DNA from: Rhodobacter sp.
Lineage (GTDB): Bacteria > Pseudomonadota > Alphaproteobacteria > Rhodobacterales > Rhodobacteraceae
Direction: 5' to 3'
Assembly (NCBI GenBank): GCA_013821825.1
Contig: PNJK01000007.1
Span: 31,456-95,455 of the forward strand
Length of the DNA stretch: 64,000 nt
The position numbers and the translations under genes are program-made. Positions within the stretch are counted from its first letter, which is position 1. Each line of letters starts with the position of its first letter. The notes beneath the pieces are model-generated. The model had not been told where the DNA came from. It ran no database searches and saw nothing but the letters and a program-made list of their open reading frames with translations. Positions 1 through 64,000 of this stretch are shown here, in pieces.

Positions 1-75
1 CAGAAGCCCGGCCAGATCCTCTGCTATCGGTTCGATCCCTACCGGGTGCGCGTGCCAGCGCGGGTAAAGCCTTGA
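1..75 (+). CDS. 3' end of an unidentified gene cut by the window start
   Basis: Frame 1 is open from the first base to a TGA at 73-75 and encodes about 24 residues ending in ARVKP. It contains the short stretch ILCYRFDPY, which looks like protein rather than random sequence. Too little is present to name a family. It is followed by the decayed dxs copy, so it may itself be part of a disturbed region. Confidence 0.3.
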   Translation, partial: QKPGQILCYRFDPYRVRVPARVKP

Positions 76-289
76 CCTGGCAGGTCCGGCACGATGCAGC
101 GCCAGCCCACCGGCGTCGGGATGAGGTGCCGGAATGAATGGCCGAGGCCCCGGCGCCGTGCAGCAACAACATTTGAGGACCCGGACCATGGTCAATCACG
201 CACCAGTCATGCGGACGCGCGCATCTGCGCCGCGTCGGCATGAGACGGCCAGTCCGGGGGAAGCGTGCTCGGCATCTCAGCCAGCATGC

Positions 290-1105
290 ATCGGCGCCAG
301 CGCCGCCTCAAACACCGATGACATCTCCCCGCCGGTCGGTGTGATGTCGTCCTGTCTGAACGCGATTGCCCAAAAAGGGCCGCTGGCGATCCCGCGCGCT
401 GCCGCCGAGGGGCTGAAGGTGTCCCTTCCCGGCCCGGTGCGCGACGGCGCGCGTCGGGCGTGGGTGCCGGTGACCGGCACGCCGGGGGGCACCCTGTTCG
501 AGGAGTTCGGCTTTGACTACATCGGCCGAATCGACGGGCATGACATGGGGCAGTTGCTGGCCACGCTCCGGGGGGGCGAAGGCGCGGGCGTCGGGCCCGG
601 TGCAGATCCATTGCTTCAGGGAGAAGGGTAAGGGCTATGCCCCGACCGAAGGCGCCGACAACAAGTATCACGGGGTGGAGAAGTTCGAATTGGTCTCGGG
701 CCAGCAGGTCAAGGGCAAGTCGCACGCCTCCAGCTATCGCCAGATCTTCGGCGACACGCTGACCGCCATGACGCCGCAAACCGAAGATCGCAGCGACCAC
801 CGCAGCGAAGCCGGGCGGCACCGGACTTGACACCATGGCCAGCCGGTTTCCCGCCTGCGTCTTCGACGTGGGCATCGCCGAACAGCACGGCGTGACTCTT
901 GCTGCTTGCCTTGCGACAAGTCGAAGCTGCCGTTCTGCGCGATCTACTCCGGCGTCCTCCGGCGCGGCTATGACCAGATCGTGCATGAAGAGGCCTTGCA
1001 GAACCTGCCGGACCGTTTCATCGACCAGGCGAGCCCTGCGGAGATGCATGCCGAAGCCGGGCTGAGGGCTGGCGATATTGCAGCCACGCTGCGCGGTCTG
1101 GCAGC
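290..1105 (+). pseudogene. dxs: Degenerate 1-deoxy-D-xylulose-5-phosphate synthase (dxs) copy
   Basis: DXS condenses pyruvate and glyceraldehyde-3-phosphate, the first step of the MEP isoprenoid pathway. Pieces in three frames match DXS in order: ISPPVGVMSS, GTLFEEFGFDYIGRIDGHD, then KGKGYAP and KYHGVEKF, then [15 protein letters not shown], then [20 protein letters not shown]. The first frameshift lies in a run of seven G at 570-576; a second lies near 780-795 and a third near 900-925. After LQNLPDRF the text jumps straight to the DXS C-terminus ([15 protein letters not shown]), so about 180 codons are missing. The N-terminal thiamine-binding part is also unrecognisable. It cannot make an active enzyme; a functional dxs is presumably elsewhere. 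Confidence 0.85.
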
Positions 1106-1212
1106 CAAGCCGGGGCAAGAACCAGTGCCGCTGACCCGGCCCCGGCTGATCTGGCGCTTGCTTTTTGGCTGACCTGGCGGCAGTCTGCAGCGAGGTATCC
1201 TGAGGCGTTGGC

Positions 1213-2190
1213 ATGTGGGATTTCAGCGTTACCAAGGCTCTGGCCGTCATGGTGCGGACGACGCCGTTCATCATATTCCGGATGGTCGTCTACTTTGGCA
1301 TCACCGCGGCCCTGGTCATCGTCACGGGAACCGGGGCGGGCTTGGGCTACGGCGTGGGCCTTTTCGGGGACGCGGATTTTCAGGCGACCAGCACCTTCTG
1401 GGGCGGGGCTGCGGGCTTTGGCCTGACCGCCGGGGTGATCTTCTTTTTCCGTGACTACATACTTTACCTGGTCAAGGCCGGCCATGTCGCGGTGATGGTT
1501 GAACTTCTGGACGGCAAGCAGGTGCCGGGCGGGCAGGGCCAGATCGCCTATGCAAAGACGGTGGTGACGGAACGCTTTGGGCAATCCTCGGCCCTCTTCG
1601 CGCTGGATCAGCTGATCAAGGGCGTCGTCAACGTGATCACGGGACTGGTTCAGGGGCTGATGTCGATCCTGCCGATCCCCGGCCTTGACCGGGTGATGGG
1701 GGCGGTGCGGGCCTATCTGCGGCTGGCGGTTGGTCTGGTCGACGAGGTGATCCTGGCGCATGCGATCCGCACGCGGTCGGAAAACGCCTGGGAAGCGGCG
1801 CATGACGGGTTGGTGCTTTACGCACAGAACGCACGCCCGATGCTGGTCAACGCCGCCTGGCTGACGCTGTTCACCTGGGTACTTGCGGTGCTGGTCTTTC
1901 TGGTGATGCTGGCCCCTGCGGCGGCGGTGGTCTGGCTGATGCCGGGCGAAAGCACGGCTGGCATGTTCGTTTTTGCCGTCGTCTTCGCCTGGGCCGCCAA
2001 GGCCGCCCTGATCGAACCTTTCGCGCTTGCCTGCATGTTGCAGGTTTTCTTCAAGGTGACCGAGGGGCAGGTGCCGAATGCCGAATGGCGCGGGCGGCTG
2101 ACGCAAGCCTCGGGCAAGTTCCGCACGCTGGGGGAAAAGGCGGTGGGCTGGCGACCCGGAGGCGCCGCTGACACCAGGGATGCGGGCTGA
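1213..2190 (+). CDS. Conserved multi-pass membrane protein, function unknown
   Basis: A 325-residue protein with about four to five hydrophobic segments: roughly residues 20-40, 62-82, two close together at 212-245, and 250-275. The central part (about 120-205) is amphipathic and polar, and the C-terminal tail (about 285-325) is soluble and charged. No catalytic motif is visible and no family was recognised with certainty; similar proteins appear to be restricted to Rhodobacteraceae. Codon use and GC are like the neighbours. It stands alone between the dxs remnant and the methyltransferase gene. The ATG at 1213 is kept as start because the first hydrophobic segment follows closely. Confidence 0.6.
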   Translation: MWDFSVTKALAVMVRTTPFIIFRMVVYFGITAALVIVTGTGAGLGYGVGLFGDADFQATSTFWGGAAGFGLTAGVIFFFRDYILYLVKAGHVAVMVELLDGKQVPGGQGQIAYAKTVVTERFGQSSALFALDQLIKGVVNVITGLVQGLMSILPIPGLDRVMGAVRAYLRLAVGLVDEVILAHAIRTRSENAWEAAHDGLVLYAQNARPMLVNAAWLTLFTWVLAVLVFLVMLAPAAAVVWLMPGESTAGMFVFAVVFAWAAKAALIEPFALACMLQVFFKVTEGQVPNAEWRGRLTQASGKFRTLGEKAVGWRPGGAADTRDAG

Positions 2191-2327
2191 CCGATTGCCC
2201 ACCCGGCGGGGCAGGCGACGGGAACGGATTTGCGGCCAAATCAATGATATCTCTGTCATCGCCCGTTGCGACGCCTATGGTTCTGTGGCAAGAGAACCAG
2301 ACAGGTAATCAGACCGATGAGTTCAAA

Positions 2328-2981
2328 ATGAGCGAATTCGCCAGCCGCCGTGTGATGATGGTGGATACGCAGGTCCGTCCCTCCGACGTGACCAAATTCC
2401 CGATCATCGATGCCATGCTGGCCGTCCCGCGTGAAGTCTACGTGCCGGATGACCGGCGCGAGGTGGCCTATGTCGGCGAAAACCTCGAGATCGGTGCCGG
2501 GCGCGTGGTGCTTGAGGCGCGGACACTGGCAAAGCTGCTTGATGCGCTGGACATTCAGCCCGATGAGCTGGTGCTGGATCTGGGCTGCGGCCTCGGCTAT
2601 TCGGCCGCGGTGATCGCACGGCTTGCCGAGACGGTGGTTGCGGTCGAGGAAGACGAAAGTCTTGCCGCTGACGCGCAGCGTCTGTTGTCGGAGGAAGTGG
2701 TGGATAACGCGCTTGTCATAGCCGGACCGCTGGTCGACGGCGCGGCCAAGCATGCGCCCTATGACGTGATCACGGTGCAGGGCGGCGTCGAAGTGATGCC
2801 CGAGGGCCTTCTGGAACAGCTTAAGGACGGTGGACGGATTGGAGCGGTGTTCATGGACGGGCCGCTGGGCACCGCCATGATCGGTTTCAAGATCGACGGT
2901 CGCGTCAGCTGGCGCGCCGCTTTCAACGCGACGGCCCCGGTGCTGGACGGCTTTCGAAAGGCCCGCAGCTTTACCCTTTAG
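2328..2981 (+). CDS. Protein-L-isoaspartate O-methyltransferase-like protein
   Basis: A SAM-dependent methyltransferase of the PCMT family, which repairs isoaspartyl residues in aged proteins. The SAM-binding motif I reads VLDLGCGLGYSAAVIA (about residues 84-99), and the N-terminus (MMVDTQVRPSDV...AMLAVPREVYVP) is typical of the alphaproteobacterial branch. The ORF opens at 2244, but ATG 2328 (MSEFASRR) gives a 217-residue product, the usual family length. Several members of this alphaproteobacterial branch sit next to tolC and may have drifted from true repair activity. It lies about 100 bases upstream of tolC on the same strand, so co-transcription is likely. Confidence 0.85.
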   Translation: MSEFASRRVMMVDTQVRPSDVTKFPIIDAMLAVPREVYVPDDRREVAYVGENLEIGAGRVVLEARTLAKLLDALDIQPDELVLDLGCGLGYSAAVIARLAETVVAVEEDESLAADAQRLLSEEVVDNALVIAGPLVDGAAKHAPYDVITVQGGVEVMPEGLLEQLKDGGRIGAVFMDGPLGTAMIGFKIDGRVSWRAAFNATAPVLDGFRKARSFTL

Positions 2982-3082
2982 CAGGGTTGGTGCGGGTATC
3001 GGTCCGGCCTGGGCGAGGTGCCCTTCCGGATCTTCATGTGACTCGCCCGCAGGTGTTGCGGGCCATGGAAAGGCGAACGGGA

Positions 3083-4456
3083 ATGCGCGTTTGGTGTCGA
3101 GCAATGTTGGTAGCGGTAGCCGGGGTTCTGGCGGCGCCGGTGGCGGGCGCGGAAACGCTCGCGGACGCGTTGATCGCCGCTTATCGCAATTCGAACCTTC
3201 TGGACCAAAACCGCGCCGTTTTGCGCGCGGCGGATGAAGATGTGGCGCTTGCCGTATCCGCGCTGCGGCCGGTGGTGGCGTTTACCGGGCAGGCCGGCTG
3301 GCGCCGGGCCGAAGTGGATACGATCCTCGGACCAACCGTGACCGAGGGGTTGAGCTCGTCCCTGACCCTCAGCGCCGAACTGACATTGCTCGATTTCGGC
3401 CGCAACCGCCTTGGAATCGAGATCGCCAAGGAAAGCGTGCTGGCCACCCGCAAGGCGCTGATCGATCTGGAACAACAAGTGCTGCTGGGGGCGGTGTCGG
3501 CCTATGTCGATGTCCGGCTGGCGCAAGAGGTGGTCGCCCTTCGGCAAAGCAACGTGCGGCTCATCACCCAGGAACTGCGCGCGGCAGAAGCGCGGTTCGA
3601 AGTGGGCGAAACCACGCGGACCGATGTGGCAATTGCCCAGGCGCGGCTGGCGGCCTCACGCTCGGCGCTGGCGGGGGCCGAGGGCAGCCTGATGATCGCC
3701 CGCGAAGCCTACAAGGCCGCGACAGGTGCTTATCCGGGCAAGCTGGCCCCCGTGCCGAAGCTGCCGGGGTTGCCCCGGACGCTGGAAGAAGCGCAGGCCG
3801 TGGCGCGCAACACCCATCCTCTGATCCTGCAAGCGCAGCATCTGGTCACCCTCGCCGATCTGCAGGTCGACTTGTCCAAGGCCGCGACCAAGCCCACGAT
3901 CGGGGCGGGCGTGTCGCTTGGGATCGATCAGGACGGCAACGATACGGAAAGCGTCGGGCTGTCGTTCAACCAGACGATCTATGCTGGCGGTCGCCTGTCG
4001 GCGCTGCTGCGTCAGGCCATCGCCGGCAAGGACCGGTCGCGGGCCGCGCTCCAGCAGACGGCGGTTGGAGTGTTGCAGAACCTGGGCGTGGCCTGGGCAG
4101 ACCTGGAAGTGTCGGGCGCGTCGATCCGGGCGTCGGACGAACAGATCCGCGCCGCGCAGACCGCGTTTGACGGCGTGCGCGAAGAGGCGGCGGCGGGGGC
4201 TCGTACCACGCTGGACGTGCTGGACGCCGAGCAGGAACTGCTGGATGCCCGCAACTCCCGGCTTCAGGCCGAAGCACAGCGCTATGTGGGCGTCTACCGG
4301 GTGCTTTCCTCGATGGGCCTGCTGACCGTGGATCACCTGCAACTGGGCATCGCCACCTATGATCCGGACGCCTACTTCGACGCGGTGAAAACCGCCCCGT
4401 CGCATACGGTCCAGGGCAAGAAGCTGGACCGGATTCTTGAAAAGATAGGCAACTGA
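3083..4456 (+). CDS. tolC: TolC-family outer membrane efflux/secretion channel
   Basis: An outer-membrane trimeric channel that joins type I secretion systems or RND/ABC efflux pumps to the outside. A signal peptide (MRVWCRAMLVAVAGVLAAPVAGA) is followed by ETLADALIAAYRNSNLL, the usual start of mature TolC. Two OEP repeats cover about residues 25-215 and 235-430; GETTRTDVAIAQARLAASR and ARTTLDVLDAEQELLDARNS are the characteristic repeat motifs. About 457 residues is typical. ATG 3083 is preferred over 2987 or 3065 because it puts the signal peptide at the N-terminus and has GGCGAACGGGA upstream. It follows the pcm-like gene and precedes the PopZ-like gene; this order is also known around Caulobacter rsaFa and popZ. 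Confidence 0.93.
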   Translation: MRVWCRAMLVAVAGVLAAPVAGAETLADALIAAYRNSNLLDQNRAVLRAADEDVALAVSALRPVVAFTGQAGWRRAEVDTILGPTVTEGLSSSLTLSAELTLLDFGRNRLGIEIAKESVLATRKALIDLEQQVLLGAVSAYVDVRLAQEVVALRQSNVRLITQELRAAEARFEVGETTRTDVAIAQARLAASRSALAGAEGSLMIAREAYKAATGAYPGKLAPVPKLPGLPRTLEEAQAVARNTHPLILQAQHLVTLADLQVDLSKAATKPTIGAGVSLGIDQDGNDTESVGLSFNQTIYAGGRLSALLRQAIAGKDRSRAALQQTAVGVLQNLGVAWADLEVSGASIRASDEQIRAAQTAFDGVREEAAAGARTTLDVLDAEQELLDARNSRLQAEAQRYVGVYRVLSSMGLLTVDHLQLGIATYDPDAYFDAVKTAPSHTVQGKKLDRILEKIGN

Positions 4457-4554
4457 CCTGTCCTGCGGACCGTCGTGAACGAAAACCGTTGCCCAGCTTG
4501 GGGTTGGCGGGTTACGATTATCCCCGGGTGCGCGGGCGATAACGGAAGGCGCAG

Positions 4555-5427
4555 ATGTCAGAGCCTCTCAGTTCCGATGATATCGAGGATGTGGTTTCCT
4601 CGGTTCGCAGGCTTGTCTCGTCCGAGGCCCGGCTACGGCCGATGTCGCGCGATCTTGGGCAGGACAAGTTGTTGCTGACACCCGCGTTGCGTGTGGTCCC
4701 CGAACCGGTTGAGCCCGAAATGGTTGAGCCCGAACCGATCGTTCCTGATCCGCTGATCCTGAACGAGCGGGAGGCAGAAGCCGTCAGCCCGCCGAAGAGT
4801 ATGGCGGCTGATCCTTTGACCCCTGATTTTGTGTCGCCGCCAGAGGATTTGCCTGAAGCCACGTTTCAGGTGGTCGAGGGCGAATGGGAAGACGCTTTCT
4901 GGAGTGAGGATGAACCGGCGCTTGCCGAACTGGCTCTGGGCGCCGAGGAGGCCGAACTGGTGGCGGGCGATGAGCCGGCCGTGACCAGCACCGTCAGCGA
5001 GGCCGAGGCTTCACCCTGGGCACAGGACGAATCCGACTGGGCCGAAGATGAGCCGGTTCCCTTCGTGCATCTGCACCGTTCCGCAGCCAAGGCGCCGGAA
5101 GCTGTCGAAACGGCAAAAGCAGAAGGCGTCGCCGACGCGCCAGAGCCGGAGACGTCGGAAGCGCAGGCAGAGCCGGAGAAGCCGGCTGCCGGGGGCTGGG
5201 ATGATACCAGGCGCAGTGGCCTTGCGGCCAGCGACATGGCACAGGTGCTGACCGATCAGGATGGCAATCCGGTCACAGTGCTTGACGAGGACGGCCTGAG
5301 CGAGATTGTCCGCATGCTGATCCGGGAAGAACTGCAGGGCGCCCTTGGTGAACGCATAACCCACAACGTGCGCAAGCTCGTGCGGGCCGAAATCAACCGG
5401 GCCTTGACGGCGCAATCGCTGGAATAG
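4555..5427 (+). CDS. PopZ-like acidic scaffold protein (candidate; DUF2497-type)
   Basis: A 290-residue protein with three parts: a short helical N-terminus (SSDDIEDVVSSVRRLVSSE, about 6-24), a long disordered linker very rich in E, P and A (about 55-225), and a C-terminal helical block (LSEIVRMLIREELQGALGERI then VRKLVRAEINRAL, about 242-285). This is the layout of PopZ, which forms condensates at the cell pole and anchors ParB-parS and regulators. The position after tolC matches Caulobacter popZ. Sequence identity to classical PopZ is weak by eye, so the call rests on architecture plus synteny. ATG 4555 has GGAAGGCG upstream. A strong terminator follows the stop. Confidence 0.6.
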   Translation: MSEPLSSDDIEDVVSSVRRLVSSEARLRPMSRDLGQDKLLLTPALRVVPEPVEPEMVEPEPIVPDPLILNEREAEAVSPPKSMAADPLTPDFVSPPEDLPEATFQVVEGEWEDAFWSEDEPALAELALGAEEAELVAGDEPAVTSTVSEAEASPWAQDESDWAEDEPVPFVHLHRSAAKAPEAVETAKAEGVADAPEPETSEAQAEPEKPAAGGWDDTRRSGLAASDMAQVLTDQDGNPVTVLDEDGLSEIVRMLIREELQGALGERITHNVRKLVRAEINRALTAQSLE

Positions 5428-5470
5428 GCGAACGGCGGGGCACCTTTGCCTTGCCTACCCCCACCAAATG

Positions 5471-5498
5471 AAAAGCGCGCCCCGGAGGGCGCGTTTTT
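5471..5498. terminator. Bidirectional rho-independent terminator
   Basis: A 7-bp GC stem (CGCGCCC/GGGCGCG) with loop CGGA is flanked by AAAA on the left and TTTTT on the right. It lies between two convergent genes and can end both the popZ-like and the DUF6280 transcripts. Confidence 0.85.
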
Positions 5499-5523
5499 CA
5501 TTCGTCTGACAGAGGGCAGGAGA

Positions 5524-5850
5524 TCAGGCGGCTTCAGCCTGCTCGGCCTCGAGGGCGTGGCGGCGTTCGGATTCCTCGCGCGAGAGCGCGACAGAGGTCC
5601 GCACACCCTTCGACACAAACTCCATCAGGCCCTTCACGACGCGTTCGTTCGGGTCGATCCCGGCGCAGGACAACACCTCGCGCCCATCGCGCGAGCGGGC
5701 CCAGCGGGCGATCTGGTCGGGGCCATTGCCATATTTCTTGTCATCAGCGATCGCATCGTCCAGCGCAGCCAGAACGACGGCGGCAAAAAGCTTGCGCGCG
5801 CGCTGACCCTGTTCGAAGTTGAAAGCGGTGCTGTCGATGGTATCCAGCAT
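5524..5850 (-). CDS. DUF6280-like small protein
   Basis: A 108-residue soluble, mostly helical protein ([34 protein letters not shown]...). It resembles the Rhodobacteraceae family named DUF6280 as I recall it; no function is known. Recognisable stretches are [33 protein letters not shown]. The C-terminus is Ala/Glu rich. It is divergent from efp across about 215 bases and convergent with the popZ-like gene, with which it shares a terminator. It was not assigned a pathway. Confidence 0.75.
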
Positions 5851-5942
5851 CGGACGTTCCTTTATTCTTGCTCTTGTCTTTCGCGGCGTTCGAAGGTTGT
5901 AACGGTTTGCACACGATTCTGGGCTTCCGGTTTGGAATGCCT

Positions 5943-5963
5943 GCTATGCGCATTATGCATAGC
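5943..5963. promoter_or_regulatory. Perfect 7-bp inverted repeat between divergent genes
   Basis: GCTATGC and GCATAGC are separated by 7 bases (GCATTAT), in the region between the divergent DUF6280 gene and efp. The size and position fit an operator for a dimeric regulator, but no regulator is known from the sequence. Confidence 0.35.
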
Positions 5964-5993
5964 TTCCCCGCCTCCCCGCTGCATTTAGTTGTC

Positions 5994-6022
5994 TTGTCCG
6001 GTATGCCAAGCCCAGATATAGG
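5994..6022 (+). promoter_or_regulatory. Possible sigma-70 promoter of efp
   Basis: TTGTCC and TATAGG are separated by 17 bases, 44 bases upstream of the efp ATG. The match to the housekeeping consensus is moderate. Confidence 0.35.
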
Positions 6023-6065
6023 GGCCGGTAAGTCTTTATCAACCATTGCGCGAAGGTTTAGCCCC

Positions 6066-6629
6066 ATGCCGAAGATCAACGGAAATGAAATCCGCCCAGG
6101 GACGATTGTCGAGCATGATGGCGGGCTTTGGGCCTCGGTCAAGGTCAATCACGTCAAGCCCGGCAAGGGTGGCGCATTCGCCCAGGTCGAGCTCAAGAAC
6201 CTGCGCGACGGGCGCAAGCTGAACGAACGCTTCCGGTCGGAAGACAAGGTCGAACAGGTCGAGCTTGAGATGAAGGACCAGCAGTTCCTTTATGAAACCG
6301 ACGGGCGGCTGGTGTTCATGGACAACGAAACCTACGAGCAGATCGAGCTGGACGCGGAGCTTCTGGGCGACCGCCGGCCGTTCCTGCAGGACGGGATGAC
6401 CGTTTCGGTGCAGTATTTCGGCGAGGAACCCCTGAACGTCAAGATCCCGCAGAAGGTGACCTGCCGCGTGGTGGAAACCGAGCCGGTGCAGAACGGCCAG
6501 ACCGCCAGCAAGTCCTACAAGCCCGCCGTCCTGGACAATGGCGTGCGGATCATGGTGCCGCCCTTCATCAACAGCGACGAGATGATTGTGGTTCATACAG
6601 AATTGATGGAATATTCCGAACGCGCCTGA
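6066..6629 (+). CDS. efp: Translation elongation factor P
   Basis: EF-P binds ribosomes stalled at consecutive prolines and promotes peptide bond formation. The 187-residue protein has the expected three beta-barrel domains: KOW-like domain (about 1-64), central domain (about 67-125) and C-terminal OB domain (about 130-185, with the signature [22 protein letters not shown]). The modification loop reads [10 protein letters not shown] with lysine at position 34, the residue lysylated by EpmA in E. coli. The ORF extends to 5868, but ATG 6066 ([12 protein letters not shown]) is the family start. No epmA or epmB is in the window. The following small membrane gene lies 22 bases downstream and may be co-transcribed. 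Confidence 0.97.
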
Positions 6630-6651
6630 TCCGTTGCCGTCAGGAGGGCCG

Positions 6652-6933
6652 ATGCGCCGCTGGCTTCTGCTGTCGAGCTATCACTGGCTGGTGTTGCTGA
6701 CCGCTCTGGCGCTGTCGGCAGCGCTGGTCGCCTGGATTTCCTTCGGGCTGATCAACGTCGCCATGGCCAATTTCGAGTTTCTGAAGCGGTATGGTCTGAT
6801 GGCCGTGCGCGAGGGCGGGCTTAGGCAGGCGGTCGAGATCGGGGCGCGGGCGTCATTGGCGCTGCTGTTCTATCTGCTGTTCAAGGCCATCGAGACGGAA
6901 CTGATCCAACGCTGGCGTGGCAAGGGACACTAG
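6652..6933 (+). CDS. Small two-helix inner membrane protein
   Basis: A 93-residue protein with two hydrophobic helices (about 9-36 and 62-80), a polar loop between, and a basic tail (RWRGKGH). It has no known domain. ATG 6652 is preferred over the upstream TTG of the ORF track because AGGAGG ends five bases before it. It follows efp at 22 bases and is probably in the same transcript. It is convergent with ygfZ. Confidence 0.65.
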   Translation: MRRWLLLSSYHWLVLLTALALSAALVAWISFGLINVAMANFEFLKRYGLMAVREGGLRQAVEIGARASLALLFYLLFKAIETELIQRWRGKGH

Positions 6934-6972
6934 GGCCGGTTGCGGTTTGGGATCAGGCCTTTGGCCCCGGGC

Positions 6973-7764
6973 TCAGCCCGGCAGCAGCCGCAGGGTGGCG
7001 GTTCCGGCAGTCATCGGGCCTTCCGCGCGATCAAAGCGCAGATGGGCGATGGCCTCGCCCCGGCTTTGGGTGAAAAGCGTGCCCGCGGGTTTGCCGTACG
7101 CAAGGATTTCCGTGCCGACCGGGGCACTGCCGTCGATGGCGACGCGGGCCAGGCCCTTGCGCAGTTCCGTCTTGTGCTTCATCCGCGCGGTCACTTCCTG
7201 ACCGACATAACAGCCCTTGCGGAAGTCGACGCCGTGCAGCCGCTCGAACCCTGCTTCGAGGATATAGCTGTCGTCCGGGATCAGCTCCACCCCGCTTTCC
7301 GGGATCAGCTGCGCCACGCGGATCCGGTCCCAGTCGATTGCGGGCGCGGTGCCGGGCCCGGCCCGCCAGGCGCGCCAGCCAAGGGCGGGATGGCGGGGGT
7401 CGGGCAACGCGTCGGATGGCGGCACGCCAAGACCACGCTGGACGTGCCGGTCGAGGGGAGTGATCCGCACATCGGCGCGCAGGCGGTACATCGTCAGGCG
7501 GCGCAGGGTGGCCGGGGCCAGGGCGCTGGCGATGTCGATCAGGAGCGGACGATCTGCCGGGGCATCGGGCGGGCGTGCCACGAAGAAATCCGCCAGATAT
7601 TTGCCTTGCGGGGTCAGCAGCGCACACCAGACGATGCCGGGGGCAGTTTCCAGCGGGCGCAGGTCGTTCGAGACCAGCCCTTGCAGGAAGGTCAGCGCGT
7701 CGGAGCCGGTCACGGCCCAGACGGTACGGTCGGCAGCGGCTTCGCCGGAGGCTTTCGTGTTCAT
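6973..7764 (-). CDS. ygfZ: YgfZ/GcvT-type folate-binding protein
   Basis: YgfZ is a folate-dependent protein that helps maintain iron-sulfur enzymes such as MiaB. The hallmark motif KGCYVGQEVTARM is present at about residue 194, including the conserved cysteine. The N-terminus (VTGSDALTFLQGLVSNDL) matches the GcvT-like fold. The product is about 263 residues, slightly short of E. coli YgfZ (326) but normal for alphaproteobacteria. ATG 7764 is preferred to the GTG two codons earlier. It lies 38 bases downstream of nothing on its strand except the divergently spaced ABC exporter gene's 3' side, so it is likely a single gene. Confidence 0.9.
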   Translation of the reverse strand: MNTKASGEAAADRTVWAVTGSDALTFLQGLVSNDLRPLETAPGIVWCALLTPQGKYLADFFVARPPDAPADRPLLIDIASALAPATLRRLTMYRLRADVRITPLDRHVQRGLGVPPSDALPDPRHPALGWRAWRAGPGTAPAIDWDRIRVAQLIPESGVELIPDDSYILEAGFERLHGVDFRKGCYVGQEVTARMKHKTELRKGLARVAIDGSAPVGTEILAYGKPAGTLFTQSRGEAIAHLRFDRAEGPMTAGTATLRLLPG

Positions 7765-7802
7765 GGCCACGATCTTAGGCGCGCTTCGGGCCGGACGGAA
7801 GA

Positions 7803-9554
7803 TCAGTCACGCAGTTGTGCCTGATGCAGCTGCGCATAAAGCCCACCCTTGGCCAAGAGGGCGTCGTGCGTGCCCTCTTCGACCAGGCGGCCATGGTCGA
7901 GAACAAGGATCTTGTCGGCGCCCTTCACGGTGGACAGCCGGTGCGCGATGACCAGTGTCGTGCGCCCTGACTGGGCGCGGGCCAGCGCGGCAGACACGGC
8001 GGCCTCGGTCCGGGTGTCCAGTGCGGATGTCGCCTCGTCCAGCAGCAGGACCGGGGCATCGGCCAGGAGCGCCCGGGCGATGGCGATGCGCTGTCGCTGG
8101 CCCCCCGACAGCGCCGACCCGCGCGGCCCGGCGGGGGTTTCAAGGCCCTGCGGCATGGCGGCGACGAAGCCTGACACCTCGGCATCCGACAGCGCTGCGG
8201 CAAGACGGGCCTCGTCCAGATCGGTCCGGCCGAGCAGAAGGTTCTCACGCAACGTCTCGTCAAAGAGCGCCGCGTCCTGCGAGACCGAGGCAAGCAGTGC
8301 GCGCTGGTCGAACAGGCTAAGCCCGGTCACGTCTACGCCGCCGATGAAGATGCGACCGGCCTGAGGCTCGATCAGGGCAGAGATCAGCTGGAAGACCGTC
8401 GATTTCCCCGCGCCCGATGACCCGACAAGGGCGGTGACCTTGCCGGCCTCGGCCGTGAAGGTCAGGCCGTCCAGGACCGGGCGGTCGGGATAGGTGAAAC
8501 GGACGTCCTCGAACCGGATTTCGGGCGCGCCGGGGGCAGGGTGGGCGCGACTGCTGGCGGGCCGCGTGCTGGACGTCCGGGTGTCGAACAGGGTGAAGAT
8601 CCGCTCAAGGCTGGCTCCGGCCACATGCCACAGACCGGCCAGATCGCCCAGACGGCGGATCGGCTGGAAAGTCAGCGCCATGGCGGTGAAGAAGGCCATG
8701 AATTCGCCGGTGGTGCGGCTGCCATTGGCCACTTCGCGCCCGCCCAGCATCAGGACGGCGAAAAAGCCGATCCCGGTGACGACGTCGACCAGCCCCGGCA
8801 TGGCGGCGCGGCCAAGGGCCGATTTCACCTCGGCCCGGATGATGCGGTCCACGATCGTCCTGAAGCGCGAGGCCTGATACTGCTCCATCCGGTTCAGCTT
8901 GACCGCCTGGATGCCGTGAAAGATCTCGTCCAGACGGGTGGCGCGCAGGCCAGCCTGTTCGCGCATGTGCAGCGTCTTGCGGCGGATGTAGCGGCGCAGC
9001 GCGACGGCGGGCAGCAACAGCAGCGGCGCGCCGATCAGGGCGGCGGCGGTCCAGAACGGGTCGATCAGAATGGCCACGGTGAACAGGCCCAGCAGGGATA
9101 CGAGGTCGCGCCCGACGCCGCCGATGACCAGCGTGGCGGCACCCTGGGCGGCCATCGTGTCGCCTTGCACCCGTTCGATAAGCTGCCCCGGCGCGTTCAC
9201 CTGAAAAAATCCGGCGTCCAGCGTCAGCAGGTGGCGCACAAGGTCGGCCTGCATCGCTCCCGCTGCCGTCTGGTTGACCCGCGCCAGCAGCCAGCGGCCC
9301 AGCACCGAAGTCACCGCCCGCACCAGGAAAAGCCCAAGGATCGCGCCACCCACCCAGATCAGCGCGCTCGACCCGCCAGGGGCGAAGACCCGATCGAACA
9401 ACGGCTCGATCATGTAGGCCAGAAGTCCGAGGGTCGAGCCTTCCAGGGCCATCAGCCCGAAAGCCAGCAGCATCAGCGGCAGATGAGGCCGCAGGTAGCT
9501 GCGCCAGAATCGGCTGAAAAGCTCTTGGGACGGGTAGGCGCGGGGGGGCTGCAA
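7803..9554 (-). CDS. MsbA-type ABC exporter (fused permease and ATPase)
   Basis: A half-transporter that works as a homodimer to export lipids or drugs across the inner membrane. A six-helix transmembrane domain (about 20-310) is followed by a nucleotide-binding domain with Walker A GSSGAGKST, signature LSGGQ, Walker B VLLLDEATSALD and the H-loop IAHRLST. The ORF runs to 9695, but its first ~45 residues look non-native and overlap the divergent aminotransferase start. I chose TTG 9554 (QPPRAYPSQELF), which has an AAAGG-like site upstream; ATG 9656 is the alternative. No lipid A genes adjoin it, so the substrate is not known. Confidence 0.85.
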   Translation of the reverse strand: MQPPRAYPSQELFSRFWRSYLRPHLPLMLLAFGLMALEGSTLGLLAYMIEPLFDRVFAPGGSSALIWVGGAILGLFLVRAVTSVLGRWLLARVNQTAAGAMQADLVRHLLTLDAGFFQVNAPGQLIERVQGDTMAAQGAATLVIGGVGRDLVSLLGLFTVAILIDPFWTAAALIGAPLLLLPAVALRRYIRRKTLHMREQAGLRATRLDEIFHGIQAVKLNRMEQYQASRFRTIVDRIIRAEVKSALGRAAMPGLVDVVTGIGFFAVLMLGGREVANGSRTTGEFMAFFTAMALTFQPIRRLGDLAGLWHVAGASLERIFTLFDTRTSSTRPASSRAHPAPGAPEIRFEDVRFTYPDRPVLDGLTFTAEAGKVTALVGSSGAGKSTVFQLISALIEPQAGRIFIGGVDVTGLSLFDQRALLASVSQDAALFDETLRENLLLGRTDLDEARLAAALSDAEVSGFVAAMPQGLETPAGPRGSALSGGQRQRIAIARALLADAPVLLLDEATSALDTRTEAAVSAALARAQSGRTTLVIAHRLSTVKGADKILVLDHGRLVEEGTHDALLAKGGLYAQLHQAQLRD

Positions 9555-9680
9555 GGGCGTCGGGCCTTTCGAGCGATGTGGCCGGGGTTTAGCCGGAAAG
9601 ACGGGCAGCCTCAAGCAGGGCGCGCATTGACGCTGGCTGTCGGCAGGCCTAGCCATGGCGCAACAGCGATGGAGAAACGC

Positions 9681-10883
9681 ATGAGCCTTGCCCACGGCCG
9701 CCCCTATCTGGCGATCCCCGGCCCATCAGTCATTCCCGACCGCGTGCTGCAGGCGATGCACCGCGGGTCGCCCAATATCTATGAGGGCGAGCTGATCGAG
9801 ATGGTCGCCAGCCTCTGGCCGGACCTTCGGATGGTGGCCGGGACCACGGGGCATGTGGCAATGTATATCGGCAACGGCCACGCGGGCTGGGAGGCGGCGA
9901 ACGCCAACCTCTTCAGCCGGGGCGACAAGGCGCTGGTGCTTGCGGTGGGGCAGTTTGGCCTCTCGTGGGCCAATTCGGCGCGGGCAATGGGGGTCGATGT
10001 CGAGGTGCTGGATTTCGGCAAATCCGCCCCGGTGGACATGGCCCGGGTTGAGGGGGCCCTGCGCGCGGATACCGGCCGCAAGATCAAGGCGGTGCTGACG
10101 ACGCAGGTCGATACCGCAAGCTCAATAAAGGCCGATATTCCGGCATTGCGCGCGGCGATGGACGCGGCGAGGCATCCGGCGCTGCTGGCGGTGGATTGCA
10201 TCGCCTCGCTCGGTTGCGACGAATACCGCATGGACGACTGGGGCGTCGATGTCACGGTCGCGGCTTGCCAGAAGGGGCTGATGACGCCGCCCGGCATGGC
10301 CTTCGTGTGGTTCTCGGAAGCCGCCCGGCAGCGCTGTGCCGGGTCTGACCTGGCGACGCCCTACTGGGCCTGGGGTCCGCGCGCTGAACCGGTTGAGTTC
10401 TGGCACATCTGGGACGGCACCGCGCCCACGAGCCACCTTTATGGCCTGCGCGAGGCGCTTGACATGATCCGCGAAGAGGGGCTGCCGCAGATCTGGAACC
10501 GGCACAAGGTTCTGGCCAGCGCGGTCTGGGCTGCCTTTGACGCATGGGGAGCCGGGAACCCGGATATCGGAATGAACGTCGCCAATCCGGCGGATCGCGG
10601 CTGGTCGGTAACGGCGGCGCGCTTCGGGGCGCCGCATGCCACCCGTCTGCGTGAATGGTGCGAAACGAAGGCCGGGGTCACGCTTGGCATCGGCCTTGGC
10701 ATGGCGCCGTCGACCGAGCCCGCTTATCACGGCTTTCTGCGGGTGGCGCATATGGGCCATGTGAACGCGCATATGACCTTGGGCGCGCTGGCGGTGATGG
10801 AGGCGGGGATGCAGGCCTTGGGTATCCCGCACGGACCGGGCGCGCTGGCCGCCGCCACAAAGGTGGTGGCTGAAGGCGCGTGA
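9681..10883 (+). CDS. Class-V PLP-dependent aminotransferase (alanine/serine-glyoxylate type)
   Basis: A 400-residue fold-type I aminotransferase. The N-terminal IPGPSVIPDRVLQAM and the GTAPTSHLYGLREAL motif are typical of the alanine-glyoxylate/serine-glyoxylate/PucG branch. The PLP lysine lies in ACQKGLMTPPG (about residue 200), preceded by the aspartate of AVDCIASLG. The preferred amino donor cannot be read from the sequence. ATG 9681 has GGAGA nine bases upstream. It is divergent from the ABC exporter, and the 460 bases after it hold no gene. Confidence 0.88.
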   Translation: MSLAHGRPYLAIPGPSVIPDRVLQAMHRGSPNIYEGELIEMVASLWPDLRMVAGTTGHVAMYIGNGHAGWEAANANLFSRGDKALVLAVGQFGLSWANSARAMGVDVEVLDFGKSAPVDMARVEGALRADTGRKIKAVLTTQVDTASSIKADIPALRAAMDAARHPALLAVDCIASLGCDEYRMDDWGVDVTVAACQKGLMTPPGMAFVWFSEAARQRCAGSDLATPYWAWGPRAEPVEFWHIWDGTAPTSHLYGLREALDMIREEGLPQIWNRHKVLASAVWAAFDAWGAGNPDIGMNVANPADRGWSVTAARFGAPHATRLREWCETKAGVTLGIGLGMAPSTEPAYHGFLRVAHMGHVNAHMTLGALAVMEAGMQALGIPHGPGALAAATKVVAEGA

Positions 10884-11345
10884 CGGGCTGGTCGGAAATG
10901 CCCTCAGGATTTCGGGCTGGACCGATGTCGTGGTGCTGACCATCGTCTGAAAGCTGTTGCGCTCGGGCCTGACCGTCAGCCCGGCGCGACGTCCTGCGCT
11001 GGCCGAAGCGTGGTTCGGTGGTCCGGGGTGAAGGTCGAAAACCGATCATGCCCGGCCACTCCTGCATCCCCTGGATTTCGGCTTCGGCCAACGTCTTCGC
11101 TTCAGGGTCGGGATCGTGCCACGGATGAAATCCGCGTCCGGATGGCTGGTGGCGGCCTCATTAGCGCTGGCTTGGAAAGCCGGCGGCACGGTCAGCGCAA
11201 GGCGCACCGCAAACGCGCTGCCGGAAATCCGGGCGATGTGCGGCGGCGGAGCCGGGCTGTGCGCGCGGTGTCAGGGCAGGGGTCTTTGCGTGGGCCTTGC
11301 GGGGCGCTATGGTCGTCGGTGGGACAGCATGGGTGATCAGGGCGG
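10884..11345. other. Gene-free interval
   Basis: About 460 bases without a convincing gene. Short ORFs exist on both strands but their translations are rich in R, P, A and G and match nothing I recognise. One frame just after 10883 (LRISGWTDVVVLTIV) looks protein-like but is stopped at once, so a decayed gene is possible. Confidence 0.5.
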
Positions 11346-12155
11346 GTGAAGAAGGTGAGTGGTGTGGCAATCGGGCGAAGGCGCCCTGTCGTGGGGATCA
11401 TCGGCAACAGCTATCTGCTGAATGAGCATTACCCGGTCCATTCCGGGGGCACGATGAACTCTGCCGCGGTGGCCGAGGTGGCGGGATGCCTGCCGCTTAT
11501 CATCCCCTCTGATCCGCGGCTGGTCGCGGTCGAGGAACTGCTGGACCTCTGCGACGGGTTTCTGTTGACCGGCGGGCGCCCCAACGTGCATCCCAGCGAG
11601 TATGGCGAGGAAGAGACGCCGGCGCACGGCGCCTTTGACCGGGGCCGCGACGCGATCACCCTGCCGTTGATCCGGGCCTGCATCGACCGGGGTCAGCCCT
11701 TCCTTGGCATCTGCCGCGGCTTTCAAGAGGTGAACGTGGCGATGGGCGGCACGCTTTGCCCCGAAATCCGCGACTTGCCGGGGCGGATGAACCATCGCAT
11801 GCCGCCCGAAGGCACGCTGGAAGAACAGTTTGCGCTGCGTCACACCGTGACGTTCACGGACGGCGGTCCGTTCCACCGGCTGATGGGCGCGCGCGAGGTG
11901 ATGACCAACACGCTGCACGGGCAAGGCATTGCCCGGCCCGCTCCGCGCGTGGTGATCGACGGTGAGGCACCGGACGGCACGCCCGAGGCGATCTATATCA
12001 AGGATGCGCCGGGCTTTACTCTTTCGGTGCAATGGCACCCGGAATGGAACGCCGGCAGCGACCCGGTGTCGCGGCCCTTGTTCAAGGCCTTCGGGCAGGC
12101 GGTCGCCGACTGGGCCGGGCGCGTCACCGGACGTGCGGCGCGCCGGTCAGCCTGA
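11346..12155 (+). CDS. Gamma-glutamyl-gamma-aminobutyrate hydrolase family protein (peptidase C26)
   Basis: A class-I glutamine-amidotransferase-like hydrolase related to PuuD, which frees GABA from gamma-glutamyl-GABA in putrescine breakdown. The nucleophile cysteine lies in GICRGFQEVN, and the His/Glu pair in VQWHPEWN completes the triad. DGFLLTGGRPNVHPS is also diagnostic. The start is uncertain: GTG 11346, 11355 and 11364 are in frame, and GTG 11364 has the best spaced AAGGTG site. The spermidine/putrescine-type transporter at 33-36 kb could supply a related substrate, but the two are not linked. The next gene begins about 80 bases downstream. Confidence 0.85.
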   Translation: MKKVSGVAIGRRRPVVGIIGNSYLLNEHYPVHSGGTMNSAAVAEVAGCLPLIIPSDPRLVAVEELLDLCDGFLLTGGRPNVHPSEYGEEETPAHGAFDRGRDAITLPLIRACIDRGQPFLGICRGFQEVNVAMGGTLCPEIRDLPGRMNHRMPPEGTLEEQFALRHTVTFTDGGPFHRLMGAREVMTNTLHGQGIARPAPRVVIDGEAPDGTPEAIYIKDAPGFTLSVQWHPEWNAGSDPVSRPLFKAFGQAVADWAGRVTGRAARRSA

Positions 12156-12233
12156 GGCTGCTGTTGATCCCGATCACTGCGGGGCGGTCGGATTCCTGTC
12201 AATTTGGCAGTGCAATCCAGATGGAGAACGCCG

Positions 12234-12800
12234 ATGAACCTGTTGATCGCCTATGCCACGACCGATGGCCAGACCCGCAAGATTGTCCGCTTTGTTGCCG
12301 ATCGGCTTGCCGCAAGGGGGCATGGGGTCGAGCTTATGAACACTGAGGACGCCGAAGGGCTGGACCTGTCGCGCTTTGACGGCGCCATTCTGGCGGGGTC
12401 AGTCCACGCGGGCGGCTACCAGAAATCCCTTCGTCAGTTTGTACGCGAGGCGAAAGCCTCTCTGGCCATGATGCCGACGCTGTTCCTGTCTGTCTCGCTT
12501 TCAGCCGCAGGAAGCGACCCGGAGGATTGGGCCGGTCTGAAGAAGATTCTGGCCGAGTTCCAGACTGAAACCGGCTGGACCCCGAAGCGCACCGAGCACG
12601 TCGCCGGGGCCTTCCGGTTCTCGGAATATGACTTCTTCCGCGCCTGGGCGATGCGGCGGATTGCCGACATGAAGGGTCAGAAGGTCGAACCGGGCAAGGA
12701 CAAGGAATACACTGACTGGGACCAACTGGCCCTTGCCGTCGACGGTTGGCTTGCCAAGGTTAAGCCCAGGGTCAAAGCGGTCGCAGCTTCAGCCGGGTGA
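12234..12800 (+). CDS. HemG-like flavodoxin-domain protein
   Basis: An FMN-binding flavodoxin-fold protein resembling menaquinone-dependent protoporphyrinogen oxidase HemG, which oxidises protoporphyrinogen IX. The FMN phosphate loop is ATTDGQTRKI (residues 8-17), followed by AILAGSVHAGGYQ, the typical second FMN loop. The longer loop and the FFRAWAMRRIADMKG segment match the HemG branch. At 188 residues it is close to E. coli HemG (181). ATG 12234 has GGAGAA seven bases upstream. Its last 29 bases overlap the convergent corC-like gene. The oxidase role is inferred from family. Confidence 0.82.
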   Translation: MNLLIAYATTDGQTRKIVRFVADRLAARGHGVELMNTEDAEGLDLSRFDGAILAGSVHAGGYQKSLRQFVREAKASLAMMPTLFLSVSLSAAGSDPEDWAGLKKILAEFQTETGWTPKRTEHVAGAFRFSEYDFFRAWAMRRIADMKGQKVEPGKDKEYTDWDQLALAVDGWLAKVKPRVKAVAASAG

Positions 12801-14085
12801 TGCGGTTTTCCCGACGGGCGACAACCTCGAAACGGAAGCCGTGAAAGCTGAAGATCTGCCCCTCGTTCGGGATCATCTGGGCTTCATGGATAACCAGACC
12901 GGCCACGGTATTCGCCTCGTCATCGGGCAGGCGCCAGTCGGTCGCGCGGTTCAGGTCGCGGATCGTCATCGCGCCGTCGATCAGATAGGCCCCGTCATCG
13001 GTCTGGCTGAGGGCCGCTTCCTTGCCAACCACGTCGAATTCATCGGTGATGTCGCCGACGATTTCCTCAAGGATGTCTTCCAGCGTGATCAGCCCCTGCA
13101 ATGCGCCGTATTCATCGACCACCAGCGCGAAGTGGGTGCGCCGGGTGAGGAACTCACGCATCTGTTCGTCCAGCGCCGTTGTCTCGGGAATGAAGTAGGG
13201 CCGCATCGCGACTTTCACGATGTCGAGGTTCTGGATCCCCGCGACCGAGCCATCCTCGCCCCGGACCAGCCGGTCCACCTCGCGCAGCAGGTCCTTGGCA
13301 TGGACCACACCCAGGATGTTGTCGTCGGTGTCGCGGAAGATCGGCAGGCGGGTATGGGGCGAGGCGAGGACGCGGGTGATGATCTCGCCGGGAGGCAGGC
13401 TGGCGTCGATCATCTCGATCTGGCGGCGGTGACGCATGATCTCGTCCACCGTGCGATGCGAAAGGTCAAGCGCGCCCAACAGGCGGTCGCGGGCCTCCTT
13501 CTCGACCGCGCCTTCGGAATGGCCAAGGGCGATGGCCCCGGCGATTTCCTCGCGCAGGGCCAGCATCTCGCCGCCGGGGTTGGGCCGCACCCCGCACAGC
13601 CACAACAGCCCGCGGACCAGCGCCCTGACCAGCGACACGATCGGGGTGAAGACCAGGATCACGACCCGGATGAGCGGAGCGACGCGCATGGCAACCGGTT
13701 CGGGGTAGGTGATGGCAAGGGTCTTCGGCATCACCTCGCCGAAGATCAGGACCAGCGCCGTCATCGCCAGTGTCGCCAGCGCCACGCCGCTGTCGCCGAA
13801 CATCCGGGTCAGAAGGGCGGTGGCCAGAGCGGCCGACAGGATGTTGACGATGTTGTTGCCCAAAAGCAGCGCGCCGATCATCCGTTCGCGGTCTTCAGTC
13901 ACCTTCATCGCACTTGCCGCCCCGCGTGAACCGCGGTCGGCCTGAGCCTTCAGCTTGGCGCGGGAGGAGGCCGTAAGGGCGGTTTCCGAACCGGAGAAAA
14001 AGGCGGACATCACCAGAAGCGCCAGAATGGCGGCTGTGGTCAGCCAGAAGGCGGTGTCGAGGGCGGCAGAAGGCGTCGGGTTCAT
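12772..14085 (-). CDS. CorC/HlyC (CNNM-type) membrane protein with CBS domains
   Basis: A 437-residue inner-membrane protein of the CNNM/CorB-YfjD family, linked to magnesium and cobalt efflux. A DUF21 transmembrane domain (about 10-190) with SAFFSGSETALTA and FGEVMPKTLA is followed by two CBS domains (about 210-335, with THFALVVDEYGALQGLITLEDILEEIVG) and a C-terminal CorC/HlyC domain (about 350-435). It is the last gene of a minus-strand run after xerD, 23 bases downstream of it. The 3' end overlaps the convergent flavodoxin gene by 29 bases. Confidence 0.92.
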   Translation of the reverse strand: MNPTPSAALDTAFWLTTAAILALLVMSAFFSGSETALTASSRAKLKAQADRGSRGAASAMKVTEDRERMIGALLLGNNIVNILSAALATALLTRMFGDSGVALATLAMTALVLIFGEVMPKTLAITYPEPVAMRVAPLIRVVILVFTPIVSLVRALVRGLLWLCGVRPNPGGEMLALREEIAGAIALGHSEGAVEKEARDRLLGALDLSHRTVDEIMRHRRQIEMIDASLPPGEIITRVLASPHTRLPIFRDTDDNILGVVHAKDLLREVDRLVRGEDGSVAGIQNLDIVKVAMRPYFIPETTALDEQMREFLTRRTHFALVVDEYGALQGLITLEDILEEIVGDITDEFDVVGKEAALSQTDDGAYLIDGAMTIRDLNRATDWRLPDDEANTVAGLVIHEAQMIPNEGQIFSFHGFRFEVVARRENRITRLKLRPL

Positions 14086-14108
14086 CGGAGGTCTGGTTAT
14101 CCTGTGGC

Positions 14109-15047
14109 TCAGCCCTTGCGGGCAAGGGGATGGTGGGTCAGGACCAGATCCCTGAGATGGTCGTCAAGGACATGGGTGTAAATCTCGGTCGTGGCCAGAT
14201 CGGCATGGCCCAGCAAAGTCTGGATCACCCGCAGATCGGCACCGCCGGCCAGAAGATGAGTGGCAAAGGCATGGCGCAGGACATGTGGGGTGACGCGCGC
14301 GGGGGAAATTCCGGCCAGAGCGGCAATGTCCTTCAGCATCAGGTGGAAATGCTGTCGGGTCAGGTGGCCTTCGCGCCCGTCGCCGGGAAAGAGAAAGCGT
14401 GACGGCGGGCGCCCGGTCTTGCGGTCGGCATCCTCGGCGCTGTCGCGGCTGGCAAGCCAATCGGCAAGCGCCCTGCGCGCCGGGGTCGTAAGCGGCACCA
14501 TCCGTTCCTTGTCGCCCTTGCCGCGCACCAGGATCATCCGCGGGTCGCCACGGACAGCGGCGACCGGCAGGCCCACCAACTCGCTGACGCGCAGGCCGGT
14601 GGCATAAAGCAGTTCCATCAGCGCCACGTTGCGCAGCCGGTCAACGCGGGTCCGGCCCTTGGTCCGGGCGGCCTCGATGAGACGGGTGACTTCTTCGCGG
14701 CTCAGCGTCTTGGGCAGGCCTTGGGTCTTGCCCGGGCCTGCGATCCGCAAGGCGGGATTTTCGCCGCGCCAGCCTTCTTCGAAGGCAAAGCGGAACAGTT
14801 GACGGATGGCCGAAAGCCGGCGGGCGCGGGTCGCCCTGGACAGGCCCTGCGCGTCGCAATGGACCAGGTAATCTTCCACCGCATCGCGCCCGGCAGCGGC
14901 AAGGCTGCCACCCCGCCGCGCCAGCCAGTCGGCGAAGTCCGAGAGGTCGCGGCCATAGGCAAGCAGTGTGTTGCGCGCGGCTCCCATCTCGGCCGCGCGG
15001 GCGTCAAGGAAGGCCGAGATCCAGCGGCTGGCTTCAGGGTCGGGCAT
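14109..15047 (-). CDS. xerD: Site-specific tyrosine recombinase XerD
   Basis: XerD with XerC resolves chromosome dimers at dif. The 312-residue protein has a SAM-like core-binding domain (about 5-90) and a catalytic domain (about 105-300). The catalytic residues are visible in TGLRVSEL (Arg), GKGDKER (Lys), HVLRHAFATHLL (His-x-x-Arg) and GHADLATTEIYTH (His and Tyr). It begins 3 bases after the stop of the upstream periplasmic-protein gene, so it is co-transcribed. Its place opposite aroK-aroB is typical for the chromosomal XerD of Rhodobacteraceae rather than a mobile-element integrase. Confidence 0.93.
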   Translation of the reverse strand: MPDPEASRWISAFLDARAAEMGAARNTLLAYGRDLSDFADWLARRGGSLAAAGRDAVEDYLVHCDAQGLSRATRARRLSAIRQLFRFAFEEGWRGENPALRIAGPGKTQGLPKTLSREEVTRLIEAARTKGRTRVDRLRNVALMELLYATGLRVSELVGLPVAAVRGDPRMILVRGKGDKERMVPLTTPARRALADWLASRDSAEDADRKTGRPPSRFLFPGDGREGHLTRQHFHLMLKDIAALAGISPARVTPHVLRHAFATHLLAGGADLRVIQTLLGHADLATTEIYTHVLDDHLRDLVLTHHPLARKG

Positions 15048-15050
15048 TCC

Positions 15051-16610
15051 CTAGCCCCTGCGTTCCAGGATCATCAGCTCCAGCGCAGTCCGCTGTGCCA
15101 CGCTTTCAAGTCCGGCGAGGCGCAAGAGCGACAACCCCTCGGTCACGCCGCGCAGGTCGCCCTGCACCCCACGACCGATGTTTTCGATGGCCACCAGGAT
15201 CGCCTCGCCGCGACGGTTGCCGTCCAGCAGCATCTGCGCCTCGGTCGAGGGGGCAGGGGCGCGGAAAGCAGCGGCGATTGCACGGCCCAGGCTGTCGGGT
15301 GGCACCAGCCCGGTCAGATCGCCGCTGGCGAGACCGGCAAGGAACGCCTCGGTCGTGTCGGAGGGCGCATAGCGACGCGCAGCCAGGTCGCGGTAGGGCG
15401 ACAGAAGCCCGATCCGGAAGGCGATTTCGGCCGCCTCGCCGGTGAGCGGCACCTCGATCAGCGCCTTGCCGAACAGGACGGCGAAGGGTACCTCAAGCTC
15501 GGCCTCCTGCATCCGCGCCCAGACCACCGGCAGGGACTTCGCGATACGGTCGGCATCGCCAGACCCCAGCGCCGCCTCGAATGACTGGAAGGCGGCGGCG
15601 CGGTCCCAGACACCACCCGAAGCCGCGGGCTGGCGCTCGGTGTAAAGGCCAAGGATCACGTTCGGCGGAATCGTCCCGGCGCGTGTCAGGCGTTCCGCCG
15701 CCTCTATCTGCGCCTTCCAGCCGGCTTTCGGGCTGATCTCGGCATAGGAAAACGCGACGGGCAGCCCTTCGGTCGGCAAGGGTTCCCCGATCGCTTCGTA
15801 GATCTTCCAGTCCAGCGGCGTCACCGGACTTGGTGCCGGGGGCACCGGGTCGCCTTCGAAGAGGTCGGGGTCAAGAAAGCGCGACAAGAGCGTGGCCTGA
15901 TCGGCGCTGATCTGGCCAAGCGCTTCCGAAGTGTGGACGGTCAATGCTGCGGTGTCCCAGTCGCCCGACCGCGCCAGACAGAAGATCCGCGCGGGTAGGG
16001 TGGGTGCCAGATGCGGCTTTTCGGCCAGGGCTTCGCAGGCGCGGTCTTCCGCCCCGGTCAGCAGCGCCACGTCGAAAGCCCGGCGAAACATCTCAGGCGT
16101 GTCGGCCCCTGCGGCCTGGATCAGCGCCGCCGCTTGCTCCAGCGCGCCAAGGGCCAGCAGCTTGTCGATGCGCACCCGAAGCAGATCGCCCCGCCCGCCG
16201 GCATCGACCGGGGCGCTCAGCTCGGCCAGAAGGATGGTCAGGAACAGCTGGCGCAGCGCCGGCAGGTCGCCGGCCCGGTCGACCGTCAGCCGTTCGGCAA
16301 TCTCGCGCGTCAGGCCCGCGCCCCAAAAATCGCGCGGCAGGCCCGAGATGGCAGGCGGGATCAGTCCCACCGCGTCGGGCGAAGGACCGTCCAGCGAGGT
16401 CGTTGCCACCGGTTCGGGCAACGCGCCGCCTTCGTCGGTGACGGGGGGTTCGTCAATCGCGACAGGAAAGCCGCCGGTATCCAGCGACGAGGGCGTCGCC
16501 ACCGATTGCGACAGCCAGTCGATCGCCGAAAGCGGAGCGCCTGACTCTTGCGCGGTTGCGGGAACCGACCCTGCGAGAACGAATATTAGACCCGCCGCCT
16601 TAATCCGCAT
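15051..16610 (-). CDS. Secreted helical protein of unknown function
   Basis: A 519-residue protein with a signal peptide (MRIKAAGLIFVLAGSVPATA) and no later membrane segment, so probably periplasmic. The body is rich in Ala, Leu and Glu with short repeating helices, such as LGALEQAAALIQAAG and RACEALAEKPHLAP, suggesting an alpha-solenoid (TPR/SEL1-like) fold. No enzyme motif is seen. It is sandwiched between a 44-aa membrane protein gene (11-base overlap) and xerD (3-base gap). Similar proteins appear in the same place in related Rhodobacteraceae as far as I recall; function unknown. Confidence 0.75.
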   Translation of the reverse strand: MRIKAAGLIFVLAGSVPATAQESGAPLSAIDWLSQSVATPSSLDTGGFPVAIDEPPVTDEGGALPEPVATTSLDGPSPDAVGLIPPAISGLPRDFWGAGLTREIAERLTVDRAGDLPALRQLFLTILLAELSAPVDAGGRGDLLRVRIDKLLALGALEQAAALIQAAGADTPEMFRRAFDVALLTGAEDRACEALAEKPHLAPTLPARIFCLARSGDWDTAALTVHTSEALGQISADQATLLSRFLDPDLFEGDPVPPAPSPVTPLDWKIYEAIGEPLPTEGLPVAFSYAEISPKAGWKAQIEAAERLTRAGTIPPNVILGLYTERQPAASGGVWDRAAAFQSFEAALGSGDADRIAKSLPVVWARMQEAELEVPFAVLFGKALIEVPLTGEAAEIAFRIGLLSPYRDLAARRYAPSDTTEAFLAGLASGDLTGLVPPDSLGRAIAAAFRAPAPSTEAQMLLDGNRRGEAILVAIENIGRGVQGDLRGVTEGLSLLRLAGLESVAQRTALELMILERRG

Positions 16611-16734
16611 TCAACACCACAGGCTTTTTCACCTCGCCTTGGATCGGGGTCAGATCGCCCAGATAGGCATAAATCGTCAACCCGATGAATCCGAAAATCA
16701 CCAGCACAACCAAAGCCTTGATGATCCGGCCCAT
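16600..16734 (-). CDS. 44-aa single-helix membrane protein
   Basis: A tiny protein, MGRIIKALVVLVIFGFIGLTIYAYLGDLTP..., with one transmembrane helix (about 5-26) and a short polar tail. The ORF track starts at 16797, but ATG 16734 is preceded by AGGAAGG at the right distance. Its 3' end overlaps the start of the secreted-protein gene by 11 bases, indicating translational coupling. It is the first gene of the xerD transcript, divergent from aroK. Function unknown. Confidence 0.7.
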   Translation of the reverse strand: MGRIIKALVVLVIFGFIGLTIYAYLGDLTPIQGEVKKPVVLNAD

Positions 16735-16933
16735 CGTCTTGCCCTTCCTCGTATTCTTGTCGGACAGCTGTCTCTGCCCGCGCTTCTTTGCCCCCACCGC
16801 CAGCCTGTGTGCCGATGGCGCAGGTTCGTCTTCATAATCTATATAGCATTCCGGAAAACTTCACGCCATTCAGGGGGGGGAATATTTCCCGCAAGCGAGG
16901 CTTTTTGCAGCGGGGCATGGCGGAAGGGACCCG

Positions 16934-17473
16934 ATGACGCATTTGGCGAAGACGGTTGTCATGGTGGGGATGATGGGGGCGGGGAAAACCGCTGTCGGAA
17001 CCGCACTTGCCCGGCTTCTGGGCGTCGAATTCCGCGATTCCGACGAAGAGATCGTCCGCGCCGCCAATCGCAGCATCGCCGAGATCTTCGAACGCGACGG
17101 CGAGGACTTCTTTCGCGCCCGCGAAACCGAGGTGATCGCCCGTTTGCTGCGCGGCACGCCCTGCGTGCTGTCCACCGGTGGCGGCGCTTTCCTGTCCGAA
17201 GCGAATCGCCAGTTGATCCAAGAGGTTGGCGTCTCGGTCTGGCTGCGCGCCGATCTGGAACTGCTCTGGCAGCGTGTCCGCCACAAGACGACGCGCCCGC
17301 TGCTGCGCACCGCGAACCCGCGCGAAACCCTGCACATGCTTTACGACGCTCGGCTTCCCTACTATGCCGAGGCCGACCTTGTGGTGGACAGCGCCGCCGA
17401 GCTCTCGGTGGAAGACATGGCTGGGCGGGTGATCGAAGCCTTGCGGACAAGGCCGGACGTGCTGGAGGGGTGA
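16934..17473 (+). CDS. aroK: Shikimate kinase
   Basis: Phosphorylates shikimate in aromatic amino acid synthesis. The Walker A loop is GMMGAGKTAVG (about residues 12-22), the shikimate-binding part is FRDSDEEI, and the central STGGGAF binds substrate. The lid-region arginine lies in RPLLRT. The 179-residue size is normal. It is 2 bases upstream of aroB and so forms an aroKB operon, as in many bacteria. It is divergent from the xerD operon across about 200 bases. Confidence 0.95.
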   Translation: MTHLAKTVVMVGMMGAGKTAVGTALARLLGVEFRDSDEEIVRAANRSIAEIFERDGEDFFRARETEVIARLLRGTPCVLSTGGGAFLSEANRQLIQEVGVSVWLRADLELLWQRVRHKTTRPLLRTANPRETLHMLYDARLPYYAEADLVVDSAAELSVEDMAGRVIEALRTRPDVLEG

Positions 17474-17475
17474 AC

Positions 17476-18588
17476 TTGAACAGGGTGGCGGTTGAACTGG
17501 GGGACCGGTCCTACGAAGTACGGATCGGGGCCGGGCTGATTGCCCGCGCCGGGGCCGAGATTGCGCCGCTTCTGCGCCGCAAGCGCGTGGCGGTGGTCAC
17601 CGATGAAACCGTGGCCGCGGCCCATCTGCCCGCCCTGACCGCAGCGCTTGAGGCCGAGGGGATAGCCGTAAGCGCTCTGGCGCTGCCTGCCGGCGAGGGC
17701 ACTAAAGGATGGGCCAACCTGGCGCGCTGCACCGAATGGCTGCTGGACCAGAAGGTCGAACGCCGCGATATCGTCGTGGCGCTTGGCGGCGGGGTGATCG
17801 GCGATCTGGTTGGATTCTCGGCCGCGATCCTGCGGCGTGGCGTGCGCTTCGTGCAACTGCCAACCACGCTTCTGGCACAGGTCGACAGCTCGGTCGGCGG
17901 CAAGACCGGGATCAACACCGCCCAGGGCAAGAACCTGGTGGGTGCGTTCCATCAGCCGAGCCTGGTGCTGGCCGACATCGGCGTCTTGCAGACCTTGCCG
18001 GACCGCGATCTGCTTTCGGGCTATGGCGAGGTGGTGAAATACGGGCTTCTGGGCGATGCCGACTTCTTTGACTGGCTGGAACGCCACGGACCGGCCTTGC
18101 GCGCAGGCGACGCCGACGCGCGCCTGCATGCCGTGACCCGGTCGGTCGAGATGAAGGCCGGGATCGTCAGCAGGGATGAGACTGAAGAAGGCGAGCGTGC
18201 GCTTCTGAACTTTGGGCACACCTTCTGCCACGCGCTTGAAAAGGCGACAGGCTATTCCGACCGGCTGTTGCATGGCGAAGGCGTGGCCATCGGCTGCGCG
18301 CTGGCGTTCGAGCTTTCCGCCCGGATCGGCCTTTGCAGCCAGGAAGACCCCAGCCGTCTTCGGGCGCATCTGCGGGCGATGGGGATGAAGGTCGACCTGC
18401 GCGACATCCCGGGCGACCTGCCGGATGCCGAGGCGCTGATCGCCCTGATGGGTCAGGACAAGAAGGTGATCGACGGCCGGCTGCGCTTTATCCTGGCGCG
18501 CGGCATCGGTGATGCCTTCGTGGCCGAGGATGTGCCGGGCGACGCCGTGCGCAAGGTGCTGGACGAAGCCTTGCGGCAGCGCCCCTAA
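17476..18588 (+). CDS. aroB: 3-dehydroquinate synthase
   Basis: Converts DAHP to 3-dehydroquinate, using NAD and a divalent metal. The NAD-binding segment GGGVIGDLVGFSAA and PTTLLAQVDSSVGGKTGIN are diagnostic. Metal ligands are in SGYGEVVKYG (Glu), NFGHTFCHALE (His) and HGEGVAIG (His). The ORF track shows an 885-residue frame from 15931; the true start is TTG 17476, 6 bases after GGAGGGG, giving 370 residues, the family size. It follows aroK by 2 bases. Downstream lies the remnant of a lipoprotein gene copy. Confidence 0.94.
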   Translation: MNRVAVELGDRSYEVRIGAGLIARAGAEIAPLLRRKRVAVVTDETVAAAHLPALTAALEAEGIAVSALALPAGEGTKGWANLARCTEWLLDQKVERRDIVVALGGGVIGDLVGFSAAILRRGVRFVQLPTTLLAQVDSSVGGKTGINTAQGKNLVGAFHQPSLVLADIGVLQTLPDRDLLSGYGEVVKYGLLGDADFFDWLERHGPALRAGDADARLHAVTRSVEMKAGIVSRDETEEGERALLNFGHTFCHALEKATGYSDRLLHGEGVAIGCALAFELSARIGLCSQEDPSRLRAHLRAMGMKVDLRDIPGDLPDAEALIALMGQDKKVIDGRLRFILARGIGDAFVAEDVPGDAVRKVLDEALRQRP

Positions 18589-18595
18589 ACCCCCT

Positions 18596-18672
18596 TAGAA
18601 CACCAACTTGTAGACTTGCCGTTGATGTCCGACGCCGTGCCGGTGCCGCTGGCGGTGCCAGATCCGATGATG
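18596..18672 (-). pseudogene. 3' remnant of a second lipoprotein gene copy
   Basis: About 77 bases nearly identical to the 3' end of the lipoprotein gene at 19394-19471, in the same orientation, ending in its own stop (LVF-stop against LLF-stop). One base is missing (GACTTG against GACGTTG), so the frame is broken. The match stops abruptly at about 18672. This is what remains of a tandem or dispersed paralogue. Confidence 0.8.
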
Positions 18673-18727
18673 AGTTGATCGACATTGGCCACTCCAACGA
18701 AACGAATTGTGTCATATTTGTGCACTC

Positions 18728-18775
18728 TTGACGGCAAGAATACGCTGTAACATACGCGAATTCGTGTATTCTTGC
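18728..18775 (+). promoter_or_regulatory. Promoter-like box and 10-bp inverted repeat before the small secreted gene
   Basis: TTGACG (18728-18733) is a good -35 box. It is directly followed by GCAAGAATAC (18734-18743), whose exact reverse complement GTATTCTTGC is at 18766-18775. Between them lies a second, imperfect palindrome centred on GAATTC (TACGCGAATTCGTGTA). The nested symmetry just upstream of the 18801 gene fits an operator or a leader hairpin. Confidence 0.5.
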
Positions 18776-18800
18776 GGTCCTAGCAACGAGGGAGGGTCTT

Positions 18801-19040
18801 ATGCTAACCAAGAAATTAGGACTGATCGTTACTGCGTTTGCCTTGTCGTTGGCTTTTGCGCCCGCAGCGTTTGCCTGCGAAGTGCCATGTCCGCCGCCAG
18901 AAGAAGAGCCGGCCAAGGGCAACAACGGCCTTGGCAATGGGGACCAAACTGCGCCAGGAAATAGCCTCGCAAACAATAAAGCTGAGAATCAGGTCGGCGC
19001 CCCGGGGCACCAGTCTGGCAAAGCTCAGGTTCCCAATTAA
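18801..19040 (+). CDS. Small secreted Asn/Gly/Pro-rich protein
   Basis: A 79-residue protein with a signal peptide (MLTKKLGLIVTAFALSLAFAPAAFA) followed by a short mature part starting CEVPCPPPEEEP and continuing with KGNNGLGNGDQTAPGNS and more Asn/Gly/Gln. The mature part is low-complexity and likely disordered. GAGGGAGG stands eight bases before the ATG. Two cysteines close to the cleavage site could form a disulfide; the cysteine follows AFA, not a strict lipobox. GC is lower than in the neighbours. Function unknown. Confidence 0.65.
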   Translation: MLTKKLGLIVTAFALSLAFAPAAFACEVPCPPPEEEPAKGNNGLGNGDQTAPGNSLANNKAENQVGAPGHQSGKAQVPN

Positions 19041-19058
19041 ACTGCAAATGACCTGTGC

Positions 19059-19085
19059 TCGGCGCCTCATCTTCTTTGGCGCCGA
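19059..19085 (+). terminator. Hairpin after the small secreted gene, weak terminator
   Basis: TCGGCGCC and GGCGCCGA form a perfect 8-bp stem around an 11-base loop, 19 bases after the stop codon. There is no T tract, so termination may be weak or the hairpin may protect the mRNA end. Confidence 0.45.
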
Positions 19086-19393
19086 CGCATAGCCATTGAT
19101 CGCCGGGCGTTCGATGCTCGTGCGCTACCGGTGGGCGGATGAGATCCTTTGCCCCCGGGCCGTAGTCAGGGCCGGTGTGGCCCATATCGGGCATCGGGCG
19201 CTGCCGCTCTGTTTGCCTTGGACGGTGCCAGACGTGGAGCCATACGTTCCGTCCACCAAGGGTAGAACCATACCCTGACCTCTGGTCGTGCCCAACAAAC
19301 TGCGTCCAATCGGTTTCATGCGTGAAAACGAGACTCTCTAGCCTCCCGGGCAACAGCCTGGTGGGCAACTGGGGCACACCCGACTTAGGGCCC
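19086..19393. other. Gene-free interval
   Basis: About 300 bases between the small secreted gene and the convergent lipoprotein gene. The ORFs here are short, lack ribosome sites and look non-coding. I see no repeat or RNA gene in it. Confidence 0.5.
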
Positions 19394-19843
19394 TCAGAAC
19401 AGCAACTTGTAGACGTTGCCGTTGGTGTCCGACGCCGTGCCAGTGCCGCTGGCGGTGCCAGACCCGATGACGAAGGTGCCCTGCACCCGGGTGCCGTCAT
19501 CGCAGACGGCATAGATTTCGCCGTTGTTCACACCGGCGACCGTCTTCTTTTCGCCGCCAAGCTCGCCGCCGGTCTTCTTCCAGGTCAGCGACAGGCCCTT
19601 GGTGTTCGACACCGTTCTGGGGGTCAGCGACGACCACGTCCCCTCACATTTCACGCGGTCGGGCAGGCGGAAGGACAGCGGGCCAGAGGTGCCGTTGGTG
19701 TTCTGCGCGGTCGCCTTGATCACCAGAGTCGGGTCAGCCGTGGCGATTGGGCCTTCCAGCGGGTAGAGTTGCATGTTGCTGGACGTGCCGGAGCAGGCGG
19801 CGGTCAGAAGAAGGGCGAAAAGGGGAAGGCTGCGGACGCTCAT
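19394..19843 (-). CDS. Small lipoprotein, function unknown
   Basis: A 149-residue protein with a lipoprotein signal (LPLFALLLTAACSG; lipobox LTAAC, lipidated Cys17). The mature part is Gly/Ser/Thr rich and probably beta-stranded, with VKCEGTWSSLTPRTV and AVCDDGTRVQGTFVIGSGTASGTGTASDTNG. The two mature cysteines in VKCEG and AVCDD may pair. The pattern resembles small Rhodobacteraceae envelope lipoproteins; no function is known. A frameshifted fragment of a second copy of its 3' end lies about 720 bases away at 18596. Confidence 0.7.
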   Translation of the reverse strand: MSVRSLPLFALLLTAACSGTSSNMQLYPLEGPIATADPTLVIKATAQNTNGTSGPLSFRLPDRVKCEGTWSSLTPRTVSNTKGLSLTWKKTGGELGGEKKTVAGVNNGEIYAVCDDGTRVQGTFVIGSGTASGTGTASDTNGNVYKLLF

Positions 19844-20796
19844 GCGGGTATGGCTTTCTCTGGTCGGCTTGACCGGGCGCGGCGACCCGCGCCAGCCGTG
19901 CCGAAGACTGACGCGCCCTGATTACGCTTCCTTGGGGCCGGTTTCCAGAGCTTCCGGGATGATAGCCAGTGACATTGGCCCGACATGCGGGGGAGGGGTG
20001 CCAGGGACATGAAGGTGTGCCCGGTTCCGGCGAGGCGGTTACTCAGGCCGGGGAAGACGGCCAATGGCCGGAGGCGGTCGAGCTGAAAAAAGCCCGACGG
20101 TCTTAGGGGCAGAGGGGCAGGTCCGGAGACCGCCGGTTGCCTGGCTAGGCTTGTGCACAGTCTTCCTCACGTCCCGGCACCGAATGCCGGTGCCGCCGCA
20201 AGCCGGAATTCCCACGACCAGCGGTATCCGCGAGCTTCGCACAGGATAGACAGAAATGCGCGGGTGAGCTGCTGAAAGTTGTGTTTGTATCGCATAAGGG
20301 TATGAAATGACTGTAGCACACCTTTGATCCCTCGACGCTCACGATCCCGACCGGCAGCTTCAGCGTCAGTCAGGATTGCAACGCCAGCAGATCTGTCAGA
20401 TGCTCAGTAGGCGTCAACTCGTCCGTCCTTCCGGCGGGCAGCCGTACCGTCACGATCGACAGTTCCGGCTTCCTGACAATCTCGATTGCCCCCGGAACCA
20501 TCCGCGCGGCCAAGACAGAGGGTCATCGCTTTCGACGACCGGGCAACGGTGCAAGGACAGGCGCCGGATCAATCACCGAGATATGGAAATCGGGTCAGGT
20601 GGAGAACCCGCAGGACGCAGGCGATCCTGCTGGCGAAGGCGGTGGTTGTGGCTTGCCGTGGCGAACGCTGCACTGGCCCCGACCGGCGCCTTTCCCCGAC
20701 ACTCGGGACACCTGTGAAAAGGCAGCCGATTGGGCAGCTCCGCAAGGCTTGCAACGCTAAGCTGCTGGCAGAGCTACTAAAAGTGAAATGGAAGGT
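19844..20796. other. Gene-poor interval next to tRNA-Gln
   Basis: About 950 bases with only short, unconvincing ORFs on either strand (up to 134 codons, biased to R, P and C). A hairpin with arms CGGCACC/GGTGCCG lies at 20175-20195. The stretch may hold a decayed gene or mobile element, but I could not identify one. No exact copy of the tRNA 3' end (an attachment-site repeat) was noticed. Confidence 0.45.
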
Positions 20797-20871
20797 TGGC
20801 TGGGGCGCCAGGATTCGAACCTGGGAATGTCGGTACCAAAAACCGATGCCTTACCACTTGGCGACGCCCCA
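20797..20871 (-). tRNA. tRNA-Gln (anticodon TTG)
   Basis: Read on the minus strand it begins TGGGGCGTCGCCAAGTGG and ends with the T-arm GGTTCGAATCC, acceptor GCGCCCCA and an encoded CCA, in total 75 bases. The anticodon stem TCGGT/ACCGA holds the loop TTTTGGT, giving anticodon TTG for glutamine CAA/CAG. It is very similar to E. coli tRNA-Gln. Confidence 0.96.
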
Positions 20872-21009
20872 ACCGTGCGGCGGTGTTTAGCGAAGGGTCT
20901 GGGGCGGTGCAAGGGGGGTGCAACGGACTCGATGCGAATTTTCGCGGCTCGTCATTGCGGTCCTTATTCGCGGCTTGTCCGGGGCGGTTGCCACGGCTAG
21001 GCAGGGCCG

Positions 21010-22185
21010 ATGAAATGGGACGTGATCATCCTTGGCGCCGGGGCTGCGGGCATGATGGCGGCGGTTGAGGCCGGGCGTCGCGGACGTCTCGCACTGGTCA
21101 TCGACCACGCCAAAGCGGCCGGGGAAAAGATCCGCATCTCGGGCGGGGGACGGTGCAATTTCACCAACCTTGGAATCGCGCCGGAGCGGTTCATCTCGCA
21201 AAACCCGCGGTTCGCGCTTTCGGCGCTGAAACGGTTCACGCAGTGGGATTTCATTGCCCGGCTCGATGCGGCCGGGATCGCATGGCATGAAAAGACCCTG
21301 GGGCAACTGTTTTGCGACGGGTCGGCGACCCAGGTGATCGCGATGTTGGCCCGCGATATGGACCGGGCCGGGGTGACCCTGTGGCTGGACTGCTCGCTTG
21401 GCGAAGTGCGGCGCGAAGGGACGGGCTTCGTGGTTCAGACCGCCCGGGGACCGCAGGCGGCGGCTTCGGTGGTGGTGGCGACAGGCGGCAAGTCGATCCC
21501 GAAGATGGGGGCGACGGGGTATGGCTACCGCGTGGCCGAGACTTTCGGGCTGCCTCTGGTCGAGACCCGGCCCGCGCTGGTGCCGCTGACCTTTGCCGAG
21601 CAGGAACTGGACTGGATGAAACCGCTTGCCGGGGTTGCGACCGAGGCTCGGGTGGCTTCCGGCCGGCAGGGGTTTCAGGAGGCGATCCTCTTCACCCATC
21701 GGGGGCTTTCCGGCCCGGCTGTGCTGCAGGTCTCAAGCTACTGGCGCGAGGGCGAGGCGATCGTGGTTGACCTGATGCCCGGACGCGATGCGGGGGCCGA
21801 ACTGCGGACAGCGAAGGCCGCGCAGGGCAAGGCGGCCTTGCGGACCGTGTTGGGGCGCTGGCTGCCCGAGCGGTTGGCCCGACATCTGGAAGAGGCGCTG
21901 GGGATCACGGCGCCGATGGCGGAACTGTCGGGAGCCACCCTCGACCGCGTCGCGGCGGGTGTGCAGGATTGGCGGTTGGTGCCGGTCGGGTCGGAAGGCT
22001 ACCGGACGGCCGAAGTCACGCTGGGTGGCGTCGATACCCGCGCCCTCGACGGGCGGACAATGGAGGCCAAGGGGGTGCCGGGCCTGTATTTCGTGGGTGA
22101 AGTCGTGGATGTGACCGGCTGGCTTGGGGGGTACAATTTCCAGTGGGCCTGGTCGTCTGGCTGGGCGGCGGGGCAGGCGGTGTAA
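21010..22185 (+). CDS. HI0933/BaiN-type FAD-dependent oxidoreductase
   Basis: A 391-residue flavoprotein of the HI0933 (YhiN/BaiN) family. The N-terminal dinucleotide fold reads VIILGAGAAGMMAA (residues 5-18), followed by the family signature KIRISGGGRCNFTN. A second FAD motif is VVVATGGKSIPKMGATG, and the C-terminal GLYFVGEVVDVTGWLGGYNFQWA closes the FAD site. Members have been linked to bile-acid reduction in gut bacteria, but the role in proteobacteria is not known. It is convergent with the ridA-like gene. Confidence 0.9.
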   Translation: MKWDVIILGAGAAGMMAAVEAGRRGRLALVIDHAKAAGEKIRISGGGRCNFTNLGIAPERFISQNPRFALSALKRFTQWDFIARLDAAGIAWHEKTLGQLFCDGSATQVIAMLARDMDRAGVTLWLDCSLGEVRREGTGFVVQTARGPQAAASVVVATGGKSIPKMGATGYGYRVAETFGLPLVETRPALVPLTFAEQELDWMKPLAGVATEARVASGRQGFQEAILFTHRGLSGPAVLQVSSYWREGEAIVVDLMPGRDAGAELRTAKAAQGKAALRTVLGRWLPERLARHLEEALGITAPMAELSGATLDRVAAGVQDWRLVPVGSEGYRTAEVTLGGVDTRALDGRTMEAKGVPGLYFVGEVVDVTGWLGGYNFQWAWSSGWAAGQAV

Positions 22186-22280
22186 GGGGGGGCAGGCCCG
22201 GTGAGCCGGCGTTAACCCCGACCTGCGATGTGATCCGGAGGGAGGGGGGAGAGCCGGGGCGAACCCTGACCTGGGCGAAG

Positions 22281-22676
22281 TCAGTCTGGTGGAGTTGCAG
22301 CAATGACGCTGACTTCAACGACAGCACCTTCGCGCCGAAGACCGGCGACCTCGACCGCTGTCCAGGCAGGATAGGGGGGTGACAGATATGCGGACCGCAC
22401 GGCGCAGAAGAGATCGAAGTGGTCCCGCAGACCGATATGGTAGCTCGTCATCTCGACAATCGCGTCATGGCCAAGCCCGGCCTCATGCAGCACGGCGCCG
22501 ATCTTTTCGAAAACCTGTCGGAACTGCGCGTCAAGCGTGCCGGGCATCACTCCGTCCGGGCCGCTGCCGGTCAATCCGGTCAGGAAGACATGATTGCCGG
22601 ACAGGATGCCGGGCGCCAGTTTAAGCTGCTCGGCCACGGGGTGCGAGCCCGGGGGAAAAAGGGATCTGCGTGCCAT
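22281..22676 (-). CDS. RidA/YjgF family protein
   Basis: A 131-residue member of the RidA family, which hydrolyses reactive enamines and imines made by PLP enzymes or acts as a related deaminase. The FLTGLTGSGPDG and QFRQVFEKIGAVLHEAGLG segments fit the trimeric chorismate-mutase-like fold. The canonical arginine motif near the C-terminus (CxxR in true RidA) is not obvious here; the end reads WTAVEVAGLRREGAVVEVSV. It may therefore belong to a RidA-like subgroup (Rid4-7). It precedes nothing obvious: kdsA ends the upstream run. Confidence 0.85.
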   Translation of the reverse strand: MARRSLFPPGSHPVAEQLKLAPGILSGNHVFLTGLTGSGPDGVMPGTLDAQFRQVFEKIGAVLHEAGLGHDAIVEMTSYHIGLRDHFDLFCAVRSAYLSPPYPAWTAVEVAGLRREGAVVEVSVIAATPPD

Positions 22677-22733
22677 ATGACCCTCGCCTTGTATCTGACC
22701 TTCATATCCGCCCCCAAGTCTGGACCCGCTGCT

Positions 22734-23564
22734 CTAGACCCTCAACGGATCAGCCTTTGCCAGCCGGTCAAAGGCCATCAGGCTGGCCACCAGCGCGGGC
22801 ATTTGTGACAGCGGAATCATGTTCGGGCCATCGCTTGGCGCGGTATCGGGGGCCTCGTGCGTTTCAATGAAGACCCCGGCGATGCCGAGGCTGACCGCGG
22901 CGCGGGCCATGACCGGGGCAAACTCGCGCTGGCCGCCGGAGGAATTGCCCTGGCCGCCGGGTTGCTGCACCGAATGGGTGGCGTCCATGATGACCGGATA
23001 GCCGGTGCGAGCCATGATCGGCAGGCTGCGCATGTCGGCGACAAGGGTGTTGTAGCCGAAGCTGGCGCCGCGTTCGGTCAGCAGGATGCGGTCGTTGCCG
23101 GTGCTTGCCACCTTTTGTGCGACGTTGGCCATGTCCCAGGGGGCAAGGAACTGGCCCTTCTTGATGTTCACAACGGCACCGGTTTCACCAGCCGCGACAA
23201 GAAGATCGGTCTGGCGGCACAGGAATGCCGGGATCTGGATAACGTCGACCACGGTCGCCGCCTCTCGCGCCTGGGCAATGTCGTGGACATCGGTCAGGAC
23301 GGGCATGCCCATGGCGCGGATCGCTTGCAACACTTTCAGCCCGGCTTCCATTCCAAGGCCGCGCTTGCCCGAAAGCGACGTGCGGTTGGCCTTGTCATAG
23401 CTGGCCTTGAAGACGAACTGCGCCCCGGCAGCGGCACAAGCCTGCGCCATTTCGCCGGCGATCATCTGGGCATGGTCCAGACTTTCCAGCTGGCACGGCC
23501 CGGCGATGACCAGAAGTGGCCGGTCATTGCCGACGGTCAGCCGGCCAATCGTTACATCGGTCAT
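22734..23564 (-). CDS. kdsA: 3-deoxy-8-phosphooctulonate (KDO-8-P) synthase
   Basis: Condenses phosphoenolpyruvate with arabinose-5-phosphate to give KDO-8-phosphate, needed for lipopolysaccharide and for KDO-linked capsules. Conserved segments are VIAGPCQLES, KASYDKANRTS, PVLTDVHD, IPAFLCRQTDLL, NIKKGQFLAPWDM and VIMDATHSVQQPGG. At 276 residues it has the usual size. It lies 18 bases downstream of the KpsE-like gene, so it is probably in a kpsT-kpsE-kdsA transcript for capsule or cell-surface polysaccharide. Confidence 0.95.
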   Translation of the reverse strand: MTDVTIGRLTVGNDRPLLVIAGPCQLESLDHAQMIAGEMAQACAAAGAQFVFKASYDKANRTSLSGKRGLGMEAGLKVLQAIRAMGMPVLTDVHDIAQAREAATVVDVIQIPAFLCRQTDLLVAAGETGAVVNIKKGQFLAPWDMANVAQKVASTGNDRILLTERGASFGYNTLVADMRSLPIMARTGYPVIMDATHSVQQPGGQGNSSGGQREFAPVMARAAVSLGIAGVFIETHEAPDTAPSDGPNMIPLSQMPALVASLMAFDRLAKADPLRV

Positions 23565-23582
23565 GTCGTCCTTGGCCCCATC

Positions 23583-25268
23583 CTAGGCAGAGACCTGTTC
23601 CCGCAGGATTGCGGCGGTCATCGAGACCATGAGGTAAATGCCAAGGAGGATCAACATGGTGACCATGGTGTTCTCGAAGGCGCGGGGGTAGGCCGCGGCG
23701 TCGGGCGGGGTCGGATGCACCGAAACCGAGAGGTAGCGGACCTGGCGGTTCGCCTCGACCCGGGCGGTTTCCATCGATTGCAGCGACTGGGCAAGGATCA
23801 TCTGGCGGGTCTGCAGGTCGGCCTGGGCCACCAGAAGTTCGCCCTGCACCTGCGCAAGGCTGGTTTCTCCGGCGCCGCCTTCGGTCATCCGGGCGCGCAG
23901 GAGGGTGATCTCGTCTTCAAGCGTGGCGATGCGGCGTTTCAGCGGTTCCATGCGGGCGATGTTAGGGGTCTGGTTCGCCTCCATCTGGGCGAGTGACAGG
24001 CGCTCTTGCGAGAGCTGGGCTTCCAGGCTGGCAATCTGCGTTGTGATCAGGCCAACCTCGGCTTCCGAGGAGAGGACCTGAAAGTTTTCCTGCAGCTCGA
24101 TCAGGCGGCGCTGCGAGGCGGCCAGATTGGTCTGGGCATCGTCATACCCGACCTGCGCATCGCGCATCTGATCGGCCCGCAGGCGCTGGGTCAGCTGGTC
24201 GACCTGTTCTTCGGCGTAAGCGATAAGCTGGTCGGCCCAGTCGGCGGCGATCTGGGGATCAGCGGCCATCACCTCCATCCGGATAAGGCCTTCGGTCGGG
24301 TCGTAGGAGATCTTCACGAAACGCTTGTAGACCTTGTAGGCGCTTTCCATCGAGGCGTCGGGATCAAGCCGTTGCAGGCTGTCGATGGCGGGGTTCTGGA
24401 AATGGGCGCGGAAGCCAAGATCGCCTTCCAGCCGGATCATCGCCTCACGCGACTGGAGATAGCCCTGGACGGCGATCGAATCCTGCGAGGTGGCCAGCGC
24501 CGTACCGGAGAAAAGCCCGCCAAGCGCGCCCCCGGATGAGGCGGGGCCGGCCTGCTGGATCACGAATTCGGACTTGGTGGAGTAGATCGGCGTCGCGACG
24601 CGGTAGAAGTACCAGCCGGCAAGCAGGGTGGGCAGGAACACGAAGACCAGCATCCGGGCGAAAAGCAGGACCAGCTTGCGGCGGCGGCGGCGGGCAATCT
24701 CGATCTGCATGCGCAGGATTTCGGCGGCCTGATTGACCTCGGCCCGCTGTTCGGTCGAGGGCACCTTGATCGGTTTGGACCGCTGCGGCAGCTGCGCCCC
24801 ATCGCCGGGCAGCCGGGCGAGCTGGCGACCGGGGTCGGGACTGTTGTCCTGCGGCGCCGGATCGGGTGCGGGGATGGGGGCGTCTGCGGGGCGAGTGACC
24901 ACATGAAGCATCGAGGAGCGGACAAGCGGGTCGATCCCGAGGCGGCGCAGTTTCAGGACGGCGTCAAGGTCGGATCGGGCATCGAGCCCGTGCTTTTGCG
25001 CCAAAAGGCGGGCGCGTCGCAATTGGCGGCCGGTCAGCCCTTCGGCCGCGATGGCGGCAAGGGCGGCATCGTCATCCTCGTCGTCGGCGGGCGCAGCTGC
25101 GTCTTGAGGGGCGGCGGGGGTGCCCGGTACGGCTGCGCGGAAGTCCCGATCTCCAAAGCCGTCCTCGTGGGTGTTGAACGGCATGTCATCGGCGCCGGTT
25201 TCAGGCGGCAGGGCCGGGCGTTCCACCCGACGGACAAAAAACCTGGCGGCCTTAGGCTTGGTAGTCAT
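23583..25268 (-). CDS. KpsE/Wzc-like capsule polysaccharide export protein
   Basis: An inner-membrane, periplasm-spanning polysaccharide co-polymerase that links a KpsMT ABC exporter to the outer-membrane channel. It has a long disordered cytoplasmic N-terminus (about 1-185), a first helix (about LFARMLVFVFLPTLLAGWYFY), a large periplasmic coiled-coil part (LSQERLSLAQME...LKRRIATLEDEITLLRARM) and a last helix (TMVTMLILLGIYLMVSMTAA). ATG 25268 overlaps the end of kpsT by 17 bases; the ORF track start at 25316 lies inside kpsT. The long N-terminal extension is larger than in E. coli KpsE. Confidence 0.87.
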   Translation of the reverse strand: MTTKPKAARFFVRRVERPALPPETGADDMPFNTHEDGFGDRDFRAAVPGTPAAPQDAAAPADDEDDDAALAAIAAEGLTGRQLRRARLLAQKHGLDARSDLDAVLKLRRLGIDPLVRSSMLHVVTRPADAPIPAPDPAPQDNSPDPGRQLARLPGDGAQLPQRSKPIKVPSTEQRAEVNQAAEILRMQIEIARRRRRKLVLLFARMLVFVFLPTLLAGWYFYRVATPIYSTKSEFVIQQAGPASSGGALGGLFSGTALATSQDSIAVQGYLQSREAMIRLEGDLGFRAHFQNPAIDSLQRLDPDASMESAYKVYKRFVKISYDPTEGLIRMEVMAADPQIAADWADQLIAYAEEQVDQLTQRLRADQMRDAQVGYDDAQTNLAASQRRLIELQENFQVLSSEAEVGLITTQIASLEAQLSQERLSLAQMEANQTPNIARMEPLKRRIATLEDEITLLRARMTEGGAGETSLAQVQGELLVAQADLQTRQMILAQSLQSMETARVEANRQVRYLSVSVHPTPPDAAAYPRAFENTMVTMLILLGIYLMVSMTAAILREQVSA

Positions 25269-25905
25269 AAAGGCGTTTCGCTTCTTCAAGGGTCTCGAAC
25301 TGGTAGAGGTTGCCATTCTTCAGAACGGCAGCCGAGCGGCAGAACTTCTGCAGTGTCTGGGCCGAGTGCGAGACAATGACGACGGTGGCGTTCTTCAACC
25401 TCTCGCTCAGGATGTTCCCGGCCTTGCGGTTGAACTCAACGTCCGAGGTGGCGGGCATGCCTTCGTCGATAAGGTAGATGTCGAATTCGATCGACAACAG
25501 GAGCGCGAAGGAAAAACGCGAGCGCATGCCGGAGGAATAGGTGGCGAGGGGCATTTCGAAGTATTCCCCCAAGCCGCAGACCCAGCGGCAGAAACTTTCG
25601 ACATAGTCGGGATCAAGCCCGTAAAGCCGCGCGATGTAGCGGCAGTTTTCATGTGCCGAGATCTTCGAGTTGACCCCGCCCATGAAGCCCAGCGGGAAGG
25701 AAACGCGAGAGGTCTTGCGGATGATGCCTTCGTCAGGTTTCTCCAGTCCGGCCATCATGTTGATCAACGTGGTCTTGCCAGCGCCGTTTTCGGCAAGAAT
25801 GCCGATCGAATTGCCGAGTTCCACCCGGAACGAAGCGCGGTCAAGAATGACCTTGCGCTGTTTGCCGGTCCAGAACGATTTCGACACCCCCTGGAATTCG
25901 ATCAT
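25252..25905 (-). CDS. kpsT: KpsT-type polysaccharide ABC transporter ATPase
   Basis: Drives export of capsular polysaccharide with the KpsM permease. A 217-residue single nucleotide-binding domain: Walker A AENGAGKTT, signature YSSGMRSR (the SxG form common in polysaccharide exporters), Walker B IYLIDEGMPATSD and the H-loop VSHSAQT. The start MIEFQGVSKSFW is standard. It overlaps the KpsE-like gene by 17 bases. No kpsM permease is next to it; upstream is the nhaA-like gene, 124 bases away. Confidence 0.9.
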   Translation of the reverse strand: MIEFQGVSKSFWTGKQRKVILDRASFRVELGNSIGILAENGAGKTTLINMMAGLEKPDEGIIRKTSRVSFPLGFMGGVNSKISAHENCRYIARLYGLDPDYVESFCRWVCGLGEYFEMPLATYSSGMRSRFSFALLLSIEFDIYLIDEGMPATSDVEFNRKAGNILSERLKNATVVIVSHSAQTLQKFCRSAAVLKNGNLYQFETLEEAKRLYDYQA

Positions 25906-26029
25906 CTTCGCCCCTGCGTCCGCATCGTGCCAGCCGACGCTTCATGCCCGTCTAGTGCGACATCGTTAACACCCAGTTTGTGGCCTTTAAAGGGCTTGGA
26001 GCTGGCGTCAGCGGGGAACCGGCGGGTAT

Positions 26030-27277
26030 TCACCGGGATGCGTCGTGTTGGGCGCGACCCGGATCGCTACGGGGTCGCCTGCGGGTCAGCAGCAGAGTAA
26101 GGGGCCCGGCAAGCAGGCTGATGGCAAGGCCAAGGCGGGCGGCCTCTTGCATCGCGCCGCCGGGAAGCGCCGTGTCCAGCGCCAGGACCGGGACCGTAAA
26201 GCCCATGGCCATGATCCCGGTGATGGCCAGGATGTCGCGCAGGGTGATGCCGGCGGGCACCCGCAGACCGAGGGCCGCCGCCAGCCCCAGCCCGATGACA
26301 AGCATGCCCAACGGGCGGCCGATCCAGAGGCTTGCCAGCGTGGTTACCGTCGTCGGCGCGAAGGCCGAAAGCTCGACCCCGCCGCGGGTCAGGCCGAACA
26401 GGAACAGGACCAGCACCAGCGGGCGAGCCAAAAGGTGCGCCAAACGGTTCAGCGGGTCGTGCAGGAACTCCTCGACCTCGGCGAAGAGGCCAAAGCTGCG
26501 GTCGGCATGGGCGATGGCGGGGATCATCGGCAACAGCCCAAGCGCGGGTGGCAGACCGGACGCCGCAACGCCGATCCACGAGGCCAGGCCCGCGACGACA
26601 TAGGGCAAGAGGACAAGCCGGGCGCGGCGCACGCGTTCGGGGGTGCCATCGGCAAGCGGTCTTCCGAAGCGCGCCCAGGCCACGAAGGCGGCCAGCAGCG
26701 GCAACAGCAGCCAGACCGGGCGCAGGTCGGCCAGAGGATGCGTCAGGCCAAGCACCAGAAGCGCAAAGATATCAGTCGCGATGGTCAGAAGCAGAAGCAG
26801 ATGCAGCGCCGGGTGGCCCGCCCCGAAGATCCGCCGCCCAAGAAGAAAACACAAGACCACATCCGTTCCGAGCGGCACTTGCCAGCCGGCTGCAAAGCCC
26901 GCTTCCTCGGCCGTTTCGATAAGGGAGGCGGTGAAGATCCAGACCAGCGCCGCCCCGATCATCCCGCCAAGTGCAAGTCCCAGCGGCAGTACGGCCTGCC
27001 GCCCCTTCAAGGCACCGCGTTCAAGGATCAAAGCCTCCCACAATTCTTTGGCGATGAAGAACAGGAAGAAGGCCATCAGCCCGTCCGAGACGACCGACAT
27101 CGGCGTAATGTTGAGGGGCGGGGGGGCAAGCCATGCCGGAAGGCTCAGATCCAGAAGCCGCCATTCGATACTGTCGTAGTAGCTGGCCGGGGCAAGGTTC
27201 ACCCAGACTGTTGCCAGACCCGCGCCGCCCAGAAGAGCGCGGGCGAAACGGGTGACGAAAGACGAGACTCGGTACAT
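26030..27277 (-). CDS. NhaA-type Na+/H+ antiporter (divergent)
   Basis: A membrane antiporter of about 415 residues and 11-12 helices. NhaA-like landmarks are GGMIGAALVW, the WQVPLGTDVVLCFLLG half-helix with the conserved TD, and TIATDIFALLVLGL. In E. coli NhaA the latter carries two adjacent aspartates (D163, D164); here only one is present (TD instead of DD), so coupling or ion specificity could differ. ATG 27277 (MYRVSSF) has AAAGGA upstream, whereas the ORF track start at 27373 adds a non-native stretch. It is divergent from the UDG-family gene. Confidence 0.82.
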   Translation of the reverse strand: MYRVSSFVTRFARALLGGAGLATVWVNLAPASYYDSIEWRLLDLSLPAWLAPPPLNITPMSVVSDGLMAFFLFFIAKELWEALILERGALKGRQAVLPLGLALGGMIGAALVWIFTASLIETAEEAGFAAGWQVPLGTDVVLCFLLGRRIFGAGHPALHLLLLLTIATDIFALLVLGLTHPLADLRPVWLLLPLLAAFVAWARFGRPLADGTPERVRRARLVLLPYVVAGLASWIGVAASGLPPALGLLPMIPAIAHADRSFGLFAEVEEFLHDPLNRLAHLLARPLVLVLFLFGLTRGGVELSAFAPTTVTTLASLWIGRPLGMLVIGLGLAAALGLRVPAGITLRDILAITGIMAMGFTVPVLALDTALPGGAMQEAARLGLAISLLAGPLTLLLTRRRPRSDPGRAQHDASR

Positions 27278-27450
27278 CGGGCAGGCCTGTCCTTTGCCGG
27301 AGAGGGTGCGGCATCCCCATTTGATCCGGTTTTCGGGCTGCCGCAATGGGGAGTCCCGTCGATGGGTCGTCATTCAGGCGGTATCCTGGCCCCATGCGGC
27401 GCTGGACGGGTCGGCTTGCAAGGCGGGCGGTCTGGCGGCAGGGTGGGGGC

Positions 27451-28041
27451 ATGGGACTGGTGGCGGAAATCGAGGGTTGCAGGCTGTGCGCAGAACGGTT
27501 TGCCGCCACCGTGACGGCCCATGTGCCGCGCCCGGTGGTCTGGTTTCATGAAGGGGGCGGCCCAAGTCTGCTGATCGCGGGGCAGGCGCCGGGGGCACGG
27601 GTGTATGACAGCGGGCAGCCGTTCACCGACCGGTCCGGCGACCGGTTGCGCGACTGGACGGGGCTGCGTGCGGACACTTTCCACGACAGGGACCGGGTGG
27701 CGATCGTGCCGATGGCCTTTTGTTTTCCGGGCATTGATCTGAGGGGGGCTGATCTGCCGCCGCCTCCCATCTGCGCGGCGACGTGGCGGGCACGGGTGAT
27801 GGAAAACCTTGGGCAGGTGTCTCTGGTGCTGCTGGTAGGCGGGGCAGCGATCCGCTGGCATCTGGGGGCGAAGGACGTGACTGCCGCCGTGGCGGACTGG
27901 CGCAAGGCGCTGGCGAGCGGGGTCATGCCCTTGCCGCATCCGTCGTGGCGGAATACGGGGTGGCTGAAGCGCATTCCCTGGTTCGAGGCGGAACTGGTGC
28001 CGGAACTGCGGCTGGCGGTGCGAAAGGTGATGGATGTCTGA
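27451..28041 (+). CDS. Uracil-DNA glycosylase family protein
   Basis: A 196-residue protein of the uracil-DNA glycosylase-like superfamily (COG1573 type). It has an N-terminal CRLCAERF pair, the motif IAGQAPGARVYDSGQPFTDRSGDRLRDW (motif 1 region) and a C-terminal PLPHPSWRN (motif 2, HPSxRN). True family-4 enzymes carry four iron-sulfur cysteines; here only some are obvious, so repair activity is not certain. ATG 27451 follows GGGTGGGGG; the ORF track start at 27346 lies in the nhaA divergent region. It overlaps the sseB-like gene by 8 bases. Confidence 0.85.
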   Translation: MGLVAEIEGCRLCAERFAATVTAHVPRPVVWFHEGGGPSLLIAGQAPGARVYDSGQPFTDRSGDRLRDWTGLRADTFHDRDRVAIVPMAFCFPGIDLRGADLPPPPICAATWRARVMENLGQVSLVLLVGGAAIRWHLGAKDVTAAVADWRKALASGVMPLPHPSWRNTGWLKRIPWFEAELVPELRLAVRKVMDV

Positions 28042-28819
28042 TCTGCTGACTTTGCTGGATGCCGCCCATGCGGCGGTCTCGGCCGACCCCGAGAACGAGA
28101 CGCTGCGCCTGCGGTTCTACGAACGGCTGGCCGACGGCGAGATGATCCTTCTCTTGGAGCGTGAGGCGGTGGGCGCGGCGGTGGAGCCCAGGGTCTTCGA
28201 CATCGAGGGCGGACCGGTGGTGCTGGTCTTTGACCGCGAGGAACGGCTGGCGGCCTTTACCGGCGGCATAGCACCCTATGCGGCGCTGCCGGGGCGGGTG
28301 ATCGCCGGGATGCTGAAGGGGCAGGGGATCGGCCTTGGAGTGAATCTCGGGGTGGCGCCGTCCTCGATGCTGTTGCCGGCCGAGGCGATGGACTGGCTGG
28401 CCATGGCTCTGGAAGGCGGGCCAGAGGCCGCCGAAGCGGTGCCGGAGCGGTTTCTGGCGCCCATGGTGCCCGAGGTGCTGGTCGCGGGGCTGGATGCCAA
28501 GCTGGCAAAGGCCGGGGGGCTGGCGGTCGCGGCCGTGCTTGCGGGGGTGGAATACCGGGGCGGGCGGCGCGGGCACATGCTGGCGTTCCTTGACGCCATT
28601 CCGGGGGCCGAGTCGGCGCTGGCCGGTGCCGTGCGCGAAGCGCTGGTCTTCTCGGGGCTTGAAGCTGGGGAGCTGGACGTGGCCTTCCTGCGGTCAGGTG
28701 AACCGGCGGCTCTTGCAATCATTCGGGCGGGGCTGCGGTTCGATCTGCCGGTGCCGGAGGTGCCCGAGGCGCCCGGCGCGCCCGGAATGGACCCCGCGCG
28801 CCCGCCAAAGCTGCGGTAG
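28034..28819 (+). CDS. SseB family protein
   Basis: A 261-residue soluble protein with an SseB-like N-terminal domain (LRLRFYERLADGEMILLLE, about 24-43) and a C-terminal SseB-like part (about 155-250). The family occurs in many bacteria without a settled function; the name comes from a Salmonella gene often confused with the SPI-2 chaperone SseB, to which this is unrelated. It is translationally coupled to the UDG-family gene by an 8-base overlap. The tail is Pro-rich. Confidence 0.8.
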   Translation: MSDLLTLLDAAHAAVSADPENETLRLRFYERLADGEMILLLEREAVGAAVEPRVFDIEGGPVVLVFDREERLAAFTGGIAPYAALPGRVIAGMLKGQGIGLGVNLGVAPSSMLLPAEAMDWLAMALEGGPEAAEAVPERFLAPMVPEVLVAGLDAKLAKAGGLAVAAVLAGVEYRGGRRGHMLAFLDAIPGAESALAGAVREALVFSGLEAGELDVAFLRSGEPAALAIIRAGLRFDLPVPEVPEAPGAPGMDPARPPKLR

Positions 28820-28994
28820 GTGACCAAAGCGGCATGCCGCCGCACTTTCAATTTCCGTCGCTGGCCTTCGGTCAACCGGCACCAGGGTGCCTCTGGCAGG
28901 GATATTTGGGAACAGGGCAAGGGGAAAAGTGGGGTAATATAATACCGCTCACGCAAGACGCTGTTTTTGTGAGACTTTATGTTTGATGGCGGGC

Positions 28995-29023
28995 TTGACG
29001 CGCTGTGGTCCTTCGGCGATAAG
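28995..29023 (+). promoter_or_regulatory. Putative promoter of rplM-rpsI
   Basis: TTGACG and GATAAG with a 17-base spacer, about 57 bases upstream of rplM. The boxes lie in the arms of an inverted repeat (GCGGGCTT at 28989-28996, AAGCCCGC at 29021-29028). A strong housekeeping promoter is expected before ribosomal protein genes. Confidence 0.55.
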
Positions 29024-29079
29024 CCCGCATCCGAATTCGGGGGGTCTCTGCCTCCTGCCATCCTTACGGGACACTGCCC

Positions 29080-29544
29080 ATGAAAACCTTCACCGCTACC
29101 CCGGCGGACATCGACAAGAAGTGGATCCTGATCGACGCCGAGGGCGTCGTTCTGGGCCGCCTCGCGACGATCGTCGCCAGTATCCTGCGCGGCAAGAACA
29201 AGCCGACCTTCACCCCCCACATGGACATGGGTGACAACGTCATCATCATCAACGCCGACAAGGTGCAGATGACCGGCAACAAGCGCAACGACAAGGTCTA
29301 CTACTGGCACACCGGCCATCCGGGCGGCATCAAGCAGCGGACCGCGAAACAGATCCTTGAAGGGGCGCATCCCGAGCGCATCGTCATGAAGGCTGTCGAG
29401 CGGATGATTACCCGCAACCGCCTTGGCCGTCAGCAAATGACCAACCTGCGAGTCTATGCCGGTGCCGAGCATCCGCATGAAGCCCAGCAGCCGACCGTTC
29501 TGGACGTCAAGGTCCTGAACCCGAAGAACACCCGGAGCGAGTGA
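29080..29544 (+). CDS. rplM: 50S ribosomal protein L13
   Basis: An early-assembly protein of the large subunit. The 154-residue sequence shows the L13 signature ([22 protein letters not shown], about 68-90) and [27 protein letters not shown]. It is followed 2 bases later by rpsI, the standard rplM-rpsI operon. L13 in E. coli represses this operon; whether that holds here is not known, although an inverted repeat lies upstream of the start. Confidence 0.98.
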
Positions 29545-29546
29545 GC

Positions 29547-30029
29547 ATGGCCGATATCAAATCTCTCGATGACCTGAAGTCGGCTGTCGGTTCGGCGCCT
29601 GCTGCGGTCGAAGCTGCTCCCCGTGTGGCGGTGCGCGACAAGCTGGGCCGTTCCTACGCCACCGGCAAGCGCAAGGACGCGGTCGCCCGCGTCTGGGTCA
29701 AGCCCGGCTCCGGCAAGGTTGTGGTCAACGGCAAGGAAATGGCGGTCTACTTCGCCCGTCCCGTGCTGCAGATGATCCTGAAGCAGCCCTTCACCGTTGC
29801 AAACGTCGAAGGCCAGTTCGACGTCTACGCGACCGTTGCCGGTGGTGGCCTTTCCGGCCAGGCTGGCGCGGTGAAGCACGGCATCTCGAAAGCGCTGCAG
29901 CTTTATGAGCCCACCCTGCGCCCGGCTCTGAAGGCCGCAGGCTTCCTGACCCGCGACAGCCGCGTCGTGGAACGCAAGAAGTACGGCAAGCCGAAGGCCC
30001 GCCGCTCGTTCCAGTTCTCCAAGCGCTGA
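29547..30029 (+). CDS. rpsI: 30S ribosomal protein S9
   Basis: A small-subunit protein whose C-terminal tail reaches the P-site tRNA. The alphaproteobacterial N-terminal extension (about 1-33, Ala/Val rich) precedes the conserved core: [20 protein letters not shown], and [18 protein letters not shown], and the basic tail [19 protein letters not shown] 29547 lies 2 bases after the rplM stop; the ORF track uses an overlapping GTG. A clear terminator follows. Confidence 0.98.
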
Positions 30030-30062
30030 CGTCGAACAATCCAACAGTTCAACGAAATCAAG

Positions 30063-30092
30063 CGGTCGCAAGAAATTGCGGCCGTTTTTCTT
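30063..30092 (+). terminator. Rho-independent terminator of rplM-rpsI
   Basis: A 9-bp stem (CGGTCGCAA/TTGCGGCCG, one G-T pair) with a GAAA loop is followed directly by TTTTTCTTT, 33 bases after the rpsI stop. Confidence 0.92.
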
Positions 30093-30109
30093 TGTGAGCG
30101 TTTCGTAGC

Positions 30110-30598
30110 ATGCAATTGAAATCGTTGATGTTGCGAGTTAGCGAAATCAGCATTTCGATAGCGGTTTGGGCATGTTTGGAGCAGGAAGCCGGCACGCGTT
30201 TTCAGACGCAGTTGGCGGGACAAATTGGCGACAGCTTAGTTGTCGCTGAACTTGTTGGACGCGGGATCGGAGCCACAGCTTTTGCGGACAACGTCCGAGA
30301 CGCAGACCTGCTTGCTTCAGCCAACCACCCTGGCTGCCGCCTGCAAGCGAAGGCCTGGCCAATCGCGCTTTTTGGCGACGGACACACCGTTGATTTCGCC
30401 ATGGTCCCGCGTCTTTCCGGTCGCAACCCGATGCAGATGCCTGGCTGGGGATGCTCGGTCGTGCCGTCCCGCATGCGGGAAGAACGTCGAGCATTAGTCG
30501 ACACGTTGCGAAGCACCGCAAAGGCGGCGGGCATTGACGGCGTGATCTACGCCGATGGCCTTGAGGCAAGACGTGCCCAGGACCAGCTTGTCCCATGA
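30110..30598 (+). CDS. Orphan protein with a PD-(D/E)XK-like N-terminal half
   Basis: A 162-residue ORF. Residues about 30-85 (TQLAGQIGDSLVVAELVGRGIGATAFADN then DADLLAS and RLQAKAW) resemble small restriction-endonuclease-fold proteins, in which the pattern helix-D-LLA-(V/L)QxK marks the PD-(D/E)XK site; here D-LLA and QAK are present. The second half (residues 90-162) does not look like the usual end of such proteins, so the gene may be frameshifted or fused. No clear ribosome site is seen. It sits between the rpsI terminator and the DUF1127 gene's terminator. Confidence that it is expressed is modest. Confidence 0.45.
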   Translation: MQLKSLMLRVSEISISIAVWACLEQEAGTRFQTQLAGQIGDSLVVAELVGRGIGATAFADNVRDADLLASANHPGCRLQAKAWPIALFGDGHTVDFAMVPRLSGRNPMQMPGWGCSVVPSRMREERRALVDTLRSTAKAAGIDGVIYADGLEARRAQDQLVP

Positions 30599-30623
30599 AA
30601 AGAGGGCCGGTGTGACCCGGCCC
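30597..30623 (-). terminator. Terminator for the minus-strand DUF1127 gene
   Basis: On the minus strand GGGCCGG-GTCACA-CCGGCCC is followed by TCTTTTC. It lies 40 bases after the DUF1127 stop and overlaps the end of the convergent ORF. Confidence 0.75.
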
Positions 30624-30662
30624 AGTCAGGGGAAAAGCGATGGCCTGCGCGGAATCCGGCGG

Positions 30663-30866
30663 TCAGGGACACCAGAAGGGCTTTGCGCATTCAGCCTTGG
30701 CCTCATCAGCCGACAGGCCGATATCGCGCAGGATATGGGCGTCAAGGCGCGCCAGGGTCTGGCGGTCGCGGCGGCGGGCCAGGGCCTCGGCCGCGGCAGA
30801 AATCAGGCGCGTCAGGAGGCGGTGCCGGGTGCGGAGGCGAAGGGTCTTGGTCTCGCTGCGGGTCAT
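30663..30866 (-). CDS. DUF1127 small protein
   Basis: A 67-residue basic protein with the DUF1127 (YjiS-like) core: LARLDAHILRDIGLSADEAKAECAKPFW near the C-terminus. Such small arginine-rich proteins in alphaproteobacteria can bind RNA or influence phosphate, carbon and motility traits. ATG 30866 is preceded by AGGAGG; the ORF track start adds ten residues upstream. It is divergent from the MocR regulator gene, an arrangement I believe is common in Rhodobacteraceae and which suggests control by it. Confidence 0.88.
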   Translation of the reverse strand: MTRSETKTLRLRTRHRLLTRLISAAAEALARRRDRQTLARLDAHILRDIGLSADEAKAECAKPFWCP

Positions 30867-30882
30867 CGCAGCCTCCTGTGAT

Positions 30883-30970
30883 TTGTATTGATACAATAAT
30901 CGATATGACGTAGGGACAATCTAACTATCTCACGCAATGAGTCGCCAGAGGATTATTGTGACTGATACAA
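30883..30970. promoter_or_regulatory. Repeated TGATACAA boxes between DUF1127 and mocR-like gene
   Basis: TTGTATTGATACAA (30883-30896, a 14-base inverted repeat) and TTGTGACTGATACAA (30956-30970) share the half-site TGATACAA, 74 bases apart in direct orientation. The first lies just upstream of the DUF1127 start and the second overlaps the probable start codon of the regulator. MocR regulators often bind such repeated sites; binding here is inferred. Confidence 0.5.
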
Positions 30971-32361
30971 GTTGGGCGCCTGATCTGAGTCAATTTCCCG
31001 GACCGAAGTATCTGGGCCTGTCCCGGGCCCTGCGCGAAGCGATCCGGGAGGGCGAATTGCCGCCGAACTCGCAGCTTCCTACGGTTCGGGATCTGGCGTG
31101 GCGGCTGCATCTGACGCCAGGAACGGTGGCGCGGGCCTATCAACTGGCGACGCAGGAAGGGCTATTGGCGGCCACGGTCGGGCGCGGGACATTTGTGGCG
31201 GCGCAATCGCCGCGACTGGGTCCGACGCAGGCATTGTATACTGAACGGATCACGGGTGGGGCGACCGGGCTGGTCGACCTGCGCCCGCCACAAGTGCCCG
31301 AGGTCGGGCAGGCAGAAGCGTTCCGCGCGGCCCTGCTGGAGATGGCGGGGCAGACCGGGGCCGGCTGGCTGGACTATACCAGCCAAAGGGGCGAGGCGGC
31401 GCTGCGGGCCGAGATCGTGACCTGGATGGGCGACCGCATTCTGGGACCGATCGGAGCCGAGGATGTGGCGCTGACCCATGGCGGGCAGAACGCGATCGGG
31501 CTGATCTTCGATTGCTGCCTTCGGGGTGAACGTCCGGCAGTGCTGATCGAGGAACTGGCCTATCCCGGTTTTCGCTATGCCGCGCGGGCGGCGCGGGCGG
31601 AAGTGGTGCCGATCGAGATCGACGAGGAGGGCGCCGTGCCCGAGGCGCTGGAGGCCGCATGCCGCCGCCACGGCGCGCAGGTGCTGTGCCTGACGACCGA
31701 GGCGCAGAACCCCACGACGGGTCGGATGCCGGTGAAACGTCGGCAGGAGATCGCCGATATCGCCAGGGCTTATGACCTGCAGGTGCTGGAAGATGACTGT
31801 TATTCGGTTGCTGAAACCGACATCCCCAGTTTGCGTGCCTTGGCGCCGGAACGGGTCTGGCTTGTCGGTTCGGTGTCCAAGACCATCTCGGCGGCGCTGC
31901 GCTTTGGCTATTTGATCTGTCCGGCGGGCATGGGCGAAGCGGGGCGGCTGACCGCGCAGCACGGGTTCTTCGCGCTGTCGCGTCCGGTCGCTGACCTGAT
32001 GCTGCATCTGTTCAGGTCGGGTGCGGCCGCAGATATCAAGGGACGGGTTCAGGCGGAGTTTGCCGAGCGTTTGCAAAGCCTTGTCAATCTTCTGGGCGCA
32101 TATGACCTGAGCTGGCAAGCCGGGGTGCCCTTTGTCTGGCTGCGGATGCCCTTGGGGTGGCGGGCCTCGACCTTCGTGCGCATGGCCGAGGCACGGGGCG
32201 TGCTGGTCCGGTCGGCGGACGAATACGCGCTGGTGCATGGCCGCGCGCCGAATGCAGTGCGGATCGCGATTGCCGGCAACCTGTCGCGTGACGGGTTCGA
32301 GGCGGCGATGCGGGTGCTGGCCGATCTGCTGGCCCGGCCGCCCTCGGACCTGTCGGTCTGA
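30958..32361 (+). CDS. MocR-family transcription regulator (GntR wHTH plus aminotransferase domain)
   Basis: A regulator with an N-terminal GntR winged helix (about 15-80; LPTVRDLAWRLHLTPGTVARAYQLATQEGLL) and a class-I aminotransferase-like domain (about 100-460). The PLP lysine is in VGSVSKTISAALRFGYL. Like GabR and PdxR it should sense an amine, amino acid or vitamer bound through PLP. The ORF track starts at ATG 30937; GTG 30958 has AGAGGA five bases upstream and gives 467 residues, so I prefer it. It is divergent from DUF1127 and followed by a small gene and a polyamine-type ABC transporter, possible targets. Confidence 0.88.
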   Translation: MTDTSWAPDLSQFPGPKYLGLSRALREAIREGELPPNSQLPTVRDLAWRLHLTPGTVARAYQLATQEGLLAATVGRGTFVAAQSPRLGPTQALYTERITGGATGLVDLRPPQVPEVGQAEAFRAALLEMAGQTGAGWLDYTSQRGEAALRAEIVTWMGDRILGPIGAEDVALTHGGQNAIGLIFDCCLRGERPAVLIEELAYPGFRYAARAARAEVVPIEIDEEGAVPEALEAACRRHGAQVLCLTTEAQNPTTGRMPVKRRQEIADIARAYDLQVLEDDCYSVAETDIPSLRALAPERVWLVGSVSKTISAALRFGYLICPAGMGEAGRLTAQHGFFALSRPVADLMLHLFRSGAAADIKGRVQAEFAERLQSLVNLLGAYDLSWQAGVPFVWLRMPLGWRASTFVRMAEARGVLVRSADEYALVHGRAPNAVRIAIAGNLSRDGFEAAMRVLADLLARPPSDLSV

Positions 32362-32497
32362 GGTGCGGACCGGGGGGATTCCTTACCTGTTGCAAAAGGG
32401 CACTGATCACGCGGAATTGCCCGAGGGGGGGAGTTGACCGTGATGGCATCCGTGACTGATGATTCCACCCAGAGCAGAAAAAAAAGAGAGCCCGAAA

Positions 32498-32758
32498 ATG
32501 GGACTGCAATACACCTTTCACGCGCCGCATGGCGGCGCGGATTTTCTTGGCTGGCGCAAGACGCGTGCCGGTTCCACTGAAATCGTCTATGATGACGGGG
32601 TGACCCGGCGGATGGTCTGGCGCGTCGCGTCGAATGACCCGTCAGAGGCGCGGATTTCCGAGGCTCTGCGGGTCGCCGTGCGGTCCTTGCGCGTGGTTCC
32701 GACGCTTTATGATGAGCTGAAGAAGCGGGCAATCGCCATCGAGCGCGTCGCGGGCTAA
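32498..32758 (+). CDS. Small soluble protein of unknown function
   Basis: An 86-residue protein (MGLQYTFHAPHGGADFLGWRKTRAG...). It has no signal or membrane segment and no motif I know; the middle (STEIVYDDGVTRRMVWRVASN) looks beta-stranded and the end helical. ATG 32498 follows AGAGAGCCCGAAA. It lies between the MocR gene (about 136 bases) and the ABC permease (about 155 bases), on the same strand. Confidence 0.5.
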   Translation: MGLQYTFHAPHGGADFLGWRKTRAGSTEIVYDDGVTRRMVWRVASNDPSEARISEALRVAVRSLRVVPTLYDELKKRAIAIERVAG

Positions 32759-32912
32759 GCCCGACCGCGCGACCATTTCCATTTTGCGGGGACCAAAGCG
32801 GTTGCTTTTGGTGCCTGCTTCTGCCCCTCTTGCCTTGACCCCGGCGATCGGGATAGATTTGATCAAACGTCAAGAAGGGTGCCGCGCCAAGCGGTGCATC
32901 AGAGGGGGACAG

Positions 32913-33785
32913 ATGGCGCAATCGCCAAACTCCGAGGCCAGGGCCGGCCTGTCGCTGGTCAGCCCGACCGCGCTCTATTCAATCCTCCTGCTGGCTGCCC
33001 CCCTGGCGACCGTGCTGATTTACTCGGTGCTGACCGATGGACAGAGCCGGATCGAATGGACCTTCACCTTGGCAAACTATGTCGAGGTGTGGACCGGCAA
33101 GGTCTATCAGGCGATCATGCTGCGGTCCCTGACCGTGTCGATGCTGGTGACGCTGGTCACTGTGGTCATCGCCTTTCCCATCGCCTATTTCGTCAGCTTC
33201 CACGTGACCCCATCGCGCAAATCGCTGTGGCTGTTCCTGATCACGATCCCGTTCTGGACCAGCTATCTGATCCGGGTGTTCCTGTGGAAGGTCATCCTTG
33301 GCTATAACGGCGTGGTGAACTCGGGCCTTCTGGCCGTGGGGATCATCGACGAGCCGTTGCAGTGGATCAACTACAACGTCGGTGCGCTGGTGATGACGCT
33401 GGCCCATGCCTACGCGCCGTTCGCGATCCTGCCGATCTTCGTGGCTCTGGAAAAGATCGACCGCAGCCTGCTGGAGGCCGGGCAGGACCTTGGGGAATCA
33501 AAGCTGCGGACCTTCTGGCGCGTCACGCTGCCGCTGGCGATGCCGGGGGTGATTGCCGCGACACTGATCGTCTTCATCCCGACGATCGGTGACTATGTGA
33601 CGCCCGACCTGATCGGCGGCGGCAAGCTGCCGATGATTGCCAACATGATCGAAGTGAAGATGCTGAAGCAGAATGACAAGGCCATCGGATCGGCCATTGC
33701 CGTCAGCGCCATGCTGATCGTGGCGATCATCAGCCTGATCTTCCTGTTCATGAACCGAAGGTTCCTGCGGGGGAATGCGGGATGA
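32913..33785 (+). CDS. Spermidine/putrescine-type ABC permease, PotB-like
   Basis: One of two inner-membrane subunits of a polyamine-type importer. The 290-residue protein has six helices and the BPD signature EAGQDLGESKLRTFWRVTLPLAMPGV (the EAA loop that contacts the ATPase). ATG 32913 follows AGAGGGGGA; the ORF track start 32784 is too early. It overlaps the next permease by 4 bases (ATGA). The three-gene set lacks a periplasmic binding protein. Confidence 0.9.
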   Translation: MAQSPNSEARAGLSLVSPTALYSILLLAAPLATVLIYSVLTDGQSRIEWTFTLANYVEVWTGKVYQAIMLRSLTVSMLVTLVTVVIAFPIAYFVSFHVTPSRKSLWLFLITIPFWTSYLIRVFLWKVILGYNGVVNSGLLAVGIIDEPLQWINYNVGALVMTLAHAYAPFAILPIFVALEKIDRSLLEAGQDLGESKLRTFWRVTLPLAMPGVIAATLIVFIPTIGDYVTPDLIGGGKLPMIANMIEVKMLKQNDKAIGSAIAVSAMLIVAIISLIFLFMNRRFLRGNAG

Positions 33786-34591
33786 ACAAGGCGACGGGGT
33801 TGCGCACCTACGCGGTTATCTACCTTGTCTTCCTTTATGCGCCGATCATCCTGTTGCCGATGTTCGCCTTCAACAACTCGAAGGTCATCGCCTTTCCGCT
33901 GTCCGGCTTCACGGTGGAATGGTTCGGGCAGATGTGGGACGACGCCCAGCTGTTCCGGTCGCTGCAGAACTCGATGATCGTGTCGGTGACGACGGCAATC
34001 CTGGCGACGGCCTTGGGCGTCTTCGCGGCGCGGGCGACGACGCGCTACCGCTTTCCGGCCAAGGCGGGGATCATGGGCCTGATCATGCTGCCCCTCGTCC
34101 TGCCCGAGATGATCGTGGCGATGTCGCTGCTGGTGGTCTTGCTGGCCATTGGGGTGCCGCTGTCGATCTTCACCATCATCCTTGGCCATGTGCTGATCAC
34201 CACGCCCTTTGCGGTGGCGATCCTGTCCTCGGCCTTCCAGTCGCTGGACCGCAGCCTGGAAGAAGCCTCGTATGACCTCGGTGAGACGGCGCTCTCGACC
34301 TTTCGGCTGATCGTCTTGCCGCTGGTGATGCCAGGGATCATTTCGTCGCTGCTGATCTGTTTCACGATCAGCCTGGACGAATTCATCATCGCCTACTTCC
34401 TGGGCGGCTCCGAGACCCCGTTGTCGGCCTATATCTACGGCCAGTTCCGGTTCCCGGCGCGGGTGCCGGCGATGCTGGCCCTGGGCACGATCCTGGTCGC
34501 GGTGTCGATCATCCTGCTTGCTATCGCTGAATATTTCCGCCGCCGCGGCATCGCAAAAACCGGTGGCAAGGATTCCGGAGGCTTCCTGTGA
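33782..34591 (+). CDS. Spermidine/putrescine-type ABC permease, PotC-like
   Basis: The second permease of the importer, 269 residues, six helices. The EAA loop reads EEASYDLGETALSTFRLIVLPLVMPGI, and DEFIIAYFLGGSETPLSAYIYGQFR is typical of PotC. It starts inside the stop codon of the first permease and ends in a GTGA overlap with the ATPase, so all three are translationally coupled. Substrate (polyamine or related amine) is inferred from family. Confidence 0.9.
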   Translation: MNKATGLRTYAVIYLVFLYAPIILLPMFAFNNSKVIAFPLSGFTVEWFGQMWDDAQLFRSLQNSMIVSVTTAILATALGVFAARATTRYRFPAKAGIMGLIMLPLVLPEMIVAMSLLVVLLAIGVPLSIFTIILGHVLITTPFAVAILSSAFQSLDRSLEEASYDLGETALSTFRLIVLPLVMPGIISSLLICFTISLDEFIIAYFLGGSETPLSAYIYGQFRFPARVPAMLALGTILVAVSIILLAIAEYFRRRGIAKTGGKDSGGFL

Positions 34592-35682
34592 CGTCTGACC
34601 GCCCCACGATGATCGAGTTTCGCGACGTCCATAAGTATTATGGCGACTATCATGCACTGCGGGGGATAAATGGCACGATCCGCGCGGGCGAGTTCTTTTC
34701 GCTGCTGGGACCGTCGGGCTGTGGCAAGACCACGCTGCTGCGCACCATAGCCGGGTTCGAGGATATTTCCTCGGGCGCGGTGCTGATCGACGGGAAATCG
34801 ATGGCCAACGTGCCGGCGAACGTGCGACCGACGAACATGGTGTTCCAAAGCTATGCGATCTTCCCGCATATGTCGGTGGCCGAGAATGTGGGCTTTGGCT
34901 TGCGCAAGGATCCGCGGTCGAAGCCCGAGAAGGCCAGGGCCGTCGAGGAAGCGCTGGAGATGGTGGGCCTGAAGGGCTTTGGCGTCCGGGCGGCACATGC
35001 GCTGTCAGGCGGCCAGCGGCAGCGGGTGGCCCTGGCGCGGGCGCTGATCCTGAAGCCGAAGGTGTTGCTGCTGGATGAACCTCTCAGCGCGCTCGACAAG
35101 AAGATGCGCGAGCGTATGCAGATCGAGTTGATCAAGCTGCAGCGCCAGGTCGGGATCACTTTCATTCTGGTCACGCACGATCAGGAAGAAGCCTTGGTCA
35201 TGTCCGACCGGATCGCAGTGATGTTCGACGGCGAGATCATGCAGCTGGACGATCCCGAAACGCTGTACCGGCGGCCGAATTCGAAGATGGTGGCGGATTT
35301 CATCGGGACGATGAACTTCATCCCCGCCACGGTGCTGTCGGAAGCCGGCGACAAGGTTGAGGTCGAGGCCAAGGGGCTTGGCCGTGTGGCGCTGGACATC
35401 TCGGCCGCGCCGCCCGCCAAAGGGGAAAGCCCGGTGGTCGGCCTGCGACCCGAGACGCTGACGCTGCTTTACGATGACCAGAAGGCGCCCGAACGCGAGA
35501 CCGAGGGACTGGTCGACGAGGTCATCTACTTCGGGGACATGACCTACTACGACGTCTATCTGGGCGGGACCGATGTCGAGGTTCGCTTGTCGATGCGCAA
35601 CGTGCCGGGGCGCCCGGTGCTGGATGTCGGCGCCAAGGTACGCGTCGCGTGGAGCCCTTCGGCGCTGGTCCTGTTCCGCTGA
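34588..35682 (+). CDS. Spermidine/putrescine-type ABC ATPase, PotA-like
   Basis: The 364-residue ATPase of the importer. Walker A GPSGCGKTTLL, signature LSGGQRQRVALARAL, Walker B VLLLDEPLSALD and VTHDQEEA are all intact. The C-terminal part (about 285-360) is the TOBE domain, with VVGLRPETLTLL. GTG 34588 overlaps the stop of the PotC-like gene. It ends the operon and is convergent with the TetR gene. Confidence 0.93.
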   Translation: MTSDRPTMIEFRDVHKYYGDYHALRGINGTIRAGEFFSLLGPSGCGKTTLLRTIAGFEDISSGAVLIDGKSMANVPANVRPTNMVFQSYAIFPHMSVAENVGFGLRKDPRSKPEKARAVEEALEMVGLKGFGVRAAHALSGGQRQRVALARALILKPKVLLLDEPLSALDKKMRERMQIELIKLQRQVGITFILVTHDQEEALVMSDRIAVMFDGEIMQLDDPETLYRRPNSKMVADFIGTMNFIPATVLSEAGDKVEVEAKGLGRVALDISAAPPAKGESPVVGLRPETLTLLYDDQKAPERETEGLVDEVIYFGDMTYYDVYLGGTDVEVRLSMRNVPGRPVLDVGAKVRVAWSPSALVLFR

Positions 35683-35731
35683 AAGCATCGAAATTGCACA
35701 GCCGCAGGTGGCGGCACGCCGCCCCGCCGGA

Positions 35732-36343
35732 TCAGCGGTCGGGCGAAATGAGGCCAAGGCCGCGCAGGTAGATCCCTATCGCGGTTTCAAGCAGGTCCTC
35801 GGGCGCCCAGGGTTGCGGGCCGCCATTGCCGCGCAGGAACAGCTCTACCACGCCATGGCTGACGGCCCAGACATGCGCCGAAATCATGCTTGCGGGCGGG
35901 CGCCGGTCAGCGGGCAGGGCGCGGGACAGCTGGTCCGCGGCGCGGTCCATCGTGGCCCGGGCCTTGGCCGAAACGCTGGCAAGGTCCGGGTGCTGCCCGG
36001 GTTGAAGGCCGCTTTCGAACATTGCCTGATAGTGCCCCGGGTATTTCCGCGCGAATGCAAGGTACGCGCGGCCGGTCGCTTCGAATGCGGCAAGCGGCGT
36101 CGGGCGGCCTTCGTCATGGGCGTATTCGAGAAGGGCTGCGAAGATGTCGAAGCCCTGCCGCGCGACCTCGGCCAGCAGGTCGTCGCGGCCGGCAAAGTGG
36201 CGGTAGACGGCAGCAGGGGTTACATCCGCCGCCTTGGCCGCTTCGGACAGGGTAAAGCCCTGCGGGCCTTTCTCGGCGATCAGCGCAAGCGCTGCCTCGA
36301 CCAGGGCCTGGCGCAGGTTGCCGTGATGATAGCCGCGCTTCAT
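35732..36343 (-). CDS. TetR/AcrR-family repressor
   Basis: A 203-residue regulator. The N-terminal helix-turn-helix reads [33 protein letters not shown] (about 28-60), preceded by [18 protein letters not shown]. The C-terminal part fits the WHG-type ligand domain ([15 protein letters not shown]). The ORF track begins at 36562, but ATG 36343 lies in a 4-base overlap with the ppk2 stop codon (ATGA), so it is translated with ppk2. The ligand is unknown. Confidence 0.9.
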
Positions 36344-37215
36344 CCCGCTTTTGGCCTGAGGCCGGGTCCACCGCAGATCTTGCCGTCGGGCCTGCCAATG
36401 GCCTTGGCATCCTTGCAGGCATAGTCGACCGCGCCAAGGATCGTCTGGATCGCGGCGATGCGCGCGCGCTTCTTGTCGTCGGACAGGATCACTGTCCAGG
36501 GCGCACGCTTGAAGCTGGTCTTGGCCATCGTCTCGTCGATCGCCGCGCAGTAGTCGTCCCATTTGGCAAGCCCGTCAACGTCGATCTTCGAGAGCTTCCA
36601 TTGCTTCAGAAGATCGCCTTCGCGGTCGAGGAAGCGCTTCAGCTGCTCGGCGCGGCCCACTTCCAGCCATATCTTCAGGAAGATGACCCCCTCATCGGTG
36701 ATCATCTGTTCGAATTCAGGTAGTTGGCGGAAGAACTTCGTGCGATCTTCCGGCGTGCAGAAACCGAAGACATGCTCGATTATGGCGCGGTTGTACCAGC
36801 TTCGGTCGAAAAGAGCGATTTCGCCCGCAGCGGGGAACCAGTCGACATAGCGCTGGAAATACCATTGCTGGCTTTCGCGGTCGGTCGGCCTCGGCAGGGC
36901 CACGACATAGGCCTGGCGCGGATTCATGTTTTCGGTCACCGCCTTGATCGTGCCGCCCTTGCCTGCAGCGTCGCGGCCTTCGAAGACCACGATCAACCGT
37001 TGCCCATTGGCCCGCAGGCCTGCCTGCATCTTGGCAAGCTCGATCTGCAGCGCCTTCATTTCGGCGTCGTAGGCCTTGCCCTTCATTTCCTCCCGATAGG
37101 GGTAGGATTTGGTCAGGATATCGTCCTTGCCTGCCTTTTCGATGGCCTTGCGGACCTCTGTCGGGGCGCCTTCGCGGAAGTAGCGGCTGATCGCGCCGTC
37201 GAAAGGTAGGTTCAT
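36340..37215 (-). CDS. ppk2: Polyphosphate kinase 2
   Basis: PPK2 enzymes use polyphosphate to phosphorylate nucleoside diphosphates (or the reverse). The 291-residue protein has Walker [14 protein letters not shown], Walker [11 protein letters not shown] and the lid-associated [18 protein letters not shown] and [14 protein letters not shown], as in class-I PPK2. It is short of nothing compared with typical PPK2 (about 290-300). It is followed by a TetR gene overlapping its stop codon and preceded at 42 bases by an alpha/beta hydrolase gene, all on the minus strand. Confidence 0.93.
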
Positions 37216-37257
37216 GTCGTCCTCCGGGGTTTTGCGCCAGTATGGCTATTGGGCCGG

Positions 37258-38202
37258 TCAGCGCAATGCGGCGCGATCAATGGCGTCGATGACCGCGTCG
37301 GTGTGGCTGTGGTGCGGCATGTGGCCGGCACCCTCGATCACGGTAAGGCGCGCTTCGGGAAGCAATTCGGAGATCGGGCTGGAATGGATGGCCAGCGGCA
37401 CGATGGTATCGGCGGTGCCGTGGATCAGTTCGACGGGCAGGGCAAGCCCATGATAGCGCGGTTCCATCGTTACCAGCTCGGCGCGCAGGGCGTTGATCTG
37501 GGCGGTGTTCGCGGCCAGCGTTCCGCGCCGCAAGGTAAGGGGGATGCCAAGCCAGTCTTCATAGCCTGCGGGCACTGGCGCGGGTGCAAAGACGCTGGCT
37601 GTGGCGGCAGAGACGTAGGATTTCGGCAGAAAGGCGGACGCGAGCGGGATGGCCAGCACCTTGCCAACTGCGGTCGAGGTCAGGCGGTACCAGGGGTCCA
37701 GATCGCCGGGCCAGGGCATCGAAGGCGCGCCGATGAGGACCAGCGCCCTTGGCCCGCCCTCCAGCGCCCAAGCCAGCGCGACGGCGCCGCCGTAGCTTTG
37801 GCCGACAACGACCGGGTCTGTTACGCCGATCCGGGAAAGTCCCGCCTTGATCGCCCGGGCCTGCGCTGCAAGTGACACTTCGGGCAGGGCGTCGGAATGT
37901 CCAAGGCCCGGACGGTCGACCACTGTGACGCGGTAGCGGTCGGTGAGCCGGTCGCGCAGGGAAAAGGTCAGGTCGCGCAAGGATCCGCTGGCGCCGTGGA
38001 TCAGCACCAGATCGGGGCCGGCGCCCGACACCTCGTAGTGCAGGCGCAGCCCGTCGACGGTCACGAAATCGCCGGTCGGTGGAAAGGCTGCCATCGCCGA
38101 AGCCTCGCGTGCCGAAGCGCGCCAGTGGGTGACACCAGCTAGGGCCAGCGTGGCGATGAGAAGGCTCGCGGACAATTTCTGCAGCGTCACGCAGAACCGC
38201 AT
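37258..38202 (-). CDS. Alpha/beta hydrolase with an N-terminal signal or anchor
   Basis: A 314-residue hydrolase. The N-terminus (LQKLSASLLIATLALAGVTHW, about 8-28) is a signal peptide or anchor. The nucleophile serine lies in VVVGQSYGGAVALA, the oxyanion segment in LVLIHGASGS, and the histidine in GAGHMPHHSH. The acid residue is probably in HGTADTIVPL. The substrate cannot be told. It precedes ppk2 by 42 bases and may share its transcript. Confidence 0.85.
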   Translation of the reverse strand: MRFCVTLQKLSASLLIATLALAGVTHWRASAREASAMAAFPPTGDFVTVDGLRLHYEVSGAGPDLVLIHGASGSLRDLTFSLRDRLTDRYRVTVVDRPGLGHSDALPEVSLAAQARAIKAGLSRIGVTDPVVVGQSYGGAVALAWALEGGPRALVLIGAPSMPWPGDLDPWYRLTSTAVGKVLAIPLASAFLPKSYVSAATASVFAPAPVPAGYEDWLGIPLTLRRGTLAANTAQINALRAELVTMEPRYHGLALPVELIHGTADTIVPLAIHSSPISELLPEARLTVIEGAGHMPHHSHTDAVIDAIDRAALR

Positions 38203-38336
38203 CTGCCTTGCGGCAAAGGCAGGCCCGGCCTTGTCGTGATCCTACTGTCAAGCGACATGATCCACCCGTGTTGTCAGAAACTGCGGCAAAGGTAGTTCCA
38301 TTGCCCGGGCGTCACAATGGAGGGCGGAGAAATCCG

Positions 38337-39323
38337 CTATTCCGCGGGTTCCGTTGGCGCGAAATCCTTCTTGCCGCGCAGACGGTTGTAGCTTTGACGG
38401 AACGGCAGGAAGTAGAGGGCGCGCAGGCTGTGCCAGGAGCCGCCGTCCTCTTCAGTCCCAAGGCCAAAGGTCAACTCTTCCTTGCCTTTCGGGGCGTAGA
38501 GCGTTCCCGCCGCCCAATCCCAGAAGGAAAAGATGAAGCCCATGTTCTTGTCCCAGTGCTTGCGGTCCACCGAATGGTGAATCTGATGCTGGGCCGGGCA
38601 CACGACAATATGCTGCAACCAGTAGGGATAGCGGATCCAGACATGGCTGTGCCGCAGATGGAAAGCCGAAAAGTAGAACACCGCGATGAAGATATTGATC
38701 TCGAACAGCGTGATCTGGATGGCGGCCGATCCCAGCAGATAGTGCATGACCGCCATGGTCGCACCGACGCTTAGGCCGGCGACCGAGCTGTCGATCACCT
38801 CTTCTACCGGGTGCATGCGTGCGGCGGTGATCGGCGTCATCACCTCGGCCGAATGGTGGACCTTGTGATAATCCCAAAGGAACGGAACCTTGTGGAAAAT
38901 GAAGTGCAGGGCCCACAGGGAGAAATCCAGGGCAAGGACGATCACCAGCGTGGTGACGACGGAAAAGCCGACATGCGGCTGGAAGTTCGCGGCAGAGGGG
39001 CCAAGGACCCACTCGAAGATCGCGGTCATCGCGTTGAAGCTGAGCGGAGTTGTCAGAAGCATCGAGCCGTAGATCGCCGCCAGCAGCATCTTGTTGATGA
39101 AGTAGAACGCGAAATCTGCCTGCGCCGAGGGATGCAGAAGAATGCGTGCCGGAAGCAGCCAGCGCAGCAGGCTCACCGTTTCGGCTTCGCCCTTGCGCGC
39201 CTTGTCGATCATGTAGGCGACCATCGCCACCACAAGCGCGCTGAACAGATAGAGATAGGCCATCCGGTAGGACAGGTCTAAGAACTGTTCAAAGGGCGCC
39301 CAGAGAATCTTGGTGAATTCCAT
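38337..39323 (-). CDS. Sterol desaturase / fatty acid hydroxylase family protein
   Basis: A 328-residue membrane di-iron enzyme. Histidine boxes are seen at HFIFHKVPFLWDYHKVHHSAEVM and, near the end, at HQIHHSVDRKHWDKN, with several transmembrane helices (about 15-35, 78-100, 125-145, 185-215). The family hydroxylates or desaturates lipids; the substrate (sterol, hopanoid, ornithine lipid or carotenoid) cannot be read from sequence. It stands alone, 134 bases from the hydrolase gene. Confidence 0.88.
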   Translation of the reverse strand: MEFTKILWAPFEQFLDLSYRMAYLYLFSALVVAMVAYMIDKARKGEAETVSLLRWLLPARILLHPSAQADFAFYFINKMLLAAIYGSMLLTTPLSFNAMTAIFEWVLGPSAANFQPHVGFSVVTTLVIVLALDFSLWALHFIFHKVPFLWDYHKVHHSAEVMTPITAARMHPVEEVIDSSVAGLSVGATMAVMHYLLGSAAIQITLFEINIFIAVFYFSAFHLRHSHVWIRYPYWLQHIVVCPAQHQIHHSVDRKHWDKNMGFIFSFWDWAAGTLYAPKGKEELTFGLGTEEDGGSWHSLRALYFLPFRQSYNRLRGKKDFAPTEPAE

Positions 39324-39404
39324 GTCGCTCGGCTCTCCTCTTTCTCAACCTCGTTCGGGCGGGAAGACGGTTAGCATCCAATTGTGGCCAAAATGCACAT
39401 CGCT

Positions 39405-40331
39405 TCAGCCATTGGCCTGGCCGATCTCTGCCAGGTCATAAGGCGTGGACTGGTAGATCTCGTTGATCCAGTTGCCATAAAGCAGGTGGGCGTGACTTCT
39501 CCAACGGTTCAGGGGCGGCATCGCGGGATTGTCGTCGGGATAGTAGTTCAAGGGCACGTTGATCGGGGTGCCGTTGGCGATGTCGCGGTCATATTCCTGT
39601 TTCAGCGTGTCGCTGTCGTATTCGAAGTGGTTGAAGATGTAGAGCGCGCGGTGGGCGGCATCCTCGATCAGGCACGGACCGACCTCGTCCGACCCGAGAA
39701 GGGTCTTCAGGCCGGGTACGGCGTCGATCTCGGCTTGTTTCATCTCGGTCCAGCGGCTGACCGGGATGACGAAGTTGTCCGAAAACCCGCGCAAAAAGGG
39801 CGAGGTCGGGCAGAGGTTGCGGTGGCGGAAGCAGCCGAACGCCTTGTGGTCGAGCATGTACTTCTGCACGCCGTGAAAGTGGTTGATCATCGCCATGCCA
39901 CCCCAGCAGACGCCGAAAGTGGACTGCACGTTGGTCTGGGTCCAATCCATGACCTCGCACAATTCGTCCCAATAGGTGACCTCTTCGAACGGCAGATGCT
40001 CGATCGGGGCACCGGTGATGATCAGGCCGTCGAACTTCTGGTCCTTCACCTCCTGAAAGGGGTGGTAGAAGGCTTCCATGTGTTCGGCGGCGGTGTTGCG
40101 GGTCTGGTGTTCGGACATGCGGATCAGGTGCAGGTCGATCTGCAAGGGAGTGGCGCCGATCAGCCGGGCGAACTGGGTTTCCGTCTGGATCTTCTTCGGC
40201 ATCAGGTTCAGCAAGCCGATCTTCAGCGGCCGGATATCCTGCCGTGCCGCCCGTTCCGGCGACATGACCATGACGCCTTCGTTCCGCAGAACGTCGAAGG
40301 CGGGCAGGGTCTCGGGAAGCTTGATCGGCAT
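39405..40331 (-). CDS. metA: Homoserine O-acyltransferase MetA (acetyl-type predicted)
   Basis: Acylates homoserine to start methionine synthesis. The 308-residue protein has the catalytic cysteine at residue 142 (FGVCWGGMA), a His/Glu pair further on ([10 protein letters not shown]), and [20 protein letters not shown] near the start. In MetA, residue 111 is known to set acyl-CoA choice: Gly in the succinyl-specific E. coli enzyme and Glu in acetyl-specific enzymes. Here it is Glu ([11 protein letters not shown]), so homoserine O-acetyltransferase is predicted. It is a single gene on the minus strand. Confidence 0.94.
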
Positions 40332-40405
40332 TGGCTGGGTCCTTCAGGTCGGAAAAAAGACCTAGGGGAAGTTCGCGGCTGCATCAAGGCCGCAGGGCTG
40401 CGAGG

Positions 40406-41263
40406 TCAGGCGCGGTCGATGGCCCGGGCGATCAGGCCGTCGAAGCCGGGGGCATCCTTGACGCTTGCGACCTCTTCTGCGGTGACTGTCACCCCCCAGC
40501 GCGCCATGGCGGCATAGCGCGGCTGACGGTGGGCAAGCGCGCGGGCATAGGTCCAGCGCACGAAGTGGTCAGGATCGCAGGTTTCTTCGCTAACGGAATG
40601 GGTTGCTCGGTATTCTTCCCACATCGCATGAAGGAATTCTGGCTGGTAATACATCGGTTTCGGCGCACGGTCAAAACGGCGGACCAGTTCCGCGGTGTGG
40701 GCATCCGATCCCTTGATCCAGACCAGAAGCAGCGTGTCGGCCAGTTGCCGCATCACCGGATCCGCGGGATCTTCGGGGTTCACGACTTCGCAGATCGAAC
40801 CGGAAGTGTCGCAGACGAAGTTCGGATAGCCATAGATCTCTCGGGCGCGATCCGAGAAACGGGCGGTGTCCAGCATTGCCGCCACCTCGGCGGCGCGGTG
40901 CTGCTCCTGGCGCTTCATGTATTCCGCGAAGGGCACCCCGCCCTTTGCCGGGTCGCCCGGTTTGCCAAGGTAGGTAGACAGCGGGGCCAGATTGTTGAAG
41001 GTGATGTTCGAGGCGATATAGACGGAATCCGTCATCAGAAGCTCGCGCAGAAGCGGCACCCTCATCGCCTCGCGCTTGAAGTTGTCGGCGATGAATTCGT
41101 TCATGTAGCGCGTGCCGATCCGGTAATCGACCGAGTAGTGGAACCAGGACCCCTGACCGCGCAGCATGGCGGCAAGATGCGTCTTGCCAAGGCCCGACAT
41201 GCCATAAAGCAGCACCCGCTTGGCGGAGGCTGCCAGATAGTCCTTGCCGGTCGGATAGATCAT
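40406..41263 (-). CDS. P-loop NTPase of unknown function
   Basis: A 285-residue soluble protein that begins almost at once with a Walker A loop (VLLYGMSGLGKTHLA, residues 18-32). A possible Walker B-like or switch part is LLLVWIKGSD, and FNNLAPLSTYLG and YPNFVCDTSGSICEV are conserved-looking. It has no DNA-binding or membrane part. The pattern suggests a nucleotide-dependent kinase or small-ATPase family found in alphaproteobacteria. It stands alone between metA and the FadL-type porin. Confidence 0.65.
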   Translation of the reverse strand: MIYPTGKDYLAASAKRVLLYGMSGLGKTHLAAMLRGQGSWFHYSVDYRIGTRYMNEFIADNFKREAMRVPLLRELLMTDSVYIASNITFNNLAPLSTYLGKPGDPAKGGVPFAEYMKRQEQHRAAEVAAMLDTARFSDRAREIYGYPNFVCDTSGSICEVVNPEDPADPVMRQLADTLLLVWIKGSDAHTAELVRRFDRAPKPMYYQPEFLHAMWEEYRATHSVSEETCDPDHFVRWTYARALAHRQPRYAAMARWGVTVTAEEVASVKDAPGFDGLIARAIDRA

Positions 41264-41312
41264 TGCGTCACCTCTTGGCCTCTGTTAGCGCCGGGCCTCG
41301 CGGGTGACAACG

Positions 41313-41345
41313 AAAAACCCCGCCCGGTGAACGGGCCGGGCTTTG
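41313..41345 (-). terminator. Terminator of the FadL-type porin gene
   Basis: On the minus strand CCCGGCCCG-TTCA-CCGGGCGGGG (one bulge) is followed by TTTTTCG, 20 bases after the stop codon. Confidence 0.85.
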
Positions 41346-41364
41346 ATATCGCCGGAGACCCGGA

Positions 41365-42459
41365 TCAGAACGTATAGCCGACTTTCAGGCCAATCGCGAT
41401 GGCGGAGCTGTCGGCGAAGCTGGCCGATGGAACCGCGCCGTCCAGGGTGGTCTGCGCGCCGCCGATGTCGAGGTAACGCACGCCACCGGAGATTTTGACA
41501 TTATCCATGGAGTAGGTTGCTGCCAGACCGATCGACTTCTGTCCGTCCGACGGCCCGAGGTTGGACGAAAACCCGCCAAGTGCCTTTTGATAGCCCAGCG
41601 ACACCGCGGCCGACCAGTTTTCGTTGAGCCGGCGTCCGACACCCAGATTGTAGGTCGTATAATCGCCCGAATAGGACACCAGAGGCGTCGTCGGCGGGTA
41701 GTTGGCAGGGTCGATCGAGAACGCGGACCAGTCAACCCAACGGATCGAGCCGAAAAGAAGCGTGTCCTTGGCGATGCCTGACTGGAATTCGAGGTTCACC
41801 GATTGCGGGGTCTCGATGCTGGTGGTCGAGTCAAGGAATGCACCGCCGGTCAGAAGGCTTGCGTCCTGTGTGGCCAGCCCGTGCTTGATCTTCGAATTGT
41901 AGGTCAGTGCGACCCGAAGGGCGATTTCCGGCTTTTCATAAGCAATGCCGACCACATAGCCCAGAGCGCCATCCTTGTCGCCGTTGGCCGTGTAGCTGGC
42001 GACGAAGGGGATGGATGCCTGTGCCGCAAAGGTCTGATAGCGCAGGCCGCCAAGAAAGCTGATGTTCGATGGCAGCGTATACTTCGCCATCAGCGTCAGG
42101 GCTTCGGTCTTCAGTTCTGCCGTGGTGCCAGTGGCATAGTAGGCGGTGCCCGCAGGATAATCGGCCTTCGCGCCGAACGGCTGGTCATAGATAAGCGCCA
42201 GAGCGAGACGGTCGTTCAGGTCCATCTTTACCGCCGTGCCAAGCTGAAGATAGTCGCCGGCCATGTCACCCGAGGCATCCGTTCCGACCGGTGCCACCTC
42301 GTTGCCGGATACATCGGGCGAGACCGCGCCGAACGAAAGTTCGACGTAGCTGCCCTTTTCGAAGATTGCGGCGATCGATTGACCGGATCGGTCAAGCGCC
42401 CCGGCCAAAGCGGCACCGGCCACCGCTGACAAGCCGGCTGCCGTAGTCAGAATGCGTTT
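41365..42459 (-). CDS. OmpP1/FadL-type outer membrane transport protein
   Basis: A beta-barrel protein with a signal peptide (MKRILTTAAGLSAVAGAALA) and alternating-residue strands to a C-terminal aromatic (KVGYTF). FadL-type landmarks include SVNLEFQSGIAKDTLLFGSIRWVDWSAF and ENWSAAVSLGYQKALGGFSSNLGPSDGQKSIGLA. Members import long-chain fatty acids or other hydrophobic compounds. About 364 residues is at the short end. ATG 42459 replaces the ORF track start 42528 to put the signal peptide first. A terminator follows. Confidence 0.87.
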   Translation of the reverse strand, partial: KRILTTAAGLSAVAGAALAGALDRSGQSIAAIFEKGSYVELSFGAVSPDVSGNEVAPVGTDASGDMAGDYLQLGTAVKMDLNDRLALALIYDQPFGAKADYPAGTAYYATGTTAELKTEALTLMAKYTLPSNISFLGGLRYQTFAAQASIPFVASYTANGDKDGALGYVVGIAYEKPEIALRVALTYNSKIKHGLATQDASLLTGGAFLDSTTSIETPQSVNLEFQSGIAKDTLLFGSIRWVDWSAFSIDPANYPPTTPLVSYSGDYTTYNLGVGRRLNENWSAAVSLGYQKALGGFSSNLGPSDGQKSIGLAATYSMDNVKISGGVRYLDIGGAQTTLDGAVPSASFADSSAIAIGLKVGYTF

Positions 42460-42542
42460 CATTTCCTCATCCCTGGATCTGAGATCTCCCCCGCCAGGAA
42501 CGCTAGGCCTGGGGGTGTGTTCGGTCAATCAATGACGCCGCG

Positions 42543-43439
42543 TCACGAATCCTTGACCGAAATGTGCTGTGGCGAAGACGTGACGCTTCGGCGGAGGCTG
42601 ATCCAGATTCCAAGGAAGATCAGGCTGGCGCCGATGACCAGCGGCACCTCGACCGGCTCGGCGTAGAAAACGGCCCCGATGACGGCGATGACCGGAAGAC
42701 GGGCGAAATCCACCGGAACGACCATGCTGGCCGGGGCGAGCGACAGCGCGGTGGTAAGGCACAGGTGCGCGGTCACTCCGGCGATGCCGATCAGGATCAG
42801 CCAGGGCAGGGTGGCCAGTGTCGGCAGCGCGACCACCCCGTCCGCCAGCATCGCGACCGTCCCGAAGCCTGCCTGCATCAAGGTCAGCCAGAACAGGATC
42901 GCGATGATCGGTTCGCCCTTGGTCAGCAACTTGGTCATCAGCGTGGTGGCCGCGAAGAAGATCGCTGCCCCGGCCGCAGCCAGGATCCCCGGGTCAAGCT
43001 GAGCGAAATTGGGGCGGGCGACGATGAGGATGCCCAGAAAGCCCAGCCCGGCTGCCAGCAGCTTGCGCGGCGTCAGCCGTTCGCCAAGCACCAGCGGCGA
43101 TAAGAGAATCACCCAGATCGGCGAGGTGAACTCCAGCGCGAAGACCTGCGCCAGGGGAATCACGGTCAGGGCCCAGAACCAAAGTGACTGCCCGGTGAAG
43201 TGAAAGACATTGCGCAAGAGGTGGCTGCTCAGCCGGTCGCTGCGCACCCGCGCAAGCTGGCCGGTTGCCAGGGCGATGCCGAGGACGATCACGAAGCCTG
43301 CCACCGACCGGAAGGCCAGAATCTCGAACGTGTCATGAACATCCTTGATTTCGCGCGTGGCCACCGCCATCGCGCTGAAGGCGGCGATGGCCCCGGTCAT
43401 CCAGAGCGCGGCGGCAAGGGGGCGATGGGCGGGGCTCAT
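42543..43439 (-). CDS. EamA/DMT-family exporter
   Basis: A 298-residue drug/metabolite transporter with ten predicted helices in two EamA repeats (about 10-140 and 150-290). FHFTGQSLWFWALTVIPLAQVFALEFTSPIWVILLSPLVLGERLTPRK is the typical first repeat end. Such proteins export amino acids or other metabolites. The ATG at 43439 lies in an ATGA overlap with the last codons of the degraded small gene upstream. Confidence 0.88.
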   Translation of the reverse strand: MSPAHRPLAAALWMTGAIAAFSAMAVATREIKDVHDTFEILAFRSVAGFVIVLGIALATGQLARVRSDRLSSHLLRNVFHFTGQSLWFWALTVIPLAQVFALEFTSPIWVILLSPLVLGERLTPRKLLAAGLGFLGILIVARPNFAQLDPGILAAAGAAIFFAATTLMTKLLTKGEPIIAILFWLTLMQAGFGTVAMLADGVVALPTLATLPWLILIGIAGVTAHLCLTTALSLAPASMVVPVDFARLPVIAVIGAVFYAEPVEVPLVIGASLIFLGIWISLRRSVTSSPQHISVKDS

Positions 43440-43662
43440 CGCGCGACCCTTGCCGGGGGCGCGGCAATTGTCCAGCCGCCTTCAGCCGCGCCGGGATGCG
43501 TTTGGCGGTGGTGGTCTGGCCAAGACCCCTGCAGGGTCTCTGGCGTGCGGTAGCGGACCTGCTACAGCAGCGGCAGACGAGGGTCGTGAAGTTCTGCTTG
43601 CAAGCGGCCTCGGCAGACGTGGCAAGAAACGCAAGCGCTGCGGCGGCGCTCAGGGATTTCAA
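43436..43662 (-). pseudogene. Probable frameshifted small secreted protein gene
   Basis: A TTG (43662) with GGAG upstream opens a signal peptide (KSLSAAAALAFLATSAEA followed by ACKQNF). Near 43580 the natural-looking frame changes: the rest reads VRYRTPETLQG...EGGWTIAAPPARVAR-stop, which ends in a 4-base ATGA overlap with the EamA gene. The two parts are out of frame and a TAG intervenes, so the gene seems to be broken. The protein is not identified. The ORF that continues the first frame runs 100 bases into the EamA gene and is unlikely to be real. Confidence 0.4.
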
Positions 43663-43756
43663 GGCAATCGCTCCGGGCAGAATTGGCCCGGGGGGCACAG
43701 GACCCCGATCAAATGGATGCCGCAAGTCGGCGATTCCCTGTGCCGGGATGGGCCGC

Positions 43757-44032
43757 TCAGTCGCTTTCCGAAACCTGGAAATCACGCCCAAGCTGTGAGG
43801 TTGCAGCGAACCACACGCTGGCGCGGGTGCGGGTCTGGTGCGCCTGGAAAGCAGGACGGTCAGTAAAGGTTTCATCCAGCCGCCAGACCAGCGGATCATC
43901 GGTGGGATCGACGTTGAACGACAGGCAGCCGGGTTCAGAGCGCGACAGGCGGACATGGTCGGGCAGGTGGGTGCGCACGAAGTCAGCCTCACCCGCGGTC
44001 CGGCAGGAGAGGGTGCCGGTGACGCGGATCAT
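43757..44032 (-). CDS. ABM-domain protein (putative quinol monooxygenase)
   Basis: A 91-residue protein with the ferredoxin-like fold of the antibiotic biosynthesis monooxygenase (YgiN-like) family: [38 protein letters not shown] then [20 protein letters not shown]. Members oxidise quinols or bind heme or other ligands. ATG 44032 overlaps the guaA stop codon by 4 bases, so it is co-translated with GMP synthase. The track start at 44068 lies inside guaA. Confidence 0.82.
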
Positions 44033-45603
44033 TCCAGCTCGATCGTGCCCGGCGGCTTTGATGTACAATCGTAGAAGACGCGGTTAACCCCTTGAACTTC
44101 ATTTATGATCCGCGTTGCAGTCTCGCCAAGGAAATCATGGGTGAAGGGGTAATAGTCTGCAGTCATGCCGTCGACAGAGGTCACCGCGCGCAGGGCAAGC
44201 GCATAGTCGTAGGTGCGCCCGTCGCCCATCACGCCGACGGTCTTCATCGGCAGAATGGCGGCGAAGGCCTGCCAGATTTCGTCGTAAAGCCCGTGCTTCC
44301 TGATCTGGTCAATATAGACGGCATCGGCGCGGCGCAGGATGTCCAGCTTTTCCGTGGTGATCTCGCCCGGGCAGCGGATCGCAAGGCCGGGGCCGGGGAA
44401 GGGGTGGCGGCCGATGAAGCTGGCGGGCAGGCCAAGCTCGCGGCCCAGGGCGCGGACCTCGTCCTTGAAAAGCTCGCGCAAGGGTTCGACGAGCTTCAGC
44501 CCCATCTTTTCGGGAAGGCCGCCGACGTTGTGATGTGACTTGATCGTGACCGATGGCCCGCCCGAGAAGCTGACGCTTTCGATCACATCGGGGTAAAGCG
44601 TCCCCTGCGCAAGGAACTTTGCCCCGCCAACCTCATGCGCGTGCTTCTGGAAGACGTCGATGAACAGCCTGCCAATGGTCTTGCGCTTGACCTCGGGATC
44701 CGAAACGCCCTCAAGCGCGCCGAGGAACAGGTCGCTTTCGTCGGCATGAATCAGCGGCATGTTGTAGTGGTCGCGGAACATGGTCACGACTTGTTCGGCC
44801 TCGCCCTGCCGAAGCAGGCCGTGGTCGACGAAGACGCAGGTCAACTGGTTGCCGATCGCTTCGTGGATCAGGACGGCGGCGACGGAACTGTCCACCCCGC
44901 CGGACAGCCCGCAGATCACCTTGGCGTCGCCAACCTGCGCGCGGATCCTGGCGATGGCCTCTTCGCGGTATGCACCCATCGTCCAGTCACCCTTGAACCC
45001 GGCCAGCTTCACGAAATTCTCGTAAAGCCGCGCGCCTTTCGGGGTGTGATGCACTTCGGGGTGGAACTGGACCGCGTAGAAATGCCGCGCCGGGTCGGCC
45101 GTGATGGCAAAGGGCGCATTGGGCGAGGTGCCGTAGACGCTGAAACCGGGAGCGATTTCAGAGACATGGTCGCCGTGGCTCATCCACACCTGCTCGCGGG
45201 CAAGGGGGCCGTCTTCCGGCGGGAACCAGCCTGCAAGGATCGGGTGCGTGAGGTCGGTCGGAGACACGTAGGCGCGGCCGAACTCGGCGGTGCCATGGCC
45301 GCGCTCCACCTTGCCGCCAAGGCAGTGCATCATCACTTGCTGGCCATAGCAGATGCCAAGGACCGGCACGCCTGCCGTGAAGGCCGAGGCCGGTGGCATC
45401 GGGGCGCCGTCGGTGAACACCGACGCCGGGCCACCGGAAAAGATGATTGCCTTTGGCGCGAATGCCTTCAGGAAGGTATCGTCCACTCGGTTGAACGGGT
45501 GGATTTCACAGTAGACGTTCAGCTCGCGCAGGCGGCGCGCGATCAGCTGCGTCACCTGGCTGCCAAAGTCGATGATCAAAAGGCGGTCATGCGCTTGGGT
45601 CAT
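44029..45603 (-). CDS. guaA: GMP synthase (glutamine-hydrolysing)
   Basis: Converts XMP to GMP. The 524-residue protein has a class-I glutamine amidotransferase domain (nucleophile in [19 protein letters not shown] holds His and Glu), an ATP pyrophosphatase domain with the P-loop [11 protein letters not shown], and a C-terminal dimerisation domain (RPPGTIELE-like end, here KPPGTIELE). All catalytic motifs are intact. It overlaps the ABM gene by 4 bases. It is divergent from mttB. Confidence 0.97.
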
Positions 45604-45657
45604 GCGCCCGCTTAGGATGCCGCGCGGTGAAGTTCAAGCCTTCGTGCGCTTGCGCCG

Positions 45658-45689
45658 GGCAATGTCGTTTCCGTCCGCAGGCAATGTCG
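45658..45689 (+). promoter_or_regulatory. Direct repeat GGCAATGTCG upstream of the mttB-like gene
   Basis: Two identical 10-base copies (45658-45667 and 45680-45689) lie 22 bases apart, two helix turns, about 85-115 bases before the ATG. Tandem sites at this spacing are typical for activator binding. The regulator is unknown; guaA is divergent on the other side. Confidence 0.45.
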
Positions 45690-45773
45690 GTTTTGGAAGG
45701 CAAGTGGCGGTTTCGAGGCTGGGCTTGCAGCCATTTGGCGGCATAAGACCGGCGAAGAGTTTCGGAGGACGAC

Positions 45774-47315
45774 ATGAACGAAGTAGGCGGGCGCAGGGCG
45801 CGCAGTGGGGGCGGGGCAACCCGGCGGGCGGAACGGACGGCGGTCAGCTTCGAGACCGCGCGCTTTATTCAGCGCAATATTCCGAACTTCGAGATCCTGA
45901 ACGAGGAAGCGCTCCAGATCATCGAATGGAACGCCGAGACGGTTCTGGAAGAGATCGGGGTGAACTTCGTCGAGAACCCGGCAGCACTGGACCTGTGGCG
46001 CGCAGCAGGTGCGGATGTGCGTGGCGAAAGGGTGCATATCCCGCGTGGCCTTGCGCGCAAGCTTTGCGCCACCGCGCCGTCGTCCTTCACCCAGCACGCC
46101 CGCAACCCCGAACGCAATGTCGAGGTCGGTGGCCGCAATCTGGTGCTGGCGCCGGTCTATGGCCCCCCCTTCGTGCGCGATGCGGAAGGCGGTCGACGCT
46201 ATGCCACGCTGGAGGATTTCCAGAATTTCGTGAAGCTGGGCTACATGTCCAAGTGGCTGCACCATTCCGGCGGCACGGTCTGCGAGCCGACGGACATCCC
46301 GGTGAACAAGCGCCACCTTGATATGCTGATGGCGCATATGGTGCTGTCGGACAAACCCTACATGGGGTCAGTGACCGAACCCTCGCGCGCAACCGATTCG
46401 GTGGCGATGTCGAAGATCCTGTTTGGCGACGCTTTCGTCGACCAGAACACGGTAATGACCTCGCTGATCAACATCAACTCGCCGCTGACCTTCGACGGCA
46501 TCATGATGGGCGCGCTGGAGGTTTATGCCCGCGCCAATCAGGCCGCGATCATCAGCCCCTTCATCGTGGGCGGGGCCATGGCCCCGGTGACGGTCGCAGG
46601 CACGCTGACACAGGTTCTGGCCGAAGTGCTCGCGGGCGTGGCCTACAGCCAGCTGGTTCGGGCAGGCGCTCCGGTGATCTTCGGGGCCTTCGTGACCTCG
46701 ATCGACATGAACTCCGGCGCGCCGACCTTCGGCACGCCGGAAGCTGCGCACATCACCTATGGCGCCGGGCAACTGGCGCGGCGGATGAACCTGCCCTACC
46801 GGTCGGGCGGCAGCTTCTGCGGCTCGAAACTGCCGGATGCGCAGGCGGCTTATGAGACGGCGAACTCGCTCAACATGGCGCTGCTGGCCGGGGTCAATTT
46901 CATGCTGCACGCCTGCGGCTGGCTGGAGGGCGGGCTGGTCTCCAGCTACGAGAAGTTCGTGATGGACGCCGATCAGCTGGGCACGCTGCACCACTTGGCG
47001 CAGGGCATCATCATGGACACCAACGGTCAGGCGATGGACGCGATCCGCGAGGTTGGACCGGGCGGGCACTACCTTGGCTGCAGCCATACTCAGGCCAACT
47101 TCAAATCGGCCTTCTGGCGGTCCGACCTGTTCGATTACAAGCCCTTCGAGACCTGGGCCGAGGAAGGCGCACGCGACACGCAGACTCTGGCGGCCGAAAG
47201 GGTGAGAAAGCAGCTGGCCGACTATCAGCCGCCCGAAATCGACCCCGGCACCCGCGAAGCGCTGGAGGCCTTTGTCGCGCAGCGCAAGTCCGAGATGCCG
47301 GACGCCTTTATCTGA
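45774..47315 (+). CDS. MttB-family trimethylamine methyltransferase homologue without pyrrolysine
   Basis: A 513-residue corrinoid-dependent methyltransferase-like protein of the MttB superfamily. Conserved blocks include MSKWLHHSGGTVCEPTDIP, ATDSVAMSKILFG and GGLVSSYEKFVMDADQLG. True trimethylamine MttB has an in-frame UAG read as pyrrolysine; this ORF has none, so it belongs to the non-Pyl group, in which MtgB acts on glycine betaine. No corrinoid protein or methyltetrahydrofolate partner gene is adjacent. CGGAGGA lies before the ATG. A strong terminator follows. Confidence 0.9.
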   Translation: MNEVGGRRARSGGGATRRAERTAVSFETARFIQRNIPNFEILNEEALQIIEWNAETVLEEIGVNFVENPAALDLWRAAGADVRGERVHIPRGLARKLCATAPSSFTQHARNPERNVEVGGRNLVLAPVYGPPFVRDAEGGRRYATLEDFQNFVKLGYMSKWLHHSGGTVCEPTDIPVNKRHLDMLMAHMVLSDKPYMGSVTEPSRATDSVAMSKILFGDAFVDQNTVMTSLININSPLTFDGIMMGALEVYARANQAAIISPFIVGGAMAPVTVAGTLTQVLAEVLAGVAYSQLVRAGAPVIFGAFVTSIDMNSGAPTFGTPEAAHITYGAGQLARRMNLPYRSGGSFCGSKLPDAQAAYETANSLNMALLAGVNFMLHACGWLEGGLVSSYEKFVMDADQLGTLHHLAQGIIMDTNGQAMDAIREVGPGGHYLGCSHTQANFKSAFWRSDLFDYKPFETWAEEGARDTQTLAAERVRKQLADYQPPEIDPGTREALEAFVAQRKSEMPDAFI

Positions 47316-47336
47316 ACCACGCCAGCATTGGCTGCA

Positions 47337-47360
47337 AAAGGGGCGGGCGACCGCCCCTTT
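47337..47360. terminator. Strong hairpin terminator after the mttB-like gene
   Basis: A perfect 10-bp stem (AAAGGGGCGG/CCGCCCCTTT) with loop GCGA lies 21 bases after the stop. It stands between convergent genes and could serve both. Confidence 0.85.
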
Positions 47361-47378
47361 CGGCATTTTGGTCGACGC

Positions 47379-47663
47379 TCAGGCGAACTCCTGGCGACGC
47401 AACAGCTGTGCCTCGGACAGCAGGGCGATCAGGACCTCGATGTGGCGGGCGGCGGAATAGGTCACATCGCCCGCAAGGCGGATCGTCTCCAGTTCCTCCT
47501 CAACCGAGATCAGCGAGGGCACGGTTTCCTCGGGCGACATCCCGCATTTGACCAGCCGGCGCAGATCCCGCTCGCGCCGGTAATCGCCAAGACCGAAGCG
47601 GGCGGCGCGCATCAAGAGCCGCGGGCGGCGCAGGTTGGCTAGAAGGATGCGAAAATCTGACAT
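47379..47663 (-). CDS. DUF6477-like small protein
   Basis: A 94-residue soluble, helical protein. The N-terminus (LLANLRRPRLLMRAARFGLGDYRRERDLRRL) and the C-terminal YSAARHIEVLIALLSEAQLL match the small Rhodobacteraceae family that I recall as DUF6477; its function is unknown. It is divergent from the DUF6456 gene, with which similar genes are, I believe, often paired. Confidence 0.75.
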   Translation of the reverse strand: MSDFRILLANLRRPRLLMRAARFGLGDYRRERDLRRLVKCGMSPEETVPSLISVEEELETIRLAGDVTYSAARHIEVLIALLSEAQLLRRQEFA

Positions 47664-47830
47664 TGGGCTCTCCGTTGCTGGTCGGAGACATCATGCGGCA
47701 CCGCAACCTTGCGTTGCGTGATCGGGCTTTGCAGCGAACGGGTGTTACCGAAAAGTTTAGGAATTACGAGCAATTGTGCAGACCGGCCGAGTGTTTAACC
47801 AACAGGTAACCAATTCCACCCAAGGTTGCG

Positions 47831-49012
47831 ATGGTCCAAGGCTGGACTCATCACACTTCGGGTGTGAACAAGGACGGGACGACTGAATTGCCAGAACTCA
47901 CTGCTGCCAGCCTGCCAGACTGGCTTCCTGCTGCCGTGCGTCACTACCTGCATCATACCGAGGACGGCACGTCTTTCAGGGCCCTGGCACGCCGCGAGGG
48001 TTTGCACCCCTCGACCATTCTGCGTCAGGTGCGGCGGTTTGAAAGCCGCCGCGAAGATCCGTTGATGGATGAAGCGCTGTCAGCAGTGTCCCGTCGTGCT
48101 CTGCAATCCACCGATGACCCAGCCCGAAAGGAAGATCAGCCCATGTCCGTGCACCCGCGCAACTCCTCTGCCGCCCCGAAAGCCGAGATTTGCGACGAAC
48201 AATCCCTGGAGCGTGAAGGCCGCAGGATCCTGCGCCGCCTTGCCGAACCGGGCGCCGTGATGGCCATTGCGCCCGAAATGGACAAGGCCGTCGTCCTGCG
48301 CGATTTCCCGGATGGCCGCTCCCTTCGGACGGGGGTGTTGGACCGCTCCGTTGCCCAGGCCTTCACGCTGAAAGAGTGGATCGCCTGCCGAAAGGTGGGG
48401 AGGGTCTCGACCTACGAGATCACCTCGGTTGGCCGCGCAGCGCTGCGCCGGATGATCGAAGAAGAGGACCGCCGCCGCCAGGGCGCGGCCGAGGGCGCGT
48501 CCTTCGGCGACCAGCACCGCGTCTGGGGCGAACGCTCGGTCATGGATGACGAAGGCCCGCGCCGGGTCCGCTACAACATGGCCGAAAGTCCGGTGGGCGT
48601 GCTTGGCCGCAGGCGCGACCGCGACGGCAAGCCGTTTCTTGAGGCCGAACTGGTCGAGGCAGCGGAACGCCTGCGCGAGGATTTCGAGCTGGCACAAATG
48701 GGGCCGCGCGTGGCGCAGAACTGGGACCGCTTTCTGACCGGCGGCGACCGGGGGGCGTTTCAGCCGGACAGCGGGATTGGCGAAGGGCCGGGGCGTGCCC
48801 GTGGAAGGGTGGCGGCGGCCTTGCGCGACCTTGGGCCGGGCCTTGGCGACGTGGCTCTGCGCTGCTGCTGCTTTCTGGAAGGGTTGGAGGTGGCAGAAAA
48901 GCGGATGGGCTGGGCTGCGCGGTCAGGCAAGATTGTGCTGCGCATCGCCCTGATGCGGCTGCGCCGCCATTACGACGAGACCTATGGCCGCTCTGGCCCC
49001 TTGATCGGGTGA
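47831..49012 (+). CDS. DUF6456 protein with helix-turn-helix
   Basis: A 393-residue protein. An N-terminal HTH-like part (about 38-72; SFRALARREGLHPSTILRQVRRFE) is followed by a winged-helix-like middle (about 100-205, FTLKEWIACRKVGRVSTYEITSVGRAALRRM) and a C-terminal DUF6456 domain (about 240-385; RYNMAESPVGVLGRRRDRDG and ALRCCCFLEGLEVAEKRMGWAARSGKIVLRIAL). It probably binds DNA. The start is uncertain: TTG or GTG codons further in are possible. The region before it also reads V-T-less low-similarity residues, so the first 20 codons may not be translated. Confidence 0.78.
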   Translation: MVQGWTHHTSGVNKDGTTELPELTAASLPDWLPAAVRHYLHHTEDGTSFRALARREGLHPSTILRQVRRFESRREDPLMDEALSAVSRRALQSTDDPARKEDQPMSVHPRNSSAAPKAEICDEQSLEREGRRILRRLAEPGAVMAIAPEMDKAVVLRDFPDGRSLRTGVLDRSVAQAFTLKEWIACRKVGRVSTYEITSVGRAALRRMIEEEDRRRQGAAEGASFGDQHRVWGERSVMDDEGPRRVRYNMAESPVGVLGRRRDRDGKPFLEAELVEAAERLREDFELAQMGPRVAQNWDRFLTGGDRGAFQPDSGIGEGPGRARGRVAAALRDLGPGLGDVALRCCCFLEGLEVAEKRMGWAARSGKIVLRIALMRLRRHYDETYGRSGPLIG

Positions 49013-49106
49013 CGCTGCAAACGCTCTGGCCAACAGGCCGTCGGCAGCCGGTTTCGGACATGGCGGTGCGCCGGGGCGCCCCGCCATTTCGGCTATGGAC
49101 ACGCTG

Positions 49107-49782
49107 TCAGGCGTTGGCGCGGGTGAACTTTGCCGCGTGGCATAAGCCCGCCAGTGTAGCGCCAACCAAGGGGGCCACAATGAACACCCAAAGATCGGTC
49201 AAAGCCTGGCCACCGGCAAACAGCGCCGGGCGGATGGGCCGCGCCGGGTTGACCGACACGCCGGTCACATTGATGCCTACCGGATGGATCGCGGTCAGGG
49301 TCGGGCCAATCGCCCTCCCCGCAATCGCGCTTGGTGCGTCCGACGCAGTGGCACCGGGAATGCCTGTGACGAACAGGCAGGTCATGCCACCTCGAAGACC
49401 AGGGCTGCGCTCATGGAAACCTCGCCCGGATTGCCCGCGCAGAATCCGTTTTGGCCAAGGCTGTTTGTAGCCAGCAAATAGCCCGCCTTGCCTGACGCGA
49501 TCAGCAGCAGAAAACCCGGACCAGCAATCGCTCCGGTCCCCTGGGCAATCGCATAACCCACAAGATCACTTGTACTCATCCGGCCCGCCAGCATCATGCT
49601 CAGCGATACCGACGGGTTGAGATGCGCACCGGAAATCGCACCAGGACCATAGGCCGCGGCCACAATTGTCGGACCGAAGGCCAAGCTGATGCCCGAAAGG
49701 CCGATGGCGCTGCGGGCGATCACCGCCGCACCTCATCCGAACAGCACCAGGATGAACGTTCAAAGCCCCTCAGGTTGTTCAT
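49107..49782 (-). pseudogene. aqpZ: Broken aquaporin Z gene
   Basis: AqpZ is a water channel of the MIP family. Parts in two frames match it end to end: FILVLFG, GISLAFGPTIVAAAYGPGAISGAHLNPSVS (first NPA-type motif, here NPS) and SVNPARPIRPALFAGGQALTDLW (second NPA motif). A TGA stands where GGA is expected before TFILVLFG, another TGA replaces the cysteine codon of FGCGAAV, and one base is lost in EV-(V)-MT, joining the two ORFs of the track by ATGA. Together these prevent a functional channel. Confidence 0.85.
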
Positions 49783-49953
49783 CTTTATCCCGTTCATTCT
49801 GCTCCGTGGCTATTCCCGCATGCGTCACTGCCCTTGGTCCGGAATATGCAGTTGGGACATAGGTGCCTTGTCTTTCAGCAGCCTGTCGTGCCGTTGCCCT
49901 TACGGCAGATTCGCGATATTTGCGAAAGGGCGGCCTTGTAGGGGGAAAAAGCA

Positions 49954-50904
49954 TTGCGCGATCTCAGAATTCCTGACCAGCGGCATCCCGAGAAATCGCA
50001 TCGGGCCGATCAGGACCAGCCGAAGAAGCCCGACTGGATAAGGGTCAAGGCTCCGACCTCGGAAGGCTACAAGAAGACCCGCGACATCCTGCGCGAGAAG
50101 AAGCTGGTGACGGTGTGTGAGGAGGCGGGCTGCCCCAACGTCGGCGAATGCTGGTCTCAGGGCCACGCCACCATGATGATCATGGGCGAGATCTGCACCC
50201 GGGGCTGCACCTTCTGTAACGTCGCCACCGGCAAGCCGCAGACGCTGGATGCATTTGAACCGGGGCGCGTGGCCCATGCGGTGGCCGAACTGGGGCTTGC
50301 CCATGTCGTCGTAACCTCGGTCGACCGCGATGATCTGGCCGATGGCGGGGCCGATCACTTCGCCCAGACGATCCGCGCGATCCGCCACCGCGCACCAGGA
50401 ACGACGATCGAGGTGTTGATCCCCGATTTCCTGCGCTGCGGCCCCGATGCGCTGGAAACCGTGGTCGCCGCGCGCCCGGACGTGCTGAACCACAACCTTG
50501 AAACCGTACCCGGCCTTTACCCCGAAGTGCGCCCCGGCGCCCGCTACTTCCACAGCTTGCGTCTTTTGCAGCGCGTGAAAGAGCTTGACCCGACCATGTT
50601 CACCAAGTCCGGCATCATGGTGGGCCTTGGCGAAGACCGGCAATCGGTGGGGCAGGTGATGGACGACATGCGGTCGGCCGATGTCGATTTCCTGACCATC
50701 GGCCAGTATCTGCAACCGACCCCAAAGCATCACCGGGTTGACCGCTTCGTGACGCCCGACGAATTCAAGGCCTATGAGGTGGCAGCATTCGGCAAGGGGT
50801 TCCTGATGGTTTCCTCGACGCCGCTGACCCGGTCGTCCTACCACGCCGGTGACGATTTCGCGCGGCTGCGCGCGGCGCGGCTGGAGAGATTGGGGCGGGG
50901 CTGA
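49954..50904 (+). CDS. lipA: Lipoyl synthase
   Basis: A radical-SAM enzyme that inserts two sulfurs into protein-bound octanoyl groups. The auxiliary-cluster motif is [12 protein letters not shown] and the radical-SAM motif [10 protein letters not shown], both intact; the C-terminal RSSYHAGDD holds the conserved serine motif RSSY. TTG 49954 is the start, after AGGGGGAAAAA, giving 316 residues, the family size. It is convergent with the porin-like gene and has a hairpin across its stop codon. Confidence 0.96.
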
Positions 50905-50912
50905 CCCCGCCC
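50893..50912. terminator. Hairpin across the lipA stop codon
   Basis: GGGCGGGG-CTGA-CCCCGCCC is a perfect 8-bp stem that includes the lipA TGA. It lies between convergent genes. No T tract follows on either strand, so it may only be partly effective. Confidence 0.5.
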
Positions 50913-50916
50913 GCCG

Positions 50917-51837
50917 TCAGAAGCGGAAACCGACAGCTGCGTCGAAGAGCGGCTCGCTGGTGCCCTGGTCGGAATCCAGCACCCCAAGGCGCGCGTAGCC
51001 ACCAGAGCCGAAGCCGTACTCGCCCGACAATCCGTAAAGCGTGGCGTCGACCGGAGAATCGACATTCTGGATTTGGACCCCAAGCGTCAGCGCATCGGTC
51101 ATGTTGTACTCGCCGAACAGCTTGATCGACTGGCCGTCGAAGGGCGCGCCTGAACTGCTGATATCGATGATCTCCGCCCCGAGGGAGAACCGGTCGAATT
51201 CCTGCGTCACACCAAGTTCCAAGGTGGTGACGTCGATCGGACCGTCGGTGATCCGTTCCGCCCCGCCGTGAACCAGCGTCGCGCCCAGCCGGTAGGTCCC
51301 GGCAAGCTGCAGGACGTCGGCATCTAGGTTTTCCAGATTGGCATAGTAGACCCCGTATTTCAGGTTGCCGCTTTCGCCGATGAAGCTGACGCCATAGGCG
51401 TTGGCGTCGCTGGTCTTGACCAGGACGGACGTCAGCGGTCCGGTGAACTGCGGAAGCAACTCGTCGTAGAACGAATTGCCGCCAATCTTTGGCGTCTCAT
51501 AAAGCACGTTCATCACCGGGCGCGGCGCGCCGACGGTGAACTCGCCTGCTCCGGTGGTGATGACAAACCCACCCCAATAGGCGGTGCGGTCTTCTCCGGT
51601 CTCCAGCAGCTGTGTGCTGTCCACCGCAAGGTCGAAGCCGAACCCGACCGCGCCGCCGCCCTGGCTGCGCCAGCCAAGCGTGATGTCGATAAAGCCGAAG
51701 CTGGTATCGTCCCCATCCGAGTTCAGATACTCAAGTTCGACTTCTCCGGTCAGCGACAGACTGTTTCCGAGATCGATGGCAAGTGCCGGACCGGAGATAC
51801 TCGCGATGATCAAGCCGCCAAGGGCTGCGATGCGCAT
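50917..51837 (-). CDS. Porin-like outer membrane protein
   Basis: A 306-residue beta-barrel protein with a signal peptide (MRIAALGGLIIASISGPALA) and a C-terminal phenylalanine (AAVGFRF). Alternating strands run throughout, e.g. ALTLGVQIQNVDSPVDATLYGLSGEYGFGSGG. It resembles the Rhodobacter general porins (16-strand trimers) in layout and size. Ions or substrates cannot be told. It is convergent with lipA. Confidence 0.8.
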   Translation of the reverse strand: MRIAALGGLIIASISGPALAIDLGNSLSLTGEVELEYLNSDGDDTSFGFIDITLGWRSQGGGAVGFGFDLAVDSTQLLETGEDRTAYWGGFVITTGAGEFTVGAPRPVMNVLYETPKIGGNSFYDELLPQFTGPLTSVLVKTSDANAYGVSFIGESGNLKYGVYYANLENLDADVLQLAGTYRLGATLVHGGAERITDGPIDVTTLELGVTQEFDRFSLGAEIIDISSSGAPFDGQSIKLFGEYNMTDALTLGVQIQNVDSPVDATLYGLSGEYGFGSGGYARLGVLDSDQGTSEPLFDAAVGFRF

Positions 51838-52038
51838 GGAATTTCCTGACGTCAGTTTTCTGATGCAGGGATGCTACCAGAAAACCGGACAGTTTGAAAT
51901 TGCACCGGTCGCCGAACCTTGCCGCAGTTGCAGTTCCGCAACCCCAGGCTGCCGGACGCGCAAAGCGGGCAGGACCCATTGGCAAAGGGCTTGATGCGAT
52001 CCGGGCCCGTCGAAGCGGTTCGTTGCCGGTCGGAGTCG

Positions 52039-52926
52039 TTATTCGGCTGCCGGAATGGATTTGATGTACTCCGCGACCGCCACCCGATCGCTTTCCGGCA
52101 GGCGGGCCATGTTTTCCACGACGTACGCCATGGCGCCGCCCACGCTGTCGAACTCGGGCGTGAAGCCGGTGGTGAGGTATTGCACAATGTCCGGGCCGGT
52201 CCAGGTCAGCTTGGCGGGCGTGATGTTTGGGAAGCGTCCCTCGCCCGAGGGATTGGGCGCACCAGCCAGCCAGCGTGAGGTGTCCATTCCGCCCAAGAAG
52301 TTGCGCGGCGTGTGGCATTCGCCGCAATGCGCCAGCGCCTCGGCGATGTAGCGGCCGCGTTCGGCTGTCGGTGTCATGTTGCCGGGCAGCGACCAGTCTT
52401 CGGACAGGAACAGCAGTTTCCACACCCCCACCGCCTCGCGGCGAGAGAAGGGGAAGGTCAATTCATGCGGCTGGCTTGGCGTGGCATCGGCAGGCAGGGT
52501 CTGCAGGAAGGCGTGCAGATCGGCTACGTCCTGCATCTGCATCTTGGCGTAGGATGCATAGGGCAGGGCGGGGAAGTAATGCTCACCCTCGGGGCTGACG
52601 CCACGCTTCAGCGCGGAGGCCAGGTCCAGTAGTGACCAGCCGCCGATGCCTTGAGTTGGGTCCTGGCTGATGTTCGGCGCAATGAACGTGCCGAAGTCCG
52701 ACGGGAACCGCTGCCCGCCCGACAGCACCAGCTGCGCTTCGCCCTTCGCTTCGGCCGCCATGTGGCAAGACGCACAGCCCGCGGCCCAGAACACCGTCTC
52801 GCCGCGTTGCGCATTGCCGGTCAGACCGGCGACATCGGTTTCCTCCAGCGGCCTTGGCAGCGCCAGAAACCACAACACCCCGGCCCCAAGCAGGCCAAAC
52901 ACGACCACCCAGCGCAACACCCGCAA
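52039..52926 (-). CDS. Membrane-anchored diheme cytochrome c
   Basis: An electron-transfer protein with an N-terminal anchor (VLRWVVVFGLLGAGVLWFLAL) and two heme-c sites, CASCH (near residue 52) and CGECH (near residue 200), each in a cytochrome-c-like domain; axial methionines probably lie in later segments. The arrangement resembles the cytochrome subunits of membrane dehydrogenases such as gluconate dehydrogenase, but no dehydrogenase gene is adjacent. TTG 52926 follows GGAGG by eight bases and is preferred over the TTG at 52959. Confidence 0.87.
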   Translation of the reverse strand: MRVLRWVVVFGLLGAGVLWFLALPRPLEETDVAGLTGNAQRGETVFWAAGCASCHMAAEAKGEAQLVLSGGQRFPSDFGTFIAPNISQDPTQGIGGWSLLDLASALKRGVSPEGEHYFPALPYASYAKMQMQDVADLHAFLQTLPADATPSQPHELTFPFSRREAVGVWKLLFLSEDWSLPGNMTPTAERGRYIAEALAHCGECHTPRNFLGGMDTSRWLAGAPNPSGEGRFPNITPAKLTWTGPDIVQYLTTGFTPEFDSVGGAMAYVVENMARLPESDRVAVAEYIKSIPAAE

Positions 52927-52987
52927 CGCATGGCCTCCATCGATCCATCGGCAAGGCAAGCCTAGAGATGTTGCCGGGCCTGTCGAG

Positions 52988-53164
52988 TCACGGTTTCGCC
53001 GAGAGCCGGTCCGGCGTCAGCCACTCGGGCCAGCCGAAGGCCCATTCCAGGCCAATGATCGCCAGACTGATCGCGACGACGACCAGTACCAGCCTGACCC
53101 GGTCCCTGGAGGGCGGATTCTGCGCCCAACGCTTGGCGCGGGCCAGCCAGAGCAGGTAGTTCAT
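52988..53164 (-). CDS. 58-aa single-helix membrane protein, absent from ORF track
   Basis: A small gene found by reading between hpt and the cytochrome gene: [18 protein letters not shown] then one hydrophobic helix ([21 protein letters not shown], about residues 23-43) and the end [13 protein letters not shown]. It starts in an ATGA overlap with the hpt stop codon and lies in line with the cytochrome gene, so it is translated with hpt. It is below the ORF track's size limit. Function unknown. Confidence 0.75.
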
Positions 53165-53718
53165 TCGGCCCCCGCCCCGGTTTCGGAAAACCGGACCTTG
53201 CCGATATAGGGCAGGTTGCGATTGCGCTGGGCAAAGTCGATCCCGTAGCCGACCACGAATTCGTCCGGGATCTCGAAGCCCGTCCAGTCGGCCTTGACCG
53301 CAACTTCGCGGCGCGACGGTTTGTCCAGCAGCGCGCAGACCTTCAGCCGCTTGGGTTCGCGCGCCTTGAGCAGGTGGATGACATGGTGCAGCGTAAAGCC
53401 GGTGTCGACGATATCTTCGACCAGCAGCACGTCACGCCCCGCGATTTCCCCGCGGAGGTCCTTCAGGATGCGCACCTCGCGGCTGGAATGCATGGCGTCG
53501 CCGTATGAGGACGCCTCAAGGAAATCCACCTCGACCGGCAGTTCGATCTCGCGCACCAGATCGGCGATGAAGACGAAGGATCCGCGCAACAGGCCGACGA
53601 CCACCAGCTTGTCGGTGCCGCTGAAATGCGCGGTGATCTCGCGCGCCAAGGCTTCGACGCGGGCGGCAATCGCCTTGGCGCTGATCATCTGGTCGATCAC
53701 ATATTCGCGTTCGGGCAT
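53161..53718 (-). CDS. hpt: Hypoxanthine phosphoribosyltransferase
   Basis: A purine-salvage enzyme that makes IMP or GMP from hypoxanthine or guanine and PRPP. The PRPP-binding motif is [21 protein letters not shown] (about residues 97-117), with [15 protein letters not shown] as the flexible loop and [20 protein letters not shown] near the end. ATG 53718 follows AGGAAG; the track start at 53763 is upstream. At 185 residues it has the usual size. It is coupled to the small membrane gene. Confidence 0.94.
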
Positions 53719-54003
53719 CGGAACTTCCTGATCAGGGTCCAGAGCGACCCGCCAAATCCTCATGACATTTCAGGCGGATTTCCGAAATGATTCGCAGGGC
53801 AGGGTGGCTGGCCTTTGCCCGGTCCGGGCCCGATCAGGTCCCGCCTTGACCGAAGAAGCGGCTGGAAGGAACGCTGCAGAACGGGTCGCAGTCAAGTCCC
53901 AGGCCGGGTTCGCGCCTCGGACACAGCGGCCCCCGCGTCACTGCAGGTGCTTGATCTTGCGGGCCTGTCGGGCCAAATGTCGGAAATAGCCGACAAAAGT
54001 GAC

Positions 54004-54465
54004 ATGCCCACCCATTCCGAAACCAAACGCCTGCCTTATACCGCCCGCCAGATGTACGATCTGGTGGCCGATGTCGGGTCTTATCCGAAGTTCCTGCCCT
54101 GGAATGCCGCCGCCCGCATCCGTACGCGCCGCCCGATCCCAGACGGGGGCGAGGTGATGGAGGCCGACCTGGTGATCAGCTTCAAGGTCTTCCGCGAACA
54201 GTTTACCAGCCGGGTGACGCTGTGGCCCGAGGCCTTGAAGATCGATACCGAATATCTGGACGGCCCGTTTCATCACATGAAATCCTCCTGGGCATTCCGC
54301 GATATCGCCGGGGGCTGCGAGGTGGACTTCCACGTGGATTTCGAGTTTCGCAACGTGCTGTTGCGGTCGATCATCGGCGTGGTCTTCAATGATGCGATGC
54401 ACCGGGTCGTGCGGGCCTTCGAACGCCGCGCCGCCGAACTTTACGGCACGGACCGGGAAACTTGA
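54004..54465 (+). CDS. COQ10/RatA-type START-domain protein
   Basis: A 153-residue SRPBCC protein (polyketide cyclase/dehydrase and lipid-transport fold). Bacterial members of this branch correspond to mitochondrial Coq10, a coenzyme-Q-binding chaperone, and to E. coli RatA (YfjG). Characteristic parts are YTARQMYDLVADVGSYPKFLPWNAAARI and GPFHHMKSSWAFRDIAGGCEVDFHVDFEFRNVLLRSIIG. ATG 54004 gives the family size; the track start 53815 is too early. A role in respiratory quinone handling is inferred. Confidence 0.9.
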   Translation: MPTHSETKRLPYTARQMYDLVADVGSYPKFLPWNAAARIRTRRPIPDGGEVMEADLVISFKVFREQFTSRVTLWPEALKIDTEYLDGPFHHMKSSWAFRDIAGGCEVDFHVDFEFRNVLLRSIIGVVFNDAMHRVVRAFERRAAELYGTDRET

Positions 54466-54596
54466 CCGGACAGGGAACCCGGTCCGGGGCAGGGCCCGAC
54501 GCCACCAGCACCGCTACAGATGTCCGCGCCGGCTAAGTCGGCGCGCGGCTTAACCCGGATCGTCCAGACCCCGCAGACCTTCGCAGCGATGATCTT

Positions 54597-54625
54597 GGCG
54601 GGCCCGGCGGACCTGCCGGGCCGCC
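54597..54625. repeat. Strong GC hairpin upstream of the esterase gene
   Basis: GGCCCGGC-GGACCT-GCCGGGCC is a perfect 8-bp stem, extended by GGC/GCC with one bulge. It stands between two same-strand genes, without a T tract. It may be a weak terminator or a mobile hairpin element. Confidence 0.4.
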
Positions 54626-54686
54626 GCGACGGAAACTGCCGGCCGGCACGTGCAAGTGAGACCCTGAACCCGAAGGTGACCGTGAC

Positions 54687-55556
54687 ATGCTCCGCTTTTT
54701 CCTGACAATGTTAATCCTTTCGCTTCCCCTCTCCGCTGCGGCCGAGACGGTGCGCCTTGGCGACCGGTTCTACGACATCCAGCTTCCCGCCCAAGCGAAA
54801 GGTGCGCCGCTGATCCTTGCGCTGCATGGCGGCGGCGGCAGCCCTGAGCAGTTCGCCTCGGCCTCAGGCTTCGGTCGCGCTGCAACGCGCGCGGGATACG
54901 CGGTGGTGTTTCCCGCCGGCAGTTCCCGGCGCGGCGACCGGCTCTTGACCTGGAACGGCGGCTATTGCTGCGGTTATGCGGCGCGGGCCGGGGGGGATGA
55001 CCTGGCCTTCCTGACCGCCGTCATAGAGGACGCGCAGGACCGCTTCTGGGTCGACGGGACCCGCATCTACATCACCGGCATGTCGAACGGCTCGATCATG
55101 GCTGAGACCTTTGCCGCCCGGAACCCGGACCGCGTGCGCGCCGTCGCCGGAGTGGCCGGCACGATGGACACTGGCCGCATCCGTGTGAAAGGCGCTGTTC
55201 CGGCGCTGATCATCCACGGCACCGCCGATACGATGGTGCCCTATGACGGCGGGCGGGGCGACACCAGCCTGACCCGCACCGACTTTGCCTCGGTCGCCTC
55301 GGTGGTGCAGGCGTTCCTCGCGCCATGGGGTGGGGGGCTTTTGCAATCCACGCGCCAGATCGACCGGCGCGACGATGGAACCTCGGTCACCGTCACGGAC
55401 TTCAAGAAGGGCGCAAAGGTGGTGCTGCGGCTGATGACCGTGGAAGGCGGAGCGCACCACTGGCCCGGGGGTCGCAAGGCGCGGCAAGACAGCGGCAAGA
55501 CCGAAGAGATCGACGCGAACCGCGAAATCCTGCGGTTCTTTGCCCTGCAGCCCTGA
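54687..55556 (+). CDS. CE1-type secreted esterase (PHB depolymerase-like)
   Basis: A 289-residue secreted alpha/beta hydrolase with a signal peptide (MLRFFLTMLILSLPLSAAA). The family start LILALHGGGGSPEQF holds the oxyanion region, the nucleophile is in YITGMSNGSIMAE, the acid in IIHGTADTMVPYDGG, and the histidine in GGAHHWPGG. This is the LpqC/PHB-depolymerase (CE1) group, which includes acetylxylan and feruloyl esterases. The real substrate is unknown. It is convergent with the cinA-like gene. Confidence 0.88.
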   Translation: MLRFFLTMLILSLPLSAAAETVRLGDRFYDIQLPAQAKGAPLILALHGGGGSPEQFASASGFGRAATRAGYAVVFPAGSSRRGDRLLTWNGGYCCGYAARAGGDDLAFLTAVIEDAQDRFWVDGTRIYITGMSNGSIMAETFAARNPDRVRAVAGVAGTMDTGRIRVKGAVPALIIHGTADTMVPYDGGRGDTSLTRTDFASVASVVQAFLAPWGGGLLQSTRQIDRRDDGTSVTVTDFKKGAKVVLRLMTVEGGAHHWPGGRKARQDSGKTEEIDANREILRFFALQP

Positions 55557-55559
55557 TCG

Positions 55560-56036
55560 TCAGTCCAGTGCCGACGCCAGCAGCCCAAGCGCATGGCCCG
55601 TCGCGGCCTTGCGCACTTTCGCCCGGCCAAGCGCGCCAAACTCTGCCGTTTCCGTCACCGTCGGGTGGCCCTTGCGTGCAAGGGCAAAGCAGACCCGGCC
55701 TTCGGGCTTGAACTCCGACCCGCCCGGCCCGGCGATCCCGGTGATTGCGACCGCCAGATCGGCCGCCGACCGCGCAAGCGCGCCTTCGGCCATCTCTGTC
55801 GCCACCGCCTCGGACACGGCACCTTGCGCGGCGAGGGTATCGGGCGAAACCCCCAGCATCTCGACCTTGGCCGCGTTGGAATAGGTCACGAAGCCACGGT
55901 CAACGACGTCCGACGATCCGGGAATATCGGTCAGCGCCGCCGCGACCATCCCGCCCGTGCAGCTTTCCGCCGTGGCGATCTTCAGGCCCCGGTAGCGGGC
56001 CCGCGCCAGCAAATCCCGGACATCTATCCCGGCCAT
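55560..56036 (-). CDS. CinA C-terminal domain protein (NMN deamidase-like)
   Basis: A 158-residue stand-alone CinA domain, which in PncC deamidates nicotinamide mononucleotide in NAD recycling. The signature is KIATAESCTGGMVAAALTDIPGSSDVVDRGFVTYSN and the end VTGIAGPGG-like (here ITGIAGPGGSEFKPEGRVCFAL). ATG 56036 overlaps the pgpA 3' end by 13 bases; the longer track frame is not the gene. It ends only 3 bases from the convergent esterase stop. Confidence 0.9.
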   Translation of the reverse strand: MAGIDVRDLLARARYRGLKIATAESCTGGMVAAALTDIPGSSDVVDRGFVTYSNAAKVEMLGVSPDTLAAQGAVSEAVATEMAEGALARSAADLAVAITGIAGPGGSEFKPEGRVCFALARKGHPTVTETAEFGALGRAKVRKAATGHALGLLASALD

Positions 56037-56527
56037 GGCGCCAGCCCGTGATAGACCCCCGCCAGCGCCACCGAGCCGATCCCGGCAAAAAGCCCGGCCC
56101 AAAGGTCGTCCAGCATGACCCCCGCCGCATCGCCCCGACGGTCGGCGCGACCGATGATCCAGGGCTTCCAGATGTCGAAGAGGCGGAATAGCACGAACGG
56201 CACCAGCCAGCCGGGCCAGGCGGCCAGCACAAGGTCGGGCACGTCCTGGCGCCACAGCGGGATCACCGTGAAGGACATGGCCAGCCATTGCCCCGCCACC
56301 TCGTCGATGACAATCTCGGGCGGGTCCTCGCCCGGCCGGTCGCGCAGGTATTGCGGCACGGCCCAGAACCCGGCCAGGGTGGCCAGCACGAAGCCGGCCG
56401 GCACCAGCAGGGCAAGTCCCAGCTGGTAGGCCAGCACCGCCAGCCCCACCGCAATGGCCGAGGCCCAGGTGCCAGAGGCTGGCCGCAAGTGCCCCGCGCC
56501 GAAGAAAGTGGCGATCGCCGCACTCAT
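56024..56527 (-). CDS. pgpA: Phosphatidylglycerophosphatase A
   Basis: Removes phosphate from phosphatidylglycerophosphate to make phosphatidylglycerol. The 167-residue membrane protein has [16 protein letters not shown], the signature [12 protein letters not shown] and [11 protein letters not shown], then [12 protein letters not shown] near the end. It starts in an ATGA overlap with the ispDF stop and overlaps the cinA-like gene by 13 bases, so the three genes form one operon. Confidence 0.93.
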
Positions 56528-57642
56528 GACCGCACCAGCGTTGCGGTGGCCAGCGCCGCTATCCCCTCTTCGCGCCCTGTAAAGCCCAGGCGTTCCGAGG
56601 TGGTGGCCTTGACCGACACCCGGTCCGCCTCCACCCGCATGATCCGCGCAAGTTCTGCCTGCATATCAGCGGCATGCGGGCCGATCTTCGGGCGTTCGCA
56701 GACCAGCGTCACATCGCAGTTGGCCAGCCGGTAGCCGGCTTCGGTCGCAAGCCCGATGGCATGGGTCAGAAAGATGTGGCTCGCCGCCCCCTTCCATTGC
56801 GGGTCTGACGGCGGGAAATGCCGCCCGATGTCGCCCATCGCCAGCGCGCCATAGATCGCATCGGTCAGCGCATGCATCCCGACATCGGCGTCGGAATGGC
56901 CGAGCAGCGCCTTGTCATGCGGCACTTTCACCCCGCAGAGCCACACATGATCGCCCGCGCAGAACGCATGCACGTCATAGCCGTTGCCCAACCGCACATC
57001 CATGCCTTGCCCCCGCAGGATCGCCTCGGCCCGGGCAAAATCACCGGGCCAGGTCAGCTTCAGATTGGTTTCCTCGCCCTCGACGATCGCCACGTCAAGC
57101 CCTGCGGCCCGCGCCACCTGCACATCGTCCAGCGCGCCGCCCCGGTGCGCGCGATGCGCCGCCAGGATCGGGGCAAAGCGAAACGCCTGCGGGGTTTGCG
57201 CCCGGTAAAGCCCGGCGCGGTCCACCGTGCCGGACACGATCCCATCGGTCCCCCGCCACAGCGCGTCGGTCACCGCCAGCGCCGGGGCCGCGCCGTCATG
57301 CGTCTCAAGCGCCTCGACCAGCCGCCCGATCAGCGCCCGGCTGACCAGCGGCCTTGCGCCGTCATGGATCAGGACGCGCGTCACACCGGTGCCGGCCAAA
57401 GCCTCCAGTCCCGCAAGGACCGAGGCATCCCTGGCCGCACCCCCCAAGACCAGCCGGACGCCCAGCCCTTCGGCCCGCGCCCTGTCGTCCGGGTGGATCA
57501 CAAGCACCACTGGCAAGCCGGCAAACGCCGCAATCGCATGGGCCAGCACCGGCTTGCCCGCCAGCGGCTGCCATTGCTTCGGCACCTCGCCGCCCATGCG
57601 GCTGCCGCGCCCTGCGGCGGCGATGATCACGGCTGTTGTCAT
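56524..57642 (-). CDS. ispDF: Bifunctional IspD/IspF of the MEP pathway
   Basis: A fusion of MEP cytidylyltransferase (IspD, about 1-215) and MECDP synthase (IspF, about 218-372). IspD has [20 protein letters not shown] and [10 protein letters not shown]; IspF has [39 protein letters not shown] and the end [18 protein letters not shown]. The fusion is common in alphaproteobacteria. ATG 57642 ([11 protein letters not shown]) replaces the track start 57735. It is divergent from dusB, with a palindrome between. Confidence 0.95.
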
Positions 57643-57717
57643 GCGCTGTCCTGTCTTGCGCTTCCTTCCTAGGGCAGGGTGCGTCCTATGACAATCTGGC
57701 GCAAGACCGGGCATATC

Positions 57718-57734
57718 TGCACAAAATTTGTGCA
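57718..57734. promoter_or_regulatory. 17-bp palindrome, candidate NtrC operator
   Basis: TGCACAAAATTTGTGCA is a perfect palindrome (8-bp arms around one base) located 105 bases upstream of dusB and 76 bases before ispDF. It matches the enterobacterial NtrC site TGCACCANNNTGGTGCA at all defined positions except one symmetric pair. Placed before dusB-ntrB-ntrC it suggests autoregulation of the ntr genes; Rhodobacter NtrC site rules may differ, so this is inference. Confidence 0.55.
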
Positions 57735-57838
57735 TCGCATGTTTTTCAGACAGTATGGCGCTGCTATTGCCGGTCTGTTGCCTTGGAGCTTCCCGACGGG
57801 GGCATTAGCTACTGGTTCAACGCACAAGGATTAGGCAT

Positions 57839-58816
57839 TTGCCCGTTACGCTCGGTTCCAGCGATGTGACCCCTCCGGTAATCCTTGCACCTCTGGCGGG
57901 GATCACCGACCTGCCGTTTCGGCGGTTGGTCGCCCGGTTCGGCGCCGGGCTGGTGGTCAGCGAGATGGTGGCCAGCGAAGAAATCGTCCGCGCCCGCCCC
58001 GAAGCACGCGCCCGGGCCGAGCTTGGGCTTGGCGAGCAGGCGACGTCGGTCCAATTGGCTGGACGCGATCCCTACTGGATGGCCGAAGGCGCCCGCTATG
58101 TCGAAGCGCAGGGCGCCCGCATCATCGACATCAACATGGGCTGCCCGTCGAAGCGGGTTACAACCGGGCTTTGCGGCTCGGCTTTGCTGCGCGACCTTGA
58201 TCTGGCGCTGAAGCTGATCGAGGCGGTGGCGCAGGCGGTCAAGGTGCCGGTCACCTTGAAGACCAGGCTGGGCTGGGACGACACGCTTCTGAACGCGCCC
58301 GAACTTGCAAGGCGCGCCGAAGGCGCGGGCGTCCAGATGATCACCATCCACGGCCGCACCCGCTGCCAGTTCTATAAAGGCCGCGCCGACTGGGCCGCGA
58401 TCCGTGCGGTGAAGGACGCTGTCAGCATTCCGGTCATCGCCAATGGCGACATCACCGACAGCGCCTCTGCGCGCGAGGCGCTGCGCCTCTCCGGCGCCGA
58501 TGGCGTGATGATCGGTCGCGGCGCACAAGGCGCACCGTGGCGGCTGGCCGAGGTGGCGCATGACCTTTACGGCACTCCCGCCCCGCAAGTGCCCGGCGGT
58601 GGCGCGCTTGGCCGCATGATCCTCGATCACTACGACGACATGCTGACATTCTACGGCCGCGAACTTGGCCTGCGGATGGCGCGCAAGCACCTTGGCTGGT
58701 ATCTGGAAGAGGCGGGTCTGCCCCATGCCCGGGAAGCCATCCTTACCTCCACCGACCCGGCCGAGGTGATCCTGCTGCTGGAACTGGCCTTTGCCGAGCT
58801 GGAACTGGCCGCATGA
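57839..58816 (+). CDS. dusB: tRNA-dihydrouridine synthase DusB (NifR3)
   Basis: An FMN-dependent enzyme that reduces uridine in the tRNA D-loop. The N-terminus LAPLAGITDLPFRRL, the catalytic-cysteine segment INMGCPSKRV, LKTRLGWDD, ITIHGRTRCQFYKG and VIANGDI are all conserved. It was named nifR3 in Rhodobacter capsulatus because it precedes ntrB-ntrC, as here. TTG 57839 has AAGGA eight bases upstream. Its stop overlaps the ntrB start (ATGA). Confidence 0.95.
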   Translation: MPVTLGSSDVTPPVILAPLAGITDLPFRRLVARFGAGLVVSEMVASEEIVRARPEARARAELGLGEQATSVQLAGRDPYWMAEGARYVEAQGARIIDINMGCPSKRVTTGLCGSALLRDLDLALKLIEAVAQAVKVPVTLKTRLGWDDTLLNAPELARRAEGAGVQMITIHGRTRCQFYKGRADWAAIRAVKDAVSIPVIANGDITDSASAREALRLSGADGVMIGRGAQGAPWRLAEVAHDLYGTPAPQVPGGGALGRMILDHYDDMLTFYGRELGLRMARKHLGWYLEEAGLPHAREAILTSTDPAEVILLLELAFAELELAA

Positions 58817-59910
58817 CGCCCTACCGCCTGCCATATCCGGTGCCAGGGGTCATCTGGGCCTCGCTGCCGTTGCCTGCCCTGCTGCTGGACGCACAGGCCC
58901 GCATCCTTGAGGTAAACCCCGCAGCGGAAACCTTCCTCAACGCATCCGACCGGGCGTTGCGCGGCCAGCCTGCCTTTGACCGGCTGTCGATCGACGCGCC
59001 AATGGACGAGGCACTTGCCCGAGCCCGCGCCAACCAGTCGCCCCTGAACATCAACGATGTCGAAGTGACCACCGGCGAACGCCCGCCTGTCCAATGCACG
59101 ATACATCTGGCCCCCATGCACGATAATCCCGACGTCGTCATGCTGATCCTCAGCCCGCGCGAAATCGCCGACCGGCTGAACCGGTCCATGGGGGTGAAGT
59201 CGGCGGCGCGCTCGGCCATCGGCATGGCCGAAATGCTGGCGCACGAGATCAAGAACCCGCTTGCCGGCATCTCTGGCGCGGCGCAGCTTCTGTCGATGAA
59301 CCTTTCGCCCGAGGATCAGGAGATGACGGACCTCATCGTCGAGGAAACCCGCCGTATCGTGAAGCTTCTGGAACAGGTCGAGCAGTTCGGCAACATCCGT
59401 CCGCCGGACAGAAAGCCGGTGAACATCCATGACGCACTGGACCGCGCCCGGAAGTCGGCGCTGGTCGGCTTTGCGGCGCATATGTCGATCGCCGAAGACT
59501 ACGACCCGTCCCTGCCGCCCACTTTGGCCGACAGCGACCAGCTGATGCAGGTGTTCCTCAACCTGATCAAGAACGCCGCCGAGGCTTGCCGCTCTGGCGG
59601 CACGATCCGGCTGCACACATTCTACGACCTGTCCCTGCGCCTGCGCCGCAAGGACGGGGCCGCCGCCGCCCTGCCGCTGAACGTGGAGATCATCGACGAC
59701 GGCCCCGGCATCAAGCCGGAAATCGCCGCCAATATCTTCGAGCCCTTCGTCTCGGGCCGTGAAAACGGCACCGGCCTCGGGCTCGCACTCGTTTCCAAGA
59801 TCATTTCCGACCATGAGGGCTGGATCACGGTCGATTCCGTGCCCGGTCGCACCGTGTTCCGCGTGTCGCTGCCGATGGCACCCCGCGACAAGAAGAAGGA
59901 TGGCAAGTAA
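58813..59910 (+). CDS. ntrB: Nitrogen regulation sensor kinase NtrB
   Basis: The cytoplasmic histidine kinase/phosphatase that responds to nitrogen status through PII proteins and phosphorylates NtrC. It has an N-terminal PAS domain (about 15-120), an H-box [19 protein letters not shown] (about residue 138), N-box NLIKNAAEA, and G-boxes IDDGPGIKP and [12 protein letters not shown]. The 365 residues fit. It overlaps dusB by 4 bases and ntrC by 1 base, so all three are co-translated. Confidence 0.95.
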
Positions 59911-61286
59911 TGGATGGTACCGTTCTGGTCGCGGATGATGACCGCACGATCCGCACAGTCCTGACCCAGGCCCTGACCCGCGCGGGGTGCAAGGTGCATG
60001 CGACCTCCAGCCTGATGACGCTGATGCGCTGGATCGAGGAAGGGAAGGGCGATCTGGTGATCTCGGACGTGATCATGCCCGACGGCAACGGCCTTGATGC
60101 CCTGCCGCGCATCGCCAAGATGCGTCCCGGCCTGCCGGTAATCGTGATCTCGGCGCAGAACACCATCATGACCGCCATTCAGGCGACCGAGGCGGAAGCC
60201 TTCGACTACCTGCCGAAGCCCTTTGATCTGCCCGACCTGATGAAGCGGTCGTCAAAGGCGCTGGACCAGAAACGCCGCGCGCCGAAAGTGGTGGTGACCC
60301 CGCGCGACGCGGGCGACGATCTGCCTTTGGTTGGCCGCACTGCTGCGATGCAGGCGCTCTATCGGTTGGTTGCGAGGGTGATGAACAGCGACCTTCCCGT
60401 GCTGATCACTGGCGAAAGCGGCACTGGCAAATCGCTGATCGCCCGCGCCATCCATGACTTTTCCGACCGGCGCTCGCTGCCTTTCGTGGTGGCACAGTCC
60501 GCTGATCTGCAGGGCGTCGATGGCCCCTCGACCCTGCTCGCCAAGGCGCGCGGCGGGTCGATCGTGTTCGACGAAGTTGGGGATTACGACGACGACACCC
60601 AGGCCCGGGTTGTCCGGATGCTGGACCTTCTGGGCGACAACGCCCCCCGCATCATGTCGACCAGCCAGGTCGACCTTTCCGCCCGGATGGAGGGCGGCGG
60701 CTTCCGGTCCGATCTTTATTACCGGCTTGGCGGGGTGACCCTGCACGTGCCCAGCCTGCGCGAACGGGTGGATGACATCCCGCTTCTGGCCGAGCATTTC
60801 CTGTCCCGGGGCGAACGTGACATCGGCACCGTCCGGCGCCTGTCGTCCGAGGCGGGCGAGCTGGTGCGCGCCTACAGCTGGCCCGGCAACGTCCGCCAAC
60901 TGGAAAACGCCATCCGCCGGCTGTTGGTCACCGCCTCGGAATCCGAAATCGCCCGCGGCGAGGTCGAGCTGATCCTTGGCAACCAGCCCGCTGCCGAGCC
61001 GCGCGCCGGCATGGGTGTGGCGATGGGCGAAGGCGAAAAGCTGTCTGCCTCGGTTGCCCGGCATCTCAAGCGTTATTTCGACCTGCATGGCGGGCAACTG
61101 CCCCCTCCGGGCGTCTACCAGCGCATCCTGCGCGAGGTGGAAATGCCGCTGATCGAGATCGCGCTGGATGCCACGGCGGGCAATCAGGCGAAATGCGCCG
61201 ACCTTCTGGGAATCAACCGCAATACGCTGCGCAAGAAGATCACCGACCTGGACATTCGCGTCACCCGACGCCGCAAGTTGATGTAA
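59910..61286 (+). CDS. ntrC: Nitrogen regulation response regulator NtrC (lacks GAFTGA)
   Basis: A receiver domain (about 1-120; phospho-Asp in [13 protein letters not shown]) is followed by an AAA+ domain (Walker [17 protein letters not shown], Walker B IVFDEVGD) and a Fis-type HTH ([19 protein letters not shown]). Normal sigma-54 activators carry ESELFGHEKGAFTGA after the first strand; here that loop is absent ([25 protein letters not shown]). Rhodobacter capsulatus NtrC, which is known to activate the housekeeping RNA polymerase rather than sigma-54, lacks the same part. It starts in the stop codon of ntrB. Confidence 0.95.
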
Positions 61287-61302
61287 CCCCGCCACAGGAC
61301 CC

Positions 61303-63654
61303 GTGTCTTTTGGGTTTCACCCCGCCCAGCATCAAGATATAGTGGCGACGGGTGGAATAAACCCGGCTAACGGGCAGATTCGGTTGGATCGCGCATATCA
61401 AGGCGACGTATGGGCTCGCTTTTCCCGCCTGCGCCGGCAGCGCCGGGTGCAGACTGCCGTCACCTTGGGGCTGGTTTTTCTTGGGCCGGTGCTTGCGGTT
61501 GCCACGTTCCTCGCGATGGGGCCGTTCAACCGGGACGCAGCCTCTCCGGCGCTGAGGCTGATCCTTCTGTCGGATCTTATCTACGTCCTTGTCATCGCCG
61601 CCCTCGTCCTTGCCCGCGTCACCCGACTGATCGCTGACCGCCGGTCGCGGTCTGCGGGATCGCGGCTGCACATGCGGCTTTCGGGCGTCTTCATGCTGAT
61701 CGCGCTGGTGCCCACGGTGCTTGTCGCAGTCTTTGCCGTCCTCTCCATCAACATCGGACTTGAAGGCTGGTTTTCCGAACGGGTCCGTTCGGTCGTCGGC
61801 TCCTCGCTCTCGGCCGCGCAGGCGTATGAGGCGGTGCAGCGTGACGATCTGGCTGCCGATGTCGTGGCGCTGGCGGGATATCTGAACCGGGCCAAGCGCC
61901 AGACGGGTTTCCTGCGCGATGACCAGCTGCGCCCGCTGCTGTCGCAGGGGCAGGTGGTCATCCAGCGCGGACTGAAGGAGGCATATCTGGTCGATGGCGA
62001 TGGCGACCTGAAGACGCGGGGCGAACGGTCCTATCTTTTCGGGTTCGAGGCCTTGACCCCCCAACAGCTGAAGCTGGCACGCGAGGGCAATACCGTCCTG
62101 ATCCCCGACTGGTCGAACAACGAGTTTCGGGCGCTGATTTTCCTGGACGCCTTCGCCGACCGCTACCTTTACGTCACGCGCGAGGTTGACGGCTCGATCC
62201 TGCAACTGCTGGACGAGACGCAAGAGACTGTCCAGCTTTACAACCAGCTGGAAAGCGAACGTGGACGGCTTTTGTTCAACTTCGGCCTGATCTACCTTGG
62301 TTTCGCGCTGATCCTGATCCTTGCTGCGATCTGGCTGGGCCTGTGGTTTGCCGAACGACTGTCGCGCCCGGTGGGGCGTCTTGCCGGGGCCGCCGAAAGG
62401 GTTGGGGGCGGCGATCTGGACGTGCAGGTGATGGAAGAGGTGGGCGATGATGAAATCGCCTCGCTTGGCCGCCTCTTCAATCAGATGACCCGCCAGCTGA
62501 AAGGCCAACGCGAGGCGTTGATGGTCAGCCACAGCCAGACCGAAACCCGCCGCCGCCTGTTCGACTCTGTCCTGTCGAACGTCACCGCGGGCGTGATCGG
62601 TCTGGACAGCGACGGCGACATCGACTTCGTGAACCGTGCCGCCGAACGCCTGCTGGACCTCTCAGACGGCCAGTCCGACATGCCCATCGCCGCCGCCGTC
62701 CCCGAATTCGCACCGCTTTTCGACCGTCTGCGCGAAGGCGCTGGCACAGCGGTGCAGGAAGAGGTGCGCCTGACCCGGAAGGGCAAGCTGGAAAGCCTGC
62801 TGGTCCGGATGAGCGTGCGTCGCAATGAGGCCGGCAACCTCGAGGGCTTCGTTGTCGCCTTCGACGATGTGACCGACCTTGTTTCGGCGCAGCGCATGGC
62901 CGCCTGGGGTGACGTTGCCCGCCGCATCGCGCACGAGATCAAGAACCCGCTGACCCCGATCCAGCTTTCCGCCGAACGCATCAAGCGCAAGTTCGCGGCA
63001 CAGGTGAAAGACCCCGAGGATCTGGAACAATACACCGACGTGATCGTGCGCCAGACCAACGACCTGCGCCGGATCGTCGACGAATTTTCCAGGTTCGCCC
63101 GGATGCCCGAACCCGACCGCCGCGACTGCGACCTTGCGGATCTGCTGCGCGGTGCGGTCCTGCTTCAGGAAAACGGCCAGCCCTCGGTCCGGTTCGTCAA
63201 GGCCATCCCGACGGCGCCGCTGCCGATGGAACTTGACGCCACGATGATCGGCCAGGCCTTCACAAACCTTATCAAGAACGCAGGCGAAGCGATTGAAACA
63301 TTGCAGGAAAAGGGGGCGCCACCCGGCTTTGTTCCCGAAATCCGCGTGGCCCTGACCGCCGATGACACCGAAGCCGTGATCCGCATCATGGACAACGGCA
63401 CCGGCCTGCCGCCCGACCGTGCGCGCCTGTTCGAACCCTATGTGACTACCCGCGACAAGGGCACCGGCCTTGGCCTGCCCATCGTCAAGAAGATCATCGA
63501 GGAACATGGCGGCACGCTTGCCCTTCTCGATGCGCCGGTGTTCGACGGCAATGCCCACGCCGGCGCAATCGCCGAAATCCGACTGCCGCGCGCCACCCGT
63601 CGCCGGCCAAGAACGCATGTCCCCCCGAAAGTCAGCCAGGGGCAAGGAGGTTGA
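61303..63654 (+). CDS. ntrY: Nitrogen regulation sensor kinase NtrY
   Basis: A membrane histidine kinase of the NtrYX pair, which adjusts nitrogen and redox responses. It has four transmembrane helices (about 48-70, 84-106, 122-145 and 322-348), a long periplasmic part between the last two, a HAMP domain (about 350-400), a PAS domain (about 415-520), the H-box [24 protein letters not shown] and an ATPase domain (NLIKNAGEA, GTGLGLPIVKKI). GTG 61303 is the longest start; the true start may be up to 35 codons later. It lies 16 bases after ntrC. Confidence 0.93.
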   Translation: MSFGFHPAQHQDIVATGGINPANGQIRLDRAYQGDVWARFSRLRRQRRVQTAVTLGLVFLGPVLAVATFLAMGPFNRDAASPALRLILLSDLIYVLVIAALVLARVTRLIADRRSRSAGSRLHMRLSGVFMLIALVPTVLVAVFAVLSINIGLEGWFSERVRSVVGSSLSAAQAYEAVQRDDLAADVVALAGYLNRAKRQTGFLRDDQLRPLLSQGQVVIQRGLKEAYLVDGDGDLKTRGERSYLFGFEALTPQQLKLAREGNTVLIPDWSNNEFRALIFLDAFADRYLYVTREVDGSILQLLDETQETVQLYNQLESERGRLLFNFGLIYLGFALILILAAIWLGLWFAERLSRPVGRLAGAAERVGGGDLDVQVMEEVGDDEIASLGRLFNQMTRQLKGQREALMVSHSQTETRRRLFDSVLSNVTAGVIGLDSDGDIDFVNRAAERLLDLSDGQSDMPIAAAVPEFAPLFDRLREGAGTAVQEEVRLTRKGKLESLLVRMSVRRNEAGNLEGFVVAFDDVTDLVSAQRMAAWGDVARRIAHEIKNPLTPIQLSAERIKRKFAAQVKDPEDLEQYTDVIVRQTNDLRRIVDEFSRFARMPEPDRRDCDLADLLRGAVLLQENGQPSVRFVKAIPTAPLPMELDATMIGQAFTNLIKNAGEAIETLQEKGAPPGFVPEIRVALTADDTEAVIRIMDNGTGLPPDRARLFEPYVTTRDKGTGLGLPIVKKIIEEHGGTLALLDAPVFDGNAHAGAIAEIRLPRATRRRPRTHVPPKVSQGQGG

Positions 63655-63658
63655 GAAG

Positions 63659-64000
63659 ATGAGCATTCTGATCGTTGACGATGAACAGGATATCCGCGAA
63701 CTCATCGGCGATATTCTTGGCGACGAAGGCTACGCGGTGCGCCTTGCCGCCAATTCCGATGACTGCATGGCCGAGATCAACGCCGAGCCACCGACGCTGA
63801 TGATTCTGGACATCTGGCTCAAGGACAGCCGGATGGACGGGATCGACATCCTGAAAACCGTAAAGCGCGACAATCCCGATGTTCCGGTAGTGATTATCTC
63901 TGGGCATGGAAACATTGAGATTGCCGTCGCAGCCATCAAGCAGGGTGCCTACGACTTCATCGAAAAGCCGTTCAACATCGATCAGCTGATGGTCGTCGTC
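63659..64000 (+). CDS. ntrX: Response regulator NtrX, 5' part cut by the window end
   Basis: An open frame from ATG 63659 to the window end, absent from the ORF track because it has no stop. The first 114 residues are a receiver domain: ILIVDDEQDIRELI, phospho-Asp in LMILDIWLKD, VVIISGHGN (switch Thr/Ser region) and YDFIEKPF (conserved Lys-Pro). AAGGAGG precedes the start, and it begins 4 bases after the ntrY stop. NtrX would continue with an AAA+ and a Fis-type domain. Confidence 0.95.
   Translation, partial: MSILIVDDEQDIRELIGDILGDEGYAVRLAANSDDCMAEINAEPPTLMILDIWLKDSRMDGIDILKTVKRDNPDVPVVIISGHGNIEIAVAAIKQGAYDFIEKPFNIDQLMVVV

Follow-up and report, generated by a model that had tools for sequence, protein, structure and literature searches.

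The question raised by this locus is whether a regulator of the vitamin-B6-type (MocR) in a Tabrizicola-like bacterium controls the small DUF1127 protein gene from which it diverges, and through which DNA sites it might do so. Small DUF1127 proteins have effects on RNA turnover, on the uptake of phosphate and on stress. In the window, by which we mean the whole 64-kb stretch of DNA that was analysed, TGATACAA occurs exactly twice, at positions 30889-30896 and 30963-30970, where 0.23 copies are expected. The first copy is one half of the inverted repeat TTGTATTGATACAA (TTGTAT-TG-ATACAA, 30883-30896), the 6-bp arms of which are perfect, and the 14-base inverted repeat that the first-pass annotation had described near DUF1127 is therefore real. 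A second copy of the half-site, which the same annotation had placed at the regulator start, is also present, but it does not lie upstream of the regulator: the box to which it belongs covers the start codon. The two extended elements are referred to here as box A and box B, and their positions are listed in Table 1 together with the other features of the locus. The end of box A is separated from the start codon (ATG) of DUF1127 by 15 bases, just upstream of the AGGAGG Shine-Dalgarno sequence of that gene. The TGATACAA halves of the two boxes are 74 bp apart, which amounts to about seven helical turns. The outer halves of box B are separated by one base more than those of box A, and the boxes may for this reason differ in affinity or role.

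Table 1. Features of the mocR-DUF1127 region, with positions in the window and the basis of each assignment.
Feature	Position	Strand	Basis
Gene of the 67-aa DUF1127 small protein, divergent from mocR	30663..30866	-	Pfam PF06568
Box A, TTTGTATTGATACAAT (core inverted repeat 30883-30896)	30882..30897	.	Orthologue consensus [A/T]TTGTATTGAYACAAT
Candidate mocR core promoter: -35 TTGATA (30888-30893, in box A), 17-nt spacer, weak -10 TAGGGA (30911-30916)	30888..30916	+	Inference
Box B, ATTGTGACTGATACAA, mocR start codon inside	30955..30970	+	Orthologue comparison, start-codon evidence
mocR, GntR-type wHTH and aminotransferase-like domain	30958..32361	+	Pfam PF00392, PF00155; start-codon evidence

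In Markov-simulated intergenic regions, an inverted repeat with a second copy of its half arose in 0.025% of cases, and in about 1% when both the spacing and the choice of the repeated 8-mer were left free. Judged from the window alone, without relatives, the repeat pattern is thus suggestive but not decisive, and it is the comparative evidence that decides whether the boxes are real. The 4.0-Mb genome of this strain has a single exact copy of the 14-mer TTGTATNNATACAA; two further places match it with one mismatch, and the genes that adjoin these show no evident relation. A 9-nt inverted pair, ACAATAATC / GATTATTGT (30893-30901 and 30951-30959), was set aside as a candidate element because its box-A flank differs among relatives. 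An Rfam search found no RNA element.

To compare the boxes we used 88 orthologous loci from Rhodobacteraceae, 80 of which were scorable for the box layout; box A was scored as present when at least 12 of the 16 positions matched. Conservation of the motif in Rhodobacteraceae mocR-DUF1127 regions had been put forward as the check on this idea, with absence counting against it, and the boxes were present in nearly every locus. In 77 of the 80 scorable orthologues box A preceded box B by 70-77 bp, and the near-constant spacing extended to orthologues with about 40% identity. The TGATACAA halves had a start-to-start distance of 74 bp in 47 loci and of 72-77 bp in nearly all others. The consensus of box B in the orthologues is ATTGT-N4-GATACAA. 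Between the boxes, 35-36 bp upstream of box B, a third half-site (TGATACAAT) was found in 38 of 79 loci, compared to a mean of 0.3 and a maximum of 3 in shuffles, and part of the Tabrizicola-type clade has an inverted copy of it at -37. This middle site is degenerate in our window, where neither the direct nor the inverted copy is well preserved.

The mocR reading frame can be read from an ATG at 30937, which gives 474 aa, but the true start is most likely the GTG at 30958 within ATTGTGACTGATACAA. An in-frame ATG upstream of box B is absent in 41 of the 80 orthologues, and one relative (L067) reads ATG AGT CGC CAG AGC TGA ATT GTG, with a stop in frame ahead of the box. Moreover, box B is preceded by a conserved Shine-Dalgarno sequence of the CCAGAGG type. 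With the start at 30958, box B would span the mocR start codon, and MocR would be 7 residues shorter than the frame read from 30937. The coding part of box B also made it possible to distinguish conservation of the DNA from conservation of the protein. The Thr codon in the box is ACA in 79 of the 80 orthologues (ACG in the remaining one), whereas ACA makes up 7.6% of the Thr codons elsewhere in the same genes; similarly, the preceding Asp codon is GAT in 69 of 72 cases, as compared to 41.5% elsewhere. Since rare synonymous codons are retained inside the box, box B is kept as DNA and not as protein.

The motif is also largely restricted to this locus. In 150 Rhodobacteraceae genomes the 14-mer TTGTRTTGAYACAA occurred 46 times, 43 times adjoining this mocR, and it was present in 42 of the 65 genomes with this MocR versus 3 of the 85 genomes without it (Fisher p = 5e-17, kinship ignored). 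The three occurrences away from mocR are chance-like, with unrelated neighbours and no MocR. In its exact form the motif therefore points to essentially a single site in each genome; secondary sites of a more degenerate kind could exist elsewhere in the genomes. In one genome (G140:C7:12774 and 13133) we observed a second box copy, which lies 431 bp ahead of the mocR match, past the first box toward DUF1127.

These data bear on the idea that the boxes have no connection with MocR and are simply conserved elements of an ordinary promoter and translation start. It is true that box A includes a TTGAYA hexamer resembling a -35 element and that box B includes a start codon. However, the conserved stretch comprises 15-16 positions, which is more than a hexamer, the motif and the MocR gene tend to be found in the same genomes, rare synonymous codons are kept in box B on the 3' side of the start codon, and the third box carries the same half-site. 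We therefore regard this explanation as highly improbable. In the window, the TTGATA of box A is the only -35-like hexamer for mocR with a conserved TA at 17-nt spacing, and this TA is kept in about 63% of the weighted orthologues. A strict sigma-70 scan gave no clear promoter for either mocR or DUF1127, so that arguments from promoter overlap are weak, above all for DUF1127.

The regulator has the domain structure of its class. The N-terminal GntR wHTH domain matches PF00392 with 47.8 bits (cutoff 27) and the C-terminal fold-type-I aminotransferase-like domain matches PF00155 with 77.5 bits (cutoff 19.7); among PDB sequences, MocR matches aminotransferases and GabR. Alignment to aminotransferases identifies K315 as the Schiff-base lysine. 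This residue, D286, R322 and R442 are the same in all 76 orthologues compared, and N258 is found in 74 of the 76. By what is known of the fold, R442 is presumably the arginine that binds an alpha-carboxylate. The locus thus displays the traits of MocR/GabR regulators: a wHTH, an aminotransferase-like domain, the PLP-lysine residues and repeated half-sites at helical-turn spacing.

Given the observed conservation of the boxes as DNA, their near-exclusive site at the divergon, the DUF1127 partner and the PLP-site residues, we infer binding by MocR, the sign of regulation and control by a ligand. The boxes would be operators of the adjacent MocR that are dedicated to its own divergon, with autorepression likely, repression of DUF1127 likelier than activation, and an amino acid or amine as the ligand; as a whole, we consider this reading reasonably probable. 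PLP-bound MocR would bind both boxes and, in the many relatives that have a third half-site between them, this site as well. Because box A lies on the predicted mocR -35 element and upstream of the DUF1127 ribosome-binding site, and box B on the mocR start, occupancy would repress mocR, and for DUF1127 the geometry makes repression likelier than activation. An amino-acid or amine ligand could then form an external aldimine with PLP and alter DNA binding, and DUF1127 would be expressed when the ligand appears. The ATTGT/ACAAT core of the boxes agrees with the TGT-containing sites described as typical of MocR regulators (PMC5320631). The proposal in the first-pass annotation that MocR binds both boxes and controls itself as well as DUF1127 thus draws support from conservation and near-exclusive location, both read from sequence; our literature search found no published binding, expression or transcription-start results for this MocR group.

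The sign of regulation of DUF1127 could also be the opposite. In the classic MocR divergon arrangement the regulator represses itself yet activates its neighbour, and according to Suvorova and Rodionov (PMC5320631) a MocR gene is often transcribed divergently from a target under positive control. Box B, some 90 bp ahead of the start codon of DUF1127, would be at a possible activator position, but box A is the best-conserved element and ends 15 bases short of that codon, where a bound protein would be expected to interfere rather than assist. In addition, EnuR, which by profile is the nearest characterised relative, is a repressor (PMC8739950). We therefore consider activation of DUF1127 to be the less likely arrangement, though one to be taken seriously, and rate repression as about twice as probable.

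The divergent partner is conserved as well. The product of the gene in the window matches PF06568 with 33.9 bits (gathering cutoff 23.3), a DUF1127-like ORF was detected by tblastn near at least 83 of the 88 orthologous loci, and 37 of 38 divergent neighbours in a diverse sample match PF06568 at E <= 0.001. The genes downstream of mocR behave differently. PotB/PotC/PotA-like importer genes are located about 0.5 kb downstream of mocR on the same strand (32913-35682, +), which the first-pass annotation took as a hint at the ligand, and they adjoin this MocR in the majority of near-clade loci. Accordingly, MocR might sense a polyamine and co-regulate this PotABC-like importer. However, the importer and the 86-aa ORF that follows mocR occur only in the clade with a MocR identity of at least 57%, and neither was detected near orthologues with at most 47% identity (flanks mostly 0.5-1.5 kb, and 3 kb for L075 and L076), which nonetheless keep the boxes and DUF1127. 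A search of the strain's own genome at up to one mismatch found no site near the importer, and, since R442 is invariant, the ligand presumably carries an alpha-carboxylate, a group that polyamines lack. A polyamine-sensing MocR that controls the importer is thus very unlikely, and the hint at a polyamine is not supported.

Some further observations were made on these neighbours. Among the ORFs immediately around the importer there is no obvious gene for a substrate-binding protein. The 86-aa ORF (32498-32758, +; MGLQYTFHAPHGGADFLG...) has no Pfam or NCBIfam match and represents an unnamed small protein family; similar ORFs, with identities of up to about 90%, are present at 52 of the 88 loci. 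For 17 distant relatives (16-19 kb each), the genes found repeatedly nearby include rplM-rpsI, an enoyl-CoA hydratase, a TetR-type regulator, a PPK2-like kinase and MetA, these names being taken from sequence starts, and the window itself has similar genes. Clustering of the gene neighbours in these 17 relatives showed a stable chromosomal neighbourhood and no partner that would suggest a ligand.

A comparable arrangement recurs outside the Rhodobacteraceae. MocRs with 32-38% identity from other alphaproteobacterial families mostly have a divergent DUF1127 gene and a start codon inside ATTGTCACCATGACAAT. In a class-wide pattern search, ATTGTNNCCATGACAA was found in 36 of 289 genomes at 38 places, while a reversed control pattern had few matches. 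In 24 of the 30 loci read from this search the embedded ATG is the first codon of a MocR ORF, and a divergent DUF1127 gene was recognised at 18 of the 24. In these relatives the putative operator contains the mocR start codon and, apparently, in some loci the DUF1127 start codon too: at three loci (L178, L181 and L184; no systematic count) the latter seemingly lies in an operator-like box, TTGTATGGGTACAAT or ATTGGCCATGACAATT on the strand of the gene. Many of the mocR starts in the loci from other families (L189-L218) are an ATG in ATTGTCACCATGACAAT closely preceded by TTGACA-like and TA-rich hexamers, and the mocR mRNA may for this reason be leaderless there. More tentatively, we suggest that the arrangement is a module of long standing in the Alphaproteobacteria, with a MocR that acts as a PLP-based amino-acid sensor and would, through one operator cluster per genome, control a DUF1127 adaptor that acts on RNA or PhoR. 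If true, an amino metabolite would be linked directly to post-transcriptional or phosphate signalling.

It remains to be considered how this MocR relates to regulators that are already known. In principle it could be the ectoine regulator EnuR/EhuR/EutR, which would then control DUF1127 in addition. The published EutR consensus ATTGTnnnnnnACAAT, quoted in PMC8739950, is matched by box A in the orthologues and, at 9 of the 10 outer positions, by TTTGTATTGATACAAT in the window; EhuR is the best NCBIfam match of MocR; and Rhodobacterales MocRs with COG5457 are filed in the EutR group by Suvorova and Rodionov (PMC5320631). Earlier annotation probably placed this MocR group with the ectoine regulator. 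Nevertheless, MocR scores 277.1 bits against the EhuR profile NF052286, short of the cutoff of 480, whereas four eut-linked MocRs of the same family, encoded next to eutD, score 549-637 bits. In a quick maximum-likelihood tree the two groups form separate clades with supports of 98-99, the median identity between them is 26%, and the genomes G013, G026 and G115 carry both proteins. The strain's own genome has no eutD match near the cutoff (the best TIGR02993 match, E 6.8e-15, is far below it), and DUF1127 was not found in the eut loci that were fetched. Identity with the ectoine regulator thus seems extremely improbable. At two loci (L111 and L121) we observed sites fitting ATTGTnnnnnnACAAT on the 3' side of enuR, with inner spacers of the CATGC and CCTGC types as compared to ATTGAY in box A.

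As regards the link to DUF1127, the 2016 study by Suvorova and Rodionov (PMC5320631) states that most Rhodobacterales EutR regulons include COG5457, which is also frequent in other MocR regulons. Since the MocR-COG5457 (DUF1127) link in Rhodobacterales was thus predicted in 2016, and box A fits the EutR consensus, this link is not new. A literature search on MocR plus DUF1127 found nothing, and just one of the papers searched makes mention of COG5457. What is new here is the separation from EnuR, the layout with two to three boxes, the operator across the start codon, the near single-site specificity, the selection at the DNA level and the class-wide recurrence. A dedicated regulator with one operator cluster offers a handle, because the ligand of MocR would reveal the signal that calls for DUF1127.

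Among known systems, the Rhodobacterales 'EutR' regulons of PMC5320631 likewise combine a MocR, COG5457 (the DUF1127 / YjiS family) as a predicted target and a ATTGTnnnnnnACAAT-type site, but they are filed under the ectoine regulator; they may correspond to this MocR group. EnuR and EhuR, of Ruegeria pomeroyi and Sinorhizobium meliloti, are also MocRs with a PLP lysine and outer ATTGT...ACAAT half-sites; the present MocR differs from them in its clade, in the inner spacer sequence, in the residues at positions 209 and 286, and in lacking eut linkage. On the side of the target, CcaF1 binds RNA and other DUF1127 proteins bind PhoR (PMC12501420). CcaF1 and YjiS have the small Arg-rich DUF1127 domain in common with the product of the mocR-divergent gene, and the literature found describes no MocR control of either. 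GabR, PdxR and TauR (in part after PMC5320631) share with this system the wHTH and aminotransferase-like domains, the repeated operator half-sites and a divergent target. Their known targets are metabolic (GABA, vitamin B6 and taurine), whereas here, with no adjacent pathway, the target would be a small DUF1127 protein.

Follow-up and report, generated by a model that had tools for sequence, protein, structure and literature searches.

Two predicted NtrC operators, spaced by whole helical turns, at the dusB-ntrBC promoter of Rhodobacterales

A palindrome upstream of dusB-ntrBC in a Rhodobacter genome, here called O1, is very probably an NtrC binding site before NtrC's own operon. Together with O2, a weaker element next to the dusB start codon, it most likely forms an autoregulatory operator pair. 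We hold with good confidence that O1 would be the main operator of a module in which both elements flank a sigma-70 promoter and NtrC caps its own level. The window, meaning the whole 64,000-nucleotide stretch that was analyzed, carries the following features at this locus:

57718-57734, no strand assigned: O1, the palindrome TGCACAAAATTTGTGCA, a predicted strong NtrC-type site
57821-57837, plus strand: O2, CGCACAAGGATTAGGCA, a weaker copy of the O1 half-site pattern (one-mismatch match)
57783-57811, plus strand: predicted sigma-70 promoter of dusB-ntrBC (TTGGAG, 17 bp, TAGCTA)
57839-58816, plus strand: dusB (nifR3 family), TTG start, TIGR00737 above cut-off
58813-59910, plus strand: ntrB, best model PRK11073, below cut-off; always 3' of dusB in relatives
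59910-61286, plus strand: ntrC without the GAFTGA loop (loop deletion), best model TIGR01818, below cut-off
56524-57642, minus strand: ispDF (fused IspD-IspF), PRK09382 and TIGR00151/TIGR00453 above cut-off, ATG at 57642
57666-57694, minus strand: predicted ispDF promoter, TTGTCA (57694-57689), 17 bp, TAGGAA (57671-57666)

O1 is a perfect inverted repeat with 8-bp arms and a central A; the symmetry over 17 bases claimed by the sequence-only reading holds to the letter, at exactly those coordinates. Protein-family matches and gene coordinates likewise place it, as had been claimed, between divergent ispDF and dusB-ntrBC, with dusB, ntrB, ntrC and most of ntrY following in that order. The list of open reading frames runs ispDF to an ATG at 57735, adjoining the palindrome, but the conserved ispDF protein start is at 57642; we therefore rejected the longer frame and treat O1 as intergenic, with 75 bp separating it from the ATG of ispDF and 104 bp from the TTG of dusB. 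Taking dusB transcription to start near 57818, as the promoter at 57783-57811 would imply, O1 would be centered at about -92 for dusB and about -67 for ispDF, counted from the predicted start of each; in most relatives it lies at about -81 from the predicted dusB-ntrBC start. Separately, TTGTGC-N17-CAGTAT at 57728-57756 could be a second dusB promoter with its -35 element inside the palindrome, in which case NtrC binding would block it; CATAAT replaces CAGTAT in many members of the genus, the only group in which this arrangement was seen.

The sequence-only reading had pointed to related genomes as the place to look for the motif before dusB, and it is there. We assembled 300 bases upstream of dusB from loci of the genus and from 76 further Rhodobacterales records, 101 loci in all, four of them duplicate species within the genus. 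With a symmetric 17-column matrix, refined on these same loci so that shuffles flatter it, a 17-bp TGC-N11-GCA element scores above 13 at the O1 place in 96 of the 101 loci (one match, L050, is probably false); the 99.9th percentile of shuffled sequences is 13.7. O1 itself has this NtrC-type form, a 17-bp TGC-N11-GCA inverted repeat, in perfectly palindromic version. Variants occupy its place in other genera, for example TGCCTAAAAATTAGGCA, TGATTAAAAAATAGGCA and TGCACAATAATTAGGCA, and a relaxed version of the form fits 69 of 71 dusB sites there. Within the genus, the palindrome region ranks among the best-conserved blocks upstream of dusB.

Such conservation bears on whether O1 could be a chance palindrome devoid of function, an idea that has nothing in its favor beyond the shortness of the element. 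Allowing up to three mismatches on both strands, the sole match in the window is O1 itself, against a chance expectation of 0.11, and the 4.0-Mb genome holds a single further place, with three mismatches (own-genome counts are pattern searches; the matrix was applied to chosen promoters). O1 is essentially unique within this genome and is kept across Rhodobacterales, and on match counts and conservation we rejected chance, which we consider extremely improbable. Two further candidates also fell away: the block beside O1 proved weak and genus-specific and not a tandem second site, and no credible Rfam match to a structured RNA was found at O1.

The distance between O1 and O2 is 103 bp in the window. 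Start to start, it measures 89-93 bp in 66 of the 75 loci with both elements and 101-103 bp in eight, with one doubtful locus at 60 and none at 94-100 bp; the two classes switch at least seven times on a quick dusB protein tree. As judged from these distances, the spacing of the pair across Rhodobacterales varies in steps of a full helical turn only. Because distances are quantized and the classes switch repeatedly, changes in the length of the O1-promoter interval were retained almost only when they amount to about one helical turn. A predicted TTG-N17-TA promoter lies between the two elements at a near-constant distance from O2 in most loci, and since promoter and O2 shift together, the phasing fits looping through O2 and contact with polymerase alike.

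O2 covers the predicted dusB transcription start and holds the dusB Shine-Dalgarno sequence AAGGA in its middle, and part of its conservation may be as a ribosome-binding site. Most genera carry TGCACAAGGATTAGGCA at this place just before dusB; matches of at least 12 of 17 positions occur in 77 of 101 loci, compared with 32 of 5050 shuffles; beyond the 17 columns, the start codon is almost the only thing conserved. If O2 were mostly a ribosome-binding site, O1 might act chiefly in activation: from about -81 or -92, bound NtrC would touch RNA polymerase and raise ntrBC under nitrogen limitation, and the phase that matters would be that of O1 to the promoter. We take this as a real possibility while leaning against it. 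Polymerase contact suits the joint movement of promoter and O2 as well as looping does, some members of the genus carry a degraded O2 yet keep O1, and nitrate raises ntrBC in Paracoccus denitrificans (PMC5424462), a response more in line with activation than with repression. In five loci (L051, L065, L069, L074 and L099), by contrast, the O2 half-sites persist although the Shine-Dalgarno core is altered, and NtrC represses its own operon in two other alphaproteobacteria. In Sinorhizobium meliloti, of another order (Hyphomicrobiales), NtrC binds the dusB-ntrBC promoter PdusB and represses it; the motif there shares with O1 the form TGC-N11-GCA (PMC10746234). Caulobacter NtrC, which lacks GAFTGA as here but through a different loop deletion, activates glnBA and is a repressor of the operon that encodes it (PMC10274813).

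The identity of the ligand was addressed through other promoters. As the dusB matrix had been refined on the same loci, glnB provides the independent test: a matrix built from the 71 dusB sites outside the genus, and from no others, was applied elsewhere and finds a clear site upstream of glnB in 20 of 21 loci of the genus, as a rule 120-126 bp before the ATG; the remaining locus has a weak site. In a sample in which a single genome stands for each genus of the family, the glnB upstream region scores above 13 in 26 of 30; in the genome under study it holds both CGCACAAATATTGATCG and CGCATATTAAATGGTCA, 20 bp from each other. The matrix from other genera's dusB sites also finds a site upstream of glnK; like glnB, this gene is an established NtrC target of the lineage, and both carry the motif. 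A site precedes an ammonium-transporter gene in some members of the genus. Could NtrX or another Fis-type regulator bind instead of NtrC? O1 contains CAA-N3-TTG, an NtrX-type core (of the form CAA-N(2-5)-TTG), and the core, tested as CAA-N(1-5)-TTG, occurs in 18 of 25 sites of the genus; the uvrC targets described below are moreover unaccounted for by nitrogen control. Outside the genus, though, the core is present in merely 7 of 71 sites, and the same matrix finds glnB and glnK; we rejected NtrX on the distribution of the core and regard such a ligand as improbable.

Apart from the symmetric pair 6/12, O1 matches the enterobacterial NtrC consensus, TGCACCA-N3-TGGTGCA, just as the sequence-only reading had stated. 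Enteric sites have C/G at this pair where O1 has A/T, a departure that speaks against the autoregulation model; the enterobacterial glnA-ntrBC operon resembles the O1 locus in its palindromic sites and autoregulation. Enteric NtrC activates sigma-54 promoters, unlike NtrC of the sigma-70 type. The earlier assignment of this NtrC to the sigma-70 (R. capsulatus) type is consistent with its AAA+ domain, from which the GAFTGA loop is missing in the window and at every related locus checked, a known state in Rhodobacterales (PMC10274813). NtrC shows lower identity at the five loci whose O1 scores fall under 13 (p = 0.005, relatedness uncontrolled), but its DNA-binding helix is intact there, and the comparison is not decisive for a tie between O1 loss and divergent NtrC.

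Since glnB is a classical NtrC target of the lineage (reported for R. capsulatus), mutating the predicted NtrC site of P. denitrificans nasT abolishes regulation, and predicted NtrC sites precede ntrBC (PMC5424462), we infer that NtrC is the best-supported ligand of O1. RegPrecise-predicted Rhodobacterales NtrC sites precede glnBA, amtB, nasTS and ntrBC; the P. denitrificans sites (RegPrecise predictions, with nasT tested) come from the same order and are of the same element type, but paired, phased sites such as O1 and O2 are not mentioned in its available sections (PMC5424462). With the P. denitrificans consensus as printed, YGCMNNNNTTNNTRGCA, O1 has three mismatches by inspection, a difference that would count against the model, in a string that may be one base off. 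NtrC sites before ntrBC are thus already predicted for the order, and NtrC autorepression is already reported in relatives. The phased two-operator layout would be a new detail, not described in the available parts of the relevant literature (older R. capsulatus nifR3-ntrBC papers aside), and may be partly known.

We propose the following autoregulatory scheme. Phosphorylated NtrC dimers would bind O1, whose center lies some 92 bp before the predicted dusB-ntrBC start, and also the weaker O2, at about +3 to +20 over the dusB Shine-Dalgarno sequence; the two sit on opposite sides of the predicted sigma-70 promoter, their distance set by the helical repeat. Rising amounts of NtrC would fill O2, either alone or bridged to O1, and block transcription, so that NtrC would limit its own abundance; O1 by itself may activate. 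The S. meliloti, Caulobacter and P. denitrificans reports would all be accommodated if O1 activates and O2 represses. More tentatively, and with less than even confidence, we suggest that Rhodobacterales ntrBC promoters carry two phase-locked operators, about 92 or 103 bp apart and the second around the ribosome-binding site, from which a GAFTGA-less NtrC would silence the operon that encodes it through a repression loop, acting like a classical repressor and not as an enhancer-binding activator. The layout of two operators, a promoter between them and whole-turn spacing offers a testable arrangement for sigma-70-type NtrC autoregulation, and lets one ask how, lacking the sigma-54 loop, an enhancer-binding protein turns transcription by the housekeeping polymerase up or down.

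O1 might also serve the divergent ispDF promoter, alone or in addition, tying isoprenoid synthesis to nitrogen status. The predicted ispDF promoter is conserved across loci as an ATTG[TC]...TA arrangement on the minus strand, and the gap between its -35 element and O1 is 12-15, 19-25 or 33-34 bp (here about 23 bp), which looks stepped. The stepping is similar to that toward dusB but looser, a second operator was not seen on the ispDF side, and we came across no account of NtrC acting on ispDF; we consider this role unlikely.

In the genome as a whole, nine places lie within one mismatch of the pattern, O1 and O2 among them. A one-mismatch site on contig 15 of this assembly (locus L115, 1838-1854 of that locus) is upstream of a gene starting MNKKVAVIGAGPSGLAQLRAF, by eye a trimethylamine monooxygenase, and also near a glutamine-synthetase-like gene and amtB-like fragments; it is likely a nitrogen-source target. 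A PII search shows no glnK in this assembly, and amtB is present just as broken pieces (contig 15:3638-4589), unlike in relatives, likely owing to an assembly gap or frameshift. In several members of the genus (L148, L155, L166 and L170), a circularly permuted ATP-grasp gene (named by eye) has NtrC-type sites at its start or close to it.

The matrix also indicates an unexpected target, uvrC, which is not an obvious nitrogen target and as such counts against the autoregulation model. No credible Rfam match to a structured RNA was found before uvrC. The conserved DnaA-box-like TTATCCMCA that adjoins the uvrC site suggested a replication origin; we rejected this, as sampled GC skew in two complete genomes shows no switch at uvrC. 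The site itself is present in 24 of 24 loci of the genus, 164-179 bp upstream of uvrC (L227-L251, the genome under study being L251), and in 30 of 30 further genera of the family, mostly 168-214 bp upstream (L253-L282), and is more regular there than before glnB.
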